Assembly (NCBI GenBank): GCA_945787845.1
Contig: CALZJH010000002.1
Location: forward strand, 248,001-312,000
Origin: an uncultured Woeseiaceae bacterium
Lineage (GTDB): Bacteria > Pseudomonadota > Gammaproteobacteria > Steroidobacterales > Woeseiaceae
DNA length: 64,000 nucleotides
Direction of reading: 5' to 3'
Position numbers and translations under genes: made by a program. Position 1 is the first letter of the stretch, and every line of letters starts with the position of its first letter. The notes beneath the pieces were generated by a model. That model did no database searches. It was not told the DNA's origin and saw only the letters and a list, made by a program, of their open reading frames with translations. Shown here one piece after another: positions 1 through 64,000 of the stretch.

Positions 1-408
1 GGCGATGTGGGGCAGAACGCTTGGGAGGAGATCGACCTGGTCGAGGTTGGCGAGAACTACGGCTGGAACGACCGGGAGGGCGCTCACTGCTTCGATCCAC
101 CGTCCGGCTGCGCCGCGACGTTTCGGGAGCCCCACGCCGAATACGATCACTCCCTGGGCTCGTCGGTTAGCGGCGGCTACGTGTATCGGGGCAGTGACGT
201 ACCCGACCTGGTCGGCTGGTATGTCTTTGGCGATTTCATTTCGGGCCGGATTTTCGCCTTCGAGCAGGGCAGCGCGGCAGGCGTTGTACCCGAGGAATTG
301 CTCGATACCGGTTTCTCGATCGTGAGCTTTGCAGAGGACATCAGCGGAGAGATTTACCTCCTCGATTACGGTGTAGGCACAATCCACAAGCTGGAGAACG
401 CCCCTTAG
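1..408 (+). CDS. PQQ-dependent sugar dehydrogenase, C-terminal fragment
   Basis: This is the last 135 codons of a gene whose start lies before the window; the frame is open from base 1 and stops at 406-408. The residues [12 protein letters not shown] followed by GENYGWN, and later [10 protein letters not shown] and YVFGDFISG, are typical of the beta-propeller soluble glucose/sorbosone dehydrogenase family (YliI/Asd-like), which oxidises aldose sugars in the periplasm using pyrroloquinoline quinone and passes electrons to the respiratory chain. The substrate and any signal peptide cannot be judged from the fragment. The next gene, fhs, begins about 55 bases downstream on the same strand but is metabolically unrelated. 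Confidence 0.8.
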
Positions 409-463
409 ATTAGCGATTGCGATAAAATTGCAGCCCGCTGATAACAACATAAAGGGACACGCT

Positions 464-2140
464 GTGGCCGTAAAAAGCGATATCGAGATTGCACAAGCTG
501 CAAAGCTCAAACCGATCCAGGACATTGCCGAAAAGTTGGGTATCCCGGAAGAAGCACTCGTTCCTTATGGCCACGACAAGGCCAAGATCGGTGCTGCTTA
601 TCTGGAAGAACTCAATGGCAAGGATGATGGCAAGCTGATCCTCGTTACAGCGGTCTCACCGACACCGGCGGGAGAGGGAAAGACCACGACAACGGTCGGA
701 CTGGGTGACGCCATGAACCTGATCGGCAAGAACGCGATCATGTGCCTGCGCGAGCCCAGCCTCGGTCCGTGTTTCGGCATGAAAGGCGGTGCCGCGGGTG
801 GCGGCTATGCCCAGGTTGTGCCGATGACCGATATCAACCTGCACTTCACCGGTGATTTTCACGCGATCGGTGCGGCGAACAACCTGCTCGCTGCGCTGAT
901 CGACAATCATATGCATTGGGAGAACACCCTCAACATTGATCCGCGTCGGGTCACCTGGAGGCGGGTTGTCGACATGAATGACCGCGCGCTCCGGACGGTC
1001 ACCTCGGGTCTCGGCGGTTTTCACAATGGCGTCGTTCGCGAAGCGGGTTTCGATATCACCGTGGCGTCCGAGATTATGGCGATTTTCTGTCTGGCGACGG
1101 ACCTGCAGGACCTGGAAAATCGCCTTGGCAATATCGTGCTTGGCTATACGCGGGAAAACGAGCCCGTGACGGTGAGGGAACTCAATGCCCACGGTGCGAT
1201 GACGGCGTTGTTACGCGATGCACTGCAGCCCAACCTGGTGCAGACCATGGAGAACAACCCGGCACTGATGCACGGCGGCCCCTTCGCGAACATCGCGCAT
1301 GGCTGTAATTCCGTCATGGCGACCAAAGCCGGCCTGAAAATGGCGGACTACGTCATTACTGAAGCGGGATTCGGTGCGGACCTCGGTGCGGAGAAGTTCC
1401 TCAACATCAAGTGCCGCAAGGCTGGCCTGTCGCCGGACGCGATTGTGCTGGTCGCGACCATCAAGGCGCTGAAGATGCAGGGTGGCGTTGCCAAAGACGA
1501 CCTTTCTGCGGAGAACGTCGCGGCCCTCAGGAACGGCTGCAAGAATCTCGAGCGGCACATGCGGAATCTCGCCAAGTTTGGCGTGCCGGTCACGGTCGCA
1601 ATCAATCGCTATACCGCTGATACCGATGCGGAGGTGGAGACGGTGCGCGCGTTCTGCGAGTCCTTTGGCGTACGTGCGATCAACTGCACGCACTGGGCCG
1701 ATGGCGGCAAGGGTACGACAGAGCTGGCAGAACACGTGGTAGAGCTGTGCGACAGCGGGGCTGCACAGTTCCGAACCCTCTACGGCGACGAAATGTCGCT
1801 GTGGGAGAAGACCGCCACGATTGCACGCGAGATCTACGGTGCCGACGATATCATTGCTGACAAGAAGGTCCGCGAGCAATTTGCGAAATACGAACGGGAG
1901 GGATTCGGCAAATACCCGATCTGCATGGCGAAGACGCAGTACAGTTTCTCGACCGATCCCAACCTGCTGGGGGCGCCGTCGGGCCACCATGTCCCGATCC
2001 GTGAAATCCGCCTGGCAGCGGGCGCGGAATTCGTGGTGGTCGTTTGCGGCGCCATCATGACGATGCCCGGACTGCCCAGGGTTCCCGCAGCCAATGCGAT
2101 TCGCGTCAACGACGAAGGACGGATCGAGGGCTTGTTCTAG
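464..2140 (+). CDS. fhs: formate--tetrahydrofolate ligase
   Basis: This enzyme joins formate to tetrahydrofolate using ATP, giving 10-formyl-THF for purine and one-carbon metabolism in the cytosol. The protein is 558 residues from a GTG start, close to the family norm of about 556. The ATP-binding P-loop TPAGEGKTT lies near residues 67-75, and [18 protein letters not shown] and [10 protein letters not shown] are family signatures. GTG at 464 is chosen because AAAGGGA lies about seven bases upstream; a TTG at 428 would add 12 residues but has no good ribosome site. The gene stands alone, with no folD or purU beside it. The function is very secure; the start is moderately so. Confidence 0.96.
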
Positions 2141-2180
2141 GCGGCACGTTCTCGCGGACGGCCCTCGAACAGCCTCGTCG

Positions 2181-2208
2181 CCGCACCCTGCCGGGCGACC
2201 GGGTGCGG
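2181..2208. terminator. hairpin between convergent fhs and arfB
   Basis: CCGCACCC at 2181-2188 and GGGTGCGG at 2201-2208 are perfect 8-base inverted repeats around a 12-base loop. The hairpin sits in the 79-base gap between two converging genes, where a bidirectional terminator would be expected. There is no run of T on either side, so intrinsic termination is not proven. Confidence 0.4.
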
Positions 2209-2219
2209 TGCCGGCCGAC

Positions 2220-2645
2220 TTAGTCGTCTCCTATCTTCTGGCGTGACTTCTTGAGCGCGCCGCGGCGGCTCTTGGCATCGAGTCGCTTTGCCTTGGCCTT
2301 GCGGCCGGGTTTGGTCGGGATGCGCGGTTTTTGCTTCCTGCCAGCCGCCCTCAGCAGGCGGACGAGTCGTTGCAATGCGGCCTGCCGGTTACGCTCCTGG
2401 CTGCGGCTCTCCTGAGACTTGATGACAAGGACACCGTCGGACGAGATGCGCTGGTCGCCGCTCGCAAGCAGCCGTTTACGCAGGGCCTCGGGGAGCGAAG
2501 GGCTGGCCGCAATATCGAATCTCAGTTGAATCGCCGTCGCGACCTTGTTGACGTTTTGCCCACCCGCACCTTGCGCGCGCACGGCTTTCATATCGATTTC
2601 CGACATGGGAATGCGCAGGGAATCACTGACTTCGAGTTCGTCCAA
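2220..2645 (-). CDS. arfB: alternative ribosome-rescue factor ArfB
   Basis: ArfB is a small release-factor homologue that hydrolyses peptidyl-tRNA on ribosomes stalled at the end of truncated mRNA. The 141-residue product carries the catalytic GGQ at residues 28-30 within RAQGAGGQNVNK, the family signature. It ends in a strongly basic tail (repeated KPGRK, KSRR and KKSRQK) of the kind that enters the empty mRNA channel. It lacks the codon-recognition domains of RF1/RF2. The predicted start is TTG at 2645, with GGTG a few bases upstream; a shorter start is possible. It converges on fhs. The function is secure and the start is uncertain. Confidence 0.93.
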   Translation of the reverse strand: MDELEVSDSLRIPMSEIDMKAVRAQGAGGQNVNKVATAIQLRFDIAASPSLPEALRKRLLASGDQRISSDGVLVIKSQESRSQERNRQAALQRLVRLLRAAGRKQKPRIPTKPGRKAKAKRLDAKSRRGALKKSRQKIGDD

Positions 2646-2711
2646 TTTTCACCAACGTCGTTTCGGCGGATATGTGAGAATGCGCCCTCATGATGCGGAT
2701 CGGCGTGGTTA

Positions 2712-3908
2712 ATGCAAGCGCGAAATCTCTTTGTCCTTGTCGGATGTCAGCTTATTTCGGCAACCTCGACGATCGCACTGGTTACGCTCGGCGGCATCAT
2801 CGGCGCGTCGATGACCGACAACAAGGCGCTGGTCACTTTGCCGCTTTCGTTGATGGTCGTCGCCGTCGCATCAACCGCGATTCCTGCGAGCATGCTGATG
2901 CGGCGCATCGGACGCCGGCGCGGTTTCATGTTGTCGTCCACGGTCGCATCGGCCGGCATGCTTATCGGCGTCCTCGCACTTCAACAGTCGAGTTTCGTGC
3001 TGTTCTGTGTCGCAACGATGATGCTGGGCGTGAACATAGCGTTTACACAGCAGTATCGTTACGCTGCCGCCGAGAGTGTTACGCAGCAGTACGTTGCCCG
3101 AGCCATATCGTTTGTCCTGCTCGGATCGATCGGCGGGGCATTTCTTGGCAAGGAACTGGCGACGCGAGGTCAGGCCTGGGTCGAGGGCATCCCATACGCG
3201 GGGACGCTGGCGGTGCTTGGCTTCCTGTTTATGCTGCAGGTCCTGTTGATGTCGCTGTTGCACGAACCGGCCGCACAGGAAGAGCACCGCGTTACGCAGT
3301 CCGACCGGTCGTTGAGAAAGATCGTCTTGCAGCCGGTGTTCCTGGCGGCGGTGTCTGGCGGGGCGGTTGCGTACGGAGTCATGACGTTGATCATGACGGC
3401 GACACCGTTAAGCATGCACCTTAATGATGGCTACTCCATCGAGGAAACAAGCAGCGTGATTCGCGCCCATGTCCTGGCGATGTATGTGCCCTCGCTGGCA
3501 GCGGGCTTCCTGATCGATCGTCTCGGGGTGACGCGACTGATGATCGTCGGCGCAGTGGGTTTGCTCGCGACGTCGTTGATAGGTCTCCAGGGACACTCCT
3601 TGCTGCATTACTGGTGGGCGCTCGTGTTGCTGGGGGTTGGCTGGAACTTCCTGTACGTCGGCGGCACGACGTTGCTTACCTACACCTATTCGCTTGCCGA
3701 ACGATTTCGGGCACAGGCCGTGAACGAATTCCTCGTGTTCGGTATTTCGGCGACCGCGTCCCTACTCGCCGGCACGGTCATGTTCTATTTTGGGTGGACC
3801 ATGCTCATGCTGGTCCCGATTCCCCTTCTCATTGCAATCTGCGTGGCCCTCGTCTGGACGCGAGGAGATCCGCTGTTGCGGCGTGTGGGGACGACCGTCG
3901 AGGGATAA
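2712..3908 (+). CDS. major facilitator superfamily transporter
   Basis: A 398-residue inner-membrane protein with about twelve hydrophobic segments. RRIGRRRGF near residue 60 is the cytoplasmic loop between helices 2 and 3 that marks the MFS fold, and a second positively charged loop (LIDRLGVTRL) near residue 265 marks the repeat half. The second half keeps GVGWNFLYVGGTTLLTYTY-type glycine-rich helices. Substrate cannot be told from sequence; relatives include drug and small-organic-acid carriers. It is followed five bases later by a PLP decarboxylase, so the two are probably cotranscribed, and the carrier might move that enzyme's substrate or amine product. That link is inference. Confidence 0.85.
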   Translation: MQARNLFVLVGCQLISATSTIALVTLGGIIGASMTDNKALVTLPLSLMVVAVASTAIPASMLMRRIGRRRGFMLSSTVASAGMLIGVLALQQSSFVLFCVATMMLGVNIAFTQQYRYAAAESVTQQYVARAISFVLLGSIGGAFLGKELATRGQAWVEGIPYAGTLAVLGFLFMLQVLLMSLLHEPAAQEEHRVTQSDRSLRKIVLQPVFLAAVSGGAVAYGVMTLIMTATPLSMHLNDGYSIEETSSVIRAHVLAMYVPSLAAGFLIDRLGVTRLMIVGAVGLLATSLIGLQGHSLLHYWWALVLLGVGWNFLYVGGTTLLTYTYSLAERFRAQAVNEFLVFGISATASLLAGTVMFYFGWTMLMLVPIPLLIAICVALVWTRGDPLLRRVGTTVEG

Positions 3909-3913
3909 GGCCT

Positions 3914-5299
3914 ATGGCAAAAGATCATTCGGTTCGACAATTGCTGGAAGCCGCGGCACAACGCGGCATCGATTATCGCGAGACCAGTCCGCTACGGGGC
4001 GTTGCGCCGTCCGCTGATGCAGTTAGCGATGTGGATAAATTCATTGAACCCATGCCCGAGCACCCAACCGCGGACCTCGCCGTGCTGGAGCAGCTGGACG
4101 AGGTCGGTACGCCTGCCACCGTGACGATGACGGGGCCGCGCTATTTCGGGTTCGTGATCGGCGGCTCGCTGCCGGTCACGGTGGCGAGCAACTGGCTGGC
4201 AACGGCGTGGGACCAGAACGTCGGCATGCACGAAGTGACGCCCGCAACGGCGACACTGGAACGCGTTGCAATGAACTGGATGATCGATCTGTTCGGCCTG
4301 CCGGAAGAGGCGTCGGCTGCGTTCGTCACCGGAGCGACGATCGCAAACTTTGCGTCGCTTGCCGCAGCACGCAATCGCGTCTACCGGGACGCCGGATGGA
4401 ACGTCGAAGCGGATGGGCTTTATGGTGCGCCACCGATTTCAATTTGGGTCGGCGAGGAAGTGCACCCAACCGTAATCAAAGGGCTCGGGTTGCTCGGGTT
4501 CGGTCGGGAGCGTGTCATTCGCCTGGAAGTTGACGGGCAGGGACGTATCGATTCGACGCGGTTGCCGCAAGTGAAAGGTCCGACGATTGTCTGTACGCAG
4601 GCGGGCAATGTGAATACGGGTGCGTTCGATCCTGTGGGAGACATCTGCGATGCCGTCAAGCCATCGGGTGCGTGGGTCCATGTCGACGGCGCCTTCGGGT
4701 TGTGGGCAGCGGCATCCCCCGATCGCGCGTACCTGTGCAACGGCTTTCAGGCGGCCGACTCCTGGGCCACGGATGCACATAAGTGGCTTAACGTCCCTTA
4801 TGACAGCGGCATCGCTTTCGTGCGGGATGGCGCCGCGCTCAAGGCCGCCATGTCGATTTCCGCAGAGTACCTGCTCACGGAGTCCGAGTTCAGGAATCCC
4901 TCGGATTACACGCCCGAACTTTCGAGGCGTGCCCGAGGCGTCGACGTATGGGCCGCATTGAAGTCGTTGGGCAGGTCCGGTGTGGCCGACATGATCGATC
5001 GTTGCTGCAGCAACGCGCGCCGGTTTGCCGCCGGCCTCGAGGCAGCGGGGTTTCACGTCTTGAACGACGTGGTGCTTAACCAGGTGCTGGTGTCTTTCGG
5101 TGAGGATGCGCAGACGCGCAGGATCATCGATGCGATCCAGGCGGAGGGCACGTGCTGGTGCGGTGTAACGGTCTGGCAGGGCCAGACCGCCATGCGCATC
5201 AGCGTCTGCAACTGGTCCACGACGCAGGACGACGTGGACCAGAGCCTTGACGCAATTATCCGGATTGCGAAATCAGAAGTTGTAAACGAAGGCGAGTGA
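3914..5299 (+). CDS. pyridoxal-phosphate-dependent decarboxylase (group II)
   Basis: A 461-residue cytosolic enzyme of the glutamate/aromatic amino acid decarboxylase family. The PLP-binding lysine is K290 in DAHKWLNVPYDSG, preceded by VHVDGAFGLW, where the Asp contacts the pyridine nitrogen. FVTGATIANF is the phosphate-cup region. ATG at 3914 begins the family's N-terminal helix; the frame stays open upstream inside the MFS gene, but that part is not homologous. Substrate is undetermined; relatives act on aspartate, tyrosine, tryptophan or diaminobutyrate. The last 27 bases overlap the 3' end of the gene on the opposite strand. It is likely cotranscribed with the MFS carrier. Confidence 0.9.
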   Translation: MAKDHSVRQLLEAAAQRGIDYRETSPLRGVAPSADAVSDVDKFIEPMPEHPTADLAVLEQLDEVGTPATVTMTGPRYFGFVIGGSLPVTVASNWLATAWDQNVGMHEVTPATATLERVAMNWMIDLFGLPEEASAAFVTGATIANFASLAAARNRVYRDAGWNVEADGLYGAPPISIWVGEEVHPTVIKGLGLLGFGRERVIRLEVDGQGRIDSTRLPQVKGPTIVCTQAGNVNTGAFDPVGDICDAVKPSGAWVHVDGAFGLWAAASPDRAYLCNGFQAADSWATDAHKWLNVPYDSGIAFVRDGAALKAAMSISAEYLLTESEFRNPSDYTPELSRRARGVDVWAALKSLGRSGVADMIDRCCSNARRFAAGLEAAGFHVLNDVVLNQVLVSFGEDAQTRRIIDAIQAEGTCWCGVTVWQGQTAMRISVCNWSTTQDDVDQSLDAIIRIAKSEVVNEGE

Positions 5300-5938
5300 C
5301 ACGACAGGCCAGGCCTTGAGGTCGCTCATGTCGTCTTCGAGTTCGGCGCGCTCCGCTGCAATGGCAGGGGCGAGTAATGCCTGTTCGCCGGCTGAGAGAT
5401 TGTCCCAGTTGGCGGCTTCCAGGGTTACGAACGGATCGCCCTGCCACAATACGCCGAAGTCGAGATTGAGTCCGGCTTTCCCGAACAGCTCAAAGTCGAA
5501 TCCGACGCCGGCGTAAGGCGCGGTTTCTTCAAATGACGTAACGCTGCTGATCGTGCCGATCGTGGACGTGTCGAACACGGATCCACCGATATTAATCAGT
5601 GCGTCCTGGCTGGCCAGCCGCATTTCATTGCCATTGGAAAATGCGCCAACGGTAAAACGGAATGGGCTTAGCGGAATCTTGAAATTACCGGTCAGGTAAT
5701 AGCTGTCGAGCGCCAGCGTGCCATCGTAGTTGACGCCTGCATAGCTACCGTCGTCGCCAAAGTCGTACTGATTGATACCGGCGCGCAGGTCGAACCAGGG
5801 CACGGGTGGGTCCCAGCGGCCTTCCAGCCCGAGACCCAGTGTGCCGGCCTTTACGCCGACGCCGAAATCGGCGGCCGCGCTGCCGGATGCGAGAAGCGCA
5901 AGCACAGCGAGCGCAGCGTTCAGGTTTTTGAATTTCAT
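5273..5938 (-). CDS. outer-membrane beta-barrel protein
   Basis: A 221-residue exported protein. The N-terminus is a signal peptide (MKFKNLNAALAVLALLASG, cleavage likely after SAAA). The rest alternates polar and hydrophobic residues in short strands, with aromatic girdles and a C-terminal phenylalanine (VYNF), the recognition signal for barrel assembly. An alpha-helical insert rich in Ala and Glu near residues 185-205 (LAPAIAAERAELEDD) is probably an extended loop. ATG at 5938 gives the natural signal peptide; a TTG nine bases upstream is less likely. No specific function is evident. It converges on the decarboxylase gene with a 27-base overlap. Confidence 0.75.
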   Translation of the reverse strand: MKFKNLNAALAVLALLASGSAAADFGVGVKAGTLGLGLEGRWDPPVPWFDLRAGINQYDFGDDGSYAGVNYDGTLALDSYYLTGNFKIPLSPFRFTVGAFSNGNEMRLASQDALINIGGSVFDTSTIGTISSVTSFEETAPYAGVGFDFELFGKAGLNLDFGVLWQGDPFVTLEAANWDNLSAGEQALLAPAIAAERAELEDDMSDLKAWPVVSLAFVYNF

Positions 5939-6147
5939 GACGTTCAACCCAAGTGAGTAACAGGACCGAGGTTATAGCGAGGTCACACTGTCGACTGTGC
6001 GATGCATCACAGGACCGCAAATTGTGCAGGAATATGTCAAATCTGGACGAACAGCGTGGATTTCGGGGAGGTGCGATGGCAACGCCGGGCGTACTTTGAT
6101 CCTGCGCAGGAAGCGCAAACAAACAGCCATTCAAAAGGAGATTGAAT

Positions 6148-6348
6148 ATGCGCGAACTCACAATGAGCGAAATCGGGTATGTCTCGGGTGCCAGCGACGA
6201 TTGTTCCGGCGGATCGGGCGATTCGTCGGGCAATGACTTCGGCGGTGTCACGGACACCGGCGGTCTCGGGCAAGACCTGATCAACATCTACGAAGGCCTG
6301 GTGGAAGCAACGTCGCACATCATCGAGCGCGTGGCTAACGCGCTGTGA
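6148..6348 (+). CDS. microcin-like peptide precursor with double-glycine-type leader
   Basis: A 66-codon gene with a strong ribosome site: AAAAGGAG at 6133-6140, seven bases before ATG 6148. The first 15 residues, MRELTMSEIGYVSGA, match the leader of class II microcins and related peptides (M-R-x-L-T-x-x-E-[IL]-x-x-V-S-G-[GAS]), which peptidase-containing ABC exporters remove after the Gly-Ala pair. The predicted 51-residue product has a Gly/Ser/Asp-rich, strongly acidic front with one cysteine, then an amphipathic helix from about LGQDLINIYEGL to the C-terminus. No exporter or immunity gene of known type is nearby. A CPBP protease converges on it with a 14-base overlap. The leader match is seen directly; bacteriocin activity is inference. 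Confidence 0.65.
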   Translation: MRELTMSEIGYVSGASDDCSGGSGDSSGNDFGGVTDTGGLGQDLINIYEGLVEATSHIIERVANAL

Positions 6349-7201
6349 TGTCAGGGTGCCGGGACCCGCTCCCGGCGCCCGCATTTCCCCAGGGCCAGCC
6401 AGGCCCTAGGACCAGCCAGGCTATCAGGCCGACCGACAGGCAGAAGACGAGCGTCGCCGGCATACCGACGGACCAGAGCGGCAGGGTATCGGGTGTGGGG
6501 TTCCAGTGGAGATTCAGGCAGCGCCAGGTAATTTGTGGCTCGAGGTTGACCATGCTGTGCGTCACGATAGATGGCCATAAAGACCCGGATACCCAGTATA
6601 TGGTGCCGAGTACAGCTCCGCCGGCCAGCGCCAGACCCCAGCCGGACGTGCGGTGAAACACGACGAACAGCAGTGTCGAAATCGTAATGGCCAGCACAGG
6701 ACCGCGGGAGTGAAACCGGGTTTGCACGTAGCCGCGATGGATGAGTTCCTCAATCGGTGGGATTAGCAGTGTGGCCACGACGATGCCCGCCACCATGGGT
6801 GCCGTCGGCGGGCACGAAAAATGGGCCACGGGACCGGCGATGGCCAGCGGGTCGGCGCTGGATTGCCAGCCGAACGAGATTCTCACCACCAGTTGCGACC
6901 ACCAGGCAATGCGAAGCAGCAGGCCGAGGGCAACAGCGACGAGAAGCAATCTCAGGGTGACGGGTCCGAAGTGGAACAGTGCGCGAAGGAACCCCCGGTC
7001 GGCGCGCAGCACAGGCAGGAGCAGCACCAGCAGCACGGGCGGCACGATGAAGTAGGACAGATCCGCAGCAGACGTGCGGTCGAGGCCAGCGGTCTCGAGG
7101 GTGACCTGCAGCCAGGCGCGGCACAGGAGTGCCGCCGCGAGGGCGAGCAGCGCGGCTGCGACGTGGGTTCTTGGCGGAGAATCAGCGCTCACGCCAGCCA
7201 T
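6335..7201 (-). CDS. CPBP family intramembrane glutamic protease
   Basis: A 288-residue, highly hydrophobic inner-membrane protein with about eight membrane segments. It carries the three CPBP (Abi/CAAX protease) motifs: E151-E152-x-x-x-R156 in PPIEELIHRGYV, H183 in FVVFHR, and H215-x-x-x-N219 in THSMVNL. Such proteins cleave prenylated or membrane-bound peptides; many bacterial members sit beside bacteriocin genes and give self-immunity or process peptides. ATG 7201 gives a compact protein starting shortly before the first helix; an ATG at 7303 would add 34 residues but overlaps alkB by 55 bases and has no ribosome site. It lies downstream of alkB and ends tail-to-tail with the microcin-like gene, which suggests a partnership. 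Confidence 0.85.
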   Translation of the reverse strand: MAGVSADSPPRTHVAAALLALAAALLCRAWLQVTLETAGLDRTSAADLSYFIVPPVLLVLLLPVLRADRGFLRALFHFGPVTLRLLLVAVALGLLLRIAWWSQLVVRISFGWQSSADPLAIAGPVAHFSCPPTAPMVAGIVVATLLIPPIEELIHRGYVQTRFHSRGPVLAITISTLLFVVFHRTSGWGLALAGGAVLGTIYWVSGSLWPSIVTHSMVNLEPQITWRCLNLHWNPTPDTLPLWSVGMPATLVFCLSVGLIAWLVLGPGWPWGNAGAGSGSRHPDITAR

Positions 7202-7248
7202 GCTGACGCGTGAGGCCGCGCGAGTCAGCGGGAGAAACCGGCCGAAAG

Positions 7249-8466
7249 TCAGAGTTTTGGCAAATCCGTAAACGTTGGCTCGGTCATCTTGGCTCGTCCC
7301 CATTTGAGGAATATTGACGGGCGCGCATCCGGATCGATGTTCACTTTGTCGAGGTCGCCATCGATGTGCGGCAACGCCATCAGGCGCGGGTCCATGATGC
7401 GGTACCAGAGCCAGGGCAGGTAGGCGATGACGTACATCCCGAAGTAGCCGTTCGGCAACTGCGGCAGATCGGGGAAATGCCGCAGAGACTGATAACGGCG
7501 CAACGGATGCGCGTGATGGTCCGAGTGACGCTCGAGGTGAAACAAAACGAGGTTGCTGACGACGAAATTGCAGTTCCAGGAATGATGCGGCTCACAGCGC
7601 TCATAGCGACCCTTTGCGGTCTTCGCACGCAGCAAGCCATAGTGCTCGATGTAGTTGGCGCTGGTCAGCTGCCAGTAGGCCAGTGCGTGATGGATGACCA
7701 GGAATACGATGGCGAGCCAGCCAAACGCCGCAATGAGAATGACCGCGACCAGCAGGCTAATCGCGTACGACTGCAGGATCGGGTTGCTGTAATGCCAGAT
7801 CGGCTTGTCCCGCGATTGCAGGCGCTCACGTTCGATCTGCCAGGCGCGGCGGAATGCCCCCGGGATTTCGCGCAGTGCGAACTTGTAGATGCTCTCACCC
7901 ATACGGGCACTGGCCTCGTCCTCGGGCGTCGACACGAGTCGGTGGTGGCCGCGATTGTGTTCGACCGTGAAGTGTCCGTAGGCGGGCACGGCGAGCACGA
8001 TCTTCGACAGCGTTTTTTCCAGCTTCGAGTTCTTATGGCCGAGTTCGTGGCCCGTGTTGATAGCGAATCCTGCCGTCAGGCCGGCGAATGCGGCCAACAG
8101 GAAGAAGGCCCACCCGCTCAGCGGTTGCGTCAGCGCGTAGGCGGCGCATCCGAACAGGACGACGAAATGCAGCGGCACCACAATGTAAGTCAGGCGCCGG
8201 TAAAAGGTATCCTGGTCCAGCTGCATGATGACCTCTTCCGGCGGGTTGTTCGTGTCTTCGCCGATTAGCCAGTCGAGCGCCGGGGCCAGCAGGTAGTTCA
8301 CGAGGAACGGCAGAAGGAACCACAGCTCATTACCGGTGGATGCGTGCAGGCCGACGGGAATCAGGGCTTGCAGAGGATAGGCGACGGATAACAGCCAGAA
8401 CCAGCGCTTGCGATCGACATAGTGGATGGCTTCGCCACTGGCGGAAACGCCCGTATAACCCTTCAT
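7249..8466 (-). CDS. alkB: alkane 1-monooxygenase
   Basis: An integral-membrane di-iron enzyme that hydroxylates the terminal carbon of medium- and long-chain alkanes with O2 and electrons from rubredoxin. The 405-residue product has six hydrophobic helices and the histidine boxes that hold the iron pair: HELGHK, HNRGHH and RHSDHHA. It also has NYIEHYGLLR, the AlkB-specific signature that separates it from fatty-acid desaturases and xylene monooxygenase. ATG 8466 follows GGGGAG by about nine bases. No rubredoxin or rubredoxin reductase gene is in the window, so electron partners must be elsewhere. A cytochrome c gene is divergently transcribed 204 bases away. Confidence 0.95.
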   Translation of the reverse strand: MKGYTGVSASGEAIHYVDRKRWFWLLSVAYPLQALIPVGLHASTGNELWFLLPFLVNYLLAPALDWLIGEDTNNPPEEVIMQLDQDTFYRRLTYIVVPLHFVVLFGCAAYALTQPLSGWAFFLLAAFAGLTAGFAINTGHELGHKNSKLEKTLSKIVLAVPAYGHFTVEHNRGHHRLVSTPEDEASARMGESIYKFALREIPGAFRRAWQIERERLQSRDKPIWHYSNPILQSYAISLLVAVILIAAFGWLAIVFLVIHHALAYWQLTSANYIEHYGLLRAKTAKGRYERCEPHHSWNCNFVVSNLVLFHLERHSDHHAHPLRRYQSLRHFPDLPQLPNGYFGMYVIAYLPWLWYRIMDPRLMALPHIDGDLDKVNIDPDARPSIFLKWGRAKMTEPTFTDLPKL

Positions 8467-8670
8467 GAGCCTGCTCCCCAAATCATGCCCGATTATCAAT
8501 CAATATCGCGGACGGACCGGCGCCGCGACCTGAGACGTGTCGGGTAACTATACAATCTGCTGCAGTGCGTGCCCATTGTGGCCAAGAAAATCGCGGGAAA
8601 TCAAATTGATGCGGCGTTGGTACGGTATTTGCTCTATATTTGATGCTGGCAAAGGCTTTGAGGGTTGGCA

Positions 8671-9171
8671 TTGAGGGAATACTCCAGGCTATTGACGGCT
8701 ATCCTGCTGGCGGGAATATTCGCCGGCTGCGATACAGACAAGGAAGCCGAGACCGCAACGAGCACGGCTCCGGTAACGACTGCGGCAACGTTGGGCGAAC
8801 AAATCGTACTGACGCCAGTCGAATATCTGGAAGCGGCACCCTACAAGGATGCCGACCCGGCGCGGGGCGCCAGGCAGGCGCAGATTTGCAGGGCCTGCCA
8901 CAGCTTTGACAAAGACGGACCGGACATGATCGGGCCGGCCTTGTACGGTTTCTTTGGGAAGCAAGTTGGTTCACGCAGTGCGTTTCAGTATTCTGAAGCC
9001 ATGGCCGAAGCCGATTTCATATGGACGCCCGAGGCATTGGACGCGTGGCTTGCTCAGCCGGGTCGTTTTTTGCCAGGCAACCGGATGACGTTTGCCGGTG
9101 TGCTCAGGCAGAGCGACAGGGACGACCTGATTGCCTATCTGCTCAGCGCAACGACGGACGCAGCGGAGTGA
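8671..9171 (+). CDS. class I cytochrome c lipoprotein
   Basis: A 166-residue secreted protein with a lipobox (GIFAGC, lipidated Cys20), so it should be anchored to a membrane facing the periplasm. After a Thr/Ala-rich linker comes one mono-haem domain: C73-R-A-C76-H77 binds haem, GPALYGFFGKQVG follows the haem site, and the methionine of PGNRMTF is the likely sixth ligand. The start is TTG at 8671 with GAGGG six bases upstream; no ATG gives the signal sequence. The partner is unknown; relatives feed electrons to terminal oxidases. The next gene begins at the base after its stop codon, so the two form an operon. Confidence 0.85.
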   Translation: MREYSRLLTAILLAGIFAGCDTDKEAETATSTAPVTTAATLGEQIVLTPVEYLEAAPYKDADPARGARQAQICRACHSFDKDGPDMIGPALYGFFGKQVGSRSAFQYSEAMAEADFIWTPEALDAWLAQPGRFLPGNRMTFAGVLRQSDRDDLIAYLLSATTDAAE

Positions 9172-9654
9172 ATGGAGTTTATTTCAGAAACCATGACGAC
9201 CAGCACAGCAACTTTGACAGCACGCAGCGACGACGATCGACGTAGCTTCTCCTGGCGTACCATCGTTTACGGCTTCACGTTCTCGCGACGGCACACACAC
9301 CGCCGGGCCATTGATGACGAGGTCATTTTCCTGGACTGGCATCATCCGTGGCTGTTCTTCCTCGCGACCGGCACGATGTTGTTGTCATGCGCCGATGCGT
9401 TTTTGACACTGCAACTCATGGACCGGGGCATGATTGAGGCCAACCCGGTGATGAATGCCGTCATGGCGCAGGGAACCGCGTTCTTCACGAGCATCAAGCT
9501 GGCAATGACGGCCGTCGGCATTCTGGTTCTCGTGTTCCTCGCCAAGGCCCGGTTCATGAATCGGTTCCGAACAGGTCTTTTCCTTACCGCTTTCTTCACA
9601 TCTTATGCGTGTCTGGTCTGCTACGAATTGGTCAATCTTTTCAGATTGATGTAA
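9172..9654 (+). CDS. DUF5658 family membrane protein
   Basis: A 160-residue protein with three predicted membrane helices (roughly residues 55-75, 103-122 and 132-156) after a basic, cytosolic N-terminus containing SRRHTHRR. The stretch ADAFLTLQLMDRGMIEANPVM is the conserved core of the DUF5658 family, whose role is unknown. The ATG at 9172 directly follows the cytochrome stop, with CGGAG just upstream; a second ATG at 9193 would shorten it by seven residues. Coupling to the cytochrome gene hints at a membrane redox or assembly role, but nothing in the sequence shows catalysis. Confidence 0.7.
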   Translation: MEFISETMTTSTATLTARSDDDRRSFSWRTIVYGFTFSRRHTHRRAIDDEVIFLDWHHPWLFFLATGTMLLSCADAFLTLQLMDRGMIEANPVMNAVMAQGTAFFTSIKLAMTAVGILVLVFLAKARFMNRFRTGLFLTAFFTSYACLVCYELVNLFRLM

Positions 9655-9778
9655 GACCAAAAGCTTACGGTTGCGCATTCCCCTGCAGGTACGCTTGGGA
9701 TACACTAGCGCCCTTTTTTTGGGCCCGGCCCGAATCGCCGCGCGGAAACGCGCATTGGCAACCTAAGCCACTGAAATA
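9655..9778 (+). promoter_or_regulatory. leader region of the sucAB-lpdA operon
   Basis: This 124-base gap must hold the promoter of the 2-oxoglutarate dehydrogenase genes. GATACACT at 9699-9706 resembles a -10 element, but no convincing -35 lies 16-18 bases upstream. The stretch contains GCCC-T7-GGGC (9710-9724) and a GNRA-capped hairpin, GCGCG-GAAA-CGCGC (9740-9753). The 25 bases before ATG 9779 show no clear Shine-Dalgarno sequence. The layout would suit post-transcriptional control, but that is not demonstrated. Confidence 0.3.
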
Positions 9779-12658
9779 ATGAGTAATTCTTTAAAGGAAC
9801 AACTCGCTTCCACGCCCTTGTTTGGTGCCAATGCGACGGCCATCGAGCGCTTGTACGAACAGTACCTCGATAATCCGGAGGCTGTGCCCGCAGGCTGGCG
9901 CGACTATTTTGCGTCCATGGGCGACCCGGACGCTGAGATTGTGCACTCGAAAATCCGCGAGGAACTGCTCGCCGAGGCTGCTGCCGGACGGCGGGCCGGC
10001 ACCGTCACAAGGCGCAGTACGGGGAAGCCGGTCACGTCCGGCGAGAAGCAGGCTGCGGTATCCCGACTGATCCAGGTCTACAGTCTGCGCGGTCACCAGA
10101 TCGCCGACATCGACCCGCTGCAGCTCATGGACCGGCGCGTCCCGGGCGTCCTGAAACTCGATTACCTTGGCCTGACCGAGGCCGATATGGACACCGAGTT
10201 TTTCACGGGCGGTCTGGCCGGCTCGGGCAACGAGCGCATGAAGCTGCGCGACATACTTGAGCTGCTTCGCTCGATCTATTGCGGCAAGGTCGGCGCCGAA
10301 TTTGCGCACATCTCCCGCGCTCGCGAGCGGCTCTGGCTGCGCCGGAAATTTGAAGCCGGCTCCGTTGCCGACAAGCTGACGGATGAAGAACGGCTCTGGA
10401 CGCTGGAACAGTTGACGAGCGCGGAAGGCATCGAACGCTATTTGCATACTCGCTATGTCGGGCAGAAGCGCTTCTCGCTGGAGGGCGGCGAAAGCCTGAT
10501 CCCGATGCTCGATGACATCATCCAGCAGGGCGGTACCTCGGGCATTCGCGAAATTGTCATCGGCATGGCGCACCGCGGTCGCATCAACGTCCTCGTCAAT
10601 ATTCTCGGCAAGTCGCCGGAGGAACTGTTCGAAGAGTTTGAAGGTAACTACGACCTTGAGGAGTTGCGCGGTTCGGGCGACGTCAAGTATCACAAGGGAT
10701 TCTCGGCCGATATGGAGACGCCGGGCGGCAATGTGCACATCGCGCTGGCATTCAATCCGTCGCACCTTGAAATCGTCAATCCGGTCGTTGAGGGTTCCGT
10801 GCGTGCGCGGCAACAGCGCCGAGGAGACAGCGAACGCGAGGAAGTGCTGCCTGTGCTCATCCACGGGGACGCGGCCTTTGCCGGGCAGGGCGTGGTGACC
10901 GAGACGTTTCAAATGTCGCAGACCAACGGTTTCCGAACCGGTGGCACCGTCCACATCGTGGTGAACAACCAGATCGGCTTCACGACAAGTCGTCCATCCG
11001 ATGCGCGTTCCACGGACTACTGCTCCGACGTTGCCAAGATGATCGAGGCGCCGATCTTCCATGTGAATGGTGACGACCCCGAGGCCGTGTTGTTTGTCAC
11101 ACGGCTGGCCCTCGAGTACCGGAAGAAATTCAAGAAGGACGTCGTTATCGACCTGGTGTGTTACCGACGCCACGGCCACAACGAGGCCGATGAGCCATCG
11201 GCGACCCAGCCAATCATGTACGGGCGCATCAAGAGTCACAATACGACGCGGGAGTTGTATGCGGCCCGGCTACTGCATACGGGCATTATTGACGCGACGA
11301 CCGCAGCGGAACTCCAGGAGAATTACCGGGACCGCCTTGATCGCGGCGAGCCGGTACCCAAATCGAGCCTTGGGCTGATCGGTGACGAATACACGGTCGA
11401 CTGGACCCCTTACCTCAGTACCGAGTGGGACGAGCCTTCGGACACCACGATCAGCCCGGGCACCGTGGCAAGCCTGGGTGCTGCAATCACGGAGATTCCT
11501 CCCGACGTTCGACCGCACGGCCGCGTGCAACGCATCATGGACGATCGCGTCAGGATGGTTGCCGGCGAGACGGATATGGATTGGGGCTTCGCCGAGACGA
11601 TGGCGTATGCGTCGTTGCTGCGCGAAGGTCATACGGTCCGCCTGGTGGGCCAGGACAGTGGCCGAGGAACGTTTTTCCACCGCCATGCCGTTTTGCACAA
11701 CCAGCTGAACAACCGCGAGTACATTCCGCTCGAGCATATCGTGAAGAGACCCAATGCGTTCCGTGTTATCGATTCCTTCCTGTCGGAAGAGGCCGTGCTC
11801 GGGTTCGAATACGGGTACGCGAGTACGGCGCCGGACACGCTGGTTGTCTGGGAAGGACAGTTCGGCGACTTCGCCAACGGTGCCCAGGTGGTTATCGACC
11901 AGTTCATTAGTTCGGGCGAATCCAAATGGGGCCGTTTGTGCGGGCTCACGATGTTCCTCCCTCACGGCTATGAGGGGCAGGGTCCTGAACACTCGTCGGC
12001 ACGTCTCGAGCGTTTCCTGCAGCTCTGTGCCGAACACAATATGCAGGTATGCGTGCCGTCGACGCCGGCTCAGATGTTCCACATGCTCAGACGGCAGCAC
12101 GTGCGGCATTTCCGCAAGCCACTCATCGTGCTGACGCCCAAGAGCCTGCTGAGACACAAAATGTCAGTGTCGGCGTTGACCGAACTCTCCAGCGGACGCT
12201 TCGAGCTGATCATCCCGGAAATCGAGGCGATCGAGGTCAAGAAGACGCGTCGACTCGTGTTCTGCAGCGGCAAGGTCTATTTCGACCTGCTCGAAGCACG
12301 CGAAGTCAACGGCATCGATGACATCGCGATTATTCGTATCGAACAGCTGTATCCGTTCCCGATCGCACAGTACGCTGAGCTGATTCAGCAGTATGGTCAC
12401 GTGGAGGAAATCGTCTGGTGCCAGGAAGAACCGCTGAACCAGGGAGCGTGGTACCAGATCAAGCACCGCCTCCAGGAGGCGCTCGGCGAAAACCAACAAC
12501 TCTATTATGCGGGCCGTCCGGGGGCAGCTGCGCCGGCGTCCGGCATTTTCAAAGTACACCTACAACAGCAACAGGCGCTGGTCGAAGCCGCACTCGATAT
12601 CAACACGGATGCGAACAAGGTCCGCAAACCTGAAAAAACCAAACGGAAGACAAAATGA
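9779..12658 (+). CDS. sucA: 2-oxoglutarate dehydrogenase E1 component
   Basis: The thiamine-diphosphate-dependent subunit that decarboxylates 2-oxoglutarate and passes the succinyl group to the lipoyl arm of SucB in the TCA cycle. The 959-residue length is normal. The N-terminal [22 protein letters not shown] binds the core; [12 protein letters not shown] near residue 262 and [12 protein letters not shown] with [10 protein letters not shown] build the cofactor site, and [16 protein letters not shown] begins the second domain. The C-terminal [15 protein letters not shown] is typical. It overlaps sucB by four bases (ATGA), so translation is likely coupled. sdh and sucCD, often adjacent, are absent here. 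The C-terminal tail after KVRKPEK is an unusually basic extension. Confidence 0.98.
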
Positions 12659-13881
12659 GCATTGAGATAAAGGTGCCGCCTTTACCGGAGTCCGTGACTG
12701 ACGCGACGCTGGTCGCCTGGCACAAAAGTGTGGGCCAGGGCGTGGCGCGTGACGAAAACCTGGTCGATCTCGAGACAGACAAGGTCGTACTCGAAGTGCC
12801 GGCGCCTGCCGCCGGGACAATCTCCAAGATTGTCGTCGAGGATGGCGCTACCGTTGTCGCCGGCGATTTACTCGCGATACTCGAAGAGGGCGAGGTTGCC
12901 GCTGCTGCCAAACCGTCGTCTGAAGAGAAACAGGATAAGCAGGAAAAGAAGGCCGCGCCTGCTCCGAAAGTGGCAAAAGGTCCGGTCAAGACCAGTCCGG
13001 CCGTGCGTCGTCTGCTCGACGAGCACGACCTCGACGCGACAATGGTGTCGGGTTCGGGCAAGGACGGCCGCATCACGAAAGCCGATGTCATGGCCTTCCT
13101 GAAATCCGACTCGAGCAGCGAGGTAACGCCGGGTGACCCCACGCCGACGGCTGGCGTTGAAGAGGTAACCAGCGGCCTGGCGCGCGAAGAAAAACGGGTT
13201 CCAATGACGCGCTTGCGCGCGCGGATTGCCGAGCGCCTTGTCGAAGCACAGCAAACGGCAGCGATGCTGACCACGTTTAACGAAGTCGACCTGACCGAGG
13301 TCATGGCATTGCGCAAGCGGTATCGCGATGATTTCGAAAAGAAGCACGGCGTACGCCTTGGCTTCATGTCCTTTTTTGCCAAGGCATCAGTGGAAGCGCT
13401 GAAGAAATTCCCGGCCGTCAATGCGTCCGTTGAAGGCAACGAGATCATCTACCACAACTACTACGACATCGGTATCGCGGTATCGAGCGATCGTGGACTG
13501 ATGGTTCCGGTGATTCGTGATGTGGATCAGATGAGCTTTGCGGACTTCGAGAGCGCATTGAGCGACATGGCGAAGAAGGCGCAGGATGGCACGATCAGCA
13601 TGGACGACCTGACCGGTGGCACGTTCACGATTACAAACGGCGGAATATTCGGATCAATGATGTCGACGCCGATACTTAACCAGCCGCAAAGCGCCATACT
13701 CGGCATGCACTCGATCCAGCAACGCCCGATGGTCATGGATGGCGACATTGTGGCGCGACCGATGATGTACCTGGCCGTGACCTACGATCATCGCATCATT
13801 GACGGCAAGGAAGCCGTCCAGTTCCTCGTATCGATCAAAGAACAGCTTGAAGACCCGTCACGCCTGCTGCTGCAGATCTGA
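12655..13881 (+). CDS. sucB: dihydrolipoyl succinyltransferase (2-oxoglutarate dehydrogenase E2)
   Basis: The core of the 2-oxoglutarate dehydrogenase complex, transferring the succinyl group from lipoate to CoA. The 408 residues show one lipoyl domain (residues 1-77, modified lysine in ETDKVVLEV), a Lys/Ala/Glu-rich flexible linker, a peripheral-subunit-binding domain ([14 protein letters not shown]...DGRITKADV, about residues 109-147) and a catalytic domain from about 180. The catalytic HRIIDGKEA is near the C-terminus, with [15 protein letters not shown] before it. ATG 12655 overlaps the sucA stop. lpdA follows after 30 bases, giving all three enzyme components in one operon. Confidence 0.98.
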
Positions 13882-13911
13882 ACAGATAACACCGATAGGA
13901 ATCGACAAGAC

Positions 13912-15339
13912 ATGAGCAGAAGTTTCGACGTAGTCGTCATCGGCGCGGGACCCGCAGGTTACATCGCCGCGATACGCGCAGCCCAGCATGGCAAGACCGT
14001 TGCCTGCATCGACGAGTGGCAGAACAGGGATGGTAAAAACGCATTTGGCGGAACCTGCCTGAACGCAGGGTGTATCCCGTCCAAGGCTTTGCTCGAGTCA
14101 TCGGAGCTCTACCATCGTGCTCAGCACGAGTTCAAGAAGCACGGCATCCAGACGGGTGGCGTGGAGATGGATGTTTCCGCCATGCAAAAACGCCGCGCGA
14201 GTATTGTGCGGCAGCTTACAGGCGGCATTGCCGGTTTGTTCAAGGCCAACAAGGTTGAAGGTCTCGTCGGTCACGGCAAGTTGCTCAAGAACAAGCAGGT
14301 CGAGTTCACGCCAGTCAACGGTGACAAGGAAATCATCTCGGCGGATCACGTCATTCTTGCCGCCGGTTCGGAGCCAATCGAGCTACCGATCGCGAAGTTC
14401 GATGGCGAGCAGATCATCGATTCGTGGGATGCGCTGGAGCTTGAATCGGTTCCCGAGACACTTGGTGTCGTCGGCGCGGGTGTCATCGGTCTCGAGCTCG
14501 GGAGTGTCTGGGCCCGCCTTGGCGCCAAGGTCACGATCCTGGAAGCTATGGAAGATTTCCTGTTCATGGCGGATCGGGATGTAGCGAAGGTTGCTGCAGC
14601 TGACTTCAAGAAGCAGGGTTTGGACATCAAGCTCGGTGCCAAGGTGGCGAATGCGACCGCCGGCAAAAAGGGTGTCACCGTCGAGTACGACGATAAGCAC
14701 GGTAAACAGTCAATCGACGTTGCCCAGCTGATTGTTGCGGTCGGCCGACGTCCGGTTACAAAAGACCTGTTTGCCGAAGACGCGGGAATTCAGCTCGACG
14801 AGCGCGGTTTTATCGTGGTCGATGACGAGTGCCGAACGCGGGTGAAGGGCGTTTATGCCGTCGGCGATTGCGTTCGCGGTCCGATGCTTGCCCACAAAGG
14901 GTCGGAGGAGGGCGTCATGGTGGCTGACCTGATTGCGGGTGAGATCGCCGAGATGAACTACGATGTCATACCCTCAGTCTTGTACACGAACCCCGAGATC
15001 GCATGGACCGGCAAGACGGAAGCCGAGGTCAAGGAAAGCGGTCGTGCGTACAAAACCGGCCAGTTCCCGTTTATGGCGAGCGGTCGCGCGAAAGCCATGG
15101 AGCAAACTTCTGGGTTCGTGAAAATCATCTCGTCGAAGGAAGACGACGAGATTCTCGGCGTACACATCGTGGGCCCGATGGCGGGTGAGCTGATTTCCGA
15201 GGCCGTGCTCGCACTGGAATTCTCTGCCAGTACGGAAGATATCCAGCGCACGATTCACGCGCATCCGAGTCTCGCGGAGGCCGTGCATGAGGCGGCGTTG
15301 GCTGTCGACAACAAGGCGCTGAATTTTCCGAACAAGTAG
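13912..15339 (+). CDS. lpdA: dihydrolipoyl dehydrogenase (E3)
   Basis: The flavoprotein that reoxidises dihydrolipoamide on E2 with NAD+. The 475 residues have an FAD-binding GAGPAGYIAAIRA near the start, the redox-active disulfide in GGTCLNAGCIPSKALL, an NAD-binding GAGVIGLELGSVWARLG, the second FAD motif YAVGDCVRGPMLAHKG, and a C-terminal dimer domain with the catalytic HAHPSLAE. It lies 30 bases after sucB, with AGGA upstream of its ATG, so it is the third gene of the operon. It may also serve pyruvate dehydrogenase or the glycine cleavage system, since no other E3 is in view. A long inverted repeat follows. Confidence 0.98.
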   Translation: MSRSFDVVVIGAGPAGYIAAIRAAQHGKTVACIDEWQNRDGKNAFGGTCLNAGCIPSKALLESSELYHRAQHEFKKHGIQTGGVEMDVSAMQKRRASIVRQLTGGIAGLFKANKVEGLVGHGKLLKNKQVEFTPVNGDKEIISADHVILAAGSEPIELPIAKFDGEQIIDSWDALELESVPETLGVVGAGVIGLELGSVWARLGAKVTILEAMEDFLFMADRDVAKVAAADFKKQGLDIKLGAKVANATAGKKGVTVEYDDKHGKQSIDVAQLIVAVGRRPVTKDLFAEDAGIQLDERGFIVVDDECRTRVKGVYAVGDCVRGPMLAHKGSEEGVMVADLIAGEIAEMNYDVIPSVLYTNPEIAWTGKTEAEVKESGRAYKTGQFPFMASGRAKAMEQTSGFVKIISSKEDDEILGVHIVGPMAGELISEAVLALEFSASTEDIQRTIHAHPSLAEAVHEAALAVDNKALNFPNK

Positions 15340-15356
15340 GTTCTGCTAACGGGCTT

Positions 15357-15429
15357 GGCCGGCGATAATTCAGGCGGGCAATGGCTCGCTTCGCTGCGCT
15401 TTATTTGCCCGCCTGAATTCTCCCCGGCC
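15357..15429. terminator. long imperfect palindrome between lpdA and a convergent gene
   Basis: Arms GGCCGG (15357-15362) and CCGGCC (15424-15429) enclose perfect 15-base arms AATTCAGGCGGGCAA (15367-15381) and TTGCCCGCCTGAATT (15405-15419), with a loop of about 23 bases that holds TCGCTTCGCTGCGC. It lies between converging genes and so may stop transcription from both sides. There is no T tract. The size and the arm pattern also resemble dispersed REP-type palindromes, so this may be one copy of a repeat family. Confidence 0.55.
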
Positions 15430-15450
15430 TTACAACGGCCGGCCGAGGCG

Positions 15451-16953
15451 CTACTTTTCCCAGAAATGAGCGTTCTTGATACCGAGTTTTTGCGGGTCGA
15501 ACGTGTACTTCTTCACGCCCGCATTTCGCTGCGCTTCGTAATCCTTGAGCGCTTTGAGGGCGGGTCGGCCGAGGAAGAACAAGATCAGCAGGGCCACGAT
15601 ATTCAGCCATGCCATCAGTCCGACGCCGAGATCACCCATCGCCCAGGCGAGGTTGGCTTCGCGAATCGTGCCGTAGAATACCGAAACCAGGGTGACGACT
15701 TTCAAGGCCATCAAGAGTCCGCGCGAATGAAACGTCCGCCGGATATAGGCGACATTGGTTTCGGCAATATAGTAGTACGCGAGCAGCGTGGTGAACGCGA
15801 AGAAGAACAAGGCGACCGCGACAAAGATCTTGCCGAAACCGCCCAATACGCTTTCGAGAGCCAGCTGCGTAAACGCCGGGCTGCTGATGATCACGTTCGG
15901 TCCGAGCACACCGCCACTGACCGACGAATCGAGTCCCGCAACGTAGTACTGCTGGGTGATCAGGATCATGAAGGCGGTCGCTGAGCAGACGAACAGCGTG
16001 TCGACGTAAACCGAGAATGACTGCACCAGGCCCTGCTGCGCTGGATGTTCCACCTCGGATGCGGCGGCTGCATGCGGTCCGCTGCCCTGACCGGCTTCGT
16101 TGGAATAGATGCCGCGTTTGACACCCCAGCCAATGGCTGCGCCGAAGCCTGCCATTGGGTTCCAGATGTCACTGAAAATCAGCGCGATAACCGCCGGTAA
16201 TTCGCTGATATGAATGATGATAATGCCAAGCGCCATCAGAATATAACCGAGCGCCATGACCGGCACGATGACCTGGGTCACGTGCGCAATACGCTTCACG
16301 CCACCGAAGATGATAAAGCCCAGTACTGCCACGACGATTAGCCCCGTCACGAGCTTGTCCGCGGGCACCGCGTCACCCAGGAAGTTGACCATTGTGTCGC
16401 CGCCCACGGCGAGATTGGCGGCGTTGCCGATGCTGTTCGACTGCACGCCCGGCAGCAGCACGCCACAGGCGAAGATCGTTACGATCGCGAAAATCCACGC
16501 ATACCATTTCTGGCCCATGGCCTTTTCGATGTAATACGCCGGGCCGCCACGATACTGTCCGTCATCATCTTCTTTGTAAATCTGGCCGAGCGCCGACTCA
16601 ATGTAGGCTGTTGCCGAGCCGAGCAGGGCGACGACCCACATCCAGAAGACGGCGCTGGGTCCGCCAAATCCGATGGCGGCGGCAACGCCCGCGATATTAC
16701 CGGTACCGACACGACCGGACAGGGATACGGCCAGCGCCTGGAAGGATGATATTCCTCGTTCCGATTCCTTGCTGGAAAACAGCAGGCGTACCATCTCGCC
16801 GAATAAACGTACCTGGACGACGCGCGTCAGGATCGTGTAGAAAATACCCGCACCGAGTGCGAGCGATATGAGCGCGGTACTCCAAACGTACCCGTTGAGT
16901 GTTGCGACAAGGTTCGCAAAGAACGCTGCGATGGATGTACCGGACTCCTGCAT
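15451..16953 (-). CDS. alanine/glycine:cation symporter (AGCS family)
   Basis: A 500-residue inner-membrane carrier that takes up alanine or glycine with sodium. About eleven hydrophobic helices are visible. Family motifs include SLSGRVGTGNIAGVAAAI near residue 80, GGPAYYIEKAMGQKWYA, GWGVKRGIYSNEAGQGSGPHAAAA and the C-terminal FLGRPALKALKDYEAQ. ATG 16953 is chosen because AAGGGGG lies six bases upstream; an in-frame start at 17028 would add 25 residues without a ribosome site. The gene stands alone and diverges from nfeD. Substrate identity within the family cannot be fixed by sequence. Confidence 0.94.
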   Translation of the reverse strand: MQESGTSIAAFFANLVATLNGYVWSTALISLALGAGIFYTILTRVVQVRLFGEMVRLLFSSKESERGISSFQALAVSLSGRVGTGNIAGVAAAIGFGGPSAVFWMWVVALLGSATAYIESALGQIYKEDDDGQYRGGPAYYIEKAMGQKWYAWIFAIVTIFACGVLLPGVQSNSIGNAANLAVGGDTMVNFLGDAVPADKLVTGLIVVAVLGFIIFGGVKRIAHVTQVIVPVMALGYILMALGIIIIHISELPAVIALIFSDIWNPMAGFGAAIGWGVKRGIYSNEAGQGSGPHAAAASEVEHPAQQGLVQSFSVYVDTLFVCSATAFMILITQQYYVAGLDSSVSGGVLGPNVIISSPAFTQLALESVLGGFGKIFVAVALFFFAFTTLLAYYYIAETNVAYIRRTFHSRGLLMALKVVTLVSVFYGTIREANLAWAMGDLGVGLMAWLNIVALLILFFLGRPALKALKDYEAQRNAGVKKYTFDPQKLGIKNAHFWEK

Positions 16954-17088
16954 GCCGACCCCCTTAGGATTTTTCTTAGCGGCCCGCAGGATGTTACCGC
17001 ATATGGGGACGTTACGGATGTCTTTCAAGCTGCCGCTCGTTCAGGATTCGCGATATAGTGAGCGAAACAGCAATCATGGGAGGCGGCT

Positions 17089-17520
17089 ATGGCGTGGTGG
17101 AGTTGGATGGTTCTGGGTGCGGTGCTGCTAGGTGCCGAGCTATTCGCGATCGACGCGCAGTTTTACCTGGTCTTCCTGGGTATCTCGGCGGCGCTAGTCG
17201 GTCTTGCCAGCCTGCTGGGGATCGTCATGCCGGAGTGGGCGCAGTGGTTGGCGTTCTCGACGATATCTCTCATCTCATTCTTTACGTTCCGCAAGAGTTT
17301 GTACGAAAAACTCCACGGGGGCCTCGTCGGCTACCGGGGCACCCTCTCCGGCCAGTCGATTGTTATCGATCAGGACCTGGCATCGGGAGCCGAAGCCAGG
17401 GTCGAATACCGCGGCACCAAGTGGACCGCCAGGAATGTGGGTAGCGGGGCGATCGCGAGCGGAGACCGTGCCGTTGTCGTCAAGGCGGTTGGCCTGACCC
17501 TGCACGTCAAAGCCGAATAA
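17089..17520 (+). CDS. NfeD-like membrane protein, short form
   Basis: A 143-residue protein with two to three N-terminal membrane helices (about residues 1-70) and a C-terminal soluble OB-fold domain, seen as GYRGTLSGQSIVI...GAEARVEYRGTKWTARN. This is the short NfeD1b type, lacking the ClpP-like protease domain of the long form found at 60.7-62.1 kb. Short NfeD proteins pair with SPFH proteins and are thought to help organise membrane microdomains. GGGAGG lies five bases before the ATG. The SPFH gene follows after 22 bases, so the two form an operon. Confidence 0.88.
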   Translation: MAWWSWMVLGAVLLGAELFAIDAQFYLVFLGISAALVGLASLLGIVMPEWAQWLAFSTISLISFFTFRKSLYEKLHGGLVGYRGTLSGQSIVIDQDLASGAEARVEYRGTKWTARNVGSGAIASGDRAVVVKAVGLTLHVKAE

Positions 17521-17542
17521 ACAAAAGAACTAGGAAAACGCT

Positions 17543-18484
17543 ATGGACACAACACTTATTTTTTCGCTTGGTTTTCTCTTTCTTGCGATCATTATATTGG
17601 TCAAGACGGCGATCGTCGTCCCGCAACAAAATGCCTACGTCGTCGAGCGTCTCGGCAAGTACGCGAAAACGCTGAATGCCGGGTTCCACATCCTGTTTCC
17701 CTTCATCGACAGGGTTGCCTACAAGCACACGCTCAAGGAACAGGCCGCGGATATCGCCGAGCAGATCTGTATTACGAAAGATAACGTCCAGGTTGGTGTT
17801 GACGGCGTACTCTACATGCAGGTGCTCGATCCGGGCCGCGCGTCCTACGGCATTGGCAACTACATGTTCGCGATCTCGCAGCTGGCGCAGACGACGCTGC
17901 GTTCGGAAATCGGCAAGATCGACCTCGATCGCACATTCGAAGAGCGCGGCACGATCAACCAGAATGTCGTTGCCGAACTTGATAAAGCATCGGATCCCTG
18001 GGGCGTGAAGGTCCTGCGCTACGAGATTAAGAACATCAACCCGCCGCAGGATGTCCTGAGCGCGATGGAGAAACAGATGCGCGCCGAACGCGAAAAGCGT
18101 GCCGTAGTTTTGACGTCCGAAGGTGTTCGTGATGCGAAGATCAATGAGGCCGAAGGTGAGAAGCAGCGGGTTGTCAAGGAATCCGAGGCGGCCAAAATAC
18201 AGCAAATTAATGAAGCTCAGGGTGAAGCGGAGGCTATTCTGGCGGTTGCTACGGCGACAGGCGAGGGCCTGCGCAGAGTGGCACATGCGGTTGTTGAACA
18301 GGGTGGGCCTGAGGCAATGCAGTTGCGGGTCGCCGAACAGTACATCGGCGAATTCGGCAATCTCGCGAAGGCCGGCAATACCTACGTTGTCCCGGCCAAT
18401 CTCGGGGATCTGACCTCCATGATGGCGTTGGCTACGGATATTGCCAAGGGCAAAGGGAAGGGCAGCCCGTCCGTCCCTGAATAG
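17543..18484 (+). CDS. qmcA: SPFH/band-7 membrane protein, QmcA (paraslipin) type
   Basis: A 313-residue membrane-anchored protein: one N-terminal hydrophobic segment (residues 5-22), an SPFH domain starting VVPQQNAYVVERLGKY, and a long Glu/Lys/Ala-rich coiled coil (EKQMRAEREKRAVVLTSEG...EAEAILAVATA). The sequence GRYAKTL/LNAGFHILFPFIDRVAYKH and the tail VVPANLGDLTSMMA are typical of QmcA/stomatin-like-2 relatives. These assemble into large cages on the periplasmic face of the membrane with proteases such as FtsH. The start has AGGA eight bases upstream. It is cotranscribed with the short NfeD. A perfect hairpin follows the stop. Confidence 0.92.
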   Translation: MDTTLIFSLGFLFLAIIILVKTAIVVPQQNAYVVERLGKYAKTLNAGFHILFPFIDRVAYKHTLKEQAADIAEQICITKDNVQVGVDGVLYMQVLDPGRASYGIGNYMFAISQLAQTTLRSEIGKIDLDRTFEERGTINQNVVAELDKASDPWGVKVLRYEIKNINPPQDVLSAMEKQMRAEREKRAVVLTSEGVRDAKINEAEGEKQRVVKESEAAKIQQINEAQGEAEAILAVATATGEGLRRVAHAVVEQGGPEAMQLRVAEQYIGEFGNLAKAGNTYVVPANLGDLTSMMALATDIAKGKGKGSPSVPE

Positions 18485-18508
18485 ACCAGGACGGTAATCA
18501 GTAAGCCG

Positions 18509-18537
18509 TATCGGTCAGGCCTTGCGCCTGACCGATA
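18509..18537. terminator. bidirectional hairpin between qmcA and relA
   Basis: TATCGGTCAGGC (18509-18520) and GCCTGACCGATA (18526-18537) form a perfect 12-base stem with a CTTGC loop. The hairpin includes the last codons and stop of relA on the reverse strand and follows the qmcA stop by 24 bases, so it can serve both converging transcripts. There is no T run beyond the stem. Confidence 0.6.
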
Positions 18538-20644
18538 TGACATTCGGGAGCTGCTCCAGCCTGGAAATGACGGCGCTTAGCGTCGGCAGGTCTTTAATCT
18601 CGATACGGATGTCGGTGACGACCTGCATGGACTTTTTGTCCGTGTGACTCTGCATATCGAGGATGTTGGCGTCGTCGTCTGCCAGCACCGCCGTGATATC
18701 CCGAATCAGGCCTGAGCGGTCGAATGCGTGCAGGCTGAGGTCTACCGGGTAGGCCGCCGAGTCCGATTCACCCCAGCTGATCGAGATGATGCGCTCGGGG
18801 TGGCGCTGATTCAGGCCCAGGAAATTGCCGCAGTCCTGGCGGTGGATGCTGACCCCGCGCCCTTGCGTGATGTAGCCGACGATCGCTTCGGGCGGGACAG
18901 GGCGACAGCAGCGCGCGAAATTGCACAACAGGTCGCCTACGCCGGTCACACCCGTCGCGCCGGAGTCCGCGGACTTCTTGCGCGTACGACGCGGACGTAT
19001 GCGCTCCGCGATGTCGGTGCCGCGGATATGCTGCAACGCCGTGGCAATGGCGGCGGAGGTCAAATCCCCGGCTCCCAATGCGACACACAGCGCGTCAGTG
19101 TCCTTGTGTTTGAGCTGCTTCGCGATGGCCTCGGTCGGAACGTCCCTGACGTTCAGGCGCGAGAGCTCGCGATCCAGCACGTCCCGGCCCTGGCGCAGGT
19201 GCTGGTCGCGATCCTGTTGTCGAAACCAGTTGCGGACTTTCGCGCGGGCCCTGGCGCCGGCCAGGTAACCCAGCTTCGGACTCAGCCAGTCACGACTGGG
19301 CTGCGCCTGGCTGCCGGTAATGATCTCGATCTGGTCGCCGTTTCGAACCTGGTAGGTGAGCGGCACGATGCGGCCGTTCACCTTGGCCCCGCGACAGCGA
19401 TGCCCGACCTGCGTGTGCACGTGGTACGCAAAATCCAGCGGTGTCGCGTGCGCCGGCAATTCGACCACGTCGCCTTTCGGGCTGACTGCGTAAACCCTGT
19501 CCTCGAAGAAATCGTCGCGAATCTGGTCGAGGAGGTCGGCGCCGTCGTCAGCGGGCTCGAGCAGTGTCCTGAGGAACTGAATCTTCTGGTCGAAGGCCGC
19601 GGGTGCGCCGCCGCCTTCCTTGTAACGCCAGTGCGCCGCAACGCCGAGCTCGGCATGGCGATGCATGTCGTGGGTTCGAATCTGGATCTCAACGGTCTTG
19701 CCCTGGGGTCCGGCGACCGCCGTATGCAGTGACTGGTAGTCGTTGTCCTTGGGATTGGCGATGTAGTCGTCGAATTCCCCTGGAATGTAAGACCAGAGAT
19801 TGTGAACGATGCCGAGCGCCGCGTAGCAGTCGCCAACGGTATCGACCAGCAGTCGCACGGCCCGGATGTCGTAGAGGGCCTCGATACCACGATCCTTGCG
19901 CAGCATTTTCCGATAAATACTGTATATGTGCTTTGGCCGGCCCGAGATCTCGGCCTTGATGCCCTCTGCCGCCAGTTCCTTGTTGAGAATCTGCTGAAAG
20001 TCGTCGATAAAACCGACGCGTTCCGTGCGTTTTTCCCGAAGTGTGCGGGCGATATCAGCGTAAGTGTCGGGTTCCAGGTACCGAAATGCCAGGTCTTCAA
20101 GTTCCCATTTCAGCTGCCAGACACCGAGACGACTGGCGAGCGGCGCATAGATTTCGCGAGTCTCAATGGCCAGCGCCTGCCGTTCCACCGGCGATGCATT
20201 CTTGGCTTCACGCAGCCTGTAGAGCTGATCCGCGATGCGTACGAGGACGAGCCTGACGTCGCTCACAACGGCAAGCAGCATCTTGCGCAGTGCATCGGAC
20301 TGCTGGACTGCGAGGGCCTCCCCGGGCTGCCAATGGTCGGGCAGCGAGAACTGGTCGAGCTGTTGTAGACCTATAACGTATCGAGATATATCCTCTAATT
20401 CATTGTTTTGTAATGACCTATCACTCAGCATACCGTCGCGATACAGCGGGTAGGCCAGGACGGCTGCGAGGATGCGAGGCGGCAACCCCAGCGGCGCTAC
20501 AATGTCGGCGATGGCTTGTCCCTCTTCGACGCAGCTGTCCAGTCCGTCCTTGTCGGGTAAACCGGCGACGTACTCGCGTACGGCGTCGACTATGCCGTCA
20601 CGATTGTCGTCACGGGCCGGATATTCGTCGCTGGAAGGAGACAT
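18515..20644 (-). CDS. relA: RelA-type (p)ppGpp synthetase
   Basis: This enzyme makes (p)ppGpp on ribosomes during amino acid starvation. About 709 residues: a degenerate HD domain (LAYPLYRDG where the metal-binding HD would be), a synthetase domain with [23 protein letters not shown] and [19 protein letters not shown], then TGS ([13 protein letters not shown]), zinc-finger-like ([11 protein letters not shown]) and ACT domains. The EFDD motif is the RelA-type signature rather than the SpoT type, so hydrolase activity should be absent. The start is uncertain: ATG 20644, 20692 and 20740 are all in frame without good ribosome sites. The first is chosen because it leaves 113 bases for divergent promoters shared with yebC. 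Confidence 0.94.
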
Positions 20645-20757
20645 GTGGAAAGGGGCTTCTTGAGTGCTGTTGGGGGAAATTCCCGTTATCATACGCGCAG
20701 TTTCGGCCAGGAAATCGCGCCGAGACTCACACTTGGGCATCTTACAAGCAGGACACC

Positions 20758-21501
20758 ATGGCAGGACATAGTAAATGGGCGAATATTCAGCACCGCAAGG
20801 GCGCCCAGGATAAAAAGCGCGGCAAGCTTTTTACCAAGCTGATACGTGAAATTACCGTTGCGGCCAAGATGGGCGGCAGCGATATGGACGCCAATCCGCG
20901 TCTGCGTCTCGCCGTCGACAAGGCCAAGGCCCAGTCGATGCCGAAAGACAACATCGATCGTGCCATCAAACGGGGTGCCGGTGAGATGGACGGCGATGAT
21001 TTCTTCGAGATTCGTTACGAGGGCTACGGCCCCGGCGGCACGGCCGTGATGGTGGACTGCCTGACGGACAATCGAAATCGCACGGTGGCCGATGTCCGCC
21101 ATGCGTTTGCCAAGTTCGGTGGCAACCTGGGCGCCGACGGGTCGGTGAATTATCTGTTCAACAAGGTTGGCCAGCTGCTGTTCCCGGCGGGCAGCGACGA
21201 GGATGCCGTGATGGAAGCGGCCATCGAGGCCGGTGCGGAAGACGTCATTCCCGATGACGACGGCTCCATCGAGGTCCTGACCTCGCCGGATGACTTTGAG
21301 CAGATACGCGACGCCATGATCGCGGCACGGCTGGAGGCGGATTCGGCGCAAATCACAATGCGCGCTTCGACTAACGCCGAACTCGGCGCGAAGGAAGCCG
21401 GGTCGATGATCAAGATGCTCGAAGTCCTTGAAGACCTGGACGACGTCCAGGAAGTGTATTCGAACGCTGACATCAGCGAAGACGTGCTGGAACAACTTTG
21501 A
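20758..21501 (+). CDS. yebC: YebC/PmpR family regulator
   Basis: A 247-residue protein of the YebC family, which has been described both as a DNA-binding regulator (of ruvCAB and quorum sensing) and, more recently, as a translation factor that eases ribosome stalling at proline runs. The N-terminal [15 protein letters not shown], with [13 protein letters not shown], is invariant in the family, followed by [21 protein letters not shown]. It heads the run yebC-ruvC-ruvA-ruvB, the usual gammaproteobacterial order, and ruvC begins only seven bases after its stop. AGGA lies shortly upstream of the ATG. Confidence 0.97.
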
Positions 21502-21508
21502 GACGCTG

Positions 21509-22030
21509 TTGACTGACCAACGACGCATACTCGGCATCGATCCAGGCTCACGCCTGACGGGTTTCGGCGTGCTCGATTTCCAGGGCGACACGCCGACCTA
21601 CGTAACCAGCGGCACGATCAAGAGCATGGACGGCGCGTTTGCCGACCGACTGCGACAGATCTTTGAATCTGTGGGTGGCATCGTGGCCGAGTTCCAGCCG
21701 GACATCGTCGCCATTGAGAGCGTCTTCATGCACAAGAACCCGGGAAGCGCGCTGAAGCTGGGTCATGCCCGCTCGGCGGCACTCTGCGCAACGTTTGAGC
21801 ACAACATCGAGGTGTTCGAGTATGCCCCGCGGGAAATCAAGCAGGCCGTGGTCGGCACCGGAGCGGCAACCAAGGAACAGGTCCAGCATATGGTCATGTC
21901 TATCCTGAAGCTTGACGGTACGCCCGCTCCCGATGCGTCGGACGCGCTGGCGGCGGCGTTGTGTCATGGCAACCAGCATCGTGTGCACGTGCAGCTCGGG
22001 ACAGGCAACCCAATCGCGAGCGTGCAATGA
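21509..22030 (+). CDS. ruvC: Holliday junction resolvase RuvC
   Basis: An endonuclease that cuts Holliday junctions symmetrically during recombination repair, acting with RuvAB. The 173-residue product has the acidic active site: Asp in LGIDPGSRLTGFG, Glu in VAIESVFMHKNPGSALKLG, and Asp residues in PDASDALAAALCH. There is no ATG before ILGIDPG; TTG 21509 (or CTG 21506) is the only plausible start, without a strong ribosome site, so translation is probably coupled to yebC. It overlaps ruvA by four bases. Confidence 0.96.
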   Translation: MTDQRRILGIDPGSRLTGFGVLDFQGDTPTYVTSGTIKSMDGAFADRLRQIFESVGGIVAEFQPDIVAIESVFMHKNPGSALKLGHARSAALCATFEHNIEVFEYAPREIKQAVVGTGAATKEQVQHMVMSILKLDGTPAPDASDALAAALCHGNQHRVHVQLGTGNPIASVQ

Positions 22031-22617
22031 TCGGTTCACTCCGCGGCCGCCTTGCGGCAAAACATGCGCCCCATATCGTGCTGGAATGCAGCGGCGTCGG
22101 CTACGAAGTCGAAACGCCCATGTCCACGTTCCTGGACCTCCCCGAAATTGGCGCCGAGCTGTTTCTTCATACGCACCTGCTGGTGCGCGAGGACGCACAG
22201 ATTCTCTACGGTTTTGCGACCGACGAGGAGCGCACGTTGTTTCGGACGCTGCTCAAGGTCAATCGCGTCGGGGCAAAGATGGCGCTGGGCGTGCTCTCGG
22301 CCATGTCGGCCAATGACTTTCGACGCTGTGTCGAATACGAGGACGCTGCGGCCTTGTCCAGGGTTCCGGGCATCGGCAAGAAGACCGCCGAACGCCTGAT
22401 CATGGAAATGCGCGACAAGATTGGCGATGTTGGAACACCGACCTTGCCGGGCCAGAGAATTTCGGTGGAAGCCAGTCCGAAATCGGAAGCGACCGACGCC
22501 CTCGTTGCGCTCGGCTACAAGGTGAACGAAGTGAATAAGCTGCTGGGTAAACTCGACATTGACGAGCAGTCTGCCGAGGACATCATCCGGCAGGCACTGA
22601 AGCAGGCGGCGCTCTAA
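22027..22617 (+). CDS. ruvA: Holliday junction helicase subunit RuvA
   Basis: RuvA tetramers bind four-way junctions and load the RuvB motor. The 196 residues show the OB-fold N-terminus MIGSLRGRL with VGYEV, the helix-hairpin-helix pair ([17 protein letters not shown] and [17 protein letters not shown]) and a C-terminal RuvB-binding domain ([16 protein letters not shown]). The ATG at 22027 overlaps the ruvC stop, and the stop shares one base with the ruvB start, so the three genes are translationally coupled. Confidence 0.98.
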
Positions 22618-23663
22618 TGGCCAACGTGGAACACGACAGGTTGTCGACGGCCGAAGCGGCCCCCGGGGACAAGGCCTTTGACCGCGCGATTCGACCGAAG
22701 AAGCTCGCCGATTATCACGGCCAGCCCAGCGTCAGTCAGCAAATGGGGCTTTTTATCGAGGCGGCCCGGCGCCGCAGCGAGGCGCTCGATCATGTGCTGA
22801 TCTTCGGTCCGCCGGGACTCGGCAAGACGACGCTCGCGCACATTGTCGCCAATGAGATGGGCGTCAGTCTGCGGCAGACATCCGGCCCCGTGCTGGAACG
22901 CCCGGGCGACCTGGCCGCGATCCTGACGAATCTCGAGCCGAACGATGTGCTGTTTGTCGACGAAATACATCGCCTGAGTCCGGTCGTCGAGGAAGTACTC
23001 TATCCGGCGATGGAGGATTTCCAGCTCGATATCATGATTGGCGAGGGACCGGCGGCGCGCTCCATCAAGCTGGACCTGCCGCCTTTCACACTCGTCGGTG
23101 CAACGACCCGGGCAGGGCTGCTGACCTCGCCGCTGCGGGATCGCTTTGGCATCGTGCAGCGCCTGGAGTTTTATTCCACGACGGATCTCGAGGGCATCGC
23201 GCGACGCTCGGCAGGCATTCTGAACCTGCCCATTGAAGACGAGGGCGCAGTCGCGATAGCGACCCGTTCGCGCGGCACGCCGCGCATTGCGAATCGTTTG
23301 CTGCGCCGCGTAAGGGATTTCGCGGAGGTAGAAGGGGATGGCGTCGTAACCGGCGCCGTGGCGGCTGGCGCGATGGATGTCCTGCAGGTTGACCCGCATG
23401 GCTTCGATGCGATGGACCGGCGCCTGCTGATGACGATTATCGAAAAGTTTGACGGTGGTCCGGTTGGCATCGAAAGCCTGGCCGCGGCGATCGGTGAAGA
23501 ACGCGGCACCATCGAAGACGTTGTCGAGCCCTACCTGATTCAGCAGGGCTTCATGATGCGAACGGCGCGTGGCCGCGTCGCCACGAAGAATGCCTATTTG
23601 CACTTCGGACTGACGCCAGCACAGCCTGCCGGAACCGGCGAACTGCCCTTCAAAGATGTCTGA
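22617..23663 (+). CDS. ruvB: Holliday junction branch-migration ATPase RuvB
   Basis: The AAA+ hexameric motor that drives branch migration with RuvA. The 348-residue protein has Walker [11 protein letters not shown], Walker B FVDEIHRL, sensor 1 GATTRAG, the arginine finger region TSPLRDRFG and a C-terminal winged helix ([19 protein letters not shown]). The start ATG shares its A with the last base of the ruvA stop TAA. The C-terminus overlaps ybgC by eight bases, linking the recombination genes to the Tol-Pal cluster in one continuous transcription unit. Confidence 0.98.
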
Positions 23664-24072
23664 CGTCCAACCCTTCCAGCTGCCCATACGCGTTTACTAC
23701 GAAGACACCGATGCGCAGGGCGTCGTGTACTACGCGAACTACCTGCGTTTCATGGAGCGCGCCCGGACTGAATGGCTGCGGTCGCTGGGTATCGACATGC
23801 TCAGGCTGCAGGAGGAGGAGCGGCGAATCTTTGTCGTCGCAGAAATCCGGGTCAAGTTTCACGTGCCGGCGCGGCTGGCCGACGAGCTTGTCGTGACCGC
23901 CAGGCTGCTCAAATTGACGCGCGTATCGTTCGACATCGAACAAAAAATTTATCGTGATAGCACTGACGGCGACCTGCTGATCAGCGGTATCGTCAAGGCG
24001 GCCTACCTGGACGCCGACACGATGCGGCCGAAACGTGTCCCGCCGTCCTTTTTCGGGGATAACCAATTATGA
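23656..24072 (+). CDS. ybgC: Tol-Pal-associated acyl-CoA thioesterase
   Basis: A 138-residue hot-dog-fold thioesterase of the YbgC family that cleaves short-chain acyl-CoA or acyl-ACP and is thought to act in phospholipid metabolism near the Tol-Pal machinery. The signature [19 protein letters not shown] contains the catalytic Asp. The length is standard. It opens the conserved tol cluster, overlapping ruvB upstream and tolQ downstream by a few bases each. Confidence 0.96.
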
Positions 24073-24755
24073 ATGCCGATATGACGGTAGTTGGTCTGTT
24101 TATGGGCGCGAGCCTGGCGGTGAAGATCGTCATGCTCATACTGATCGCAGCCTCGATCGTGTCGTGGAGCATCATCTTCACCAAACGACGCCTGATCCGC
24201 CGGACCAAGGATGCTTCGGATGAATTCGAAGCGGCATTCTGGTCGGGCGGCGACCTGAACACGCTTTATCAGAGCGCCGCGCGTGCCAAGGGCGGCAGCA
24301 TCGGCATGGCCAGCATATTTGAATCGGGCTTCCGGGAATTCAATCGTGCGCTGCAAGCCGGTGGCGACAGCGCCAACAAGATCGTCGAGGAGTGCCGCCG
24401 GGCCATGCGGGTCGCGCAGATGCGCGAAGTCGATCGCCTGGAGCAGAACCTGGCGACACTGGCGACGATCGGCTCGACCAGCCCGTATGTGGGTCTGTTC
24501 GGCACGGTCTGGGGGATCATGTACGCCTTCATGGAAATCGGGCAGCAGCAGTCCGCTACCCTGGCTGTAGTTGCGCCGTATGTCTCGGAAGCGCTCATCG
24601 CGACGGCCATGGGCCTGTTCGCTGCGATCCCGGCCGTTATCGCCTACAACCGCTACGCCGACAAGGTCGTGAGACTCGAGTACCGCTACGACGGATTCAC
24701 GGAGGAATTTTCCAGCATCCTGCACCGACACGCGCGCGCCAAGCAGGGGGCCTGA
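24069..24755 (+). CDS. tolQ: Tol-Pal system proton channel subunit TolQ
   Basis: An inner-membrane protein of the ExbB/MotA type that, with TolR, uses the proton gradient to energise TolA. The 228 residues have one helix near 15-37, a large cytoplasmic loop, then two helices (about 135-160 and 170-195). The conserved ATIGSTSPYVGLFGTVWGIM and VAPYVSEALIATAMGLFAAIPAV line the channel. It overlaps ybgC by four bases and is one base from tolR. Confidence 0.97.
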   Translation: MNADMTVVGLFMGASLAVKIVMLILIAASIVSWSIIFTKRRLIRRTKDASDEFEAAFWSGGDLNTLYQSAARAKGGSIGMASIFESGFREFNRALQAGGDSANKIVEECRRAMRVAQMREVDRLEQNLATLATIGSTSPYVGLFGTVWGIMYAFMEIGQQQSATLAVVAPYVSEALIATAMGLFAAIPAVIAYNRYADKVVRLEYRYDGFTEEFSSILHRHARAKQGA

Positions 24756-24756
24756 C

Positions 24757-25200
24757 ATGCCGACAGCACTGCAAAAACGCAAACTCATGGGCGAGATCAA
24801 CGTCGTGCCCATGATCGACATCATGCTCGTCCTGCTGGTCGTCTTCATGATCACGGCGCCACTTCTGACACAGGGTATCGAAGTCGACTTGCCCAAGGCT
24901 AATGCGAAGCCGATCGAAACCCCACCTGACCACGACCCGCTGGTACTCAGCGTTGATGCGCAAGGAAATTTCTACATCAACGCGGGCAGCGGCAAGGAGG
25001 AGCCGCAGACCGGCACTGAAATCGTGAGGCGCATCGGTATCGTTCTCGAAACAAAGCCGGACACACCGATGTTCGTCAAGGCGGATCGGGCCGTGCCCTA
25101 TGGCAACGTGGTGGGCGCCATGGTCGTGCTGCAACAGGCCGGGGCGCAGAACATCGGCTTCATTACCGATCCACTGGATAGCTACCCGATTCCGGAGTAG
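24757..25200 (+). CDS. tolR: Tol-Pal system subunit TolR
   Basis: The ExbD-like partner of TolQ. Of its 147 residues, 10-32 form the only membrane helix, containing the proton-handling Asp in VVPMIDIMLVLLVVFMI, and the rest is a periplasmic domain (DLPKANAKPI, AQNIGFITDP). The N-terminus KRKLMGEINVVP is typical. It is one base after tolQ and eight before tolA, in the conserved order. Confidence 0.97.
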   Translation: MPTALQKRKLMGEINVVPMIDIMLVLLVVFMITAPLLTQGIEVDLPKANAKPIETPPDHDPLVLSVDAQGNFYINAGSGKEEPQTGTEIVRRIGIVLETKPDTPMFVKADRAVPYGNVVGAMVVLQQAGAQNIGFITDPLDSYPIPE

Positions 25201-25208
25201 GCGGCCGC

Positions 25209-26051
25209 GTGATTCGCGACAATCGAAACTTGATCCCGGTCTTCATGGCCGTGCTGCTGCATGTCGTCATCTTCGGATCGATGATCGTGGCGTTTGATTT
25301 CGCGCGGCCCAAGCCGTTTACGCCACTTACCGTGCAGGCAACGCTGGTCCAGGAAACCCCTGAAACAAAACCTCTGCCATTGCCCGTTCAGGAGCCGGAA
25401 CCCGAACCCGAGACGGTGATCGAGGAGCCCGAGCCGGAACCCGAGCCGGAACCCGAGCCGGACAACAGCGCCGAGCTGCTGCGCCAGGCCGAGGAAGAAA
25501 AGCGCCGCCAGGACGCATTGCTGGAAGAGAAGCGGCTCGAAGAGCTGCGCAAGAAGGAAGAGGCTGACAGAATCCAGCGGGAACGCGAAGAGGAAGAGCG
25601 CAAGCGGCGCGAGGAAGAAGACAAGGAACGCCAGCGGGTCGAGGCGGAACGCAAGCGCCAGGAGGATATCCGGCGGCAGCGTGAGGAGAATGAGCGGCTA
25701 AGACGAGAACTGGAGGCCGAGCAGCGGCAGGCGGAGATCGACGCAGAAGCGCGGCGCATGGCGGCTGAGAACTCACCCGAAATGGCGCGCTACCAGTACG
25801 CGATTCAGAACCAGATCCAACGTAACTGGGCCATGCCGGCCAGCGTGACGCCGGATACCGAATGTGTCGTCAGAGTGCGACAAACGCGTACGGGCGACGT
25901 CCTTAGCGTAAATATAGTGAGCTGTAACGGCGACGATGCGGTCAGACGATCTGTGGAAGCGGCAATCAGGAAGGCATCGCCGTTGCCGTTGCCACAAAAT
26001 CCGGATTTGTTCCGGTCCGATTTAAGGATAACCTTGCGGCCTGACCTGTGA
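25209..26051 (+). CDS. tolA: Tol-Pal system bridging protein TolA
   Basis: TolA spans the periplasm from TolQR to Pal and TolB during cell-envelope constriction. The 280 residues have an N-terminal membrane helix (about 9-30), a proline-glutamate rod (repeated PEPEPE near 57-80), a long charged Glu/Arg coiled coil (about 85-180), and a TonB-like C-terminal domain from about 190 with the cysteine pair in TECVVRV and IVSCNG. The start is GTG 25209. The coiled coil is shorter than in E. coli (421 residues) and Arg/Glu-rich rather than Ala/Lys-rich. The direct PE repeats explain the low-complexity DNA at 25.4 kb. Confidence 0.94.
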   Translation: MIRDNRNLIPVFMAVLLHVVIFGSMIVAFDFARPKPFTPLTVQATLVQETPETKPLPLPVQEPEPEPETVIEEPEPEPEPEPEPDNSAELLRQAEEEKRRQDALLEEKRLEELRKKEEADRIQREREEEERKRREEEDKERQRVEAERKRQEDIRRQREENERLRRELEAEQRQAEIDAEARRMAAENSPEMARYQYAIQNQIQRNWAMPASVTPDTECVVRVRQTRTGDVLSVNIVSCNGDDAVRRSVEAAIRKASPLPLPQNPDLFRSDLRITLRPDL

Positions 26052-26073
26052 CCAAGGGATAAGAGCGATAGTG

Positions 26074-27375
26074 ATGAACCTGCGAAAACTGATTGCATTT
26101 GCGGTACTGGCTGTTCCGGCGCTGGGAAGCGCCCAGGTGCTCGACATAGAAGTGACAGGCGTCGCCCAGCCCACGCCCGTGGCGGTCGTGCCGTTCGGCT
26201 GGGAAGGCGATGCACCTGAAATGCCCCTCGACGTGGTCAAGGTTATACGAGACGACCTGACGCGCAGCGGTCGTTTCGCGCCCATCGACGAGGACAAGAT
26301 GCTACAGAAGCCCACCGACGGTGCCGACGTTGACTTCGCTGACTGGAGATTCGTTGGTGTCGAGGCGGTGGTGGTTGGTAAGGTCACCCAGACCGGGGCC
26401 AATGCCTACACGCTGCAGTTCCAGCTGTTCGACGTTTTTGGCCAGCGCCAGCTGGTCGGTTACCGCATGCCGGCGAGCCGCGGCACGATGCGCGGCGCGG
26501 CACATCGCGCGGCGGATATGATTTACGAGAAGCTGACGGGCATCAAAGGCGTGTTCGGGACCAAGGTCGCCTATGTCACCGCGAAGCAGCAGGGGGAAGG
26601 GCGCCTGTACTCGCTGGTCGTCTCCGACCAGGATGGCTTCAACGAGCACACGATCATGGAAAGCAAGGACCCGATCATGTCACCGGCCTGGTCGCCCGAC
26701 AGCCGCCAGCTTGCCTACGTGTCGTTTGAGGGCAACAGGTCCTCGATCTTTGTGCAAACGCTGAGGAGCGGGAATCGCTTCAAAGTATCCTCGAAGCCAG
26801 GCATCAACGGCGCGCCTTCGTTTTCGCCGGACGGCCGCAAGCTCGTGATCACGCTGGGCGGTGTGGACGGCAATCTTGACATTCACGTGCTCGACATCAA
26901 CTCGCGCGAGGCAACGCGCCTGACGACGCACAGGGCGATCGACACGGAAGGCACATGGTCCCCGGACGGGCGCTATATCTACTTTACGTCGGACCGCAGC
27001 GGCGGGCCGCAGGTTTACCGGGTGCGCGCCACGGGTGGAACACCCGAGCGCGTGACCTTCGAGGGGAGTTATAATGCGCGACCGCGCCTGTCACCGGACG
27101 GCAAACGTATGGCCGTGGTGCACAACGACCGCGGCAATTTCCGCATCGCGGTCATGGACCTCGAGCGCAGAGATTTGCTGGTGCTGTCGACGGGCCGGCA
27201 GGACGAGAGCCCGAGCTTCGCACCGAACAGCGACAGCCTGATCTACGCGACGCGCCAGGGCAGGAACGGCGTGCTGGAAACGGTGTCGGCTGATGGACTG
27301 ATTCGCCAGAAGATGGCGTCGAGGGCCGGGGGAGACGTGCGGGAACCGGTGTGGTCACCGTTTCCGCGTTTTTAG
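26074..27375 (+). CDS. tolB: Tol-Pal system periplasmic protein TolB
   Basis: A periplasmic beta-propeller that binds Pal and TolA. The 433-residue precursor has a signal peptide (MNLRKLIAFAVLAVPALGSAQ), a two-layer N-terminal domain (VAVVPFGWEG, DDLTRSGRFAPID) and propeller blades marked by SPAWSPDSRQLAY, APSFSPDGRKLV, GTWSPDGRYIYF, PRLSPDGKRMAV and PSFAPNSDSLIY. ATG 26074 is preferred over the adjacent GTG 26071. An AT-rich gap of about 70 bases separates it from pal and may hold an extra promoter. Confidence 0.97.
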   Translation: MNLRKLIAFAVLAVPALGSAQVLDIEVTGVAQPTPVAVVPFGWEGDAPEMPLDVVKVIRDDLTRSGRFAPIDEDKMLQKPTDGADVDFADWRFVGVEAVVVGKVTQTGANAYTLQFQLFDVFGQRQLVGYRMPASRGTMRGAAHRAADMIYEKLTGIKGVFGTKVAYVTAKQQGEGRLYSLVVSDQDGFNEHTIMESKDPIMSPAWSPDSRQLAYVSFEGNRSSIFVQTLRSGNRFKVSSKPGINGAPSFSPDGRKLVITLGGVDGNLDIHVLDINSREATRLTTHRAIDTEGTWSPDGRYIYFTSDRSGGPQVYRVRATGGTPERVTFEGSYNARPRLSPDGKRMAVVHNDRGNFRIAVMDLERRDLLVLSTGRQDESPSFAPNSDSLIYATRQGRNGVLETVSADGLIRQKMASRAGGDVREPVWSPFPRF

Positions 27376-27444
27376 TTTTTAGTTTAAGTATTGATTTTAA
27401 CTTATTGATTTAAATTCGCTTTGAAGACAGAAAAGGGCTTAATG

Positions 27445-27963
27445 ATGTCTTATTTCAAACTATTTGCAGTGGCGGCAGCCATGTTTCTCCTGGCCGGTTG
27501 CGCTGGCAACACGGTGCCGGATCCGGATCCGACCGATACGACCTACGGCGGTGACGCCGGCACGACGACGGGCGCCGGGGACGGCAGCCTTGGCGATGGT
27601 GAGGAAATCCCGTGGAACGAAGACCCGTCTGCCGGCGAACTGGGCATGGTCATTTACTTCGAGTTCGATTCGTCGGAAGTGCGAGCCGCTGACCAGGACC
27701 TTGTTGCGCGCCATGCCATGCAACTCACCAGCAACCCGGCTTATCAGGTGCGTCTCGAGGGCCACGCCGACGAACGCGGATCGCGCGAGTACAACATCGG
27801 TCTCGGCGAGCGCCGGGCACAGGCTGTACGCCAGATGCTGCTGATCCAGGGCGTGTCGCCGGACCAGATCTCCACGGTGAGTTTCGGTGAAGAGCGCCCC
27901 GTTGGTTTTGGCAGCTCCGAAAGCGACTACGCGCAGAATCGCCGCGTCGAGTTCAGGTACTAG
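27445..27963 (+). CDS. pal: peptidoglycan-associated lipoprotein Pal
   Basis: An outer-membrane lipoprotein that clamps the outer membrane to peptidoglycan and binds TolA and TolB. The 172-residue precursor has lipobox LLAGC (Cys19), a Gly/Thr/Asp-rich linker, and an OmpA-like domain: VIYFEFDSSEVRA, LEGHADERGSREYNIGLGERRAQAVR (peptidoglycan-binding Asp and Arg) and ENRRVEF-type ending (NRRVEFRY). AAAAGGG lies seven bases before ATG 27445; ATG 27442 is equally in frame. Confidence 0.97.
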   Translation: MSYFKLFAVAAAMFLLAGCAGNTVPDPDPTDTTYGGDAGTTTGAGDGSLGDGEEIPWNEDPSAGELGMVIYFEFDSSEVRAADQDLVARHAMQLTSNPAYQVRLEGHADERGSREYNIGLGERRAQAVRQMLLIQGVSPDQISTVSFGEERPVGFGSSESDYAQNRRVEFRY

Positions 27964-27972
27964 CACCGGCCG

Positions 27973-28749
27973 ATGGTACGAATCAGTCAAAAGCTGCTGT
28001 TGCTGGCGGCATTGTTCGCGCTTGGCGGCTGTGAATTGTTGCAGCCTCCCGGCGAAGACCCGGTGCTGGCAAAGCTGAGCGAGCTTGAGCGCCGCATGCA
28101 GGCGATCGAGCGCGTGGTGCAGAACCAGAGCCTCGTCAATCTCACGCAGCAGGTGAACGCGATGGAACGTCGCGATGACGAGTTCCAGGGGCGGGTCGAG
28201 GAACTCGAGCACAACTCCGAGACGACGGCCGACCGTCAGCGCCAGCTGTACGCGGACCTGGACGCGCGCATCCAGGAACTCGAGGCGAAAGTCCAGGCCA
28301 GCAACGCGCCGGGTGTGATGGACGGTGGCACGCTCTCGCCCGGACAGCTGCCCGTGCCCGGCGGCTCGGATCGCGATAACTACCAGGCCGCATTTGAACT
28401 GCTCAAGGAGCAGCGCTACGAGCCCGCCGGCATGGCGTTCAAGCAGTTCCTCGTGACCTACCCGGACAGCGAACTCGCCGACAACGCCCAGTACTGGCTG
28501 GCCGAGTCGCACTATGTGACGCAGAAGTTCGACAGGGCCCTGGCGGAGTTCGAGGTCGTGATCACCAAGTTCCCACGGTCACGGAAAGTGCCTGATGCCC
28601 TGCTCAAAGTGGGCTACTGCAATTACGAACTCAAGGACTGGGCGGCGGCCAGGGCGGCTCTCGCGCGTGTGCAGTCCGAGTACCCGGATACGACCGCTGC
28701 CAGGCTGGCGGGACAGCGTCTGTCACGGATGGAAGAGGAAGGCGTCTAG
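27973..28749 (+). CDS. cpoB: Tol-Pal cell-division coordinator CpoB
   Basis: CpoB links peptidoglycan synthesis by PBP1B to Tol-driven outer-membrane constriction. The 258 residues have an N-terminal coiled coil (SELERRMQAIERVVQNQ...) for trimerisation and a C-terminal TPR domain from about residue 135 (NYQAAFELLKEQRYEPAGMAFKQFL, QYWLAESHYVTQKFDRALAEFEVV, DWAAARAALARV). Unlike the soluble periplasmic E. coli protein, this one appears to be a lipoprotein: LFALGGC gives Cys20 as a lipidation site. It closes the tol cluster, nine bases after pal. Confidence 0.94.
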   Translation: MVRISQKLLLLAALFALGGCELLQPPGEDPVLAKLSELERRMQAIERVVQNQSLVNLTQQVNAMERRDDEFQGRVEELEHNSETTADRQRQLYADLDARIQELEAKVQASNAPGVMDGGTLSPGQLPVPGGSDRDNYQAAFELLKEQRYEPAGMAFKQFLVTYPDSELADNAQYWLAESHYVTQKFDRALAEFEVVITKFPRSRKVPDALLKVGYCNYELKDWAAARAALARVQSEYPDTTAARLAGQRLSRMEEEGV

Positions 28750-28835
28750 TGCTAACAGGCCCTGGCTTGTCATCCGAAATATTTCCGGTATGATGCCGCC
28801 GGCATTGCGGCCTGTTCTGGCCGGATTCCCTGTGC

Positions 28836-28911
28836 GGGGGTATAGCTCAGTTGGTAGAGCATCGGCCTTTTAAGCCGCTGGTCCCAGGTTCGAGTCCTGG
28901 TGCCCCCACCA
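28836..28911 (+). tRNA. tRNA-Lys (anticodon UUU)
   Basis: A full cloverleaf can be drawn: acceptor GGGGGTA (28836-28842) pairs with TGCCCCC (28901-28907), the D arm is GCTC-AGTTGGTA-GAGC, the anticodon loop CTTTTAA (28867-28873) reads lysine codons, and the T arm is CCAGG-TTCGAGT-CCTGG. The discriminator A is followed by an encoded CCA. The top of the anticodon stem has one T-C mismatch. It lies 86 bases after cpoB and eight bases from a convergent gene. Confidence 0.97.
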
Positions 28912-28918
28912 CATTGGC

Positions 28919-29572
28919 CTAGAATCGAAACACGACACCCGCACGAGCCTCCCATTGCGTCAGGGTGCGGGAATCGACCTGTACGAGGCAGGAACTCCCT
29001 CCGCCGTCGCTGCTGCAAAAGAAAGTGCTGTCACTGTCGACAAACGTCGTAAAGACGCGTGCTTCGAGCCTGAGACCAAGCCGGTTTCTGGCTGCAATCT
29101 GGATACCGCCACCGAGCGAGGCCGAAAAGTAGCTCTCCGAAGAAGCGTCGTCGAATGACGGATCAAATCGGGACGCCCCAACGCCAAGGGCGATAAACGG
29201 GCGGGCCATGTCACCGTCGAAGAGATACGTTCCGCCGAGGTGAAGATACTCGACATCGAGATCGATGACGGGGTCATTGGCGAAGAAATCACGCGTGTCT
29301 GCCTCGGTGCTCTGCCTCGCGTAGATTAACTCGTACTGGCCAATGGGGTTGGCGAGTATGTTGAACGCGAAGCCAAGTGCCTGCGAGTCGCGGAGCTCGA
29401 TTCGTCCGCCGCCACCATCCGTCTCGTAAAATTTCCCGCCAAATCGATACGCCACAATGGGCGTAATCTCGAACTTGAGCGCGGGTTCGGGATCCTGCGA
29501 CCAGGACGGTAGCGGCAACAGCAGGCCCAATAGCACCGGTCCGAAAAAAGACTTCCTGAATCTCATGCTCAT
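28919..29572 (-). CDS. outer-membrane beta-barrel protein
   Basis: A 217-residue precursor: signal peptide MSMRFRKSFFGPVLLGLLLPLPSWSQ, then an OmpW/OmpA-like small barrel with strand repeats such as FEITPIVAYRFGG, YELIYARQST, VEYLHLGGTYLF, RPFIALGVGASRF and a terminal phenylalanine (ARAGVVFRF). Two cysteines in a Gly/Ser-rich loop (FFCSSDGGGSSCLV) may form a surface disulfide. ATG 29572 has GAGAAG about nine bases upstream. No function can be assigned. It converges on tRNA-Lys and diverges from thrA. Confidence 0.78.
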   Translation of the reverse strand: MSMRFRKSFFGPVLLGLLLPLPSWSQDPEPALKFEITPIVAYRFGGKFYETDGGGGRIELRDSQALGFAFNILANPIGQYELIYARQSTEADTRDFFANDPVIDLDVEYLHLGGTYLFDGDMARPFIALGVGASRFDPSFDDASSESYFSASLGGGIQIAARNRLGLRLEARVFTTFVDSDSTFFCSSDGGGSSCLVQVDSRTLTQWEARAGVVFRF

Positions 29573-29741
29573 CGCGATGATCTTCTCACTCGATGTTGAG
29601 GGATTCAAACTCTTGCTCGAGCGCCGCGCGCAACAACTTCCGGGCGGCTTGCCGGTTTTCAAGAGGTTTCAGCTAAAACAGCAGACGCGGGCCCCAAGTG
29701 CCGTTATCATGCACGCTTTTGCGGACAGGGCTTTCGGGAAC

Positions 29742-32228
29742 GTGGCGAAAAAACGCTGGAAAATCCACAAGTTTGGCGGCAGTAGCCTGGCGGATTCCGC
29801 CTGTTTCAGACGCGTCGCCGGCATCGTCATGGCGTTGCCTGAGGAACGGCTTGGCGTCGTCGTTTCGGCGATGGGCGGCATGACCGACGCGCTGCTGAAT
29901 CTCGCCGCGCTGGCGGAGCAGGACGACGCCTCGTTCGAGACAGAATTGCATACCATCGGCGAGCGCTACGCGGGCACCGCAAAGGAGCTGCTCGAGGGCG
30001 ATGGCCTGGTATCTGTCCTCGATGCGTGGAGTGCCGATGCGGACGACGTCAAAGACGTATTGAAAGCCATCGCGCTGGTCAAGTCCGCGCCGCAGCGCAA
30101 TCGCGATGTCGTCGCCGGATTCGGCGAAATCTGGTCGGCGCGCCTGCTGGCCGCCTACCTCGCCCAGGAGACGCCCGAACGCGGCGGAACATGGGTCGAT
30201 GCCCGGGATGTTGTCACGGTTCACGAGACGGAGCTGGGGCCCGCCGTGCAATGGGAACAGTCCCAGGCGGGCTTCGACAAGACGGTGCCGGAGGGATTTG
30301 CCGGGATTGCGGTAATAACCGGTTTCATTGCATCCGATGAAGAGGGACTGCAGACCACCCTCGGCCGCAACGGTAGCGATTTCTCGGCGGCTATCTTCGC
30401 GTCGCTGAGCGATGCGGCAGAACTCACGATCTGGAGCGACGTCGATGGCGTCATGAGTGCCGATCCGAATCGCGTGCCGGACGCGCAGGTGATTGACAAG
30501 CTAACGTACAACGAGGCGATGGAGCTGGCGTATTTCGGCACTGCGGTGATCCATCCGCAGACTATGGGTCCGGCGATCAGCAAGGGCATTCCCGTACGGA
30601 TTCGCAACAGTCACAACCCCTCGCATCGCGGCAGTCTTATCGGCCCGGAATCGGAAGTCACCGACAACATCAAAGGCATCACCGCGATCGGCGGCATGGC
30701 ACTGCTGAACCTCGAGGGGTCGGGCATGATCGGTGTGCCGGGTACGGCCGATCGCCTGTTTGCATCACTGAAGACCGCGGGCGTCTCGGTCACGCTCATC
30801 TCGCAGGCCAGTTCCGAGCACTCGATCTGTATCGCCGTACCTGACGATATTGCGAAGCTTGCGCGGCAAGTCGTGCGGGATGCCTTTGCCGAGGAACTCG
30901 AGACTGGCCAGATCAACAGCGTCGAGATCACGAGCGGGCAGAGCATTGTCGCCGTGGTCGGTGACGGGATGGAAGGTACCCCGGGGATTGCCGCCAAGTT
31001 CTTCGGTGCGCTTGGCCGCGCCGGCATCAATGTGCGGGCGATCGCGCAGGGTTCGTCGGAACGCAATATTTCCGCGGTCGTGGATGGCGAGGACGTAACG
31101 CGCGCCCTGCGCGCGGTGCACTCCGGTTTCTACCTGTCTCACAAGACCCTGTCGGTCGGCATCATCGGCCCGGGCACGGTGGGAGCGACCTTGCTACGTC
31201 AGCTCGAGAAACAGAGCGAACGACTTGCTAACGAATTCAATCTTGATTTGCGCGTGCGGGCGATTGCGCGCTCGCAGACCATGTTGCTCGGGGAAAAACG
31301 CATCGATCTCGCGAACTGGGAAAACGAGTTCGAGTCGCACGCGGTTGATACAGACCTCGACCTGTTTGAGGAGTACGTCAATCCCGAGCATCTGCCGCAT
31401 GCCGTCATCATCGATTGCACGTCGAGCGAGAATATTGCCTCGCGCTATGCCGGCTGGCTGTCTCGTGGCATCCACGTGATCACGCCCAACAAGAAGGCCT
31501 TCAGCAGTTCCTTCGCCGACTACCAGGCCCTGCAGGCGGCGGCGAACGAGGGCAGTTCCCACTATTTCTATGAGACCACGGTCGGCGCTGCGCTGCCCGT
31601 GATCAGCACCCTGTGTGACCTCATATACACGGGTGACGAAGTGCGGACGATTCGTGGCATTTTCTCGGGCACGCTGGCGTACCTGTTCAACGTCTACGAC
31701 GGAACGACGCCGTTTTCCGAAATTGTCCGTGCCGCCAAGGAAAGTGGTTACACCGAACCCGATCCGCGCGACGATCTGTCGGGTATGGACGTAGCTCGCA
31801 AGCTGACGATTCTTGCGCGCGAACTGGGTATTCCACTCGAGATCGGCGATTTCCCGGTGCGCAGTCTGGTGCCGGACGCGCTGCAGGACTGTTCGATTGA
31901 AGAGTTTCTCGACCAGCTCCCGAATTATGACGATGAGATCGAGGCGTTGTACAAGGAAGCGGCAGGCGCCAACAAACAGCTGCGTTACGTTGCGACGCTT
32001 GATGCCGACGGTCATGCCGCGGTAGGTCTCGAGGCCGTCGACGAATCGCACCCGTTCTGCAACATCAACCTGACCGACAACATCGTGCAATTTGAGTCCG
32101 AGCGCTATTCCGCCAATCCCCTGGTCATACAGGGACCCGGCGCGGGTCCCGAAGTGACGGCGGGCGGTGTATTCTCAGACCTCTTAAGGCTTGCGACCTA
32201 TCTCAGCAAGGGAATGGGCTATGTCTGA
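29742..32228 (+). CDS. thrA: bifunctional aspartokinase / homoserine dehydrogenase
   Basis: This fusion enzyme phosphorylates aspartate and later reduces aspartate semialdehyde to homoserine, the first and third steps towards threonine and methionine. About 828 residues: kinase domain starting at KFGGSS (10-13), with ATLGRNGSDFSA-type GRNGSDFSAA near 210; two ACT regulatory domains (about 310-460, GSGMIGVPG and AIAQGSSERNISAVV) for threonine feedback; and a dehydrogenase domain from about 470 (IIGPGTVGATLL, VTPNKKAF-like ITPNKKAF, SGYTEPDPRDDLSGMDVARK). GTG 29742 best fits family length; ATG 29709 would add 11 residues. No threonine leader peptide or attenuator was recognised. It overlaps thrB by eight bases. 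Confidence 0.96.
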   Translation: MAKKRWKIHKFGGSSLADSACFRRVAGIVMALPEERLGVVVSAMGGMTDALLNLAALAEQDDASFETELHTIGERYAGTAKELLEGDGLVSVLDAWSADADDVKDVLKAIALVKSAPQRNRDVVAGFGEIWSARLLAAYLAQETPERGGTWVDARDVVTVHETELGPAVQWEQSQAGFDKTVPEGFAGIAVITGFIASDEEGLQTTLGRNGSDFSAAIFASLSDAAELTIWSDVDGVMSADPNRVPDAQVIDKLTYNEAMELAYFGTAVIHPQTMGPAISKGIPVRIRNSHNPSHRGSLIGPESEVTDNIKGITAIGGMALLNLEGSGMIGVPGTADRLFASLKTAGVSVTLISQASSEHSICIAVPDDIAKLARQVVRDAFAEELETGQINSVEITSGQSIVAVVGDGMEGTPGIAAKFFGALGRAGINVRAIAQGSSERNISAVVDGEDVTRALRAVHSGFYLSHKTLSVGIIGPGTVGATLLRQLEKQSERLANEFNLDLRVRAIARSQTMLLGEKRIDLANWENEFESHAVDTDLDLFEEYVNPEHLPHAVIIDCTSSENIASRYAGWLSRGIHVITPNKKAFSSSFADYQALQAAANEGSSHYFYETTVGAALPVISTLCDLIYTGDEVRTIRGIFSGTLAYLFNVYDGTTPFSEIVRAAKESGYTEPDPRDDLSGMDVARKLTILARELGIPLEIGDFPVRSLVPDALQDCSIEEFLDQLPNYDDEIEALYKEAAGANKQLRYVATLDADGHAAVGLEAVDESHPFCNINLTDNIVQFESERYSANPLVIQGPGAGPEVTAGGVFSDLLRLATYLSKGMGYV

Positions 32229-33165
32229 CTGGGTGACCGCGTTCGCGCCGGCCTCGATCGGCAATGTCGGAGTGGGTTTCGACATGCTCGGTCTTGCGCT
32301 CGAAGGCGCTGGCGACAAGGTGCTCGCGCGACGGTCGGACGGCACCGGTGTCTCGGTCGCCGAAGTGCGGGGCCTCGATGGCGAGCTGCACCCCTATCTC
32401 TCCACGGACGCGAAGTCGAACACCGCGTCAATCGCCGCGCAGGCACTGTGGGACGCGCACGGCGATGGTCGTGGTGTGGAACTTAAAGTCCACAAAGGCG
32501 TTCCGCTGCAGTCGGGCATGGGCAGTTCCGCGGCTTCGGCAGTGGCCGCTGTCGTTGCGGTCAACGCATTGCTCGACGAACCGCTGCCAACACCCGAGCT
32601 GCTTGCTTTTGCGCTCGAAGGTGAGAAGTTCGCAAGCGGCGGCCTGCACGCAGACAACGTAGCCCCCAGCTTGCTGGGGGGGCTGGTGCTGTGTCCTCAG
32701 GTCTTGCTGCCCGATATTGTGCAGCTGCCGGTGCCCGATGGCGTCAGCGCTGCGCTGATTCACCCCGACCTGCAGGTCAACACGGCCCAGGCACGCAAGG
32801 GCCTTGCAAAGGGCTACTCGATGAAGATGTGGCTTGAACAGCAGGGCCTGTTAGCAGGCTTTATCGCGGCCTGCGCGGCGAGCGACATAGACCTCATTGG
32901 CAAGACTCTGCGTGACGTGATGATCGAGCCGCAGCGTGCTGCCGCCGTGCCGTGTTTCGACGCGGTTAAGGCGGCCGCCGAGAAGGGCGGTGCGCTCGGC
33001 TGCAGCCTGTCCGGCAGCGGGCCGAGTATGTTCGCTCTGTGCCGAACTGCGCATGCGCGCAATATCGCTTCGGCAATGGAACAGGCGTGCCGGTCGCAGG
33101 GGATAGGTTGCCAGTCGTGGGTTAGCCCGATGACTGCCCCGGGAGCGCGCATCGAGTCATCGTGA
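32221..33165 (+). CDS. thrB: homoserine kinase
   Basis: A GHMP-family kinase converting homoserine to O-phosphohomoserine. The 314 residues start TAFAPASIGNVGVGFDMLG; the phosphate-binding loop is VPLQSGMGSSAASAVAA near residue 95-110; the C-terminal motif GCSLSGSGPSMFALC is the third GHMP signature. It is the second gene of thrABC, overlapping thrA, and shares bases with thrC through TGATG. Confidence 0.97.
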   Translation: MSDWVTAFAPASIGNVGVGFDMLGLALEGAGDKVLARRSDGTGVSVAEVRGLDGELHPYLSTDAKSNTASIAAQALWDAHGDGRGVELKVHKGVPLQSGMGSSAASAVAAVVAVNALLDEPLPTPELLAFALEGEKFASGGLHADNVAPSLLGGLVLCPQVLLPDIVQLPVPDGVSAALIHPDLQVNTAQARKGLAKGYSMKMWLEQQGLLAGFIAACAASDIDLIGKTLRDVMIEPQRAAAVPCFDAVKAAAEKGGALGCSLSGSGPSMFALCRTAHARNIASAMEQACRSQGIGCQSWVSPMTAPGARIESS

Positions 33166-34460
33166 TGAGATATTTCAGTACACGCGGTGTCGGACCGGTC
33201 TCTCTGGATGATGCGTTACGCCTCGGCATCGCCTCCGATGGGGGCCTGTTCCTCCCGGAGGCGCTACCGCGCTTCGACATGTCGGAATTTGACGGGGCGC
33301 AGACGATTCCCGAGGTTGCACACGTACTGCTGCAGCCGTTTTTCGCAGGGTCCGCCCTGGTGGGCGACCTTGATTCGATTCTTGCCGAGACCTTTAGTTT
33401 TCCGATTCCGTCGACACCGCTGCCCGCCGGCGGCCGGGACGTTTCGTTGCTCGAGCTCTACCACGGTCCGACGGTCGCTTTTAAAGATGTCGGCGCCGGT
33501 TTCCTGGCGGCGTGCCTGTCGAGGCTCGAGGGGGATATCGAGAATCCGCTGACGATCCTCGTCGCCACATCGGGTGATACCGGTGGCGCCGTTGCGGCTG
33601 CCTTCGATCAACGGCCCGGCATGCGGGTCGTCGTCCTGTTTCCAGACGGTCGCGTTTCCGAGCGCCAGGCGCACCAGTTGTGTTGCTGGAGTGACAATGT
33701 TGTCTCACTGAAAGTGCAGGGCGCATTCGACGATTGCCAGGCCCTGGTCAAGGGTGCGATGGCGGACCCCGACTTAAGCCGCAGGCATCGCTTCAGTTCG
33801 GCGAACAGCATCAACATCGGGCGTCTTTTGCCGCAAAGCACGTATTACGCGGACGCGAGTATTCGCCACTTCCGTCGCACCGGTCATAAGCCCGGATTCA
33901 TTATTCCGACCGGCAATCTCGGCAATGCCTTTGCATGCATCATGGCGCGTGAAATGGGCCTGCCAATTGGCCCCGTCATCCTGGCGACCAACGCCAACCG
34001 TACGATCGCAGACTACTTTGAAACGCTGGAATGGCTGCCGCGTGCCAGCCTGCAGACGTTGGCGTCGGCCATGGATGTGGGGGATCCGAGCAACATGGAG
34101 CGATTGCGTCACCTGGTCGGTGACGCCGACGTGTTGCGGGAACAGATTGGCGTGTTGTCGGTCACCGACGAACAGATCGAAGCATCAATCAAGCAGGATT
34201 TCAGGGACTTTGGCTTTGCCACGTGCCCGCACACGGCGACCGCGACCCATACGTGGCGACAGCTGGATCCGGAACTTGCAGATCGTCATGACTGGATTCT
34301 CGTCGCGACCGCACATCCTGCAAAGTTCGAGACGATTGTCGAACCGTTGATCGGCACGGCAGTACCTGTACCTCCCGAACTCGAGGCGCTGCTTTCCCGG
34401 CCGGCAAAGTCGATTTCGATCGCGCCAACGCTGGCGTCTCTTGCTACAGTACTTGAATGA
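33165..34460 (+). CDS. thrC: threonine synthase
   Basis: The PLP enzyme that converts O-phosphohomoserine to threonine, the last pathway step. The 431 residues begin MRYFSTRG, the usual start of the E. coli-type (short) enzyme; K107 in HGPTVAFKDVGAGFL binds PLP, ILVATSGDTGGAVAAAF follows, and IIPTGNLGNAFA holds the phosphate group. ATG 33165 overlaps the thrB stop; a GTG immediately before is also possible. A NERD-domain gene overlaps its stop codon. Confidence 0.97.
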   Translation: MRYFSTRGVGPVSLDDALRLGIASDGGLFLPEALPRFDMSEFDGAQTIPEVAHVLLQPFFAGSALVGDLDSILAETFSFPIPSTPLPAGGRDVSLLELYHGPTVAFKDVGAGFLAACLSRLEGDIENPLTILVATSGDTGGAVAAAFDQRPGMRVVVLFPDGRVSERQAHQLCCWSDNVVSLKVQGAFDDCQALVKGAMADPDLSRRHRFSSANSINIGRLLPQSTYYADASIRHFRRTGHKPGFIIPTGNLGNAFACIMAREMGLPIGPVILATNANRTIADYFETLEWLPRASLQTLASAMDVGDPSNMERLRHLVGDADVLREQIGVLSVTDEQIEASIKQDFRDFGFATCPHTATATHTWRQLDPELADRHDWILVATAHPAKFETIVEPLIGTAVPVPPELEALLSRPAKSISIAPTLASLATVLE

Positions 34461-35014
34461 TGAATATCGACGAGGCGCCATGGATACTGCCGCTTGCAGC
34501 TATTGGTGTATTGCTGCTGATCTGGCTGATCTACAAGCGCTTCTTTGCGCGCGGCAGTTCGCTGGAAAACGCCCTGGCGGCTATCGGCTTCGACCATGTT
34601 GAAGAGCTGATCATCCCGAGCGCCGATGAGGGTGAAATCCAGGTCGATAAACTCATCCTGACGTCGAAGGGTCTGCTGATTCTCGAGATCAAAGATGTCC
34701 AGGGCACCGTGTTCGGCAGCGACAAGATGCAGGACTGGACGGTGATCGCCGCCGATCGTCGCTATACGTTTCCAAATCCTCAGCCCGCGTTATACGACCG
34801 CATTGCGGCCGTCCGTCAGATCGTTCGCCAGGTTCCCGTTGCCGGGCGCGTAGTGTTTCTCGACGGCGCGGATTTCACGAAGGGCGTACCGAGCATGGTC
34901 TGCAACGTCGAGGAACTGGTCGGGGAGTTTGGCGAGCCCGACAAGGCCGCAGCGAAGTTCAAGATCGAGGCGTTCACGCCTCACTGGGAACTCATTCGCA
35001 AGGCGGCAAGCTGA
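34457..35014 (+). CDS. NERD-domain (nuclease-related) membrane protein
   Basis: A 185-residue protein with one N-terminal membrane helix (residues 8-28) and a cytosolic NERD-type domain. The conserved core is visible: QVDKLILTSKGLLILEIKDVQG followed by WTV and later VVFLDGADFTKG. In this fold an Asp and the Glu-x-Lys of LEIKD correspond to the restriction-endonuclease-like active site. The biological role of such single-domain proteins is unknown. Its ATG overlaps the thrC stop, so it is translated from the threonine operon, and it overlaps tatD tail-to-tail by 23 bases. Confidence 0.78.
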   Translation: MMNIDEAPWILPLAAIGVLLLIWLIYKRFFARGSSLENALAAIGFDHVEELIIPSADEGEIQVDKLILTSKGLLILEIKDVQGTVFGSDKMQDWTVIAADRRYTFPNPQPALYDRIAAVRQIVRQVPVAGRVVFLDGADFTKGVPSMVCNVEELVGEFGEPDKAAAKFKIEAFTPHWELIRKAAS

Positions 35015-35795
35015 AAAAGCGGTTCGCATTCTCTGTCGTAATCTGCGCGACGTGCGCAACGCTTTGACCCCTCGCTTCTGCGACCACGCCCACCACCTCG
35101 GTCAGATAGGCCGGCTCATTGCGCCGCGTTTTCGGCCTTGGCTGCAGCGTGCGGGGCAAGAGGTAGGGTGCATCGGTCTCGATTAACAGCCTGTCGTCGG
35201 GAATGATATGCACGATGTCGTGCAGGTGCTTGCCGCGGCGTTCATCGCAGATCCACCCGGTAATTCCAATGTAAAGGCCCATTGCGAGGTACTCGCGCAG
35301 CGACTCGTGTTCACCGGTAAAGCAGTGTGCGACGGCGCGCGAGATATGCGGCAGTGCCGGTTCGAGCGTTTCGACGAAGTCGTCGTGTGCATCGCGTTGA
35401 TGCAGGAAGACGGGAAGGCCGGTTTCCCTGGCGATATCGAGTTGCCGGGCAAAGGCCTCCAGCTGAGCCTCGCGCGGCGAGAAATTCCGGAAGTAGTCGA
35501 GCCCGCACTCACCGACGGCGACCACGACATCTTTTTCGACGAGCGAACGAATCAGCGCATCGCTTTTGTCTGTGTAGTCTGAGGCGTGATGCGGATGTAC
35601 ACCCGCCGTCGAGAACAGGGCGCCATGACCTGCTTCGGCGAGCGCGGCGGCCAGCACGTTGCTCTCGTCGCTACTCCCGGTCACGACGATCCGCGCAACG
35701 CCGGCGGCGGCGGCGCGCTGCATCACCTCGGCGCGATCGTCGTCGAAACTGTCATGAGCCAGGTTGGCTCCGATATCAATCAATTTGTGTGTCAT
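34992..35795 (-). CDS. tatD: TatD metal-dependent hydrolase
   Basis: A TIM-barrel DNase/hydrolase linked to DNA repair and quality control. The 267 residues are collinear with E. coli TatD: LIDIGANLAHDSFDDDR, STAGVHPHHAS, VAVGECGLDYFRNFSPRE, VFLHQRDAH, HCFTGE, IGITGWICDERRG and LIETDAPYLLPR, which supply the His, Glu and Asp metal ligands. It has GANL where TatD paralogues such as YcfH have DTHCH. It lies three bases upstream of the ABC permease gene but on the 5' side of it, so it would be transcribed after the permease in the order ATPase, permease, tatD. Confidence 0.93.
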   Translation of the reverse strand: MTHKLIDIGANLAHDSFDDDRAEVMQRAAAAGVARIVVTGSSDESNVLAAALAEAGHGALFSTAGVHPHHASDYTDKSDALIRSLVEKDVVVAVGECGLDYFRNFSPREAQLEAFARQLDIARETGLPVFLHQRDAHDDFVETLEPALPHISRAVAHCFTGEHESLREYLAMGLYIGITGWICDERRGKHLHDIVHIIPDDRLLIETDAPYLLPRTLQPRPKTRRNEPAYLTEVVGVVAEARGQSVAHVAQITTENANRFFSLPPCE

Positions 35796-35798
35796 CGT

Positions 35799-36821
35799 CT
35801 AAAATTGTTCCCAGCGGAAAATTGCCGCGCCGACGGCGAGAAAGACGCCGCTCAGGAGCACCAGCGCAACCAGGCTAGGGGCGATATCGCCCAGCGTTGC
35901 ACCATCCAGAATGACGGCCCGGGCTGAATCCAGCACGTGCGTAAGCGGGAAGATCTTCGAAATCTTCTGCAGGATCTCTCCGGTTCCTTCCAGCGAAAAC
36001 CACACTCCCGACAGCATCATCATCGGCCAGTTGATCAGGTTCAGGAGACCGCCTGCCAGTTCTTCACTTGTGACCCTGGCGGACACAACCAGCCCGAGCG
36101 AGACCAGGGAAATCGCGCCGACCAGACCCACAATGAACAGGGTCATATAGCTGCCTTCCATGCGCGTGTCGAGCAGCAGGTGGGTGCCCGTATAGACAAC
36201 GGTCGTGATCAACATGATCAACACCATGCGCGATGCAATCTGCGCGGTGATGAACTCGAAGGATGTGAGCGGCGTGGCGCGCAGGCGCTTCAGGAAACCG
36301 TTCTTGCGGTACCGCACAATGACGTAGCCGACACCGAACAGGCAGCTGAACATCATGTTCATGCCGAGGATGCCGGGCAGTATCCAGTCCGCATACCGAA
36401 CCGGGGCGCCCGACACCTGTTGCTTGACGACGTTGCTGGTTGCGCTCGATGACGCCTGCAGAAGTGCGAGTTCGACGAAGTAACCTTTGGAAGCGGTTGG
36501 GTTGATCCAGTAGCGCGTTGGCGGTCCGATGTCGACCAGGAGGTCGAGCTGGTGCCGCTCGATCTTGAGCATGGCCTCGTCGATATTGTCATAGGCGACG
36601 AAACGCACGAAGCGGGTTTCGAGAAACGGGTGAGCGGATGTGTCGATGGTCTCTTCGGCCTGCAGTACGCCCACCGTGTACTCGTCGCGCTGCCCGTCGA
36701 ACGCGTAGGAAAGACCGAATACCAGCGCGACGGGGAGCAACAGGTTCCAGGCGAGCGAGGACCGGTCGCGCAGGAATTCCCGATTGCGTCCCATGAAAAT
36801 GGCGTAGATGCGTTTCAACAT
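35799..36821 (-). CDS. ABC-2 type transporter permease
   Basis: A 340-residue inner-membrane protein of the ABC-2 family. One helix near residue 25-40 is followed by a periplasmic domain of about 130 residues (DEYTVGVLQAEE, DLLVDIGPP), then five to six helices from about 160; LPGILGMNMMFSCLFGVGYVIVRYR and NWPMMMLSGVWFSLEG are typical. It pairs with the ATPase located two bases upstream. Such pairs export drugs, lipids or polysaccharides; the cargo here is unknown. tatD follows on the same strand after three bases. Confidence 0.88.
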   Translation of the reverse strand: MLKRIYAIFMGRNREFLRDRSSLAWNLLLPVALVFGLSYAFDGQRDEYTVGVLQAEETIDTSAHPFLETRFVRFVAYDNIDEAMLKIERHQLDLLVDIGPPTRYWINPTASKGYFVELALLQASSSATSNVVKQQVSGAPVRYADWILPGILGMNMMFSCLFGVGYVIVRYRKNGFLKRLRATPLTSFEFITAQIASRMVLIMLITTVVYTGTHLLLDTRMEGSYMTLFIVGLVGAISLVSLGLVVSARVTSEELAGGLLNLINWPMMMLSGVWFSLEGTGEILQKISKIFPLTHVLDSARAVILDGATLGDIAPSLVALVLLSGVFLAVGAAIFRWEQF

Positions 36822-36823
36822 CG

Positions 36824-37576
36824 TCAGACTCGCAGGGAGTGGCCGGTCAGATCGAGGAACAGATCCTCGAGGTTGGGACGGCGAATCTCACCGTGCGAAA
36901 GATTGATCAGCTTGTCGCCGTAGCGGGCATGCAGGAGGTCTTCGGGCGCACCCTGGGTGATGATCTTACCCTCGTCCATGATCGCAATTTCGTCGCACAA
37001 CACCTGCGCCTCATCCATGTAGTGCGTGGTCAGCACGATGGTTGCGCCGCCAGCCCGGATCGACTGCACCAGATCCCAGAAGTTGCGCCGCGCCTGCGGG
37101 TCGAGTCCGGTCGTCGGCTCATCGAGAAAGATCAGTCGTGGACGATTGACGAGGGCCACGGCGAGCAGCAATCGTTGCCGCTGTCCGCCCGACAGCTTGC
37201 GGTTGTCCCGGTCGAGGAGATCGCCCAGCGAGCACTGCTCGACAATGTCGTCGATGTCGGCCTGACGGTCGTAGAGCGACCTGAACATCGAGATCGTCTC
37301 TCGCACGGTCAGGTAGTCCTGCAGCGCGGTGTTCTGGAACTGGATGCCGGCCTCCTGCCGAAAGCGGCGACCTGCAATCTCGCCGTAGTAGTACACTTCC
37401 CCGGAGGTCGCGCTCGTGACGCCCTCGATAATCTCAACGGTCGTGGTCTTGCCTGCGCCGTTCGGGCCCAGCAGCCCGAAACAGATGCCCTCCGGGACGG
37501 AGAAACTCACGCCGTCGACGGCGCGCACGTCAGGATAGACCTTGACCAGGTCGCGGGCTTCGAGCGCAATAGTCAT
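36824..37576 (-). CDS. ABC transporter ATP-binding protein
   Basis: A 250-residue ATPase of the DrrA/NatA subgroup. Motifs: Walker A GPNGAGKTTTVEII near residue 39, Q-loop FQNTALQDYLTV, signature LSGGQRQRLLLAVAL near 138, Walker B LIFLDEPTTGLD, and switch HYMDEA. It powers the adjacent ABC-2 permease. The short C-terminus lacks extra regulatory domains. A divergent gene for a periplasmic beta-solenoid protein starts 100 bases away. Confidence 0.94.
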   Translation of the reverse strand: MTIALEARDLVKVYPDVRAVDGVSFSVPEGICFGLLGPNGAGKTTTVEIIEGVTSATSGEVYYYGEIAGRRFRQEAGIQFQNTALQDYLTVRETISMFRSLYDRQADIDDIVEQCSLGDLLDRDNRKLSGGQRQRLLLAVALVNRPRLIFLDEPTTGLDPQARRNFWDLVQSIRAGGATIVLTTHYMDEAQVLCDEIAIMDEGKIITQGAPEDLLHARYGDKLINLSHGEIRRPNLEDLFLDLTGHSLRV

Positions 37577-37675
37577 GCCGGAAGGGTACCCGAGGCGTGC
37601 GCCGGCAGCTACTTTGCAACCAAATGGCAGCCGGCGGTATCTAAAGCTTAAGAAACAGACCCAGGGGTGTACAAA

Positions 37676-38401
37676 ATGTCCAAATTCGCATGGAAATCCA
37701 CGTTTACGGTGGGCTTTCTGGCCCTCATGATGTCGGTCCCGGCGCTGGGCGCGTCAATCAACAAGAGCATCAAGATCGCGGCCGGCGAGGAGTCGGGTGG
37801 TGCCACGTCCGTCAATGGCAGCATCACGGTCGGCCCGGACGCCACTGTGACCGGTAACCTCAAAACAGTGAACGGCTCGATACGCATCGATGACAGGGCC
37901 AGCATTGAGGGAGCGGCGACAGTCAATGGCGGGCTAAGACTGGCTGACAATGTTCGCGCCGAGAGCCTGGCGACCGTCAATGGCAGCATCAATGTGGGTG
38001 ACGACGGCGAAATTTCGGGCGAAGTCGGTGCTGTCAACGGCCGGATCTCCCTGAACAGGGGCACGCGCGTCGGCGACGACGTGGGTAACGTCAATGGCCA
38101 GATTGGTGTGGCCGGCGCCGAAGTTGGCGGTGACGTCACGACTGTGAACGGCGACATCGAGCTGTCCGACGGTGCCGTCGTCAAGGGTGACGTGGTCGTC
38201 GAAAAACCGAGCAACTGGTCCTGGGGCAAGGAAAAGAGCCGCAAGCCCAGAATCGTGATTGGCCCGGGGAGTCGTGTGGAAGGCACGATTCGTCTCGAAC
38301 GCGAGGTAGAACTGTTCATCTCCGAGTCGGCCGAGGTTGGCGGGGTGAGCGGCGAGATGACGATGGATGACGCGGTTCGCTTCGAGGGCGATCGCCCTTA
38401 A
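37676..38401 (+). CDS. exported beta-solenoid protein with VNG repeats (bactofilin-like)
   Basis: A 241-residue precursor with signal peptide (MSKFAWKSTFTVGFLALMMSVPALGA). The rest is at least seven repeats of 18-20 residues carrying a VNG motif: SVNGSITVG, TVNGSIRID, TVNGGLRLA, TVNGSINVG, AVNGRISLN, NVNGQIGVA and TVNGDIELS. This is a right-handed beta-solenoid of the DUF4097/polymer-forming type seen in bactofilins, but exported. A basic segment (WGKEKSRKPRI) interrupts the last turns. AGGGG lies eight bases before ATG 37676. Function is unknown; a periplasmic scaffold or adhesin is possible. Confidence 0.7.
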   Translation: MSKFAWKSTFTVGFLALMMSVPALGASINKSIKIAAGEESGGATSVNGSITVGPDATVTGNLKTVNGSIRIDDRASIEGAATVNGGLRLADNVRAESLATVNGSINVGDDGEISGEVGAVNGRISLNRGTRVGDDVGNVNGQIGVAGAEVGGDVTTVNGDIELSDGAVVKGDVVVEKPSNWSWGKEKSRKPRIVIGPGSRVEGTIRLEREVELFISESAEVGGVSGEMTMDDAVRFEGDRP

Positions 38402-38412
38402 GATCCCGTAGA

Positions 38413-39177
38413 ATGGCTGGCGTGCAAACGGCAGCAACCCAATTACCGCTTTTCGCGGACGCAGACGAGCCCGACATCATGTCGGGCTTTTCTGTGCGTG
38501 AGAGCGGGCGGGCGAAGCGCCTGTCGATCAAGGTTTTTCCGCGCGGGCGTGTCGAAGTCGTCGTCCCGAAACGAACGCGGGCTGCCGACGTGCGCGAATT
38601 TGTCGAGGCGCACAAGGACTGGATCCGCAGCGCCAGGGCGTCATTTGCGGCAGAACATCCGCCGGAGCCCTTTGCGCTGCCCGTCAGCGTTCGACTGCCT
38701 GGCATAGACCGGAACTTCTGCGTGCGCTACGAGCGCGACAACGGCAGCAAGTCCGTGCGCTACCGCGTACGTGGCAACACGGTGGTGTTGTCCGGCCAGA
38801 CCCGGGACGAGATGCTGTGCGTAGCGGCGCTCAAGCGTTGGCTCGTGGCGCTCGGCAAGAAAGAGATGCTGCCCATGCTTCGTGCCCTGTCATCGGAGAC
38901 GAATAACTCCTTCAAGAAAATGCATGTCCGTGGGCAGAAGACCTGCTGGGGAAGTCATTCCAGTACCGGGACGATCAGCCTGAACTACTGCCTGATGTTC
39001 CTGGAGCCGCGACACCTGCGTTACGTGATGATTCACGAGCTTTGCCATGCGCGTCACATGAATCACTCGCAGCGCTTCTGGCGCCTTGTCGGTCAGTTCG
39101 AGCCGTCCTACCGGCGGCTGGACAAGGACCTCAACCACTGCTGGAAGCGCATTCCAACATGGCTTGGAATATACTAG
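38413..39177 (+). CDS. YgjP-like zinc metallopeptidase (DUF45/WLM type)
   Basis: A 254-residue cytosolic protein with the zincin motif H208-E-L-C-H212 and a third ligand at H218 (ARHMNHSQRFW). KTCWGSHSSTGTISLNYCLMFLEP just before it is the conserved core of the YgjP/DUF45 family, whose members resemble SprT and Wss1-type proteases acting on protein-DNA crosslinks. The N-terminal half is a mixed beta domain (AKRLSIKVFPRGRVEVVVP). It begins 11 bases after the solenoid gene. The substrate is unknown. Confidence 0.88.
   Translation: MAGVQTAATQLPLFADADEPDIMSGFSVRESGRAKRLSIKVFPRGRVEVVVPKRTRAADVREFVEAHKDWIRSARASFAAEHPPEPFALPVSVRLPGIDRNFCVRYERDNGSKSVRYRVRGNTVVLSGQTRDEMLCVAALKRWLVALGKKEMLPMLRALSSETNNSFKKMHVRGQKTCWGSHSSTGTISLNYCLMFLEPRHLRYVMIHELCHARHMNHSQRFWRLVGQFEPSYRRLDKDLNHCWKRIPTWLGIY
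39151..39170. repeat. perfect inverted repeat upstream of the metal-uptake cluster
   Basis: ATTCCAA (39151-39157) and TTGGAAT (39164-39170) flank CATGGC, itself nearly symmetric. TATACT, a good -10 match, begins at 39170, and the first gene of the zinc cluster starts 50 bases later. The site could be an operator, but it lies inside the last codons of the metallopeptidase gene and does not resemble the known Zur consensus. Confidence 0.3.
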
Positions 39178-39220
39178 CCTGCCAGCTGAACTGCGATCTG
39201 GTCTCCCGGTCAAATGATCC

Positions 39221-39499
39221 ATGACGATTACACGCCGACATCTATGCCTTGCGCTTCTCGTTGCCCTGCTGATTGGGCACGTTGGCATTGCTGTGCATGC
39301 GGCAACCCATGTCTCCGGCGATGCGGCGGACTGTGAGCTATGCAGCTCCTTTAGCAATACGGCGCATGCAACGGCCGACCCTGAACGGCATGAAATACCG
39401 GATGCCCGGCACCTCTACGCGCTGCCCGACCCGGAGGCCGCTTCCAATGCGCGTTCCGATGCCCCTTATCATCCGCGCGGCCCGCCTTGGTCTGACTGA
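39221..39499 (+). CDS. small exported His/Cys-rich protein
   Basis: A 92-residue precursor: signal peptide MTITRRHLCLALLVALLIGHVG, then a short mature chain with HAATH and CELC, followed by more histidines in HATADPERHEIPDARH and YHPRG. The H-x-x-x-H plus C-x-x-C pattern suggests metal binding, similar to DUF2946-type small proteins found beside copper or zinc transport genes. It is 45 bases upstream of an outer-membrane porin, and a binding protein and a permease follow, so a zinc-handling role is likely by context. It was not recognised as a named family. Confidence 0.6.
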   Translation: MTITRRHLCLALLVALLIGHVGIAVHAATHVSGDAADCELCSSFSNTAHATADPERHEIPDARHLYALPDPEAASNARSDAPYHPRGPPWSD

Positions 39500-39544
39500 A
39501 CAATCCCAACCCGTTTCAGTTATACAGATTAAGGAGGCGATACC

Positions 39545-40699
39545 ATGCGTGTCGTATTGATTAGCAGCGTCGTTGCGGCGCTCACCGTACTGGTCCCTGG
39601 TGGCGCAGCCGCACAGGATTCCGAAATTGGAGAATTGCGTGCCGCCGTTGAGGCGCTGCGCAGTGACTATGAAGCTCGAATAGCCGAGCTCGAACAACGC
39701 CTGGCGGTCGCCGAGCAAAACGCGGCACAAAGCCTGAACACGGCGGCCCCTGTTGCAGCTCCTGTTGCGACCCAGGCAGCTCAAGGCCGTGCGGATGCCG
39801 CATTCAACCCCGCGATTGGCGTCGTATTCCAAGGCTTCCTGAATGGCGTCGAGGGCCCGGCTGGCGAGGAAGAGGGTTTCGCGGTTGGCGAGACCGAACT
39901 CATCATGAGTGCCAATGTCGATGACAAGTTCGCGGCCTACCTCACGGCGGCGCTTGCGTTCGAAGACGGCGAGTCCGAGTTTGAACTCGAAGAGGCCTGG
40001 GTCGAGACGACGGCGTTGCCGGCCGGACTGAGTGCGCGTTTGGGCCGCATGTTCTCGGGCATCGGCTACCTTAATGCGCGGCACATGCACACCTGGGACT
40101 TTGCTGACCAGGCGCTGCCTTACGATGCGTTCCTGGACGGACGCTACGTCGACAACGGCGTCCGGGTACGCTGGCTCGCGCCCACCGACCTCTATGTCGA
40201 ACTCGCCGGCGAGATCATGCAGGGAGAGGGCGATCCGTCGGGTCTCGGTTCGTACACGGTGTTCGGCAATGTCGGCGGCGATGTCGGCACGAGCCACAGC
40301 TGGCTGGCGGGCCTGTCGCATCTCGAGCAGGATTCGGGGCAGCAACTGGATATCGCGCACTTCGTCTGGAAATGGGCGCCCGACGGTAACTGGCGGCAGA
40401 AGAACCTCATTTTCCAGGCTGAGTACCTTGAGAATCGCGATATCGTGACCGACAGCGGCTGGTACGCGCAGGCGGTCTACCAGCCGGTGCCGCGCTGGCG
40501 TTTTGGTGCACGGGTCGACTCGGTGGATCTCGAGGCCGACGATCCGCGCCGCTACAGCGTTATGCTGGACTGGTCCAACAGTGAGTTTAGTCGGCTGCGC
40601 TTTCAGGCCTCACGCAGCGACAGCGACCTGGGTGACGAAAATGCCTGGACCCTGCAATACATCCACAGTATCGGGGCACACGGCGCGCATGCGTTCTAG
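39545..40699 (+). CDS. outer-membrane porin-like protein of the metal-uptake cluster
   Basis: A 384-residue precursor with signal peptide (ending GGAAAQ), an N-terminal coiled coil (IGELRAAVEALRSDYEARI and following, residues 27-58), an Ala/Pro linker, and a barrel of about 300 residues with alternating strands (YLTAALAFEDGE, FELEEAWVETTAL, YSVMLDWSNSEFSRLRF). The C-terminal SIGAHGAHAF ends in Phe and holds two histidines. The layout resembles OprO/phosphate-selective-porin-like proteins; its place directly before the binding protein suggests zinc or another divalent metal. It has GGAGG-like purines before the ATG (AAGGAGG at 39531-39537). Confidence 0.7.
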   Translation: MRVVLISSVVAALTVLVPGGAAAQDSEIGELRAAVEALRSDYEARIAELEQRLAVAEQNAAQSLNTAAPVAAPVATQAAQGRADAAFNPAIGVVFQGFLNGVEGPAGEEEGFAVGETELIMSANVDDKFAAYLTAALAFEDGESEFELEEAWVETTALPAGLSARLGRMFSGIGYLNARHMHTWDFADQALPYDAFLDGRYVDNGVRVRWLAPTDLYVELAGEIMQGEGDPSGLGSYTVFGNVGGDVGTSHSWLAGLSHLEQDSGQQLDIAHFVWKWAPDGNWRQKNLIFQAEYLENRDIVTDSGWYAQAVYQPVPRWRFGARVDSVDLEADDPRRYSVMLDWSNSEFSRLRFQASRSDSDLGDENAWTLQYIHSIGAHGAHAF

Positions 40700-40708
40700 G
40701 AGGCAGTC

Positions 40709-41611
40709 ATGAAGCGACTCATCCTGACCGTCCTGCTGGCCGTTGCGTCGGGGCCGGTCGCCGCGGAACTCAGGGTATTTGCCTGTGAGCCCGAGTGGGC
40801 GGCCCTGGCCGACGAGGTCGGCGGTGACCTCGTCGCGACCTACAGCGCGACGACGGCGTTGCAGGATCCGCACTATATCCAGGCCCGACCGAGCCTGATC
40901 GCCAAGGTCCGGCGGGCAGACCTTCTTGTCTGCAGCGGCGCGCAGCTGGAAATCGGCTGGTTGCCGGCGCTGCTGCAAAAGGCGAACAACCGGAAGGTGA
41001 TGCCCGGCACCGATGGCTACTTCGAGGCCAGCAATTTTGTTCTGCGTGCCGATGCCACGGCGAATGTCGATCGTTCACAGGGCGACATTCACCCGCAGGG
41101 GAATCCGCATATCCAGACAAACCCGCACAACCTGGCCGCCGTGGCCAGGGCAATGGCGCGGAGAATGTCAAAGATAGACCCTGAAAATACAGCGACTTAT
41201 GAGTCAAACTTAAATGACTTTATGAGTCGATGGCAGGCGGCGATCCAACGCTGGGAGGCGGCGGCGGAGCCGCTGCGGGGCAAGCGTGTCATTACGCATC
41301 ACAAGTCCTGGGTGTATCTCGTTCGCTGGCTGGGCCTCGAGGAGGTCGCCCATCTTGAGGCCATCGCCGGATTGCCCCCCACGGCGACGCATTTAAGCAG
41401 GCTGACGACCCGGTTCGCCGACGGCGGCGCCGATGTTATCGTCAGGTCGCCCTACCAGGATGCGAAGCCCTCGCGCTGGCTGTCCGAGCGCATCAGCGTG
41501 CCGGCCGTGGTGCTGCCCCTGACCGTTGGCGGCACTGATAGGGCGGTCGACTTGTTCGGTATGTTCGACGACATTCTGGCCCGACTGACGGGAGCCCTGG
41601 ACAATGCTTGA
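40709..41611 (+). CDS. metal ABC transporter substrate-binding protein (ZnuA-like)
   Basis: A 300-residue periplasmic protein of cluster A-I binding proteins that capture Zn2+ or Mn2+. Signal peptide MKRLILTVLLAVASGPVAA is followed by two lobes with the metal ligands: His in QDPHYIQARPS, His in GNPHIQTNPHN, and His in THHKSWVYLVRWLGL; the last acidic ligand is probably in SPYQDAKPS. The long His/Asp-rich loop of E. coli ZnuA is missing. Its last eight bases overlap the permease gene. Which metal it binds is inferred, not proven. Confidence 0.85.
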   Translation: MKRLILTVLLAVASGPVAAELRVFACEPEWAALADEVGGDLVATYSATTALQDPHYIQARPSLIAKVRRADLLVCSGAQLEIGWLPALLQKANNRKVMPGTDGYFEASNFVLRADATANVDRSQGDIHPQGNPHIQTNPHNLAAVARAMARRMSKIDPENTATYESNLNDFMSRWQAAIQRWEAAAEPLRGKRVITHHKSWVYLVRWLGLEEVAHLEAIAGLPPTATHLSRLTTRFADGGADVIVRSPYQDAKPSRWLSERISVPAVVLPLTVGGTDRAVDLFGMFDDILARLTGALDNA

Positions 41612-42368
41612 TGTCCTGGACTGGAGCATCATCGGCCCGGCATTTGTTGCCGGTCTGATCGTGCTCAGCACACACGTGCCACTGGGCCAGGAAGTGTTGC
41701 GGCGCGGCATTATCTTTATCGACCTGGCCATTGCGCAGGTTGCGGGTCTCGGTGTTATCGCGGCCTACGCCATGGAATGGGACCCAGAGGGTATCGAAGT
41801 GCAGCTGGCGGCTGTCGGTGCGGCGCTGCTTGCGGCATTCGGGCTGCACTGGACGGAAAAACGCTGGACCCGAATCCAGGAACCGCTGATCGGCACGCTC
41901 TTTATTCTGGCCGCGACGGGCGGCATCCTGCTGCTGGCTGGGAATCCACATGGCAGCGAACATCTCAAGGACCTGCTGGTCGGACAGATTCTCTGGACCA
42001 CCTGGTCGTCACTTTGGCCTGTCGCCTTGCTGTACGCCGCCGCGCTCGTCATCTGGTTCTGGCTGCACCCGCGCTCGGGCGGACTGATTTTCTACCTGGT
42101 GTTCGCCGTTGTCGTGACAGCCTCGGTGCAAATCGTCGGTATCTACCTCGTATTTGCGAGTCTCATCATCCCGGCGCTCGCGACGGTTGGCATGAAGCGT
42201 GGCAACCGGCTGCTGGCTGGCTACGTCATCGGGGCCTTGTCTTACCTGCTGGGTATCGTTGTCTCGTTCTGGCTCGATCTGCCGACGGGGGCGGTTATCG
42301 TCTGGAGTATGGCCGCCGTGGCATTGCTCGCCGGTTTAACGATCGCCGACAAACGAGAAAGCACCTGA
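41604..42368 (+). CDS. metal ABC transporter permease (ZnuB-like)
   Basis: A 254-residue inner-membrane protein with seven to eight hydrophobic helices. VPLGQEVLRRGIIFIDLAIAQVAGLG is the conserved first cytoplasmic segment of the ABC-3 family, and VVVTASVQIVGIYLVFASLIIPALA is the core transmembrane pair. ABC-3 permeases need an ATPase (ZnuC) for zinc import, but none follows: the next gene is btuB on the other strand. A distant ATPase must supply energy, or the system works differently. Confidence 0.88.
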   Translation: MLDVLDWSIIGPAFVAGLIVLSTHVPLGQEVLRRGIIFIDLAIAQVAGLGVIAAYAMEWDPEGIEVQLAAVGAALLAAFGLHWTEKRWTRIQEPLIGTLFILAATGGILLLAGNPHGSEHLKDLLVGQILWTTWSSLWPVALLYAAALVIWFWLHPRSGGLIFYLVFAVVVTASVQIVGIYLVFASLIIPALATVGMKRGNRLLAGYVIGALSYLLGIVVSFWLDLPTGAVIVWSMAAVALLAGLTIADKREST

Positions 42369-42400
42369 GACCGGACGCTTGCCCGGACTCAGGTTGCCGC

Positions 42401-44305
42401 CTATTGGCTGAAATTGACCTGGATTCCGGCGTAGGCCGCGCGGCCCTGGGTACGATAGCCGTAGACCTGTTCATACTCTGTGTCGAGTAGGTTTGTGGCC
42501 CTGATAAACAGCTTTGTTGTTTCGGTCACGTCGTACTGGGCGGTCAGGTCCAGTAGCCAGTAGTTCTGCAGCGTCACCACTTCCGATGGGTCGGGCCACG
42601 GCGGGAAGAAGATGTCCTGTCGCGTGCCGCCATAGTCTGCTGCAAGTGTTACGCGGCCACGCTCCTCCTGGAAACTGTAGCCCGCCTGGATGTTGCCCGC
42701 ATGCCTGGGTCGCCGCAGTTCAGGCGCGCCGTTTTCGCTCGCGTCAGTGTAGGTATAGTTCATGTCCAGGTTGAGCTGCTCCGAGACGTCCCAGCTTGCG
42801 CCGAGCTCGACGCCGCTGCGCTTGCTGGTCGTCGCCAGGTTGTCCGCGGTGAACAGGAACGTATCCGGGTCGAAGACGAAGCCATCAATCTCATCCCTGA
42901 TGTCCTGCTTGAAAATGGCGACCTGGATGTTGACGGCGTCCGCGATGCGCCGGTCGATACCAATGTCGTACGACGTTGAGCGCTCGGGTTTCAAATCGGG
43001 GTTGCCGATGAACTGTCCGGGGAAGAAACCGAAGCGCTCGACAAAGGTCGGCGTCTTCTGGCCGGTACCTATGTTGGCGCGCAGCGTGGCGCGATCGTTC
43101 AGGGCCCACGCCACTGAGGCCCGGCCGGTCACAATGTCGTCAAAATCGCTGTTGTTGTCAGTGCGCAGACTGACCAGGTAGGTAAAGTTTTCCGATGCGT
43201 GTCCCTGGAAATCCGCAATGACGCTGGTCACGTCCATCTCCTGGTCCTGGTTCGGGTCGCCAAAGCCAACCTTACCGCGTTGCCGGAAGGTGGTTTCCTC
43301 GTGCTCCAGGGCCAGTGACAGGACATTGTCGCCGAGTGCGAGATCGGCTTGGTACGCCAATGACAAGCGATCGGATGCCGACGACGACACCTGTGAACCA
43401 TCAACGATATCGCGATGATCGCTGTCAAAGTAGCGAACGCCAAGGTGATGCGTGGCACGACTCTCCCCGGTTCCTACAGTCAGTCCGGCATGCGCAAAAT
43501 TTTGCGTTGAGTCCGTTGCGACGTCCGAATCGGCAGGCAGACCCGTAACAAAGAAATCCACCGCGTCGAACTGCGAATAGGCGTCCACGGAACGAATGCC
43601 CATTCTTAGCGTGACCGCGTTTGAAGCCTGAATGCGGGCATTGAGGGACGCTGTCGACATATCGGCGTCGTCTTTCTCATCGCCCGTGCGTGAGACATTG
43701 CTGCCGTCGGTGCTGAGTTGTTCGAACCCGAGGCCTACCGACCATTTGTCACCACCGAAACCGCCACTGAGGGAACCATTGACGGTACTTTCGGAACCAC
43801 CTTCGAGATAGCCGCTGAAGCCCCTGGCGTCGCTGCCGGAGCGCGTGATGATGTGCACGACGCCGCCGATCGCGTCGCTTCCCCACAGCGCACTCTGTGG
43901 GCCACGTACGATTTCAATGCGTTCAATATTCGCGGTCGCAAGGTACTCCCAGCGAAATTCATCGCCCGTTGCAGGATCGTTGGCTCTAACGCCATCAATG
44001 AGGACCAGCACCTGGTTTGCCTCCGAGCCACGTACACGCACCTGCGTCTGTGAGCCGAGGACTCCACTGTGACTGACGGCAAAACCCGGCACTGCACGCA
44101 GCAGGTCAGCAACGTATCGTGCCTGGCGGTGTTCAATGTCCTTTCGAGTCAGCACGGTGACGGCGGATCCGACATCGCCGGCGTTAATCGGCGCGCGCGC
44201 ACCCGTGACGATGATTTGATCGAGCGGCTGGGTGTCGGCGAATGCGCCGGGTGCGCAGAACAGGCTGGCGGCGGTGGTCGCCAGGAGAACGGGCAGTGCT
44301 TGCAT
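42401..44305 (-). CDS. btuB: TonB-dependent vitamin B12 receptor
   Basis: An outer-membrane receptor that imports cobalamin using TonB energy. The 634-residue precursor has a signal peptide (to GAFA), the TonB box QPLDQIIVTG, a plug (DVGSAVTVLTRKDIEHRQARYVADLLRAVPG, then GVRANDP and RIEIVRGPQSALWGSDAIGGVVHII), and a 22-strand barrel ending in YAGIQVNFSQ. A cobalamin riboswitch lies directly upstream, which strongly supports B12 as ligand. It converges on the zinc permease gene, 32 bases away. Confidence 0.93.
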   Translation of the reverse strand: MQALPVLLATTAASLFCAPGAFADTQPLDQIIVTGARAPINAGDVGSAVTVLTRKDIEHRQARYVADLLRAVPGFAVSHSGVLGSQTQVRVRGSEANQVLVLIDGVRANDPATGDEFRWEYLATANIERIEIVRGPQSALWGSDAIGGVVHIITRSGSDARGFSGYLEGGSESTVNGSLSGGFGGDKWSVGLGFEQLSTDGSNVSRTGDEKDDADMSTASLNARIQASNAVTLRMGIRSVDAYSQFDAVDFFVTGLPADSDVATDSTQNFAHAGLTVGTGESRATHHLGVRYFDSDHRDIVDGSQVSSSASDRLSLAYQADLALGDNVLSLALEHEETTFRQRGKVGFGDPNQDQEMDVTSVIADFQGHASENFTYLVSLRTDNNSDFDDIVTGRASVAWALNDRATLRANIGTGQKTPTFVERFGFFPGQFIGNPDLKPERSTSYDIGIDRRIADAVNIQVAIFKQDIRDEIDGFVFDPDTFLFTADNLATTSKRSGVELGASWDVSEQLNLDMNYTYTDASENGAPELRRPRHAGNIQAGYSFQEERGRVTLAADYGGTRQDIFFPPWPDPSEVVTLQNYWLLDLTAQYDVTETTKLFIRATNLLDTEYEQVYGYRTQGRAAYAGIQVNFSQ

Positions 44306-44315
44306 GGTCTCTCCC

Positions 44316-44335
44316 TCGCGTCTTCCCCGACGCGA
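44316..44335 (-). promoter_or_regulatory. hairpin next to the btuB ribosome site
   Basis: On the reverse strand TCGCGTC (44335-44329) and GACGCGA (44322-44316) form a perfect 7-base stem with loop GGGGAA, directly upstream of the GGGAGAG ribosome site and 10 bases before the btuB start. It is the probable expression platform of the cobalamin riboswitch, controlling access to the ribosome site. The switching partner is not identified. Confidence 0.45.
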
Positions 44336-44349
44336 CTGAAAGTGGGTTT

Positions 44350-44520
44350 GTCGCCTGGCCGGTCTCCGGACTCATGAGTGGCTTCTGCCGTGTCGATCGC
44401 CTTCCCACGCGGTCTGCGCAGTGGCTCGATGATCGACTAACTCATTCACCGTTGCGGGGGCAGTGACGGGATTGCCTTGGCCTGATTGCGGCTGGCGCAC
44501 CGTCTTCCCGATTAAACGTC
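44350..44520 (-). promoter_or_regulatory. cobalamin (B12) riboswitch
   Basis: Read on the reverse strand, this leader has the conserved elements in order: TTTAATCGGGAAGACGGTGCG (5' part, near 44518-44498), CACTGCCCCCGCAACGGTGA (44465-44446), GCCACTGCGCAG with GTGGGAAGGC (near 44425-44400), and the B12 box GAGTCCGGAGACCGGCC (44373-44357). The element precedes btuB, a standard target, and when adenosylcobalamin is bound would block translation or transcription of the receptor gene. Confidence 0.93.
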
Positions 44521-44572
44521 GTTCGTGAAACGACCGACGTCACCTTGCGAATTCGTCAGCGATAGTGCCTGA

Positions 44573-45568
44573 CTAACCCTGATCTAGCAAATCGCGCAAA
44601 TTAATGACGGCCGCGTTGGCGCGCGCGAGATAATTGGCCATGACGAGTGAGTGATTGGCCGTCAGGCCATAGCCGCCACCGTTCATGATCATCGGGGAAC
44701 GGAGCGGGCCCAGGCTGGCTTCGAGCTCACGAATAATTTGCCGAACGCTGGCTTCCGCATTCTTGTCCTGCAGGACATGCGCAAAATCAAACTCGGCCGC
44801 GCGGAAGAAATGCACGAGCGCCCAGGCCGTACCTCTGGCCTCGAAAAAGATGTTGTCGGTCTTCCACCAGGATGTCCTCACGTTGACCGTGTCGGGTTGC
44901 GGGACAGAGGCCTCGGCTGCCGTTTCGCCGGCAAGATCCTCATTGATGCGGGTTCTCGCCACGCTGTTTCCCAGGCGCCGGGTCAGGCTGCCAAGGCGTT
45001 TTTCCACCTGGGACAACCATTCGCGCAGGTTGTCGGCACGTGCGTAAAACTGCGTGTCGGGGTCGCCGGCCACCAGGCGTTCGCGGTAGCGGGTAAAGGC
45101 CCTGATGCCGTCTTTGTATTCAGATTCTGTTGTTGGAAAGACCCATGAGTCATTGTCGTAGAAGAAGCTGGGGGTGCCATCGGCTACATCCGGATCTTCT
45201 TTCGACTGCGACTGGCTGCGCGTGTAGTCATCGCGCATCACACGCCCAAGGTCGCTCAACTGGTTGACGACCCCGAGTTCCCAGCTCGGGATGTTGTCGA
45301 GGAACACGAATGGCGGCAATTTGTCGTTCGTCAGATAGCCTGCATTCTTGTCCAGCAATGTTTCGGCGACGCGAATCAGGGTATCGACAGTGGAGTAGCC
45401 GACAATCGCCGACTCGGTCTCCGCCGAACGGTTTACCCAGAAGGTGTCAGGCTCGCGGGATGCCCAGATACCGATGACAATCATCAAGAGAAGAATCGCA
45501 CCCACAGTCCATGCAGTGATCTTGGTCCACTTGCCCGTAGACACTATATTGGCGGCTGATCGTTCCAT
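44573..45568 (-). CDS. DUF2333 family membrane protein
   Basis: A 331-residue protein with one N-terminal membrane helix (about residues 20-40) and a large, mostly helical domain exposed to the periplasm. Conserved stretches of the DUF2333 family are present: YLTNDKLPPFVFLDN, WELGVVNQLSD, SWWKTDNIFFEARGTAWAL and the closing NGGGYGLTANHSLVMANYLARANAAV. Function is unknown; the family is common in Gammaproteobacteria. It begins 15 bases before the sirtuin gene's end on the same strand, so it follows the sirtuin in an operon. Confidence 0.85.
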   Translation of the reverse strand: MERSAANIVSTGKWTKITAWTVGAILLLMIVIGIWASREPDTFWVNRSAETESAIVGYSTVDTLIRVAETLLDKNAGYLTNDKLPPFVFLDNIPSWELGVVNQLSDLGRVMRDDYTRSQSQSKEDPDVADGTPSFFYDNDSWVFPTTESEYKDGIRAFTRYRERLVAGDPDTQFYARADNLREWLSQVEKRLGSLTRRLGNSVARTRINEDLAGETAAEASVPQPDTVNVRTSWWKTDNIFFEARGTAWALVHFFRAAEFDFAHVLQDKNAEASVRQIIRELEASLGPLRSPMIMNGGGYGLTANHSLVMANYLARANAAVINLRDLLDQG

Positions 45569-45582
45569 CGCTCTCGGTTCCT

Positions 45583-46323
45583 TTAGACGGATAAGCAGTT
45601 TACCAGTTCCGGCAATATCTCCCCGGAGTTTCCGGCCAGTGAAAAATCGAAACTTGCAGCATTCATAGTGGGGTTGGGATTGATCTCTGCAACCTCTGCG
45701 CCATTCTGTTTCGCGAGGTCGGCAAGGCCCGCAGCAGGGTAGACGAGCGAGGATGTGCCGATTGAAAGAAAGACGTCACAATCGGCCGCCGCCGCACACG
45801 ATTCGTTGAGCGCCTGTTCAGGAATGGCTTCGCCAAACCACACCACGCCGGGGCGCAGGTTGCTGCCGCATTCCGAGCATGTCGGTACCGCAGTCCCGTC
45901 ATCGCCGGCCTGCAGGCTGCCGTCGGCAAAGCAGCGGTCCTCGAAAATGTTGCCGTGGAACTCGATGACGTTCTTGCTGCCGGCACGCTGGTGCAGGTTA
46001 TCCACATTTTGAGTGACGAGGGTGAGGCGTGACACCCGATCCGACAGCTCCGCGATGGCCAGGTGGCCCGGATTGGGCTGTGCCTCTGCGACCAGCTCGC
46101 GCCGCCAGCGATACCAGCGCCAGATCAACACAGGGTCGGCAAGAAACGCCTCGGGCGTCGCAAGCTCTTCTGGCCGGTACTTTGACCAGAGCCCGTCCTG
46201 GGCCTCGCGAAAGGTCGGCACGCCGCTTTCGGCGGAGACGCCGGCGCCCGTGAGCACACAAACATGACGCGCATCCCGGAGCGCTGCGATGAGTGCGTCC
46301 GGGATGTCGCTGTTGCTTGCCAT
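45583..46323 (-). CDS. cobB: NAD-dependent protein deacylase (sirtuin)
   Basis: Removes acetyl or succinyl groups from protein lysines using NAD+. The 246 residues show TGAGVSAESGVPTFR for NAD binding, TQNVDNLHQRAG, catalytic H123 in EFHGNIF, and zinc ligands C131, C149 and C152; a fourth Cys is not obvious. Y71 and R74 (WYRWR) match the Tyr-x-x-Arg pair of class III enzymes, which prefer succinyl or malonyl lysine. It lies two bases after acnA on the same strand, an arrangement that would allow co-expression with a central metabolic enzyme whose lysines are often modified. Confidence 0.93.
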   Translation of the reverse strand: MASNSDIPDALIAALRDARHVCVLTGAGVSAESGVPTFREAQDGLWSKYRPEELATPEAFLADPVLIWRWYRWRRELVAEAQPNPGHLAIAELSDRVSRLTLVTQNVDNLHQRAGSKNVIEFHGNIFEDRCFADGSLQAGDDGTAVPTCSECGSNLRPGVVWFGEAIPEQALNESCAAAADCDVFLSIGTSSLVYPAAGLADLAKQNGAEVAEINPNPTMNAASFDFSLAGNSGEILPELVNCLSV

Positions 46324-46325
46324 GT

Positions 46326-48989
46326 CTACGCGGCGAGTTGTCGCAGCACGTAGTGGAGGATCCCGCCGTTCTCGAAGTAGTCACGTTCCTTCGGCGTATC
46401 GATGCGCACCAGTGCCTCGAACGTCGTGGTGTGGCCGCCCGGGGCGGTCGCCGTCACCCTCACGGTTTTTGCATTCGGATCGGTCTGGCCCTTGATGTCG
46501 AACGTTTCCTTACCGGTCAGTTCGAGGCTCACTGCGTCCTGGCCTTCCAGGAACTGCAGTGGCAACACACCCATGCCGATCAGGTTGGAACGGTGAATGC
46601 GCTCAAAGCTCTTGGCGATGACCGCTTTGACGCCCAGCAATAACGTGCCTTTGGCGGCCCAGTCTCGTGACGAGCCCGTGCCGTACTCGCTGCCAGCGAG
46701 TACGACGAGCGGTGTGCCTTCGTCCTTGTACTTCATGGCAGCGTCAAAGATCGACATCTGTTCGCCGCTCGGCTGGTGACAGGTCCAGCCACCCTCGGTA
46801 CCGGGTGCGAGCTGATTGCGCAGCCGAATGTTGGCGAACGTACCGCGCATCATGACTTCATGATTACCGCGGCGAGACCCAAAGGAGTTGAAGTCGGATG
46901 GCTTGACGCCGTTGGCTTCGAGGTACTGCGCAGCGGGGCCGTCCTTGGCAATCGCACCGGCCGGCGAGATATGGTCGGTCGTTACGGAGTCGCCGAGCAA
47001 CGCGAGAACGCGCGCGCCCGAGAGATCGGTAACCGGCTCGGGCTGATTGGTCATGCCTTCGAAGTAGGGCGGGTTGCGCACGTAGGTCGAATCAGCCTCC
47101 CACTCGTAGATATTGCCCGTCGAGGAATCGATGCGTTTCCAGTTGTCGTCGCCCTCGAAAACCTTGCCGTAACTTGCCTTGAACATGTCCGAATTAATAC
47201 TCGCGCCAACGACATCGGAGATTTCCTGTTGCGACGGCCAGACGTCCTTGAGGTAGACGTCATTGCCGTCCTGGTCCTGCCCAAGCGGGTCGTTGTACAG
47301 GTCGACGTTCATGTTGCCGGCGAGGGCGTAGGCAACCACCAGCGGCGGCGAGGCCAGGAAGTTGTGCTGCACGAGTGCATGGATGCGGCCTTCGAAGTTA
47401 CGGTTGCCCGACAGCACGGCCGCGCCGACGATTTTGGCGCTCGTGACGGCGTTCGCAATCTCCGGCTTCAATGGTCCGGAGTTACCGATGCAGGTGGTAC
47501 AGCCGTAGCCGACCGTGTAAAACCCGACTGCTTCGAGATCGTCGAGGAGTTTGGCTTTCTCAAGGTAATCCGACACGACGCGTGAGCCCGGCGCGAGACT
47601 GGTCTTGACCCAGGGCTGTGCCTTGAGTCCTTTCGCGGCGGCGTTGCGTGCGAGCAGGCCGGCGGCAACCATGACGGCCGGATTCGACGTGTTGGTGCAA
47701 CTCGTGATTGCGGCGATCAGGATCGAGCCGTCGTGGATGTCGACGTCCTTGCCATCAAGGTTGGCGACACCGGTGCCGCCACCGTCGCGCTTGGCAATCG
47801 TGTCGGCGAGAATCTTCTCGTACGACGAGGCGGCAGCGCTTAGCGCAATTCGGTCCTGCGGGCGCTTGGGTCCTGCGATGCTCGGCTCGACGTCGCCAAG
47901 GTCGAGTTCGAGAATATCCGTGTACAGTGCATCGGGCTGCCCGTCTTCACGCCACATGCCCTGTTCGCGGGCGTATGCCTCGACGAGTTCGCACTGCGCG
48001 TCATCCCGTCCGGAGAGTTTCATGTAGCGGATCGTCTCGCCGTCGATCGGGAAAATGCCGCAGGTCGAGCCGAATTCCGGCGCCATGTTGCCGAGCGTCG
48101 CGCGATCGGCAAGCGGCATTTCCGCGAGACCGTCGCCGAAGAACTCGACGAATTTGCCGACGACACCCTTGTTGCGCAGCATCTCGGTGCATGTCAGTAC
48201 GAGGTCGGTGGCCGTCGTGCCTTCTCTTAGCTTACCGCTGAGTTTGAAGCCGATGACATGCGGGATCAGCATCGTGATCGGTTGGCCGAGCATGGCCGCT
48301 TCTGCCTCGATGCCGCCGACACCCCAGCCAAGGACGCCGAGTCCGTTGATCATGGTCGTGTGACTATCCGTTCCAACAACGGTATCCGGATAGGCTCTTC
48401 TACTGCCTTCCTTCTCAACATCAAAGACAACCCTGGACAAATACTCAAGATTGACTTGGTGCACGATGCCGGTGTTCGGCGGCACCACCGCGAAGTTGTC
48501 GAACGCCTGCTGGCCCCACTTCAGGAACTGGTAGCGTTCCTTGTTGCGCTGGAATTCGATCTTCGTATTGAGATCGAGCGAGTTGGCGGCGCCGTAGTGG
48601 TCGATTTGCACCGAGTGATCGATGACCAGTTCCGCCGGCGAGAGTGGATTGATGTCGTCAGCGGAGCCTCCCAGCTTCACGACCGCATCGCGCATGGCGG
48701 CGAGGTCGACGACGGCCGGTACTCCCGTGAAGTCCTGCAGCACAACGCGCGCCGGTGTAAAGGAGATTTCCGTGCTCGGCGCAGCCTTCGGGTCCCAGTT
48801 GGCGAGCGCCAGGATGTCGGTGCGAGTCACGTCGCGGCCGTCTTCGTGGCGAAGCAGGTTCTCCAACAGAACCTTGAGGGAATACGGGAGGCGGTCTACA
48901 TGGCCTTCCTTGACTGCGTCGAGACGATAAATATCAAAGTCGTTACCGCCGACCGTGAGCTTGGAACGTGCGCCGAAGCTGTCCGTCAT
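46326..48989 (-). CDS. acnA: aconitate hydratase A
   Basis: Interconverts citrate and isocitrate in the TCA cycle. The 887 residues match the AcnA/IRP1 type: [47 protein letters not shown], cluster cysteines in SCTNTSNP and [12 protein letters not shown] holding a [4Fe-4S] centre, and the swivel domain [17 protein letters not shown] with [18 protein letters not shown]. It begins with a 5' gap of 101 bases to mnmA. AcnA is usually the stress-stable isoform. The sirtuin gene starts two bases after its stop. Confidence 0.97.
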
Positions 48990-49090
48990 CTTGTGTTCTC
49001 CGGGTTTTTCAGTCTGTTGCGTGTTTGTTTCTTGGAAACGGCCAGCCGGCCGTGGGGGTGCGCATTATAACGAAAGGGATGCGGCAGCGC

Positions 49091-50170
49091 TTACCCCAAT
49101 TTGTCGATAACTGCGCCGCCGAGGCATAGACTTTCGTCGTAAAAAACGACGAACTGGCCCGGGGCGACCGCCTTTTGCGGCGTGTCAAAACGCACGTCGA
49201 GCCGAGCGCCATCGAGGGCCGTTACGACGCAGTCCTGATCCGGCTGGCGATAGCGGACCTTGGCCTTGCAGCGCAATCCCTGCGGAAGGCCCGTCGGCGC
49301 CTCACCGATCCAGCTCGCATCCGTCGCGGCCAGGCCGGCCGAGAACAGCATCTCGTGTTCTCCCTGTGCAACGATCAGGGCGTTGTCTTCAGGATCTTTA
49401 CCCACGACGTACCAGGGTTCTCCGCCATGATCGCGATGTCCGCCGATCATGAGTCCCTGCCGCTGGCCGAGCGTGTAGTACATGAGTCCCTGGTGCTCGC
49501 CCATGACTTCGCCCTCGGGCGTGCGCATCGGGCCGGGGTTGGCCGGGATGTAAGTGCTCAGGAACTCCCGAAACGGCCGTTCGCCGATAAAGCAAATTCC
49601 CGTGGAGTCCTTCTTGTCATGAATGGCCAGGCCGCGCTCGCGCGCGATGCGGCGCACGTCGCCCTTCACGAGCTCACCCAGCGGAAACACGGTCTCGGCC
49701 AGGGCCTCGGCAGTCACGGCGTGCAGGAAGTAGCTCTGGTCCTTGTCGGGGTCCTTACCCTTGAACAAGGCGCCATGACCGTTAACGATGCCGGAGCGAG
49801 CGTAGTGGCCCGTCGCCAGCAGGTCGCCGCCCAGCCGTTTCGCATAGTCACGAAACACGCCGAACTTGATCTCCCGGTTACAGAGTACATCGGGATTCGG
49901 CGTGCGGCCCTTGCGGTACTCGTCGAGAAAGTACTCGAACACCTGGTCGCGGTACTGTCGGGAAAAGTTCGCGTGATGCAACGGGATATCAAGCTGCTCA
50001 CAAACCTTGCGAGCGTCCTGCAGATCGTCAGCTGCGGTGCAATAGCCATCGTCGTCCTCCCAGTTGGTCATGTGCAGGGCGTGGACGTCGTAGCCTTCAT
50101 CTTTCAGGAGCAGTGCGGCGACAGCCGAATCAACGCCGCCCGAAAGGCCCAGGATTACGCGCTTGGTCAT
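49091..50170 (-). CDS. mnmA: tRNA-specific 2-thiouridylase
   Basis: Inserts sulfur at position 2 of wobble uridine 34 in tRNA-Lys, tRNA-Glu and tRNA-Gln. The 359 residues have the PP-loop GLSGGVDSAVAALLL, the catalytic C97 in NPDVLCNREIKF and C193 in STGICFIGERPF, and the C-terminal barrel for tRNA (YTLGQRQGLMIGG). A substrate, tRNA-Lys(UUU), is encoded in the window. It shares its strand with nudJ, 29 bases upstream, an order also found in E. coli. Confidence 0.97.
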   Translation of the reverse strand: MTKRVILGLSGGVDSAVAALLLKDEGYDVHALHMTNWEDDDGYCTAADDLQDARKVCEQLDIPLHHANFSRQYRDQVFEYFLDEYRKGRTPNPDVLCNREIKFGVFRDYAKRLGGDLLATGHYARSGIVNGHGALFKGKDPDKDQSYFLHAVTAEALAETVFPLGELVKGDVRRIARERGLAIHDKKDSTGICFIGERPFREFLSTYIPANPGPMRTPEGEVMGEHQGLMYYTLGQRQGLMIGGHRDHGGEPWYVVGKDPEDNALIVAQGEHEMLFSAGLAATDASWIGEAPTGLPQGLRCKAKVRYRQPDQDCVVTALDGARLDVRFDTPQKAVAPGQFVVFYDESLCLGGAVIDKLG

Positions 50171-50199
50171 AGCGCGCGGATTCTATCACCGTCCGCGGC

Positions 50200-50691
50200 T
50201 TAAACGAGATCGGCGGACGCGAGAATGCGGTGCACGTTTTGCTGCAATGGCAGCATGCCGGTGAGCAGGGCGTCCGACTGACGATAGCCTGCAACGTAGT
50301 CGTGAACGCATCGCAGGACGGCAGGTGAACGCAAGACGGACTGGCGATCTTCAAGGTCCTGCAGCGTCATCCAGTGACGTGCCAGGATGCCGTGGTCGAG
50401 CGGCAGAGACTCATCGCAGTCGATAAAGCGCGCGGCGTAAATGACCCGCAGGAACTGCTGCCGGGTTTGCGGGTGAATCCAGAGGTAGACGCCGACGAGG
50501 TCGGCACAGGATATGGTGCAACCGGTTTCTTCGAGCGTCTCACGTTCAACCGCTTCTTCGGGAGACTCGCCGGCCTCGATGTGGCCGCCGGGCTGGGTGA
50601 ATACGCGCTGTCCCATGGCCGTCTCTTCAACAATCAGGTACTTGCCATCGTGCTCCACAACAGCAGCGACTGTCAGATCGGTTGGATACAT
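50200..50691 (-). CDS. nudJ: Nudix phosphatase NudJ-like
   Basis: A 163-residue Nudix hydrolase. The Nudix box is complete: GGHIEAGESPEEAVERETLEETG, in which the paired glutamates bind Mg2+. The N-terminus YPTDLTVAAVVEHDGKYLIVEET and LRSPAVLRC are collinear with E. coli NudJ, which hydrolyses thiamine pyrophosphate and nucleoside di- and triphosphates. ATG 50691 has GGGGAG close upstream. Its position directly before mnmA matches the E. coli order, supporting orthology. Confidence 0.85.
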   Translation of the reverse strand: MYPTDLTVAAVVEHDGKYLIVEETAMGQRVFTQPGGHIEAGESPEEAVERETLEETGCTISCADLVGVYLWIHPQTRQQFLRVIYAARFIDCDESLPLDHGILARHWMTLQDLEDRQSVLRSPAVLRCVHDYVAGYRQSDALLTGMLPLQQNVHRILASADLV

Positions 50692-50713
50692 TGGCTCCCC
50701 AGGCAGGTTGTTG

Positions 50714-51211
50714 TTATATGCCGAGCTGTCGAAATTCGACTTCGACTTCGCTGGCGGCCCAGATTTCGTCAAACATCTTTCCGTAGAGTTTCGCAACAGA
50801 AGGTTCGTGCGTGTCCGCAATGCCTTCCCAGCGCGGGGCCTGCAGTCGATAGACGAGAGCCGTCTCGTCGGCGATGCAAAATGCCTCAGCGTGCGTTCGC
50901 AGATCTTCGCGGACATGCCGAAATTCGATGTAGGTGTTGAGCCGGCGACCGAGATGCACCAGATTATTGCCGTTCTTAACGGCCCGTGAAGGGTCCGCGA
51001 TCAGTACTCGAATGCGCGCATAGGTCTGCGACAGAACCAGGCGCTTGATGATCTCGAGGAACTCCGGATCGTCGTAGATGCCGGGCTCGAGGTCGTGTGT
51101 GAAGATCGAAACCTTGCGGCTCGCTTCGCGGGCAACCTCGATCGCAGCTTCGCGCATTTCTTCGCGCGTCGAGATGACCCAGCGTTTCCCTTTTTGCCGT
51201 GCCTGTTCCAT
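50714..51211 (-). CDS. conserved protein of unknown function (DUF7931-like)
   Basis: A 165-residue soluble protein with no signal or membrane segment. The sequence alternates helices and strands in a pattern suggestive of a phospholipase D-like half-fold: KVSIFTHDLEPGIYDD, then RIRVLIADPSRAVKNGNNLVHLGRRL and ADETALVYRLQAPRWEG. It resembles domains found beside or fused to GNAT acetyltransferases (the DUF7931 group), but no catalytic HKD motif is present. It is 22 bases upstream of nudJ and probably in its operon. This is a tentative recognition. Confidence 0.5.
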   Translation of the reverse strand: MEQARQKGKRWVISTREEMREAAIEVAREASRKVSIFTHDLEPGIYDDPEFLEIIKRLVLSQTYARIRVLIADPSRAVKNGNNLVHLGRRLNTYIEFRHVREDLRTHAEAFCIADETALVYRLQAPRWEGIADTHEPSVAKLYGKMFDEIWAASEVEVEFRQLGI

Positions 51212-51371
51212 AGGCTGAACATATTACCGTTGACGCCGCATACGCTTTGCCAACTGCGTCACGTTTTGGCCCATCTTTCCCAGTTGCAAGTCATTCGCAT
51301 CCCGCGCCAATTCTGCTCTGCAGACCGAATGATCCGATTGTCCCGGACGCCCGACGGCTCACATATGGTCA

Positions 51372-52493
51372 CTAATTCTCAGGTAGATCGAATGCGCCCA
51401 TTTTCAGCATCCATGCAACACACGCCCTGGCGGCTGCATCGGCAATCAGTGCGCCATCCAGCACGCGTGACGCACACATCGACCGCAGCCAGTCGGCGTC
51501 TTCGGTTGATCGCGGCCGCTGCACCCCGTTCACGTACACACTGTGGTCATCCCACGCGATGCATGCCATGCCGTGAACGCTGAGCTCTCCGCGCTGGACC
51601 AGTGTGTCGACGAGTTCGAGGGCTTCGTCATCATCAGCACCCTCCGGTGTGATCCAGTCCTTGGTTCGGGTGGCGTAACAACCCAGTGCTATCGCGACAT
51701 CCGTGGCATCGAGATCGTCGCCGACCAGGTCCAGCGCTCTTTTCCTGGCCTCGGGCGCTATGTATCCCGGTACAGCTTCGACGGCCAGCAGGTCGGGATC
51801 GCGGTAGAACGGATCGTGTTGCCCGATATCGGGAAGTCCGATGAGCAAGTCGGATAGCTGCGGTGCACGCATGCCAATGGAGTAGGTCATGCAGGCGCGC
51901 GTCGCGGTTCCCCAGTGCGCGACTCCGGGCGGCAGGTACAGCACATCTCCTTCGGCGACCCCGTGCGTGTTCCCGGTGAACTTGCCGATGAGGGCAAGAT
52001 CGTCACTCGCGTTCGGGTCGTCTGCGATGTCATCTGTTGTGACGTGCCACTCGCGCAGGCCGATGCCCTGGCATAGAAATACATCGTAGTTGTCACGATG
52101 CGGTCCGACGCCGCCGCCGGGCGCCGCAAAACTCACCATGAGATCGTCAATGCGCCAATCCGGAACAAACGGTACATGGTCGAACAGCTTGCGCATTGCC
52201 GGCACGTGTTTCTCGACATCGTGAACGAGCAGGGTCCAGTCGCGTGCGGGCAGGGCGGCGAGGTAGGCGGTGTCGAAGGGGCCGGTTTCTGCACGGTACC
52301 TAACGCGCTCTCCTGAGCGCTGCGTGAACACGAGTCGCGATTCGACGTCGTCGAGCGTGGCTAGCCAGGCAAGTTCATTACGCGTGATGGCCGGGCGAAT
52401 ACGCGGCAGCGCGGCCGGCATGAACAGCGGTTCTTTCTGCCAAAAGCGTTCCAGAAACCGCGCGGCGCTCAGCCTGCCGGGAAGCTTCAGCAT
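51372..52493 (-). CDS. roxA: ribosomal protein L16 arginine hydroxylase (RoxA/YcfD)
   Basis: A 2-oxoglutarate and Fe(II) dependent JmjC-type oxygenase that hydroxylates an arginine of ribosomal protein L16. The 373 residues show the iron triad H132-x-D134 in GPHRDNYDVFL and H193 in PPGVAHWG, the order and spacing of the E. coli enzyme (YcfD). A C-terminal dimer and wHTH part follows. It is 24 bases upstream of purB's end on the same strand, so it follows purB. The 160 bases after it hold no recognised feature. Confidence 0.93.
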   Translation of the reverse strand: MLKLPGRLSAARFLERFWQKEPLFMPAALPRIRPAITRNELAWLATLDDVESRLVFTQRSGERVRYRAETGPFDTAYLAALPARDWTLLVHDVEKHVPAMRKLFDHVPFVPDWRIDDLMVSFAAPGGGVGPHRDNYDVFLCQGIGLREWHVTTDDIADDPNASDDLALIGKFTGNTHGVAEGDVLYLPPGVAHWGTATRACMTYSIGMRAPQLSDLLIGLPDIGQHDPFYRDPDLLAVEAVPGYIAPEARKRALDLVGDDLDATDVAIALGCYATRTKDWITPEGADDDEALELVDTLVQRGELSVHGMACIAWDDHSVYVNGVQRPRSTEDADWLRSMCASRVLDGALIADAAARACVAWMLKMGAFDLPEN

Positions 52494-52517
52494 TGTGCCG
52501 ACATCAGGCCGCGAGCT

Positions 52518-53948
<1,431 letters not shown>

Positions 53949-53966
53949 TTAAGGTGTGCAGCTGGC

Positions 53967-55355
53967 ATGAACGACAAGGCATTTCGAATTGAAAAAGACA
54001 GCATGGGTGAACTTGAGGTTCCGGAAGATGCGCTGTGGGGTGCGCAAACACAGCGCGCCGTCAATAACTTCCCGATTTCGGGCCTGGCGATGCCGCGCCA
54101 GTTCATCGCCGCCCTGGGCCTGGTCAAGTGGGCGGCAGCGGGGGCCAATGCCGAACTCGGGCTGATCAAGAGCGACGTCGCGATCGCCATCCAGACGGCC
54201 TCGCTCGCCGTCGCGACCGGTGAGTACGACGCGCATTTCCCGATTGACGTATTCCAGACCGGCTCCGGGACGAGTTCCAACATGAATGCGAACGAAGTCA
54301 TTTCGCATGTCGCGACCGAGGCGCTGGGCGCCAACGTGCACCCGAATGACCACGTCAACATGAGCCAGAGCAGCAACGACGTCATTCCCACGTGTGTGCA
54401 TGTCAGTGCCGCGCTGGCTATTCACGAAAAGCTGCTGCCGGCGTTGGGCCATCTGTCCGCCGCGCTCGAGGCCAAGGCCGAGGAAACGCGCGACATCGTC
54501 AAGACCGGCCGCACTCATCTCATGGACGCCATGCCCGTGACGCTGGGGCAGGAAATCGACGCCTGGCGGTCTCAGATCGATCACGGCGTCGAGAGACTCA
54601 ACGACACGATGAAACGCCTGACGGCGCTGGCGCAGGGCGGTACCGCGGTAGGAACGGGCATCAACGCGCATCCGAAATTCGGCGGCAAAGTGGCCGTGCT
54701 GCTCAAGGAGCGGACCGGCGTAGCGTTTCACGCGGCCGACAACCTGTTCGAGTCCCTGAGCTGCCAGGATGCGGCTGTCGAGACGTCCGGCCAGTTGCGG
54801 GCGCTGGCGGTCAGCCTGACCAAGATCGCGAACGATCTGCGCTGGATGAATTCGGGCCCGCTGGCAGGCTTCGGCGAGATTGCGCTGCCGGCATTGCAGC
54901 CCGGTTCGAGCATCATGCCGGGCAAGGTCAATCCCGTGATTCCCGAGGCCGTTGCCATGGTCGCCGCACAGGTGATCGGTAACGATGCCACGATCATGAT
55001 GGGCGGCCAGTCGGGGAACTTCCAGCTCAACGTCATGCTGCCGGTCGTGGCCTACAACCTGCTGCAGAGCATCGAAATCCTCGCCAATGTGAGCGTCGTG
55101 CTTGCCGACAAGGCCATCGCAGGCTTCACGGTCAACGAGGAAAACATTCATCGCGCGCTCGGCCGCAATCCGATCCTGGTGACCGCACTAAACCCGGTCA
55201 TTGGCTATGAACTCGGTGCTGCGGTGGCGAAAAAAGCCTACGCGGAAGGTCGCGCCGTCAAGGATGTCGCCAGGGAAATGACCGACCTCACGGATGAAGA
55301 GCTGGACCGCTTGCTGGATCCGGCCGCGTTGACCGAGGGTGGTATCAAGCATTGA
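53967..55355 (+). CDS. fumC: fumarate hydratase class II
   Basis: Hydrates fumarate to malate without an iron-sulfur cluster, the stable TCA-cycle isoform. The 462 residues show FRIEKDSMGELEVPEDALWGAQTQRAVNNF, TGSGTSSNMNANEV, KTGRTHLMDAMPVTLGQE and the superfamily signature GSSIMPGKVNPV with the catalytic Ser loop. ATG 53967 begins the typical N-terminus, after AAGGTG. The stop overlaps a TTG start for nudL. With acnA, sucAB and lpdA, several TCA enzymes are in this window but in separate units. Confidence 0.97.
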   Translation: MNDKAFRIEKDSMGELEVPEDALWGAQTQRAVNNFPISGLAMPRQFIAALGLVKWAAAGANAELGLIKSDVAIAIQTASLAVATGEYDAHFPIDVFQTGSGTSSNMNANEVISHVATEALGANVHPNDHVNMSQSSNDVIPTCVHVSAALAIHEKLLPALGHLSAALEAKAEETRDIVKTGRTHLMDAMPVTLGQEIDAWRSQIDHGVERLNDTMKRLTALAQGGTAVGTGINAHPKFGGKVAVLLKERTGVAFHAADNLFESLSCQDAAVETSGQLRALAVSLTKIANDLRWMNSGPLAGFGEIALPALQPGSSIMPGKVNPVIPEAVAMVAAQVIGNDATIMMGGQSGNFQLNVMLPVVAYNLLQSIEILANVSVVLADKAIAGFTVNEENIHRALGRNPILVTALNPVIGYELGAAVAKKAYAEGRAVKDVAREMTDLTDEELDRLLDPAALTEGGIKH

Positions 55356-55996
55356 CCGGCCCGCCGGATGATGCGCTGACAGTCAGTGGGCTGCGGGCGC
55401 GGTTTGCAAACACGCAGCTGCCCGAGGATCCGCTCGACGTCGTGATGCCACCGGGTCTGAGTCGCTGGCCCCACCGCATGCAGGAGAAGCTCGAGGGTCC
55501 GCTCAAGCCGGCCGGCGTCCTGGTGCCCCTGATGCAGCGGCAGGAGGGCCTGTCGATACTGCTGACCCAGCGGGCGGCACACCTCAAGCACCATGCGGGC
55601 CAGGTCAGTTTTCCGGGCGGCCGCATGGAACCACACGACAGCGACGTGCAGGCGGCAGCCCTGCGGGAAACGCACGAGGAAGTGGGTATCGAGCCGCAGC
55701 GTGTGGATGTGATCGGATACCTGCGGACCATGCCCACCATCACGGGATTCGCCGTGACGCCCGTCATTGGGCTCATCGGGGATGGGGCGGACCTGGTGGT
55801 CGACCGCACCGAGGTGGAATACGCCTTCGAAGTGCCGCTGGCCCACGTGCTCAACGAGCGCAATGACCAGCTCGTCGATCGGGAATACGAGGGTCGCAAG
55901 TTCTCGATGATTGAGTTTCACTACGGCGGTGAGCGTATCTGGGGTGCGACGGCATACATGCTCGTGGCATTCAGAAGATTCCTTTTAAATAAGTAA
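55352..55996 (+). CDS. nudL: CoA pyrophosphatase, Nudix family (NudL)
   Basis: Removes 3',5'-ADP from CoA and acyl-CoA. The 214 residues contain the NuCoA motif LLTQRAAHLKHHAGQVSFPGG and the Nudix box GGRMEPHDSDVQAAALRETHEEVG, followed by TITGFAVTPVIG. The start is TTG at 55352, overlapping the fumC stop, so expression is probably coupled to it. mazG follows after three bases, which places two nucleotide-pool hydrolases in series. Confidence 0.92.
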   Translation: MTGPPDDALTVSGLRARFANTQLPEDPLDVVMPPGLSRWPHRMQEKLEGPLKPAGVLVPLMQRQEGLSILLTQRAAHLKHHAGQVSFPGGRMEPHDSDVQAAALRETHEEVGIEPQRVDVIGYLRTMPTITGFAVTPVIGLIGDGADLVVDRTEVEYAFEVPLAHVLNERNDQLVDREYEGRKFSMIEFHYGGERIWGATAYMLVAFRRFLLNK

Positions 55997-55999
55997 GTT

Positions 56000-56779
56000 A
56001 TGAACGGTATCGAGAAATTACTTGAGGTAATGCGATCGCTTCGCGACCCGGATACCGGCTGCCCGTGGGACGTGGCACAGGATTTCTCGACGATCGCGCC
56101 GTATACCATCGAGGAAGCCTATGAAGTCGCGGACGCGATTGAGCGCGAGGATTTCGACGAACTGCGGTCGGAGCTTGGAGATCTGCTGTTCCAGGTGGTT
56201 TTTTACGCCCAGATGGCCAGTGAGCGGGGCTATTTCGACTTTGAAGACGTCGCACAGGGTATCGCCGAGAAGCTTACGCGACGCCATCCTCATGTCTTCG
56301 GTTCGGCCGAAGAAAGGGCTGTCGGGCAGGTTGACGGCAGCTGGGAAGCGATCAAGGAGCGGGAGCGGACCGACAGCGGCGATGAGAGTGCGTTGGCGGG
56401 CGTGGCGAAAGGCTTGCCGGCCCTGAAAAGGGCGCAGAAGCTGGGCAAGCGCGCGTCCCGCGTAGGCTTCGACTGGCCCGACACTGCTGGGGTGAACGAG
56501 AAGATTCATGAGGAGCTCGACGAGCTCGATGCAGCGGTCGGAACGCGGGATGCCGGCCGCATCGAGGATGAAATGGGCGACGTCCTGTTCGCCGTGGTGA
56601 ACCTCGCGCGACACCTCGATATTGACCCCGAAAAAGCGCTGACAGGCTCCAACTACAAGTTTGAACAGCGTTTCCAGGCGATGGAGGCCGATTTGGGGGC
56701 AGCCGGGCTCGACATTCGGAAACTGAGCCTTGAGGAGCTCGACCAGCACTGGCGCAAGGCCAAGCAGCGCGTCGGCTGA
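56000..56779 (+). CDS. mazG: nucleoside triphosphate pyrophosphohydrolase
   Basis: Hydrolyses NTPs and dNTPs to monophosphates, clearing damaged nucleotides. The 259 residues have two MazG domains: the first with LRDPDTGCPWDVAQDF and TIEEAYEVADAIE (metal-binding acidic residues), the second with NEKIHEELDELDAAV and EDEMGDVLFAVVNLARHLDIDPE. The final KFEQRFQAME is standard. It is directly downstream of nudL, and there is no toxin-antitoxin gene (mazEF) nearby. Confidence 0.96.
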   Translation: MNGIEKLLEVMRSLRDPDTGCPWDVAQDFSTIAPYTIEEAYEVADAIEREDFDELRSELGDLLFQVVFYAQMASERGYFDFEDVAQGIAEKLTRRHPHVFGSAEERAVGQVDGSWEAIKERERTDSGDESALAGVAKGLPALKRAQKLGKRASRVGFDWPDTAGVNEKIHEELDELDAAVGTRDAGRIEDEMGDVLFAVVNLARHLDIDPEKALTGSNYKFEQRFQAMEADLGAAGLDIRKLSLEELDQHWRKAKQRVG

Positions 56780-56863
56780 CGTTCAGCCTCGGTTCATTGC
56801 CGTGGTTCTATTCTTGTCCCCAAGCTGGCAAAAGGCCGGTGTTCAGCAACGAAGGACAGGATC

Positions 56864-57415
56864 ATGAACGCAACAAAACGTATCGCTTCAATCGCCCTTA
56901 TCGCGATGCTGTTTGGCAGCACCGCGTGGGCAGACGATGACTACCGCAATGGTCGTGCGCAGTACGACTATGCCAAGGTGATTTCGGCTGAGCCGATCAT
57001 CAATTACGTTACGGTGAAAACGCCCGTGCGCGAGTGCTGGGAAGAAATGCAGTACTACACGGTCGATCGCAATGCCGGTCATCGGGGTGGCAGCACCCTG
57101 TTGGGCGCCATCATCGGTGGCGTCGTGGGTCACCAGATTGGCAGCGGCCGCGGCAATGACGCGGCAACTATTGCCGGCACCATGATCGGCGCCGCAATCG
57201 GCAACGAGTCGGCACGGCAACGTCATGGCACAGACGTTGAACAGCATGGGCGGCCGGTCGAGCGCTGCGAGACACGATACCGCTCGCACCAGGAAGAGCG
57301 TATCGACGGTTACCGGGTGCTGTACCGCTATCACGGCCAGAAATACGTCACCGAGATGCCGTACGATCCGGGCAACAGGATTCGTGTACGCGTCGACGTG
57401 CGCCCGGCCAGGTAA
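56864..57415 (+). CDS. glycine-zipper 2TM envelope protein (17 kDa antigen-like)
   Basis: A 183-residue precursor: signal peptide MNATKRIASIALIAMLFGSTAWA, a mature N-terminal segment with one cysteine (RECWEEMQYY), and a glycine-zipper hairpin STLLGAIIGGVVGHQIGSGRGNDAATIAGTMIGAAIG near 85-120, the Rickettsia 17 kDa surface-antigen motif. The C-terminal part is a basic beta-rich domain (GYRVLYRYHGQKYVTEMPYDPG). There is no lipobox. An exported PepSY-like gene follows after 25 bases, then the PhoPQ-like pair. Confidence 0.82.
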   Translation: MNATKRIASIALIAMLFGSTAWADDDYRNGRAQYDYAKVISAEPIINYVTVKTPVRECWEEMQYYTVDRNAGHRGGSTLLGAIIGGVVGHQIGSGRGNDAATIAGTMIGAAIGNESARQRHGTDVEQHGRPVERCETRYRSHQEERIDGYRVLYRYHGQKYVTEMPYDPGNRIRVRVDVRPAR

Positions 57416-57440
57416 CACGGGCAGATCCGAGGGAATCGAT

Positions 57441-57803
57441 GTGACACGCTTCATTGCAATCAGTCAGCGGCCGTACCACACTTGGTGCATGCGTATGGCA
57501 CTGACACTTATGCTGTTGGCCGCGGCGGCGGTATTGCCGTCGCCGGCCGGTGCTTTCGATCTCGAAGAGACGTTGAAAGCCGGGCATGTGCAGTACGCAG
57601 GCCAGCCGCTGATGATGATTGCCCAGAATGACGGCATGTCGCTGTCGCAGGCGACCTCGGAAGTACGGCGCCGTCTCGGGCCTGGTGATCGGATCATCAG
57701 CGCCGAGACTCGCGTTCAGGGCGGACGCGAAGTGCACATCATCAAAGTTCTCACCAAGGACCAGAAGGTCAAGACTCACCGGTTCAACGGCCGCCGCCGC
57801 TAG
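57441..57803 (+). CDS. exported PepSY-like domain protein
   Basis: A 120-residue precursor with a long signal peptide (hydrophobic core MALTLMLLAAAAVLPSPAGA, cleavage near residue 36) and one small domain: SLSQATSEVRRRLGPGDRIISAETRVQGGREVHIIKVLT, a PepSY-type pattern of helix followed by strands. GTG 57441 has GAGGGAA five bases upstream; ATG 57489 would give a shorter signal peptide without a ribosome site. It sits 32 bases before a PhoP-like regulator, so it may sense or modulate the kinase; that is inference. Confidence 0.68.
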   Translation: MTRFIAISQRPYHTWCMRMALTLMLLAAAAVLPSPAGAFDLEETLKAGHVQYAGQPLMMIAQNDGMSLSQATSEVRRRLGPGDRIISAETRVQGGREVHIIKVLTKDQKVKTHRFNGRRR

Positions 57804-57835
57804 ACTAGCCGAGATCGTAGGAAGGAGCAGGGAAC

Positions 57836-58522
57836 ATGCGATTGCTGGTAATCGAAGATGACGCGACCTTACGCGAATCATTGTCACGGAAACTGACCGA
57901 GGGCGGTTTCGCCGTCGAGCAGGCTGCTGACGGTAAAGAAGGCTTGTATTTTGCGAGCGAGTACCCGATCGATCTCGCGATTATTGATCTCGGCCTGCCC
58001 GAGGTTTCCGGCCTCGATATCATCAAACAGGTGCGGGCGGACGGGCATTCCTACCCGATCCTGATCCTGACCGCACGCGACCGCTGGGAAGACAAGGTTG
58101 ATGGATTGAGTGCGGGCGCCGATGACTACGTCGTCAAGCCATTTCACTTTGAAGAAGTCAGCGCACGCGTGAATGCGTTGCTGAGACGCAGCGGCGGCTG
58201 GGCATCGTCGGTTCTCACCGCAGGTCCCGTCACGCTCGACATGTCCAGGCAGGAGGTCTCGGTGAACGAGACGGCGATAGACCTGACCAGCTTCGAGTAC
58301 AAGATCATCGAGTACCTGATGATGCGTGCCGGAAAAGTGATCTCGAAGGCCGAGCTCACGGATCGCCTGTACGATCAGGACTTCGAGCGCGACAGCAATG
58401 TCATCGAGGTTTTCATCGGTCGCCTCCGCAAGAAGCTCGACCCGGATAACACCATCAAGCCCATTGAGACGCTACGAGGGCGCGGCTATCGCTTCGCGCT
58501 GGAGCGAAATCAGGTCGACTGA
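57836..58522 (+). CDS. response regulator, OmpR/PhoB family (PhoP-like)
   Basis: A 228-residue transcription regulator. The receiver domain has the acidic pocket D8-D9, the phosphoacceptor D51 in IIDLGLPEVSG, and Lys in VVKPFHF; a winged-helix DNA-binding domain follows from about 128 (EYKIIEYLMMRAGKVISKAEL, SNVIEVFIGRLRKKLD, TLRGRGYRF). The sequence is closest in look to PhoP, which controls envelope and Mg2+ responses. The partner kinase begins seven bases downstream. Confidence 0.9.
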   Translation: MRLLVIEDDATLRESLSRKLTEGGFAVEQAADGKEGLYFASEYPIDLAIIDLGLPEVSGLDIIKQVRADGHSYPILILTARDRWEDKVDGLSAGADDYVVKPFHFEEVSARVNALLRRSGGWASSVLTAGPVTLDMSRQEVSVNETAIDLTSFEYKIIEYLMMRAGKVISKAELTDRLYDQDFERDSNVIEVFIGRLRKKLDPDNTIKPIETLRGRGYRFALERNQVD

Positions 58523-58529
58523 GCCCTGA

Positions 58530-59900
58530 ATGAATTCTCTTAGCAGCCGACTCCTGGTATCTGTCAGCGTCCTGCTCCTGTTCTTTTTTGGCGCCACCAT
58601 TGTCGTCCTCGATCGGGCGTTCACGGAAGCCGGTGAACAGGCGAGGCAGGATATCCTGGATGGGCATATCATCGCCCTGTTGGCCGCGGCGGAGCCTGAT
58701 GACTATGGCAAGCTGGTCATGCCCGAGCGGCTGCGCGAACCACGTTTCCAACGCATAGACTCGGGTCTCTACGCCGAGTTGCGGCATTTCGACGGACCGC
58801 TGGTCTGGCGTTCGCGCTCTGCGCTCGGCCTCGACATTCCGGAAGGTACGAGGCCCATGCTCGGCAGCCAGATTTTTGCGCGGGAATTCCTCGCCGACGG
58901 TACGCCACTCCTGACGCTGAGTCTCGCCGTCGACTGGGAGACCGAGGACGGCGCATCCCAGCCCTACGTGTTCAAGGTGGCCGAAAGCCTCGACGGCTTC
59001 AACGCGCAGGTCGCCGAGTTTCGCGGCCAGTTGTTCAGCTGGTTTGCGGCCGTGGCCCTGACCATGGTGCTGGCTTTCTCACTGTTGTTGAGGGGGCTTC
59101 TCAGGCCGCTGCGACAAATCGAGAAAGAGATTACCGAAATCGAAGAGGGCGATCGCGTGTCGCTCTCGGGTGAGTTCCCGACCGAGCTCACGGGCGTCGC
59201 GCGCAACCTGAATCTCCTGATTGACAGTGAGCGCGCGCGGTCAGACCGCTACCGGTACACGCTCGACAACCTGGCACACAGTCTGAAAACGCCCCTCGCA
59301 GCCATGCGGGCGCTCTTGAACGATCGGCACGGCGACGACTTCGACGCCCGCTACAACGAGCAGATCGATCGCATGGACGAAATCGTTCGCTACCAGCTCC
59401 GCAAACCTGCGGCGGCCGCTTCGGAAAAGCTGGTCCTGGTGCCGGTGTCGGTTGCGACGGAAGTGACGCGGCTCATCGCGGGCATGCGCAAGGTGTATCA
59501 CGACAAGAACCCGGATTTCGACGTACGTGTCGAGGAAGGCATGCAGTTTCGCGGCGATACCGGCGACTTTCTCGAACTCGCGGGCAACCTGCTCGACAAC
59601 GCGTGCAAGTGGTGTGAGCGCAAGGTCCGGATTGTCGTGGTCCCGTCGACAGGCGCATCGGCGGTCGCCAGCGGCATGGTCCTCTCGGTGGCAGATGATG
59701 GTCCGGGAATTCCACAGGATGCGGCAGATGCGCTGTTGCAGCGTGGCATGCGGCTCGATGAATCGACGCCGGGCCATGGCATCGGGCTGGCCGTGGTCAA
59801 AGACATTGCCCGCTCGTATGGCGGGCAACTGTCGATTCATACCTCGGATCTGGGCGGTGCCGAGATCACCGTCTCTATTCCGCCCGTTTCGTCGGGCTGA
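58530..59900 (+). CDS. sensor histidine kinase (PhoQ-like)
   Basis: A 456-residue inner-membrane kinase: helix 1 (about 7-28), periplasmic sensor (29-165), helix 2 (about 168-190), HAMP (RPLRQIEKEITEIEEGD), phosphoacceptor H250 in DNLAHSLKTPLAAMRAL, and the ATP domain with LAGNLLDNACKW, DDGPGIP and GHGIGLAVVKDIA. The SLKTPLA context is the PhoQ type rather than the common EnvZ type. The sensor has several acidic residues (EPDDYG, WETEDG) but no clear run like the Mg2+-binding patch of PhoQ. Confidence 0.9.
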   Translation: MNSLSSRLLVSVSVLLLFFFGATIVVLDRAFTEAGEQARQDILDGHIIALLAAAEPDDYGKLVMPERLREPRFQRIDSGLYAELRHFDGPLVWRSRSALGLDIPEGTRPMLGSQIFAREFLADGTPLLTLSLAVDWETEDGASQPYVFKVAESLDGFNAQVAEFRGQLFSWFAAVALTMVLAFSLLLRGLLRPLRQIEKEITEIEEGDRVSLSGEFPTELTGVARNLNLLIDSERARSDRYRYTLDNLAHSLKTPLAAMRALLNDRHGDDFDARYNEQIDRMDEIVRYQLRKPAAAASEKLVLVPVSVATEVTRLIAGMRKVYHDKNPDFDVRVEEGMQFRGDTGDFLELAGNLLDNACKWCERKVRIVVVPSTGASAVASGMVLSVADDGPGIPQDAADALLQRGMRLDESTPGHGIGLAVVKDIARSYGGQLSIHTSDLGGAEITVSIPPVSSG

Positions 59901-59915
59901 TTGCCGACAGCGAGG

Positions 59916-60683
59916 TCAGTCGCGCTTACTCGCGGACTTGGCCAGCTGCAGCAACGGCTCCATGAGGTCCAGTGGCAGCGGGAATATGATGGTGTTCGTT
60001 TTCTCGCTCGAGATTTCCTTGAGGGTCTGCAGGTAGCGCAGCTGCAGTGCCAGTTTTTCCTTGGCGAGCATGTGCGCCGCTTCGGCCAGCGTCGCGGCGG
60101 CCTGCTTCTCGCCTTCAGCGTTGATGACCTTGGCGCGCCGGGCCCGTTCCGCTTCGGCCTGCTGGGCGATCGCCCGGATCATGCTTTCGTCGAGATCGAC
60201 GTGCTTGATTTCGACGTTGGCGACCTTGATACCCCAGTTGTCCGTGCGTTGGTCCAGGAGGGTCTGGATATCGTCGTTGAGCTTGTCGCGCTCGGCGAGC
60301 ATGTCGTCGAGTTCGTGCTGACCCAGCACGGAGCGCAGCGTCGTCTGCGACAGCTGGCTCGTCGCTTCGAAGAAATTCTCGACGCGAATAATGGCTTTCT
60401 CCGGATCCACGACCCGGAAGTAGATGACCGCATTAACCTTGACCGACACGTTGTCCCGGGAAATGACATCCTGCGTGGGGACGTCGAGAACCAGGACGCG
60501 CAGATCGACACGCGTCATCTTTTGCAGGCCGGGGATCAGGATGATGAGTCCGGGCCCCTTGACCGTCTGGAAGCGCCCGAGGAAGAAGACGACACCGCGT
60601 TCGTACTCCTTCAGGATCTTGATCATCTGGGACAGGACGAGGATAGCCGCTACCCCGATAATTGCGTAGGAAATGAGAGGCAT
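59916..60683 (-). CDS. slipin/SPFH membrane protein
   Basis: A 255-residue stomatin-type protein: membrane hairpin at residues 3-20, SPFH domain ([52 protein letters not shown]) and a shortened coiled coil ([31 protein letters not shown]). The C-terminal [14 protein letters not shown] is typical of slipins. It lies 25 bases downstream of a long NfeD protease gene; in Pyrococcus the equivalent pair (PH1510/PH1511) is a membrane-protease system cleaving the slipin's C-terminus. Confidence 0.93.
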
Positions 60684-60708
60684 TGCAGGCTCCTAAATCA
60701 GTGTCAGG

Positions 60709-62073
60709 CTATTTGCGTGTTGGTGTGTCGGGCGACTCTGCCCGTTGCACGTCGAGAGTGAGCCCATCGAGCCTGGTTACGATGAGCTTCTCGTCCTTGG
60801 TAACCGGTTCCGCGCTTCTCGCGTGCCAGGCTTCGCCTTCGAGCCAGACCTTGCCGGTCGTTGCGAAGTCTTCCACGGCAATCGCGGTCGCGCCCACAAT
60901 GGACTCCCGTCCGGAGACGGCGCCGCGCCGTCGCAACCGGAGCAGGTAGCCGACGAGCCAGATCAGCACGACACCGAAAACGACACCGAGCCCGGTGACG
61001 AATACGTAGGAGATGCCGAAGCCCGGCACGCCACTGTCGAACATGATGATGGCTCCAAATATGAAGGCCGTAATGCCCCCGAGGCCGAGGGCCCCGAAAC
61101 TGGGCGCATAGGCCTCGGCCACGATCAGGCCTACGCCAATAATGATGAGGGCGAGGCCGGCATAGTTAACAGGAATTACCTGCAATGCGTAGGCCGCGAG
61201 CAACAGGCAAATGGCGCCAACGACGCCGGGCACGATTGCGCCTGGATTCCACCCTTCATACATGAGTCCATACAGCCCGATCAGGCCCAGCAACAGGACG
61301 ATTTCGGGGTTGGATATGACGGTCAACAGGCGGATGCGCCAGTTGGGTTCGAAGACGTCAATACGGGTCACCGCGGTTGAGAGCGTGCGGGATTCCCCGG
61401 CAATTTCGACGCTGTATTCGTCGAGAGCTTCGAGCAGCGCGGCACGGTCGGACGCGACGAACTCGATGACATTTTGCTCGAGCGCCTCGGCTGCCGTCAG
61501 GGTCGCCGCCTCGGTCACGGCAGACTCCGCCCAGTCGGCATTTCGGCCGTGGCGTTCAGCGAGGCTGCGAATGTAGGAAATCGCATCGTTCATGACCTTG
61601 CGGTCCGACGCCGGGGCCGCAGGTTCATCCTCGCCTTCGGCAGGTGGGCCCGAGTCGATCAGTGGCAAGGGCGTCGCCGCGCCGAGATGCGTGGTCGGTG
61701 TCATCGCCGCAATGTGACTGGCGAGCAGAATGTAGGTACCGGCACTGTCGGCCCGTGCGCCGGCCGGTGTCACGTAAACAGCGACCGGGACGGTGGATGC
61801 CAGTATGCGCTGCACGATCTCGCGCATCGGCTTCATGAGCCCACCGGGTGTGTCCATATTAATGATGACCAGCTCGGCACCGATTTCCTCAGCGTGGTCA
61901 ATGCCGCTGATGAGATAGTCCGAGGTCGCGACGCCGATGGCGCCGTCGATTTCGATCTCGACAATGATTGACTCGGCCGCAGCTGGCGACGCACTCCAGG
62001 AAAGCACCAGGAGTGCTGATAGCCATGCCGGCAAACGAAAGATCCGGCGACATGGGTGGCCACGAACTTCCAT
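60709..62073 (-). CDS. long NfeD protein with ClpP-like serine protease domain
   Basis: A 454-residue precursor with a signal peptide (ending SPAAA), a ClpP-class protease domain with S110 in ARADSAGTYI and general-base lysine K159 in ASDRKVMND, then three to four membrane helices (about 250-390) and a C-terminal OB-fold (ESIVGATAIAVEDFATTGKVWLEGE). MDTPGG provides the oxyanion loop. The paired slipin follows on the same strand. It contrasts with the short, protease-free NfeD at 17.1 kb. Confidence 0.93.
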   Translation of the reverse strand: MEVRGHPCRRIFRLPAWLSALLVLSWSASPAAAESIIVEIEIDGAIGVATSDYLISGIDHAEEIGAELVIINMDTPGGLMKPMREIVQRILASTVPVAVYVTPAGARADSAGTYILLASHIAAMTPTTHLGAATPLPLIDSGPPAEGEDEPAAPASDRKVMNDAISYIRSLAERHGRNADWAESAVTEAATLTAAEALEQNVIEFVASDRAALLEALDEYSVEIAGESRTLSTAVTRIDVFEPNWRIRLLTVISNPEIVLLLGLIGLYGLMYEGWNPGAIVPGVVGAICLLLAAYALQVIPVNYAGLALIIIGVGLIVAEAYAPSFGALGLGGITAFIFGAIIMFDSGVPGFGISYVFVTGLGVVFGVVLIWLVGYLLRLRRRGAVSGRESIVGATAIAVEDFATTGKVWLEGEAWHARSAEPVTKDEKLIVTRLDGLTLDVQRAESPDTPTRK

Positions 62074-62232
62074 AGCCCTATTTTACCAGCCTCTGGCGCA
62101 ATAGACATTGCGTCAATACCGGATTGCGCCGCGGATCTTCGAAGGGTGCTTTCATTGGCGTGGCTCTTTCCCTTTATAGTGGTTTCCCGTAGGTTGTGGT
62201 CGCTACAGAGGCAGCCGGCAAGCAGATGTCAC

Positions 62233-62724
62233 ATGCATATTCGATTCATTACTACAGGCGGGACGATCGACAAGATCTATTTCGACGCGCTGAGCCAGTT
62301 CGAGGTGGGCGAGTCGCAGATGGAACACATCCTGCGTGAAGGGCTGGTCCAGATCGACTATGACATCGTACCGCTGATGAAAAAGGACAGCCTCGAGTTC
62401 CAGGAGGCGGATCGGAAGGTGCTGCGCGACTACATTGCGGCGGACGACGCCACGCATTACGTCGTCACGCATGGCACCGACACGATGCCCGAGACCGCCG
62501 AAACGCTAAGTGACCTTGAAGGGAAGACGATCGTCCTGACCGGCGCACTAACGCCGGCGCGCTTTCGCACGACCGATGCCATGTTCAATGTCGGTATGGC
62601 CGTTGCGGCCGTCCAGACCGCAAAGCCGGGCGTGTATATCGCGATGAGCGGCCAGGTGTTTGAAGCGGGCGCGGTTCGCAAAAACCGCGCCGAAAATCGC
62701 TTCGAGGCTATAGATCGAAATTGA
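62233..62724 (+). CDS. single-domain L-asparaginase-like protein
   Basis: A 163-residue protein equal to the N-terminal half of type I L-asparaginases. It keeps the two active-site segments, [12 protein letters not shown] (Thr at 8 or 11) and [13 protein letters not shown] (residues 78-90), and [11 protein letters not shown]. The usual C-terminal domain, about 150 residues that complete the dimer interface, is absent, with a real stop codon at 62722-62724. No frameshift is visible downstream, where the DNA codes an aldehyde dehydrogenase on the other strand with 17 bases of overlap. Whether it hydrolyses asparagine is unknown. Confidence 0.78.
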
Positions 62725-64000
62725 TGCCCTGGGCCAGCGGCAGGTCCTTGCCCCAGTTGATCGTGTTCGTCTGCCGGCGCATATAGGCCTTCCACGAATC
62801 CGAGCCGGCCTCGCGGCCACCGCCGGTTTCCTTTTCGCCGCCGAACGCACCGCCGATCTCCGCACCCGACGTGCCGATATTCACGTTGGCGATGCCACAG
62901 TCTGATCCGCCGTGAGACAGGAAGTACTCTGCGTTCTGCAGGTTGTCCGTGAAGATCGCCGATGACAGGCCCTGGACAACGCCGTTTTGCATGGCGATGG
63001 CGTCGTCGAGCGTATCGAACGGGATCAGGTATAGGATCGGGCCAAAAGTCTCGTGCTGGACGATGTCCCAGTCGTTCCGAACCACGGCGATAGCGGGGGT
63101 GATGAAGTTGCCCGGCCCGTCGATGCGCTCGCCACCGCACAAAATTTCCCCACCGGCTTTGCGGACAGCTTCGCACGCTGCTTCGACAGTCCTTACCGCT
63201 GCCGCATTGATAAGCGGGCCCATCAGCGTGTCGGGGTCAAGTGGGTCGCCGATACGTACCTGGCCATAGGCTTTGACCAACGCATCCTTCACCTCGTCGA
63301 AGCGCGAGCGGTGCACGATGACACGGCGTGTCGACGTACAACGCTGTCCGGCTGTGCCGACCGCACCGAAGACGATAGACGGAATTGCAAGGTCGAGATT
63401 GGCATACTCATCCACGATGATGGCATTGTTGCCGCCCAGTTCGAGGAGGCATTTGCCCAGGCGATTAGCGAGTCGTTCACCGACGCCACGGCCGACCCAG
63501 GTCGAGCCCGTGAACGAAATCAGGTTGACGCGTTTGTCGTCGACAAAGCGCTCCGCGAGTTCATGCGAGCTCGGACTGCCGTTAATCAGGAAGAACACGG
63601 GCGGCAGGTCCATGCCCGCGAGTGCCTCGTTGATGATCTTCTGTACGGCTACCGCGCACAGTGCTGTGCTGTGCGACGGCTTCCAGATGTTGACGTTTCC
63701 GCATATCGCCGCGATGCAGGCATTCCACGCGTAAACAGCAACCGGAAAATTGAAAGCCGAGATCGTGCCGACGATGCCGAGCGGATGCCATTGCTCATAC
63801 ATGCGATGCTGCGGACGCTCAGAGTGCATCGTGCGGCCGTACATCATGCGTGACTGTCCAACGGCAAAATCGGCGATGTCGATCATCTCCTGGACCTCGC
63901 CGTCGCCCTCAGCCTTGATCTTGCCGTTCTCCAATGCCACCAGGCTGCCAAGCGCGTCTTTGTGCTTGCGCAGCGCATTGGCTATGTGGCGCACAGCCTC
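62708..64000 (-). CDS. aldehyde dehydrogenase, ALDH7/piperideine-6-carboxylate type (5' end outside window)
   Basis: The C-terminal 430 residues or so of an NAD-dependent aldehyde dehydrogenase; the start lies beyond the right edge. Features: [19 protein letters not shown] and WKPSHSTAL (NAD site), [14 protein letters not shown], catalytic Glu in [12 protein letters not shown], catalytic Cys in [12 protein letters not shown] and [20 protein letters not shown] and GQRCTSTRR fit the antiquitin/AmaB group that oxidises L-2-aminoadipate semialdehyde in lysine breakdown. The substrate is inferred from family likeness only. Confidence 0.9.

Follow-up and report, generated by a model that had tools for sequence, protein, structure and literature searches.

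A short peptide gene and the gene of a CPBP intramembrane protease, which runs towards it from the opposite strand, were found in the same 32 of 99 genomes searched, as the preliminary description of this DNA had led us to look for. Comparison of the genomes shows the peptide gene to be a selected gene whose occurrence is tied to that of the CPBP gene and of a C39 exporter. The explanation that we favour, and to which we give an even chance of being right, is an intercellular peptide that a C39 exporter secretes and that a CPBP enzyme of its own processes. On this view the two genes make up a self-contained cassette, one coding for a secreted peptide and the other for its partner intramembrane protease. 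To judge from the protein families, the precursor would be cut after GA or GG, and the peptide exported, by a C39 ABC exporter that works with an HlyD adaptor, both being encoded at a distance in the same genome. Production or processing of the peptide would probably require the CPBP protease, whose part would not end with protection of the producer. Once mature, the acidic peptide, whose C-terminal helix is near-invariant, may act between cells as a signal, as a surface or biofilm factor, or as a narrow antagonist. If right, this would provide, in a dominant lineage of the seafloor, a well-defined exported peptide together with its partner intramembrane protease (Woeseiales are said to make up 1-22% of 16S sequences from marine sediments; PMC7082342), and the part played by CPBP partners of exported peptides, maturation or immunity, would become a testable question. 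The prokaryotic members of the CPBP family have been called largely unexplored (PMC11980579).

The features concerned lie close together in the window, by which we mean the whole stretch of 64,000 nucleotides that was analysed:

5273-5947, minus strand: OMP-like flank gene, read as an outer membrane protein from its sequence; it adjoins alkB in cassette-free genomes
5996-6011: CRP-like site TGTGCGATGCATCACA, between the OMP-like gene and the peptide gene
6103-6117, plus strand: inverted repeat TGCGC-N5-GCGCA, 5' of the ribosome site of the peptide gene
6133-6147, plus strand: ribosome-binding region of the peptide gene, AAAAGGAGATTGAAT, strong and conserved
6148-6348, plus strand: gene of the 66-residue precursor peptide, with leader residues 1-15 ending in GA and a predicted mature part of 51 residues
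6335-7201, minus strand: CPBP (Rce1-like, PF02517) intramembrane protease of 288 aa, convergent with the peptide gene
7249-8499, minus strand: flank gene at the other edge of the cassette site, which we take to be alkB-type from the preliminary description and general knowledge

The 66-residue reading frame, the microcin-type leader and the strong ribosome site described earlier are all present, the last as AAAAGGAG ahead of the ATG. An in-frame TTG lies two codons 5' of this ATG, which is preferred as the start because relatives support it. The leader, MRELTMSEIGYVSGA, is of the double-glycine type and ends in GA. It is followed by an acidic linker rich in Gly, Ser and Asp and then by a C-terminal amphipathic helix. 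The mature part has a net charge of -8 and a single cysteine, at mature position 4. The acidic Gly/Ser-rich front and the amphipathic helix had been proposed before and were borne out: the helix has a moment of 0.495, equalled by 0.06% of 5000 shuffles, a mean hydrophobicity of 0.28 and no basic tail. AlphaFold places it at residues 37-65, with mean pLDDT values of 82 (41-50), 86 (51-60) and 77 (61-66), within a whole-peptide model that is weak (mean 67.9, pTM 0.31). The remark that the core is not a recognised bacteriocin still stands, as neither Pfam nor NCBIfam gave a match above cut-off: NCBIfam gave none for the peptide, and Pfam MccV reached E 0.12 and 13.4 bits, under the cut-off of 27. 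The NCBIfam model TIGR01847 had one sub-threshold match in the genome and the window peptide was not listed, so that this search is uninformative on leaders.

The same design recurs in relatives. A script read 21 leaders ending in GA and 20 ending in GG among 42 genus-type peptides; the remaining one, at locus L118, was not parsed and reads FGG. Exactly one cysteine follows the leader in all 45 peptides counted from the taxon-labelled loci, a count that leaves out two cut peptides (L125 and L126) and both peptides of genome G054. In 44 of the 45 the script placed this cysteine no more than six residues past the cut; in L118 it stands, by eye, at position 6. Net charges in these 45 range from -1 to -10, and the usual ending is -AL or -AF. 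Residues Y48, S56, I59, E60 and R61 are invariant in an alignment of 22 peptides. Genome G054 (locus L079) carries two different peptides of the family, at 2413-2613 and 3793-3993, which flank a single CPBP gene on either side; the mature part of the second contains two cysteines, and the single-cysteine rule is thus not absolute.

Compared with its nearest relative, the window peptide gene differs by 15 synonymous and no non-synonymous changes. This, together with its presence in 32 of 61 same-genus genomes, makes the peptide more than a product of chance and rules out a spurious small reading frame. With pS near saturation, pN/pS is lowest in the peptide core (0.21), followed by the leader (0.32) and the linker (0.46). 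Mean pairwise identity, calculated from 33 sequences per gene without L125-L129 and ten other cut or flank-less loci, is 71% for the peptide core, 69% for AlkB, 61% for the OMP-like protein, 46% for the peptide linker and 40% for CPBP.

The CPBP assignment with all three catalytic motifs intact was confirmed. The window protein matches PF02517 with E 2.1e-18 and 66.8 bits (cut-off 22.4) and contains EExxxR, FxxxH and HxxxN. All 36 sequences retrieved with tblastn have the catalytic residues E, E, R, F, H and H; the third motif ends in N in 29 of them and in D in the other 7. The protein falls below the NCBIfam cut-offs for MrtJ (34.9 of 75), Mrt_core (21.2 of 100) and MrtS (25.6 of 130). The tail-to-tail overlap of 14 bases between the two genes is real in the window, but it is not a conserved feature, and on this point the earlier account needs correction: the stop-to-stop distance ranges from -32 to +85 in 27 loci, with +7 the commonest value (9 loci) and an overlap in 7.

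The peptide was found with E 1.7e-5 or better in 32 of the 61 same-genus genomes, the window's own included; these 32, and no others of the 99 genomes searched, also have a CPBP orthologue (E <=1e-6). Neither a peptide without this CPBP nor a CPBP orthologue (E up to 1e-6) without the peptide was seen in the 99. Peptide matches at E 0.0018-0.09 in six genomes, and a second weak match in G017, were dropped as chance. A profile built from 22 peptides gave seven weak matches (E 9.5e-4 to 0.4), none of them convincing and mostly within long frames, in the 29 peptide-negative genomes of the genus. Run against 369 genomes of the class, the 22-peptide profile matched strongly only in the window's own genome and in G264, another same-genus genome, where CPBP again stands beside the peptide; two further matches (E 0.005 and 0.008) were not counted. 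A CPBP of the type found outside the genus gave no match at E 1e-15 in an equal number of genomes, a search that had no positive control and shows little, and tblastn gave no match for plasmid-borne relatives. A pattern scan of one genome per species, over 84,980 species, returned 102 stretches with 47 loci. Eighteen of these carry the label Woeseiaceae or Woeseia; 26 are assigned no more closely than to Chromatiales, Gammaproteobacteria or Proteobacteria, and three have other labels. We take the host of the window to belong to Woeseiaceae and probably to live on the seafloor.

The neighbours are nearly as constant as the pair. In a set of 30 peptide loci CPBP adjoins the peptide gene in all 30; the OMP-like gene was located in 28, and alkB in 29, with a weak match of 39 residues in one case. 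In the 47 taxon-labelled loci CPBP is adjacent in all 47, while alkB is present in 42 and OMP in 37; both flanks are missing from the three contigs labelled outside the genus, and some other loci stop at a contig edge. The OMP-like gene of the window has no Pfam match. We searched for alkB in 60 genomes, 37 of them of the same genus, and obtained 16 alkB loci from 15 peptide-negative genomes. None of the 16 contains the peptide or CPBP; in 13 the OMP-like gene comes next after alkB and neither cassette gene separates them, and in three no OMP was present within the stretch examined. These 13 empty sites and the constant pairing mean that the pair behaves as a two-gene cassette at one site. Locus L123 has an extra reading frame of 490 aa at 7181-8653 (minus strand), between CPBP and alkB.

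The region 5' of the peptide gene is also conserved. A GCGC-N-GCGC pattern stands at the position of the inverted repeat in 28 of 30 peptide loci, and this repeat is a putative operator or 5' UTR hairpin. The CRP-like site has no more than one mismatch in any of the 30 peptide loci, and the same is true of 11 of 13 loci without the cassette, the remaining two having two and five mismatches; it probably serves the OMP-like gene, because the 11 cassette-free loci keep it. We also considered TGCGCAGGAHGCGC as a regulon motif. With at most one mismatch it has 28 matches in the genome, compared with 14 for a backwards control, but the claim was dropped because the sole match near the exporter (C5:107914) falls within the HlyD frame.

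The statement that there is no dedicated exporter holds for the window but not for the genome. A search of the latter gave a single C39 match, an ABC exporter of 739 aa (PF03412, E 3.4e-33) on a contig other than that of the window, with an adjoining HlyD adaptor gene (HlyD_3, E 9.2e-15). The catalytic Cys, His and Asp can be placed by eye, without alignment to CvaB, in AECGLAC, DHFVVL and VHDPA. Eight OEP domain matches in four frames indicate OEP/TolC-type proteins in the same genome. Excluding C39 matches at E >1e-5, which lie in frames of about 250-480 aa, a strong C39 match is present in 31 of 32 peptide-positive and in 4 of 29 peptide-negative genomes of the genus (Fisher p 6e-12, by a test that ignores kinship). 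Among genomes at least 90% complete the figures are 15 of 15 and 2 of 13. The counter-examples with an exporter but no peptide are G008, G013, G030 and G055; G056, which is 80% complete, has the peptide and only a weak C39 match. This exporter and the co-occurrence support the earlier suggestion that a peptide with a CPBP partner is secreted by way of a shared, distant exporter. As leader and core are also conserved in relatives, and no CPBP orthologue (E up to 1e-6) was seen without the peptide, none of the three refuting outcomes named in the preliminary description was obtained.

Kinship was taken into account with a quick RpoB tree of 46 genus members and two outgroups, in which 15 of 45 inner branches are starred; it leaves out 15 of the 61 same-genus genomes, 12 without an rpoB match and three with partial ones. 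On this tree the peptide requires at least 10 and C39 12 state changes as a minimum. A home-made Pagel-type test of correlated evolution, run on this one tree, favours dependence (LR 35.6, p 3.6e-7), although the p value is rough, with some rates at their bounds. A stricter independent-pairs test on starred branches gave five pairs, about 4.2 of them concordant and none opposite, and was not significant (median p 0.125).

Three MAG contigs labelled Lysobacter, Burkholderiales and Betaproteobacteria carry the genes in the order peptide-CPBP-HlyD-C39 ABC, and their peptides have the same C-terminal motif as those of the genus. CPBP was identified by Pfam in all three, and HlyD and C39 by Pfam in L127 and by similarity in the other two. 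The L127 CPBP is 28% identical to that of the window over 88 residues. The exporters of L127 and L129 share 98% identity; one of these two taxon labels may be wrong, and both contigs perhaps represent one case.

The exporters themselves are not uniform. Of 16 exporter loci from peptide-positive genomes, 8 resemble the type of the window's genome (47-75% identity), 6 are nearer the outside type and 2 are like neither. They stand at differing sites, and an HlyD match lies beside the exporter in 15 of the 16, being absent from one copy in G016. Taken over loci L133-L152, from 16 positive and 4 negative genomes, at least two divergent exporter types with different neighbours suggest exporter replacement. 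That a C39 exporter is kept though its type differs points to need rather than mere co-inheritance.

The main rival, which we consider rather unlikely, is that the peptide is a class II microcin-like bacteriocin, exported by C39 and killing relatives, with CPBP as the immunity factor of the producer. The double-glycine-type leader, the C39 exporter with HlyD and the position of CPBP beside the peptide in 47 of 47 loci agree with it, as does the gene order of the three outside contigs, which resembles that of a microcin operon. The rapid divergence of CPBP (40% identity) also agrees, and counts against processing, as immunity proteins may diverge in this way. The same can be said of the place of CPBP in the outside contigs, where an immunity gene could stand, and of the convergent arrangement, which requires separate promoters and is odd for an enzyme and its substrate. 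We nevertheless lean towards processing because this CPBP occurs alone in none of the 99 genomes. This is a lean and not a proof: the two genes, being neighbours, may come or go together in a single step, so that the argument loses force, and divergent CPBPs that do not reach the E 1e-6 threshold would be missed. The peptide core, as conserved as AlkB (71% and 69%), counts for processing over immunity. Moreover, microcin cores are described as highly variable, whereas this core is conserved genus-wide, and at 288 aa the CPBP is longer than confirmed microcin immunity proteins, which have 51-216 aa (PMC9746304). An acidic mature peptide (-8) also speaks against a bacteriocin. A microcin or bacteriocin identity is possible but uncertain, given no family match above cut-off, the acidity and a core that is not diversifying.

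That the double-glycine peptide serves in biofilms, at the surface or as a signal, while CPBP has a regulatory or sorting role and does not touch it, appears distinctly improbable. Such peptides need not kill, since the GG proteins EbfG1-4 enable biofilms and are required, with the exporter PteB, for those of Synechococcus (PMC4997328), and the CAAX protease SilX apparently has SilCR, a signal peptide, as its target and plays no part in immunity (PMC9298176). However, no receptor, kinase or regulator was seen beside the cassette in the loci inspected, and the two-way coupling of peptide and CPBP suggests direct contact. It is hardly credible that the pair are chance neighbours, an ordinary CPBP of the alkB operon and an unrelated or spurious small reading frame. 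CPBP starts 47 bases past the alkB stop on the same strand, and on account of this gap the two could be co-transcribed. Yet alkB sites without CPBP exist, the only changes relative to the nearest relative are synonymous, peptide and CPBP co-occur in 32 of 32 genomes, and the three outside contigs show the same pairing among other neighbours. The favoured explanation, a C39-exported intercellular peptide processed by its CPBP partner, can be given a more specific form, which we put forward tentatively as possible and somewhat doubtful: an undescribed Gram-negative system in which a C39-exported, acidic, mostly single-cysteine helical peptide, its core nearly unchanged across a Woeseiaceae-type genus, would be activated by an obligate CPBP and serve as a messenger or surface factor, not as a bacteriocin with its immunity protein.

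Several known systems resemble parts of this one. Class II microcins such as microcin V (PMC9746304) share the short precursor, the leader ending in GG or GA, the C39 exporter, HlyD and OEP/TolC-type proteins in the genome; here, in contrast, the peptide is acidic, the core is conserved, there is a CPBP partner and the peptide gene is unlinked to the exporter in the window's own genome. The class II microcin label is carried only by the leader and the export parts, and we rate the peptide, on its sequence features, as belonging to the putatively C39-exported GG-peptide type and not as a proven microcin. SilX, of the Sil/Angicin locus of Streptococcus anginosus, is likewise a CPBP-type protease tied to a small-peptide system; it differs in belonging to a Gram-positive quorum-sensing locus with a reported effect on the signal peptide, and the likeness is one of description only (PMC9298176). 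The myxosortase and other sorting CPBPs (MrtX, MrtJ, MrtS) belong to the same protease superfamily, and the presumed substrate here shares with theirs a conserved cysteine. The CPBP protein MrtX removes sorting tags from C-termini (PMC11980579). A transmembrane helix followed by an Arg-rich tail marks the MYXO-CTERM substrates, whereas the helix here is amphipathic and charged. EbfG and PteB of Synechococcus elongatus are GG-motif small proteins and the peptidase-domain exporter that assists their secretion, with a non-killing purpose; they differ in their biofilm role and in that the abstract names no CPBP, and the likeness is one of architecture (GG leader and C39 exporter) only (PMC4997328). 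Among the matches listed, titles and the starts of abstracts gave no description of this peptide-CPBP family, many subscription papers being outside reach, and none of the titles listed for Woeseia and bacteriocins is relevant.

A few other small reading frames were noted near the exporters. A script applied to the surroundings of C39 exporters in the window's genome and 20 other same-genus genomes returned one plausible GG cargo, in G016. In this genome a Gly-rich frame of 75 residues whose start is leader-like (EKVVGG) lies near a C39 copy (L137, position 1635, minus strand) and represents a possible other cargo. Two more small frames with double-glycine-like leaders, one of them Pro-rich, lie 5' of the peptide in L127 (5450-5867) and L129 (5512-5921), and are possibly further cargo of the same exporter.
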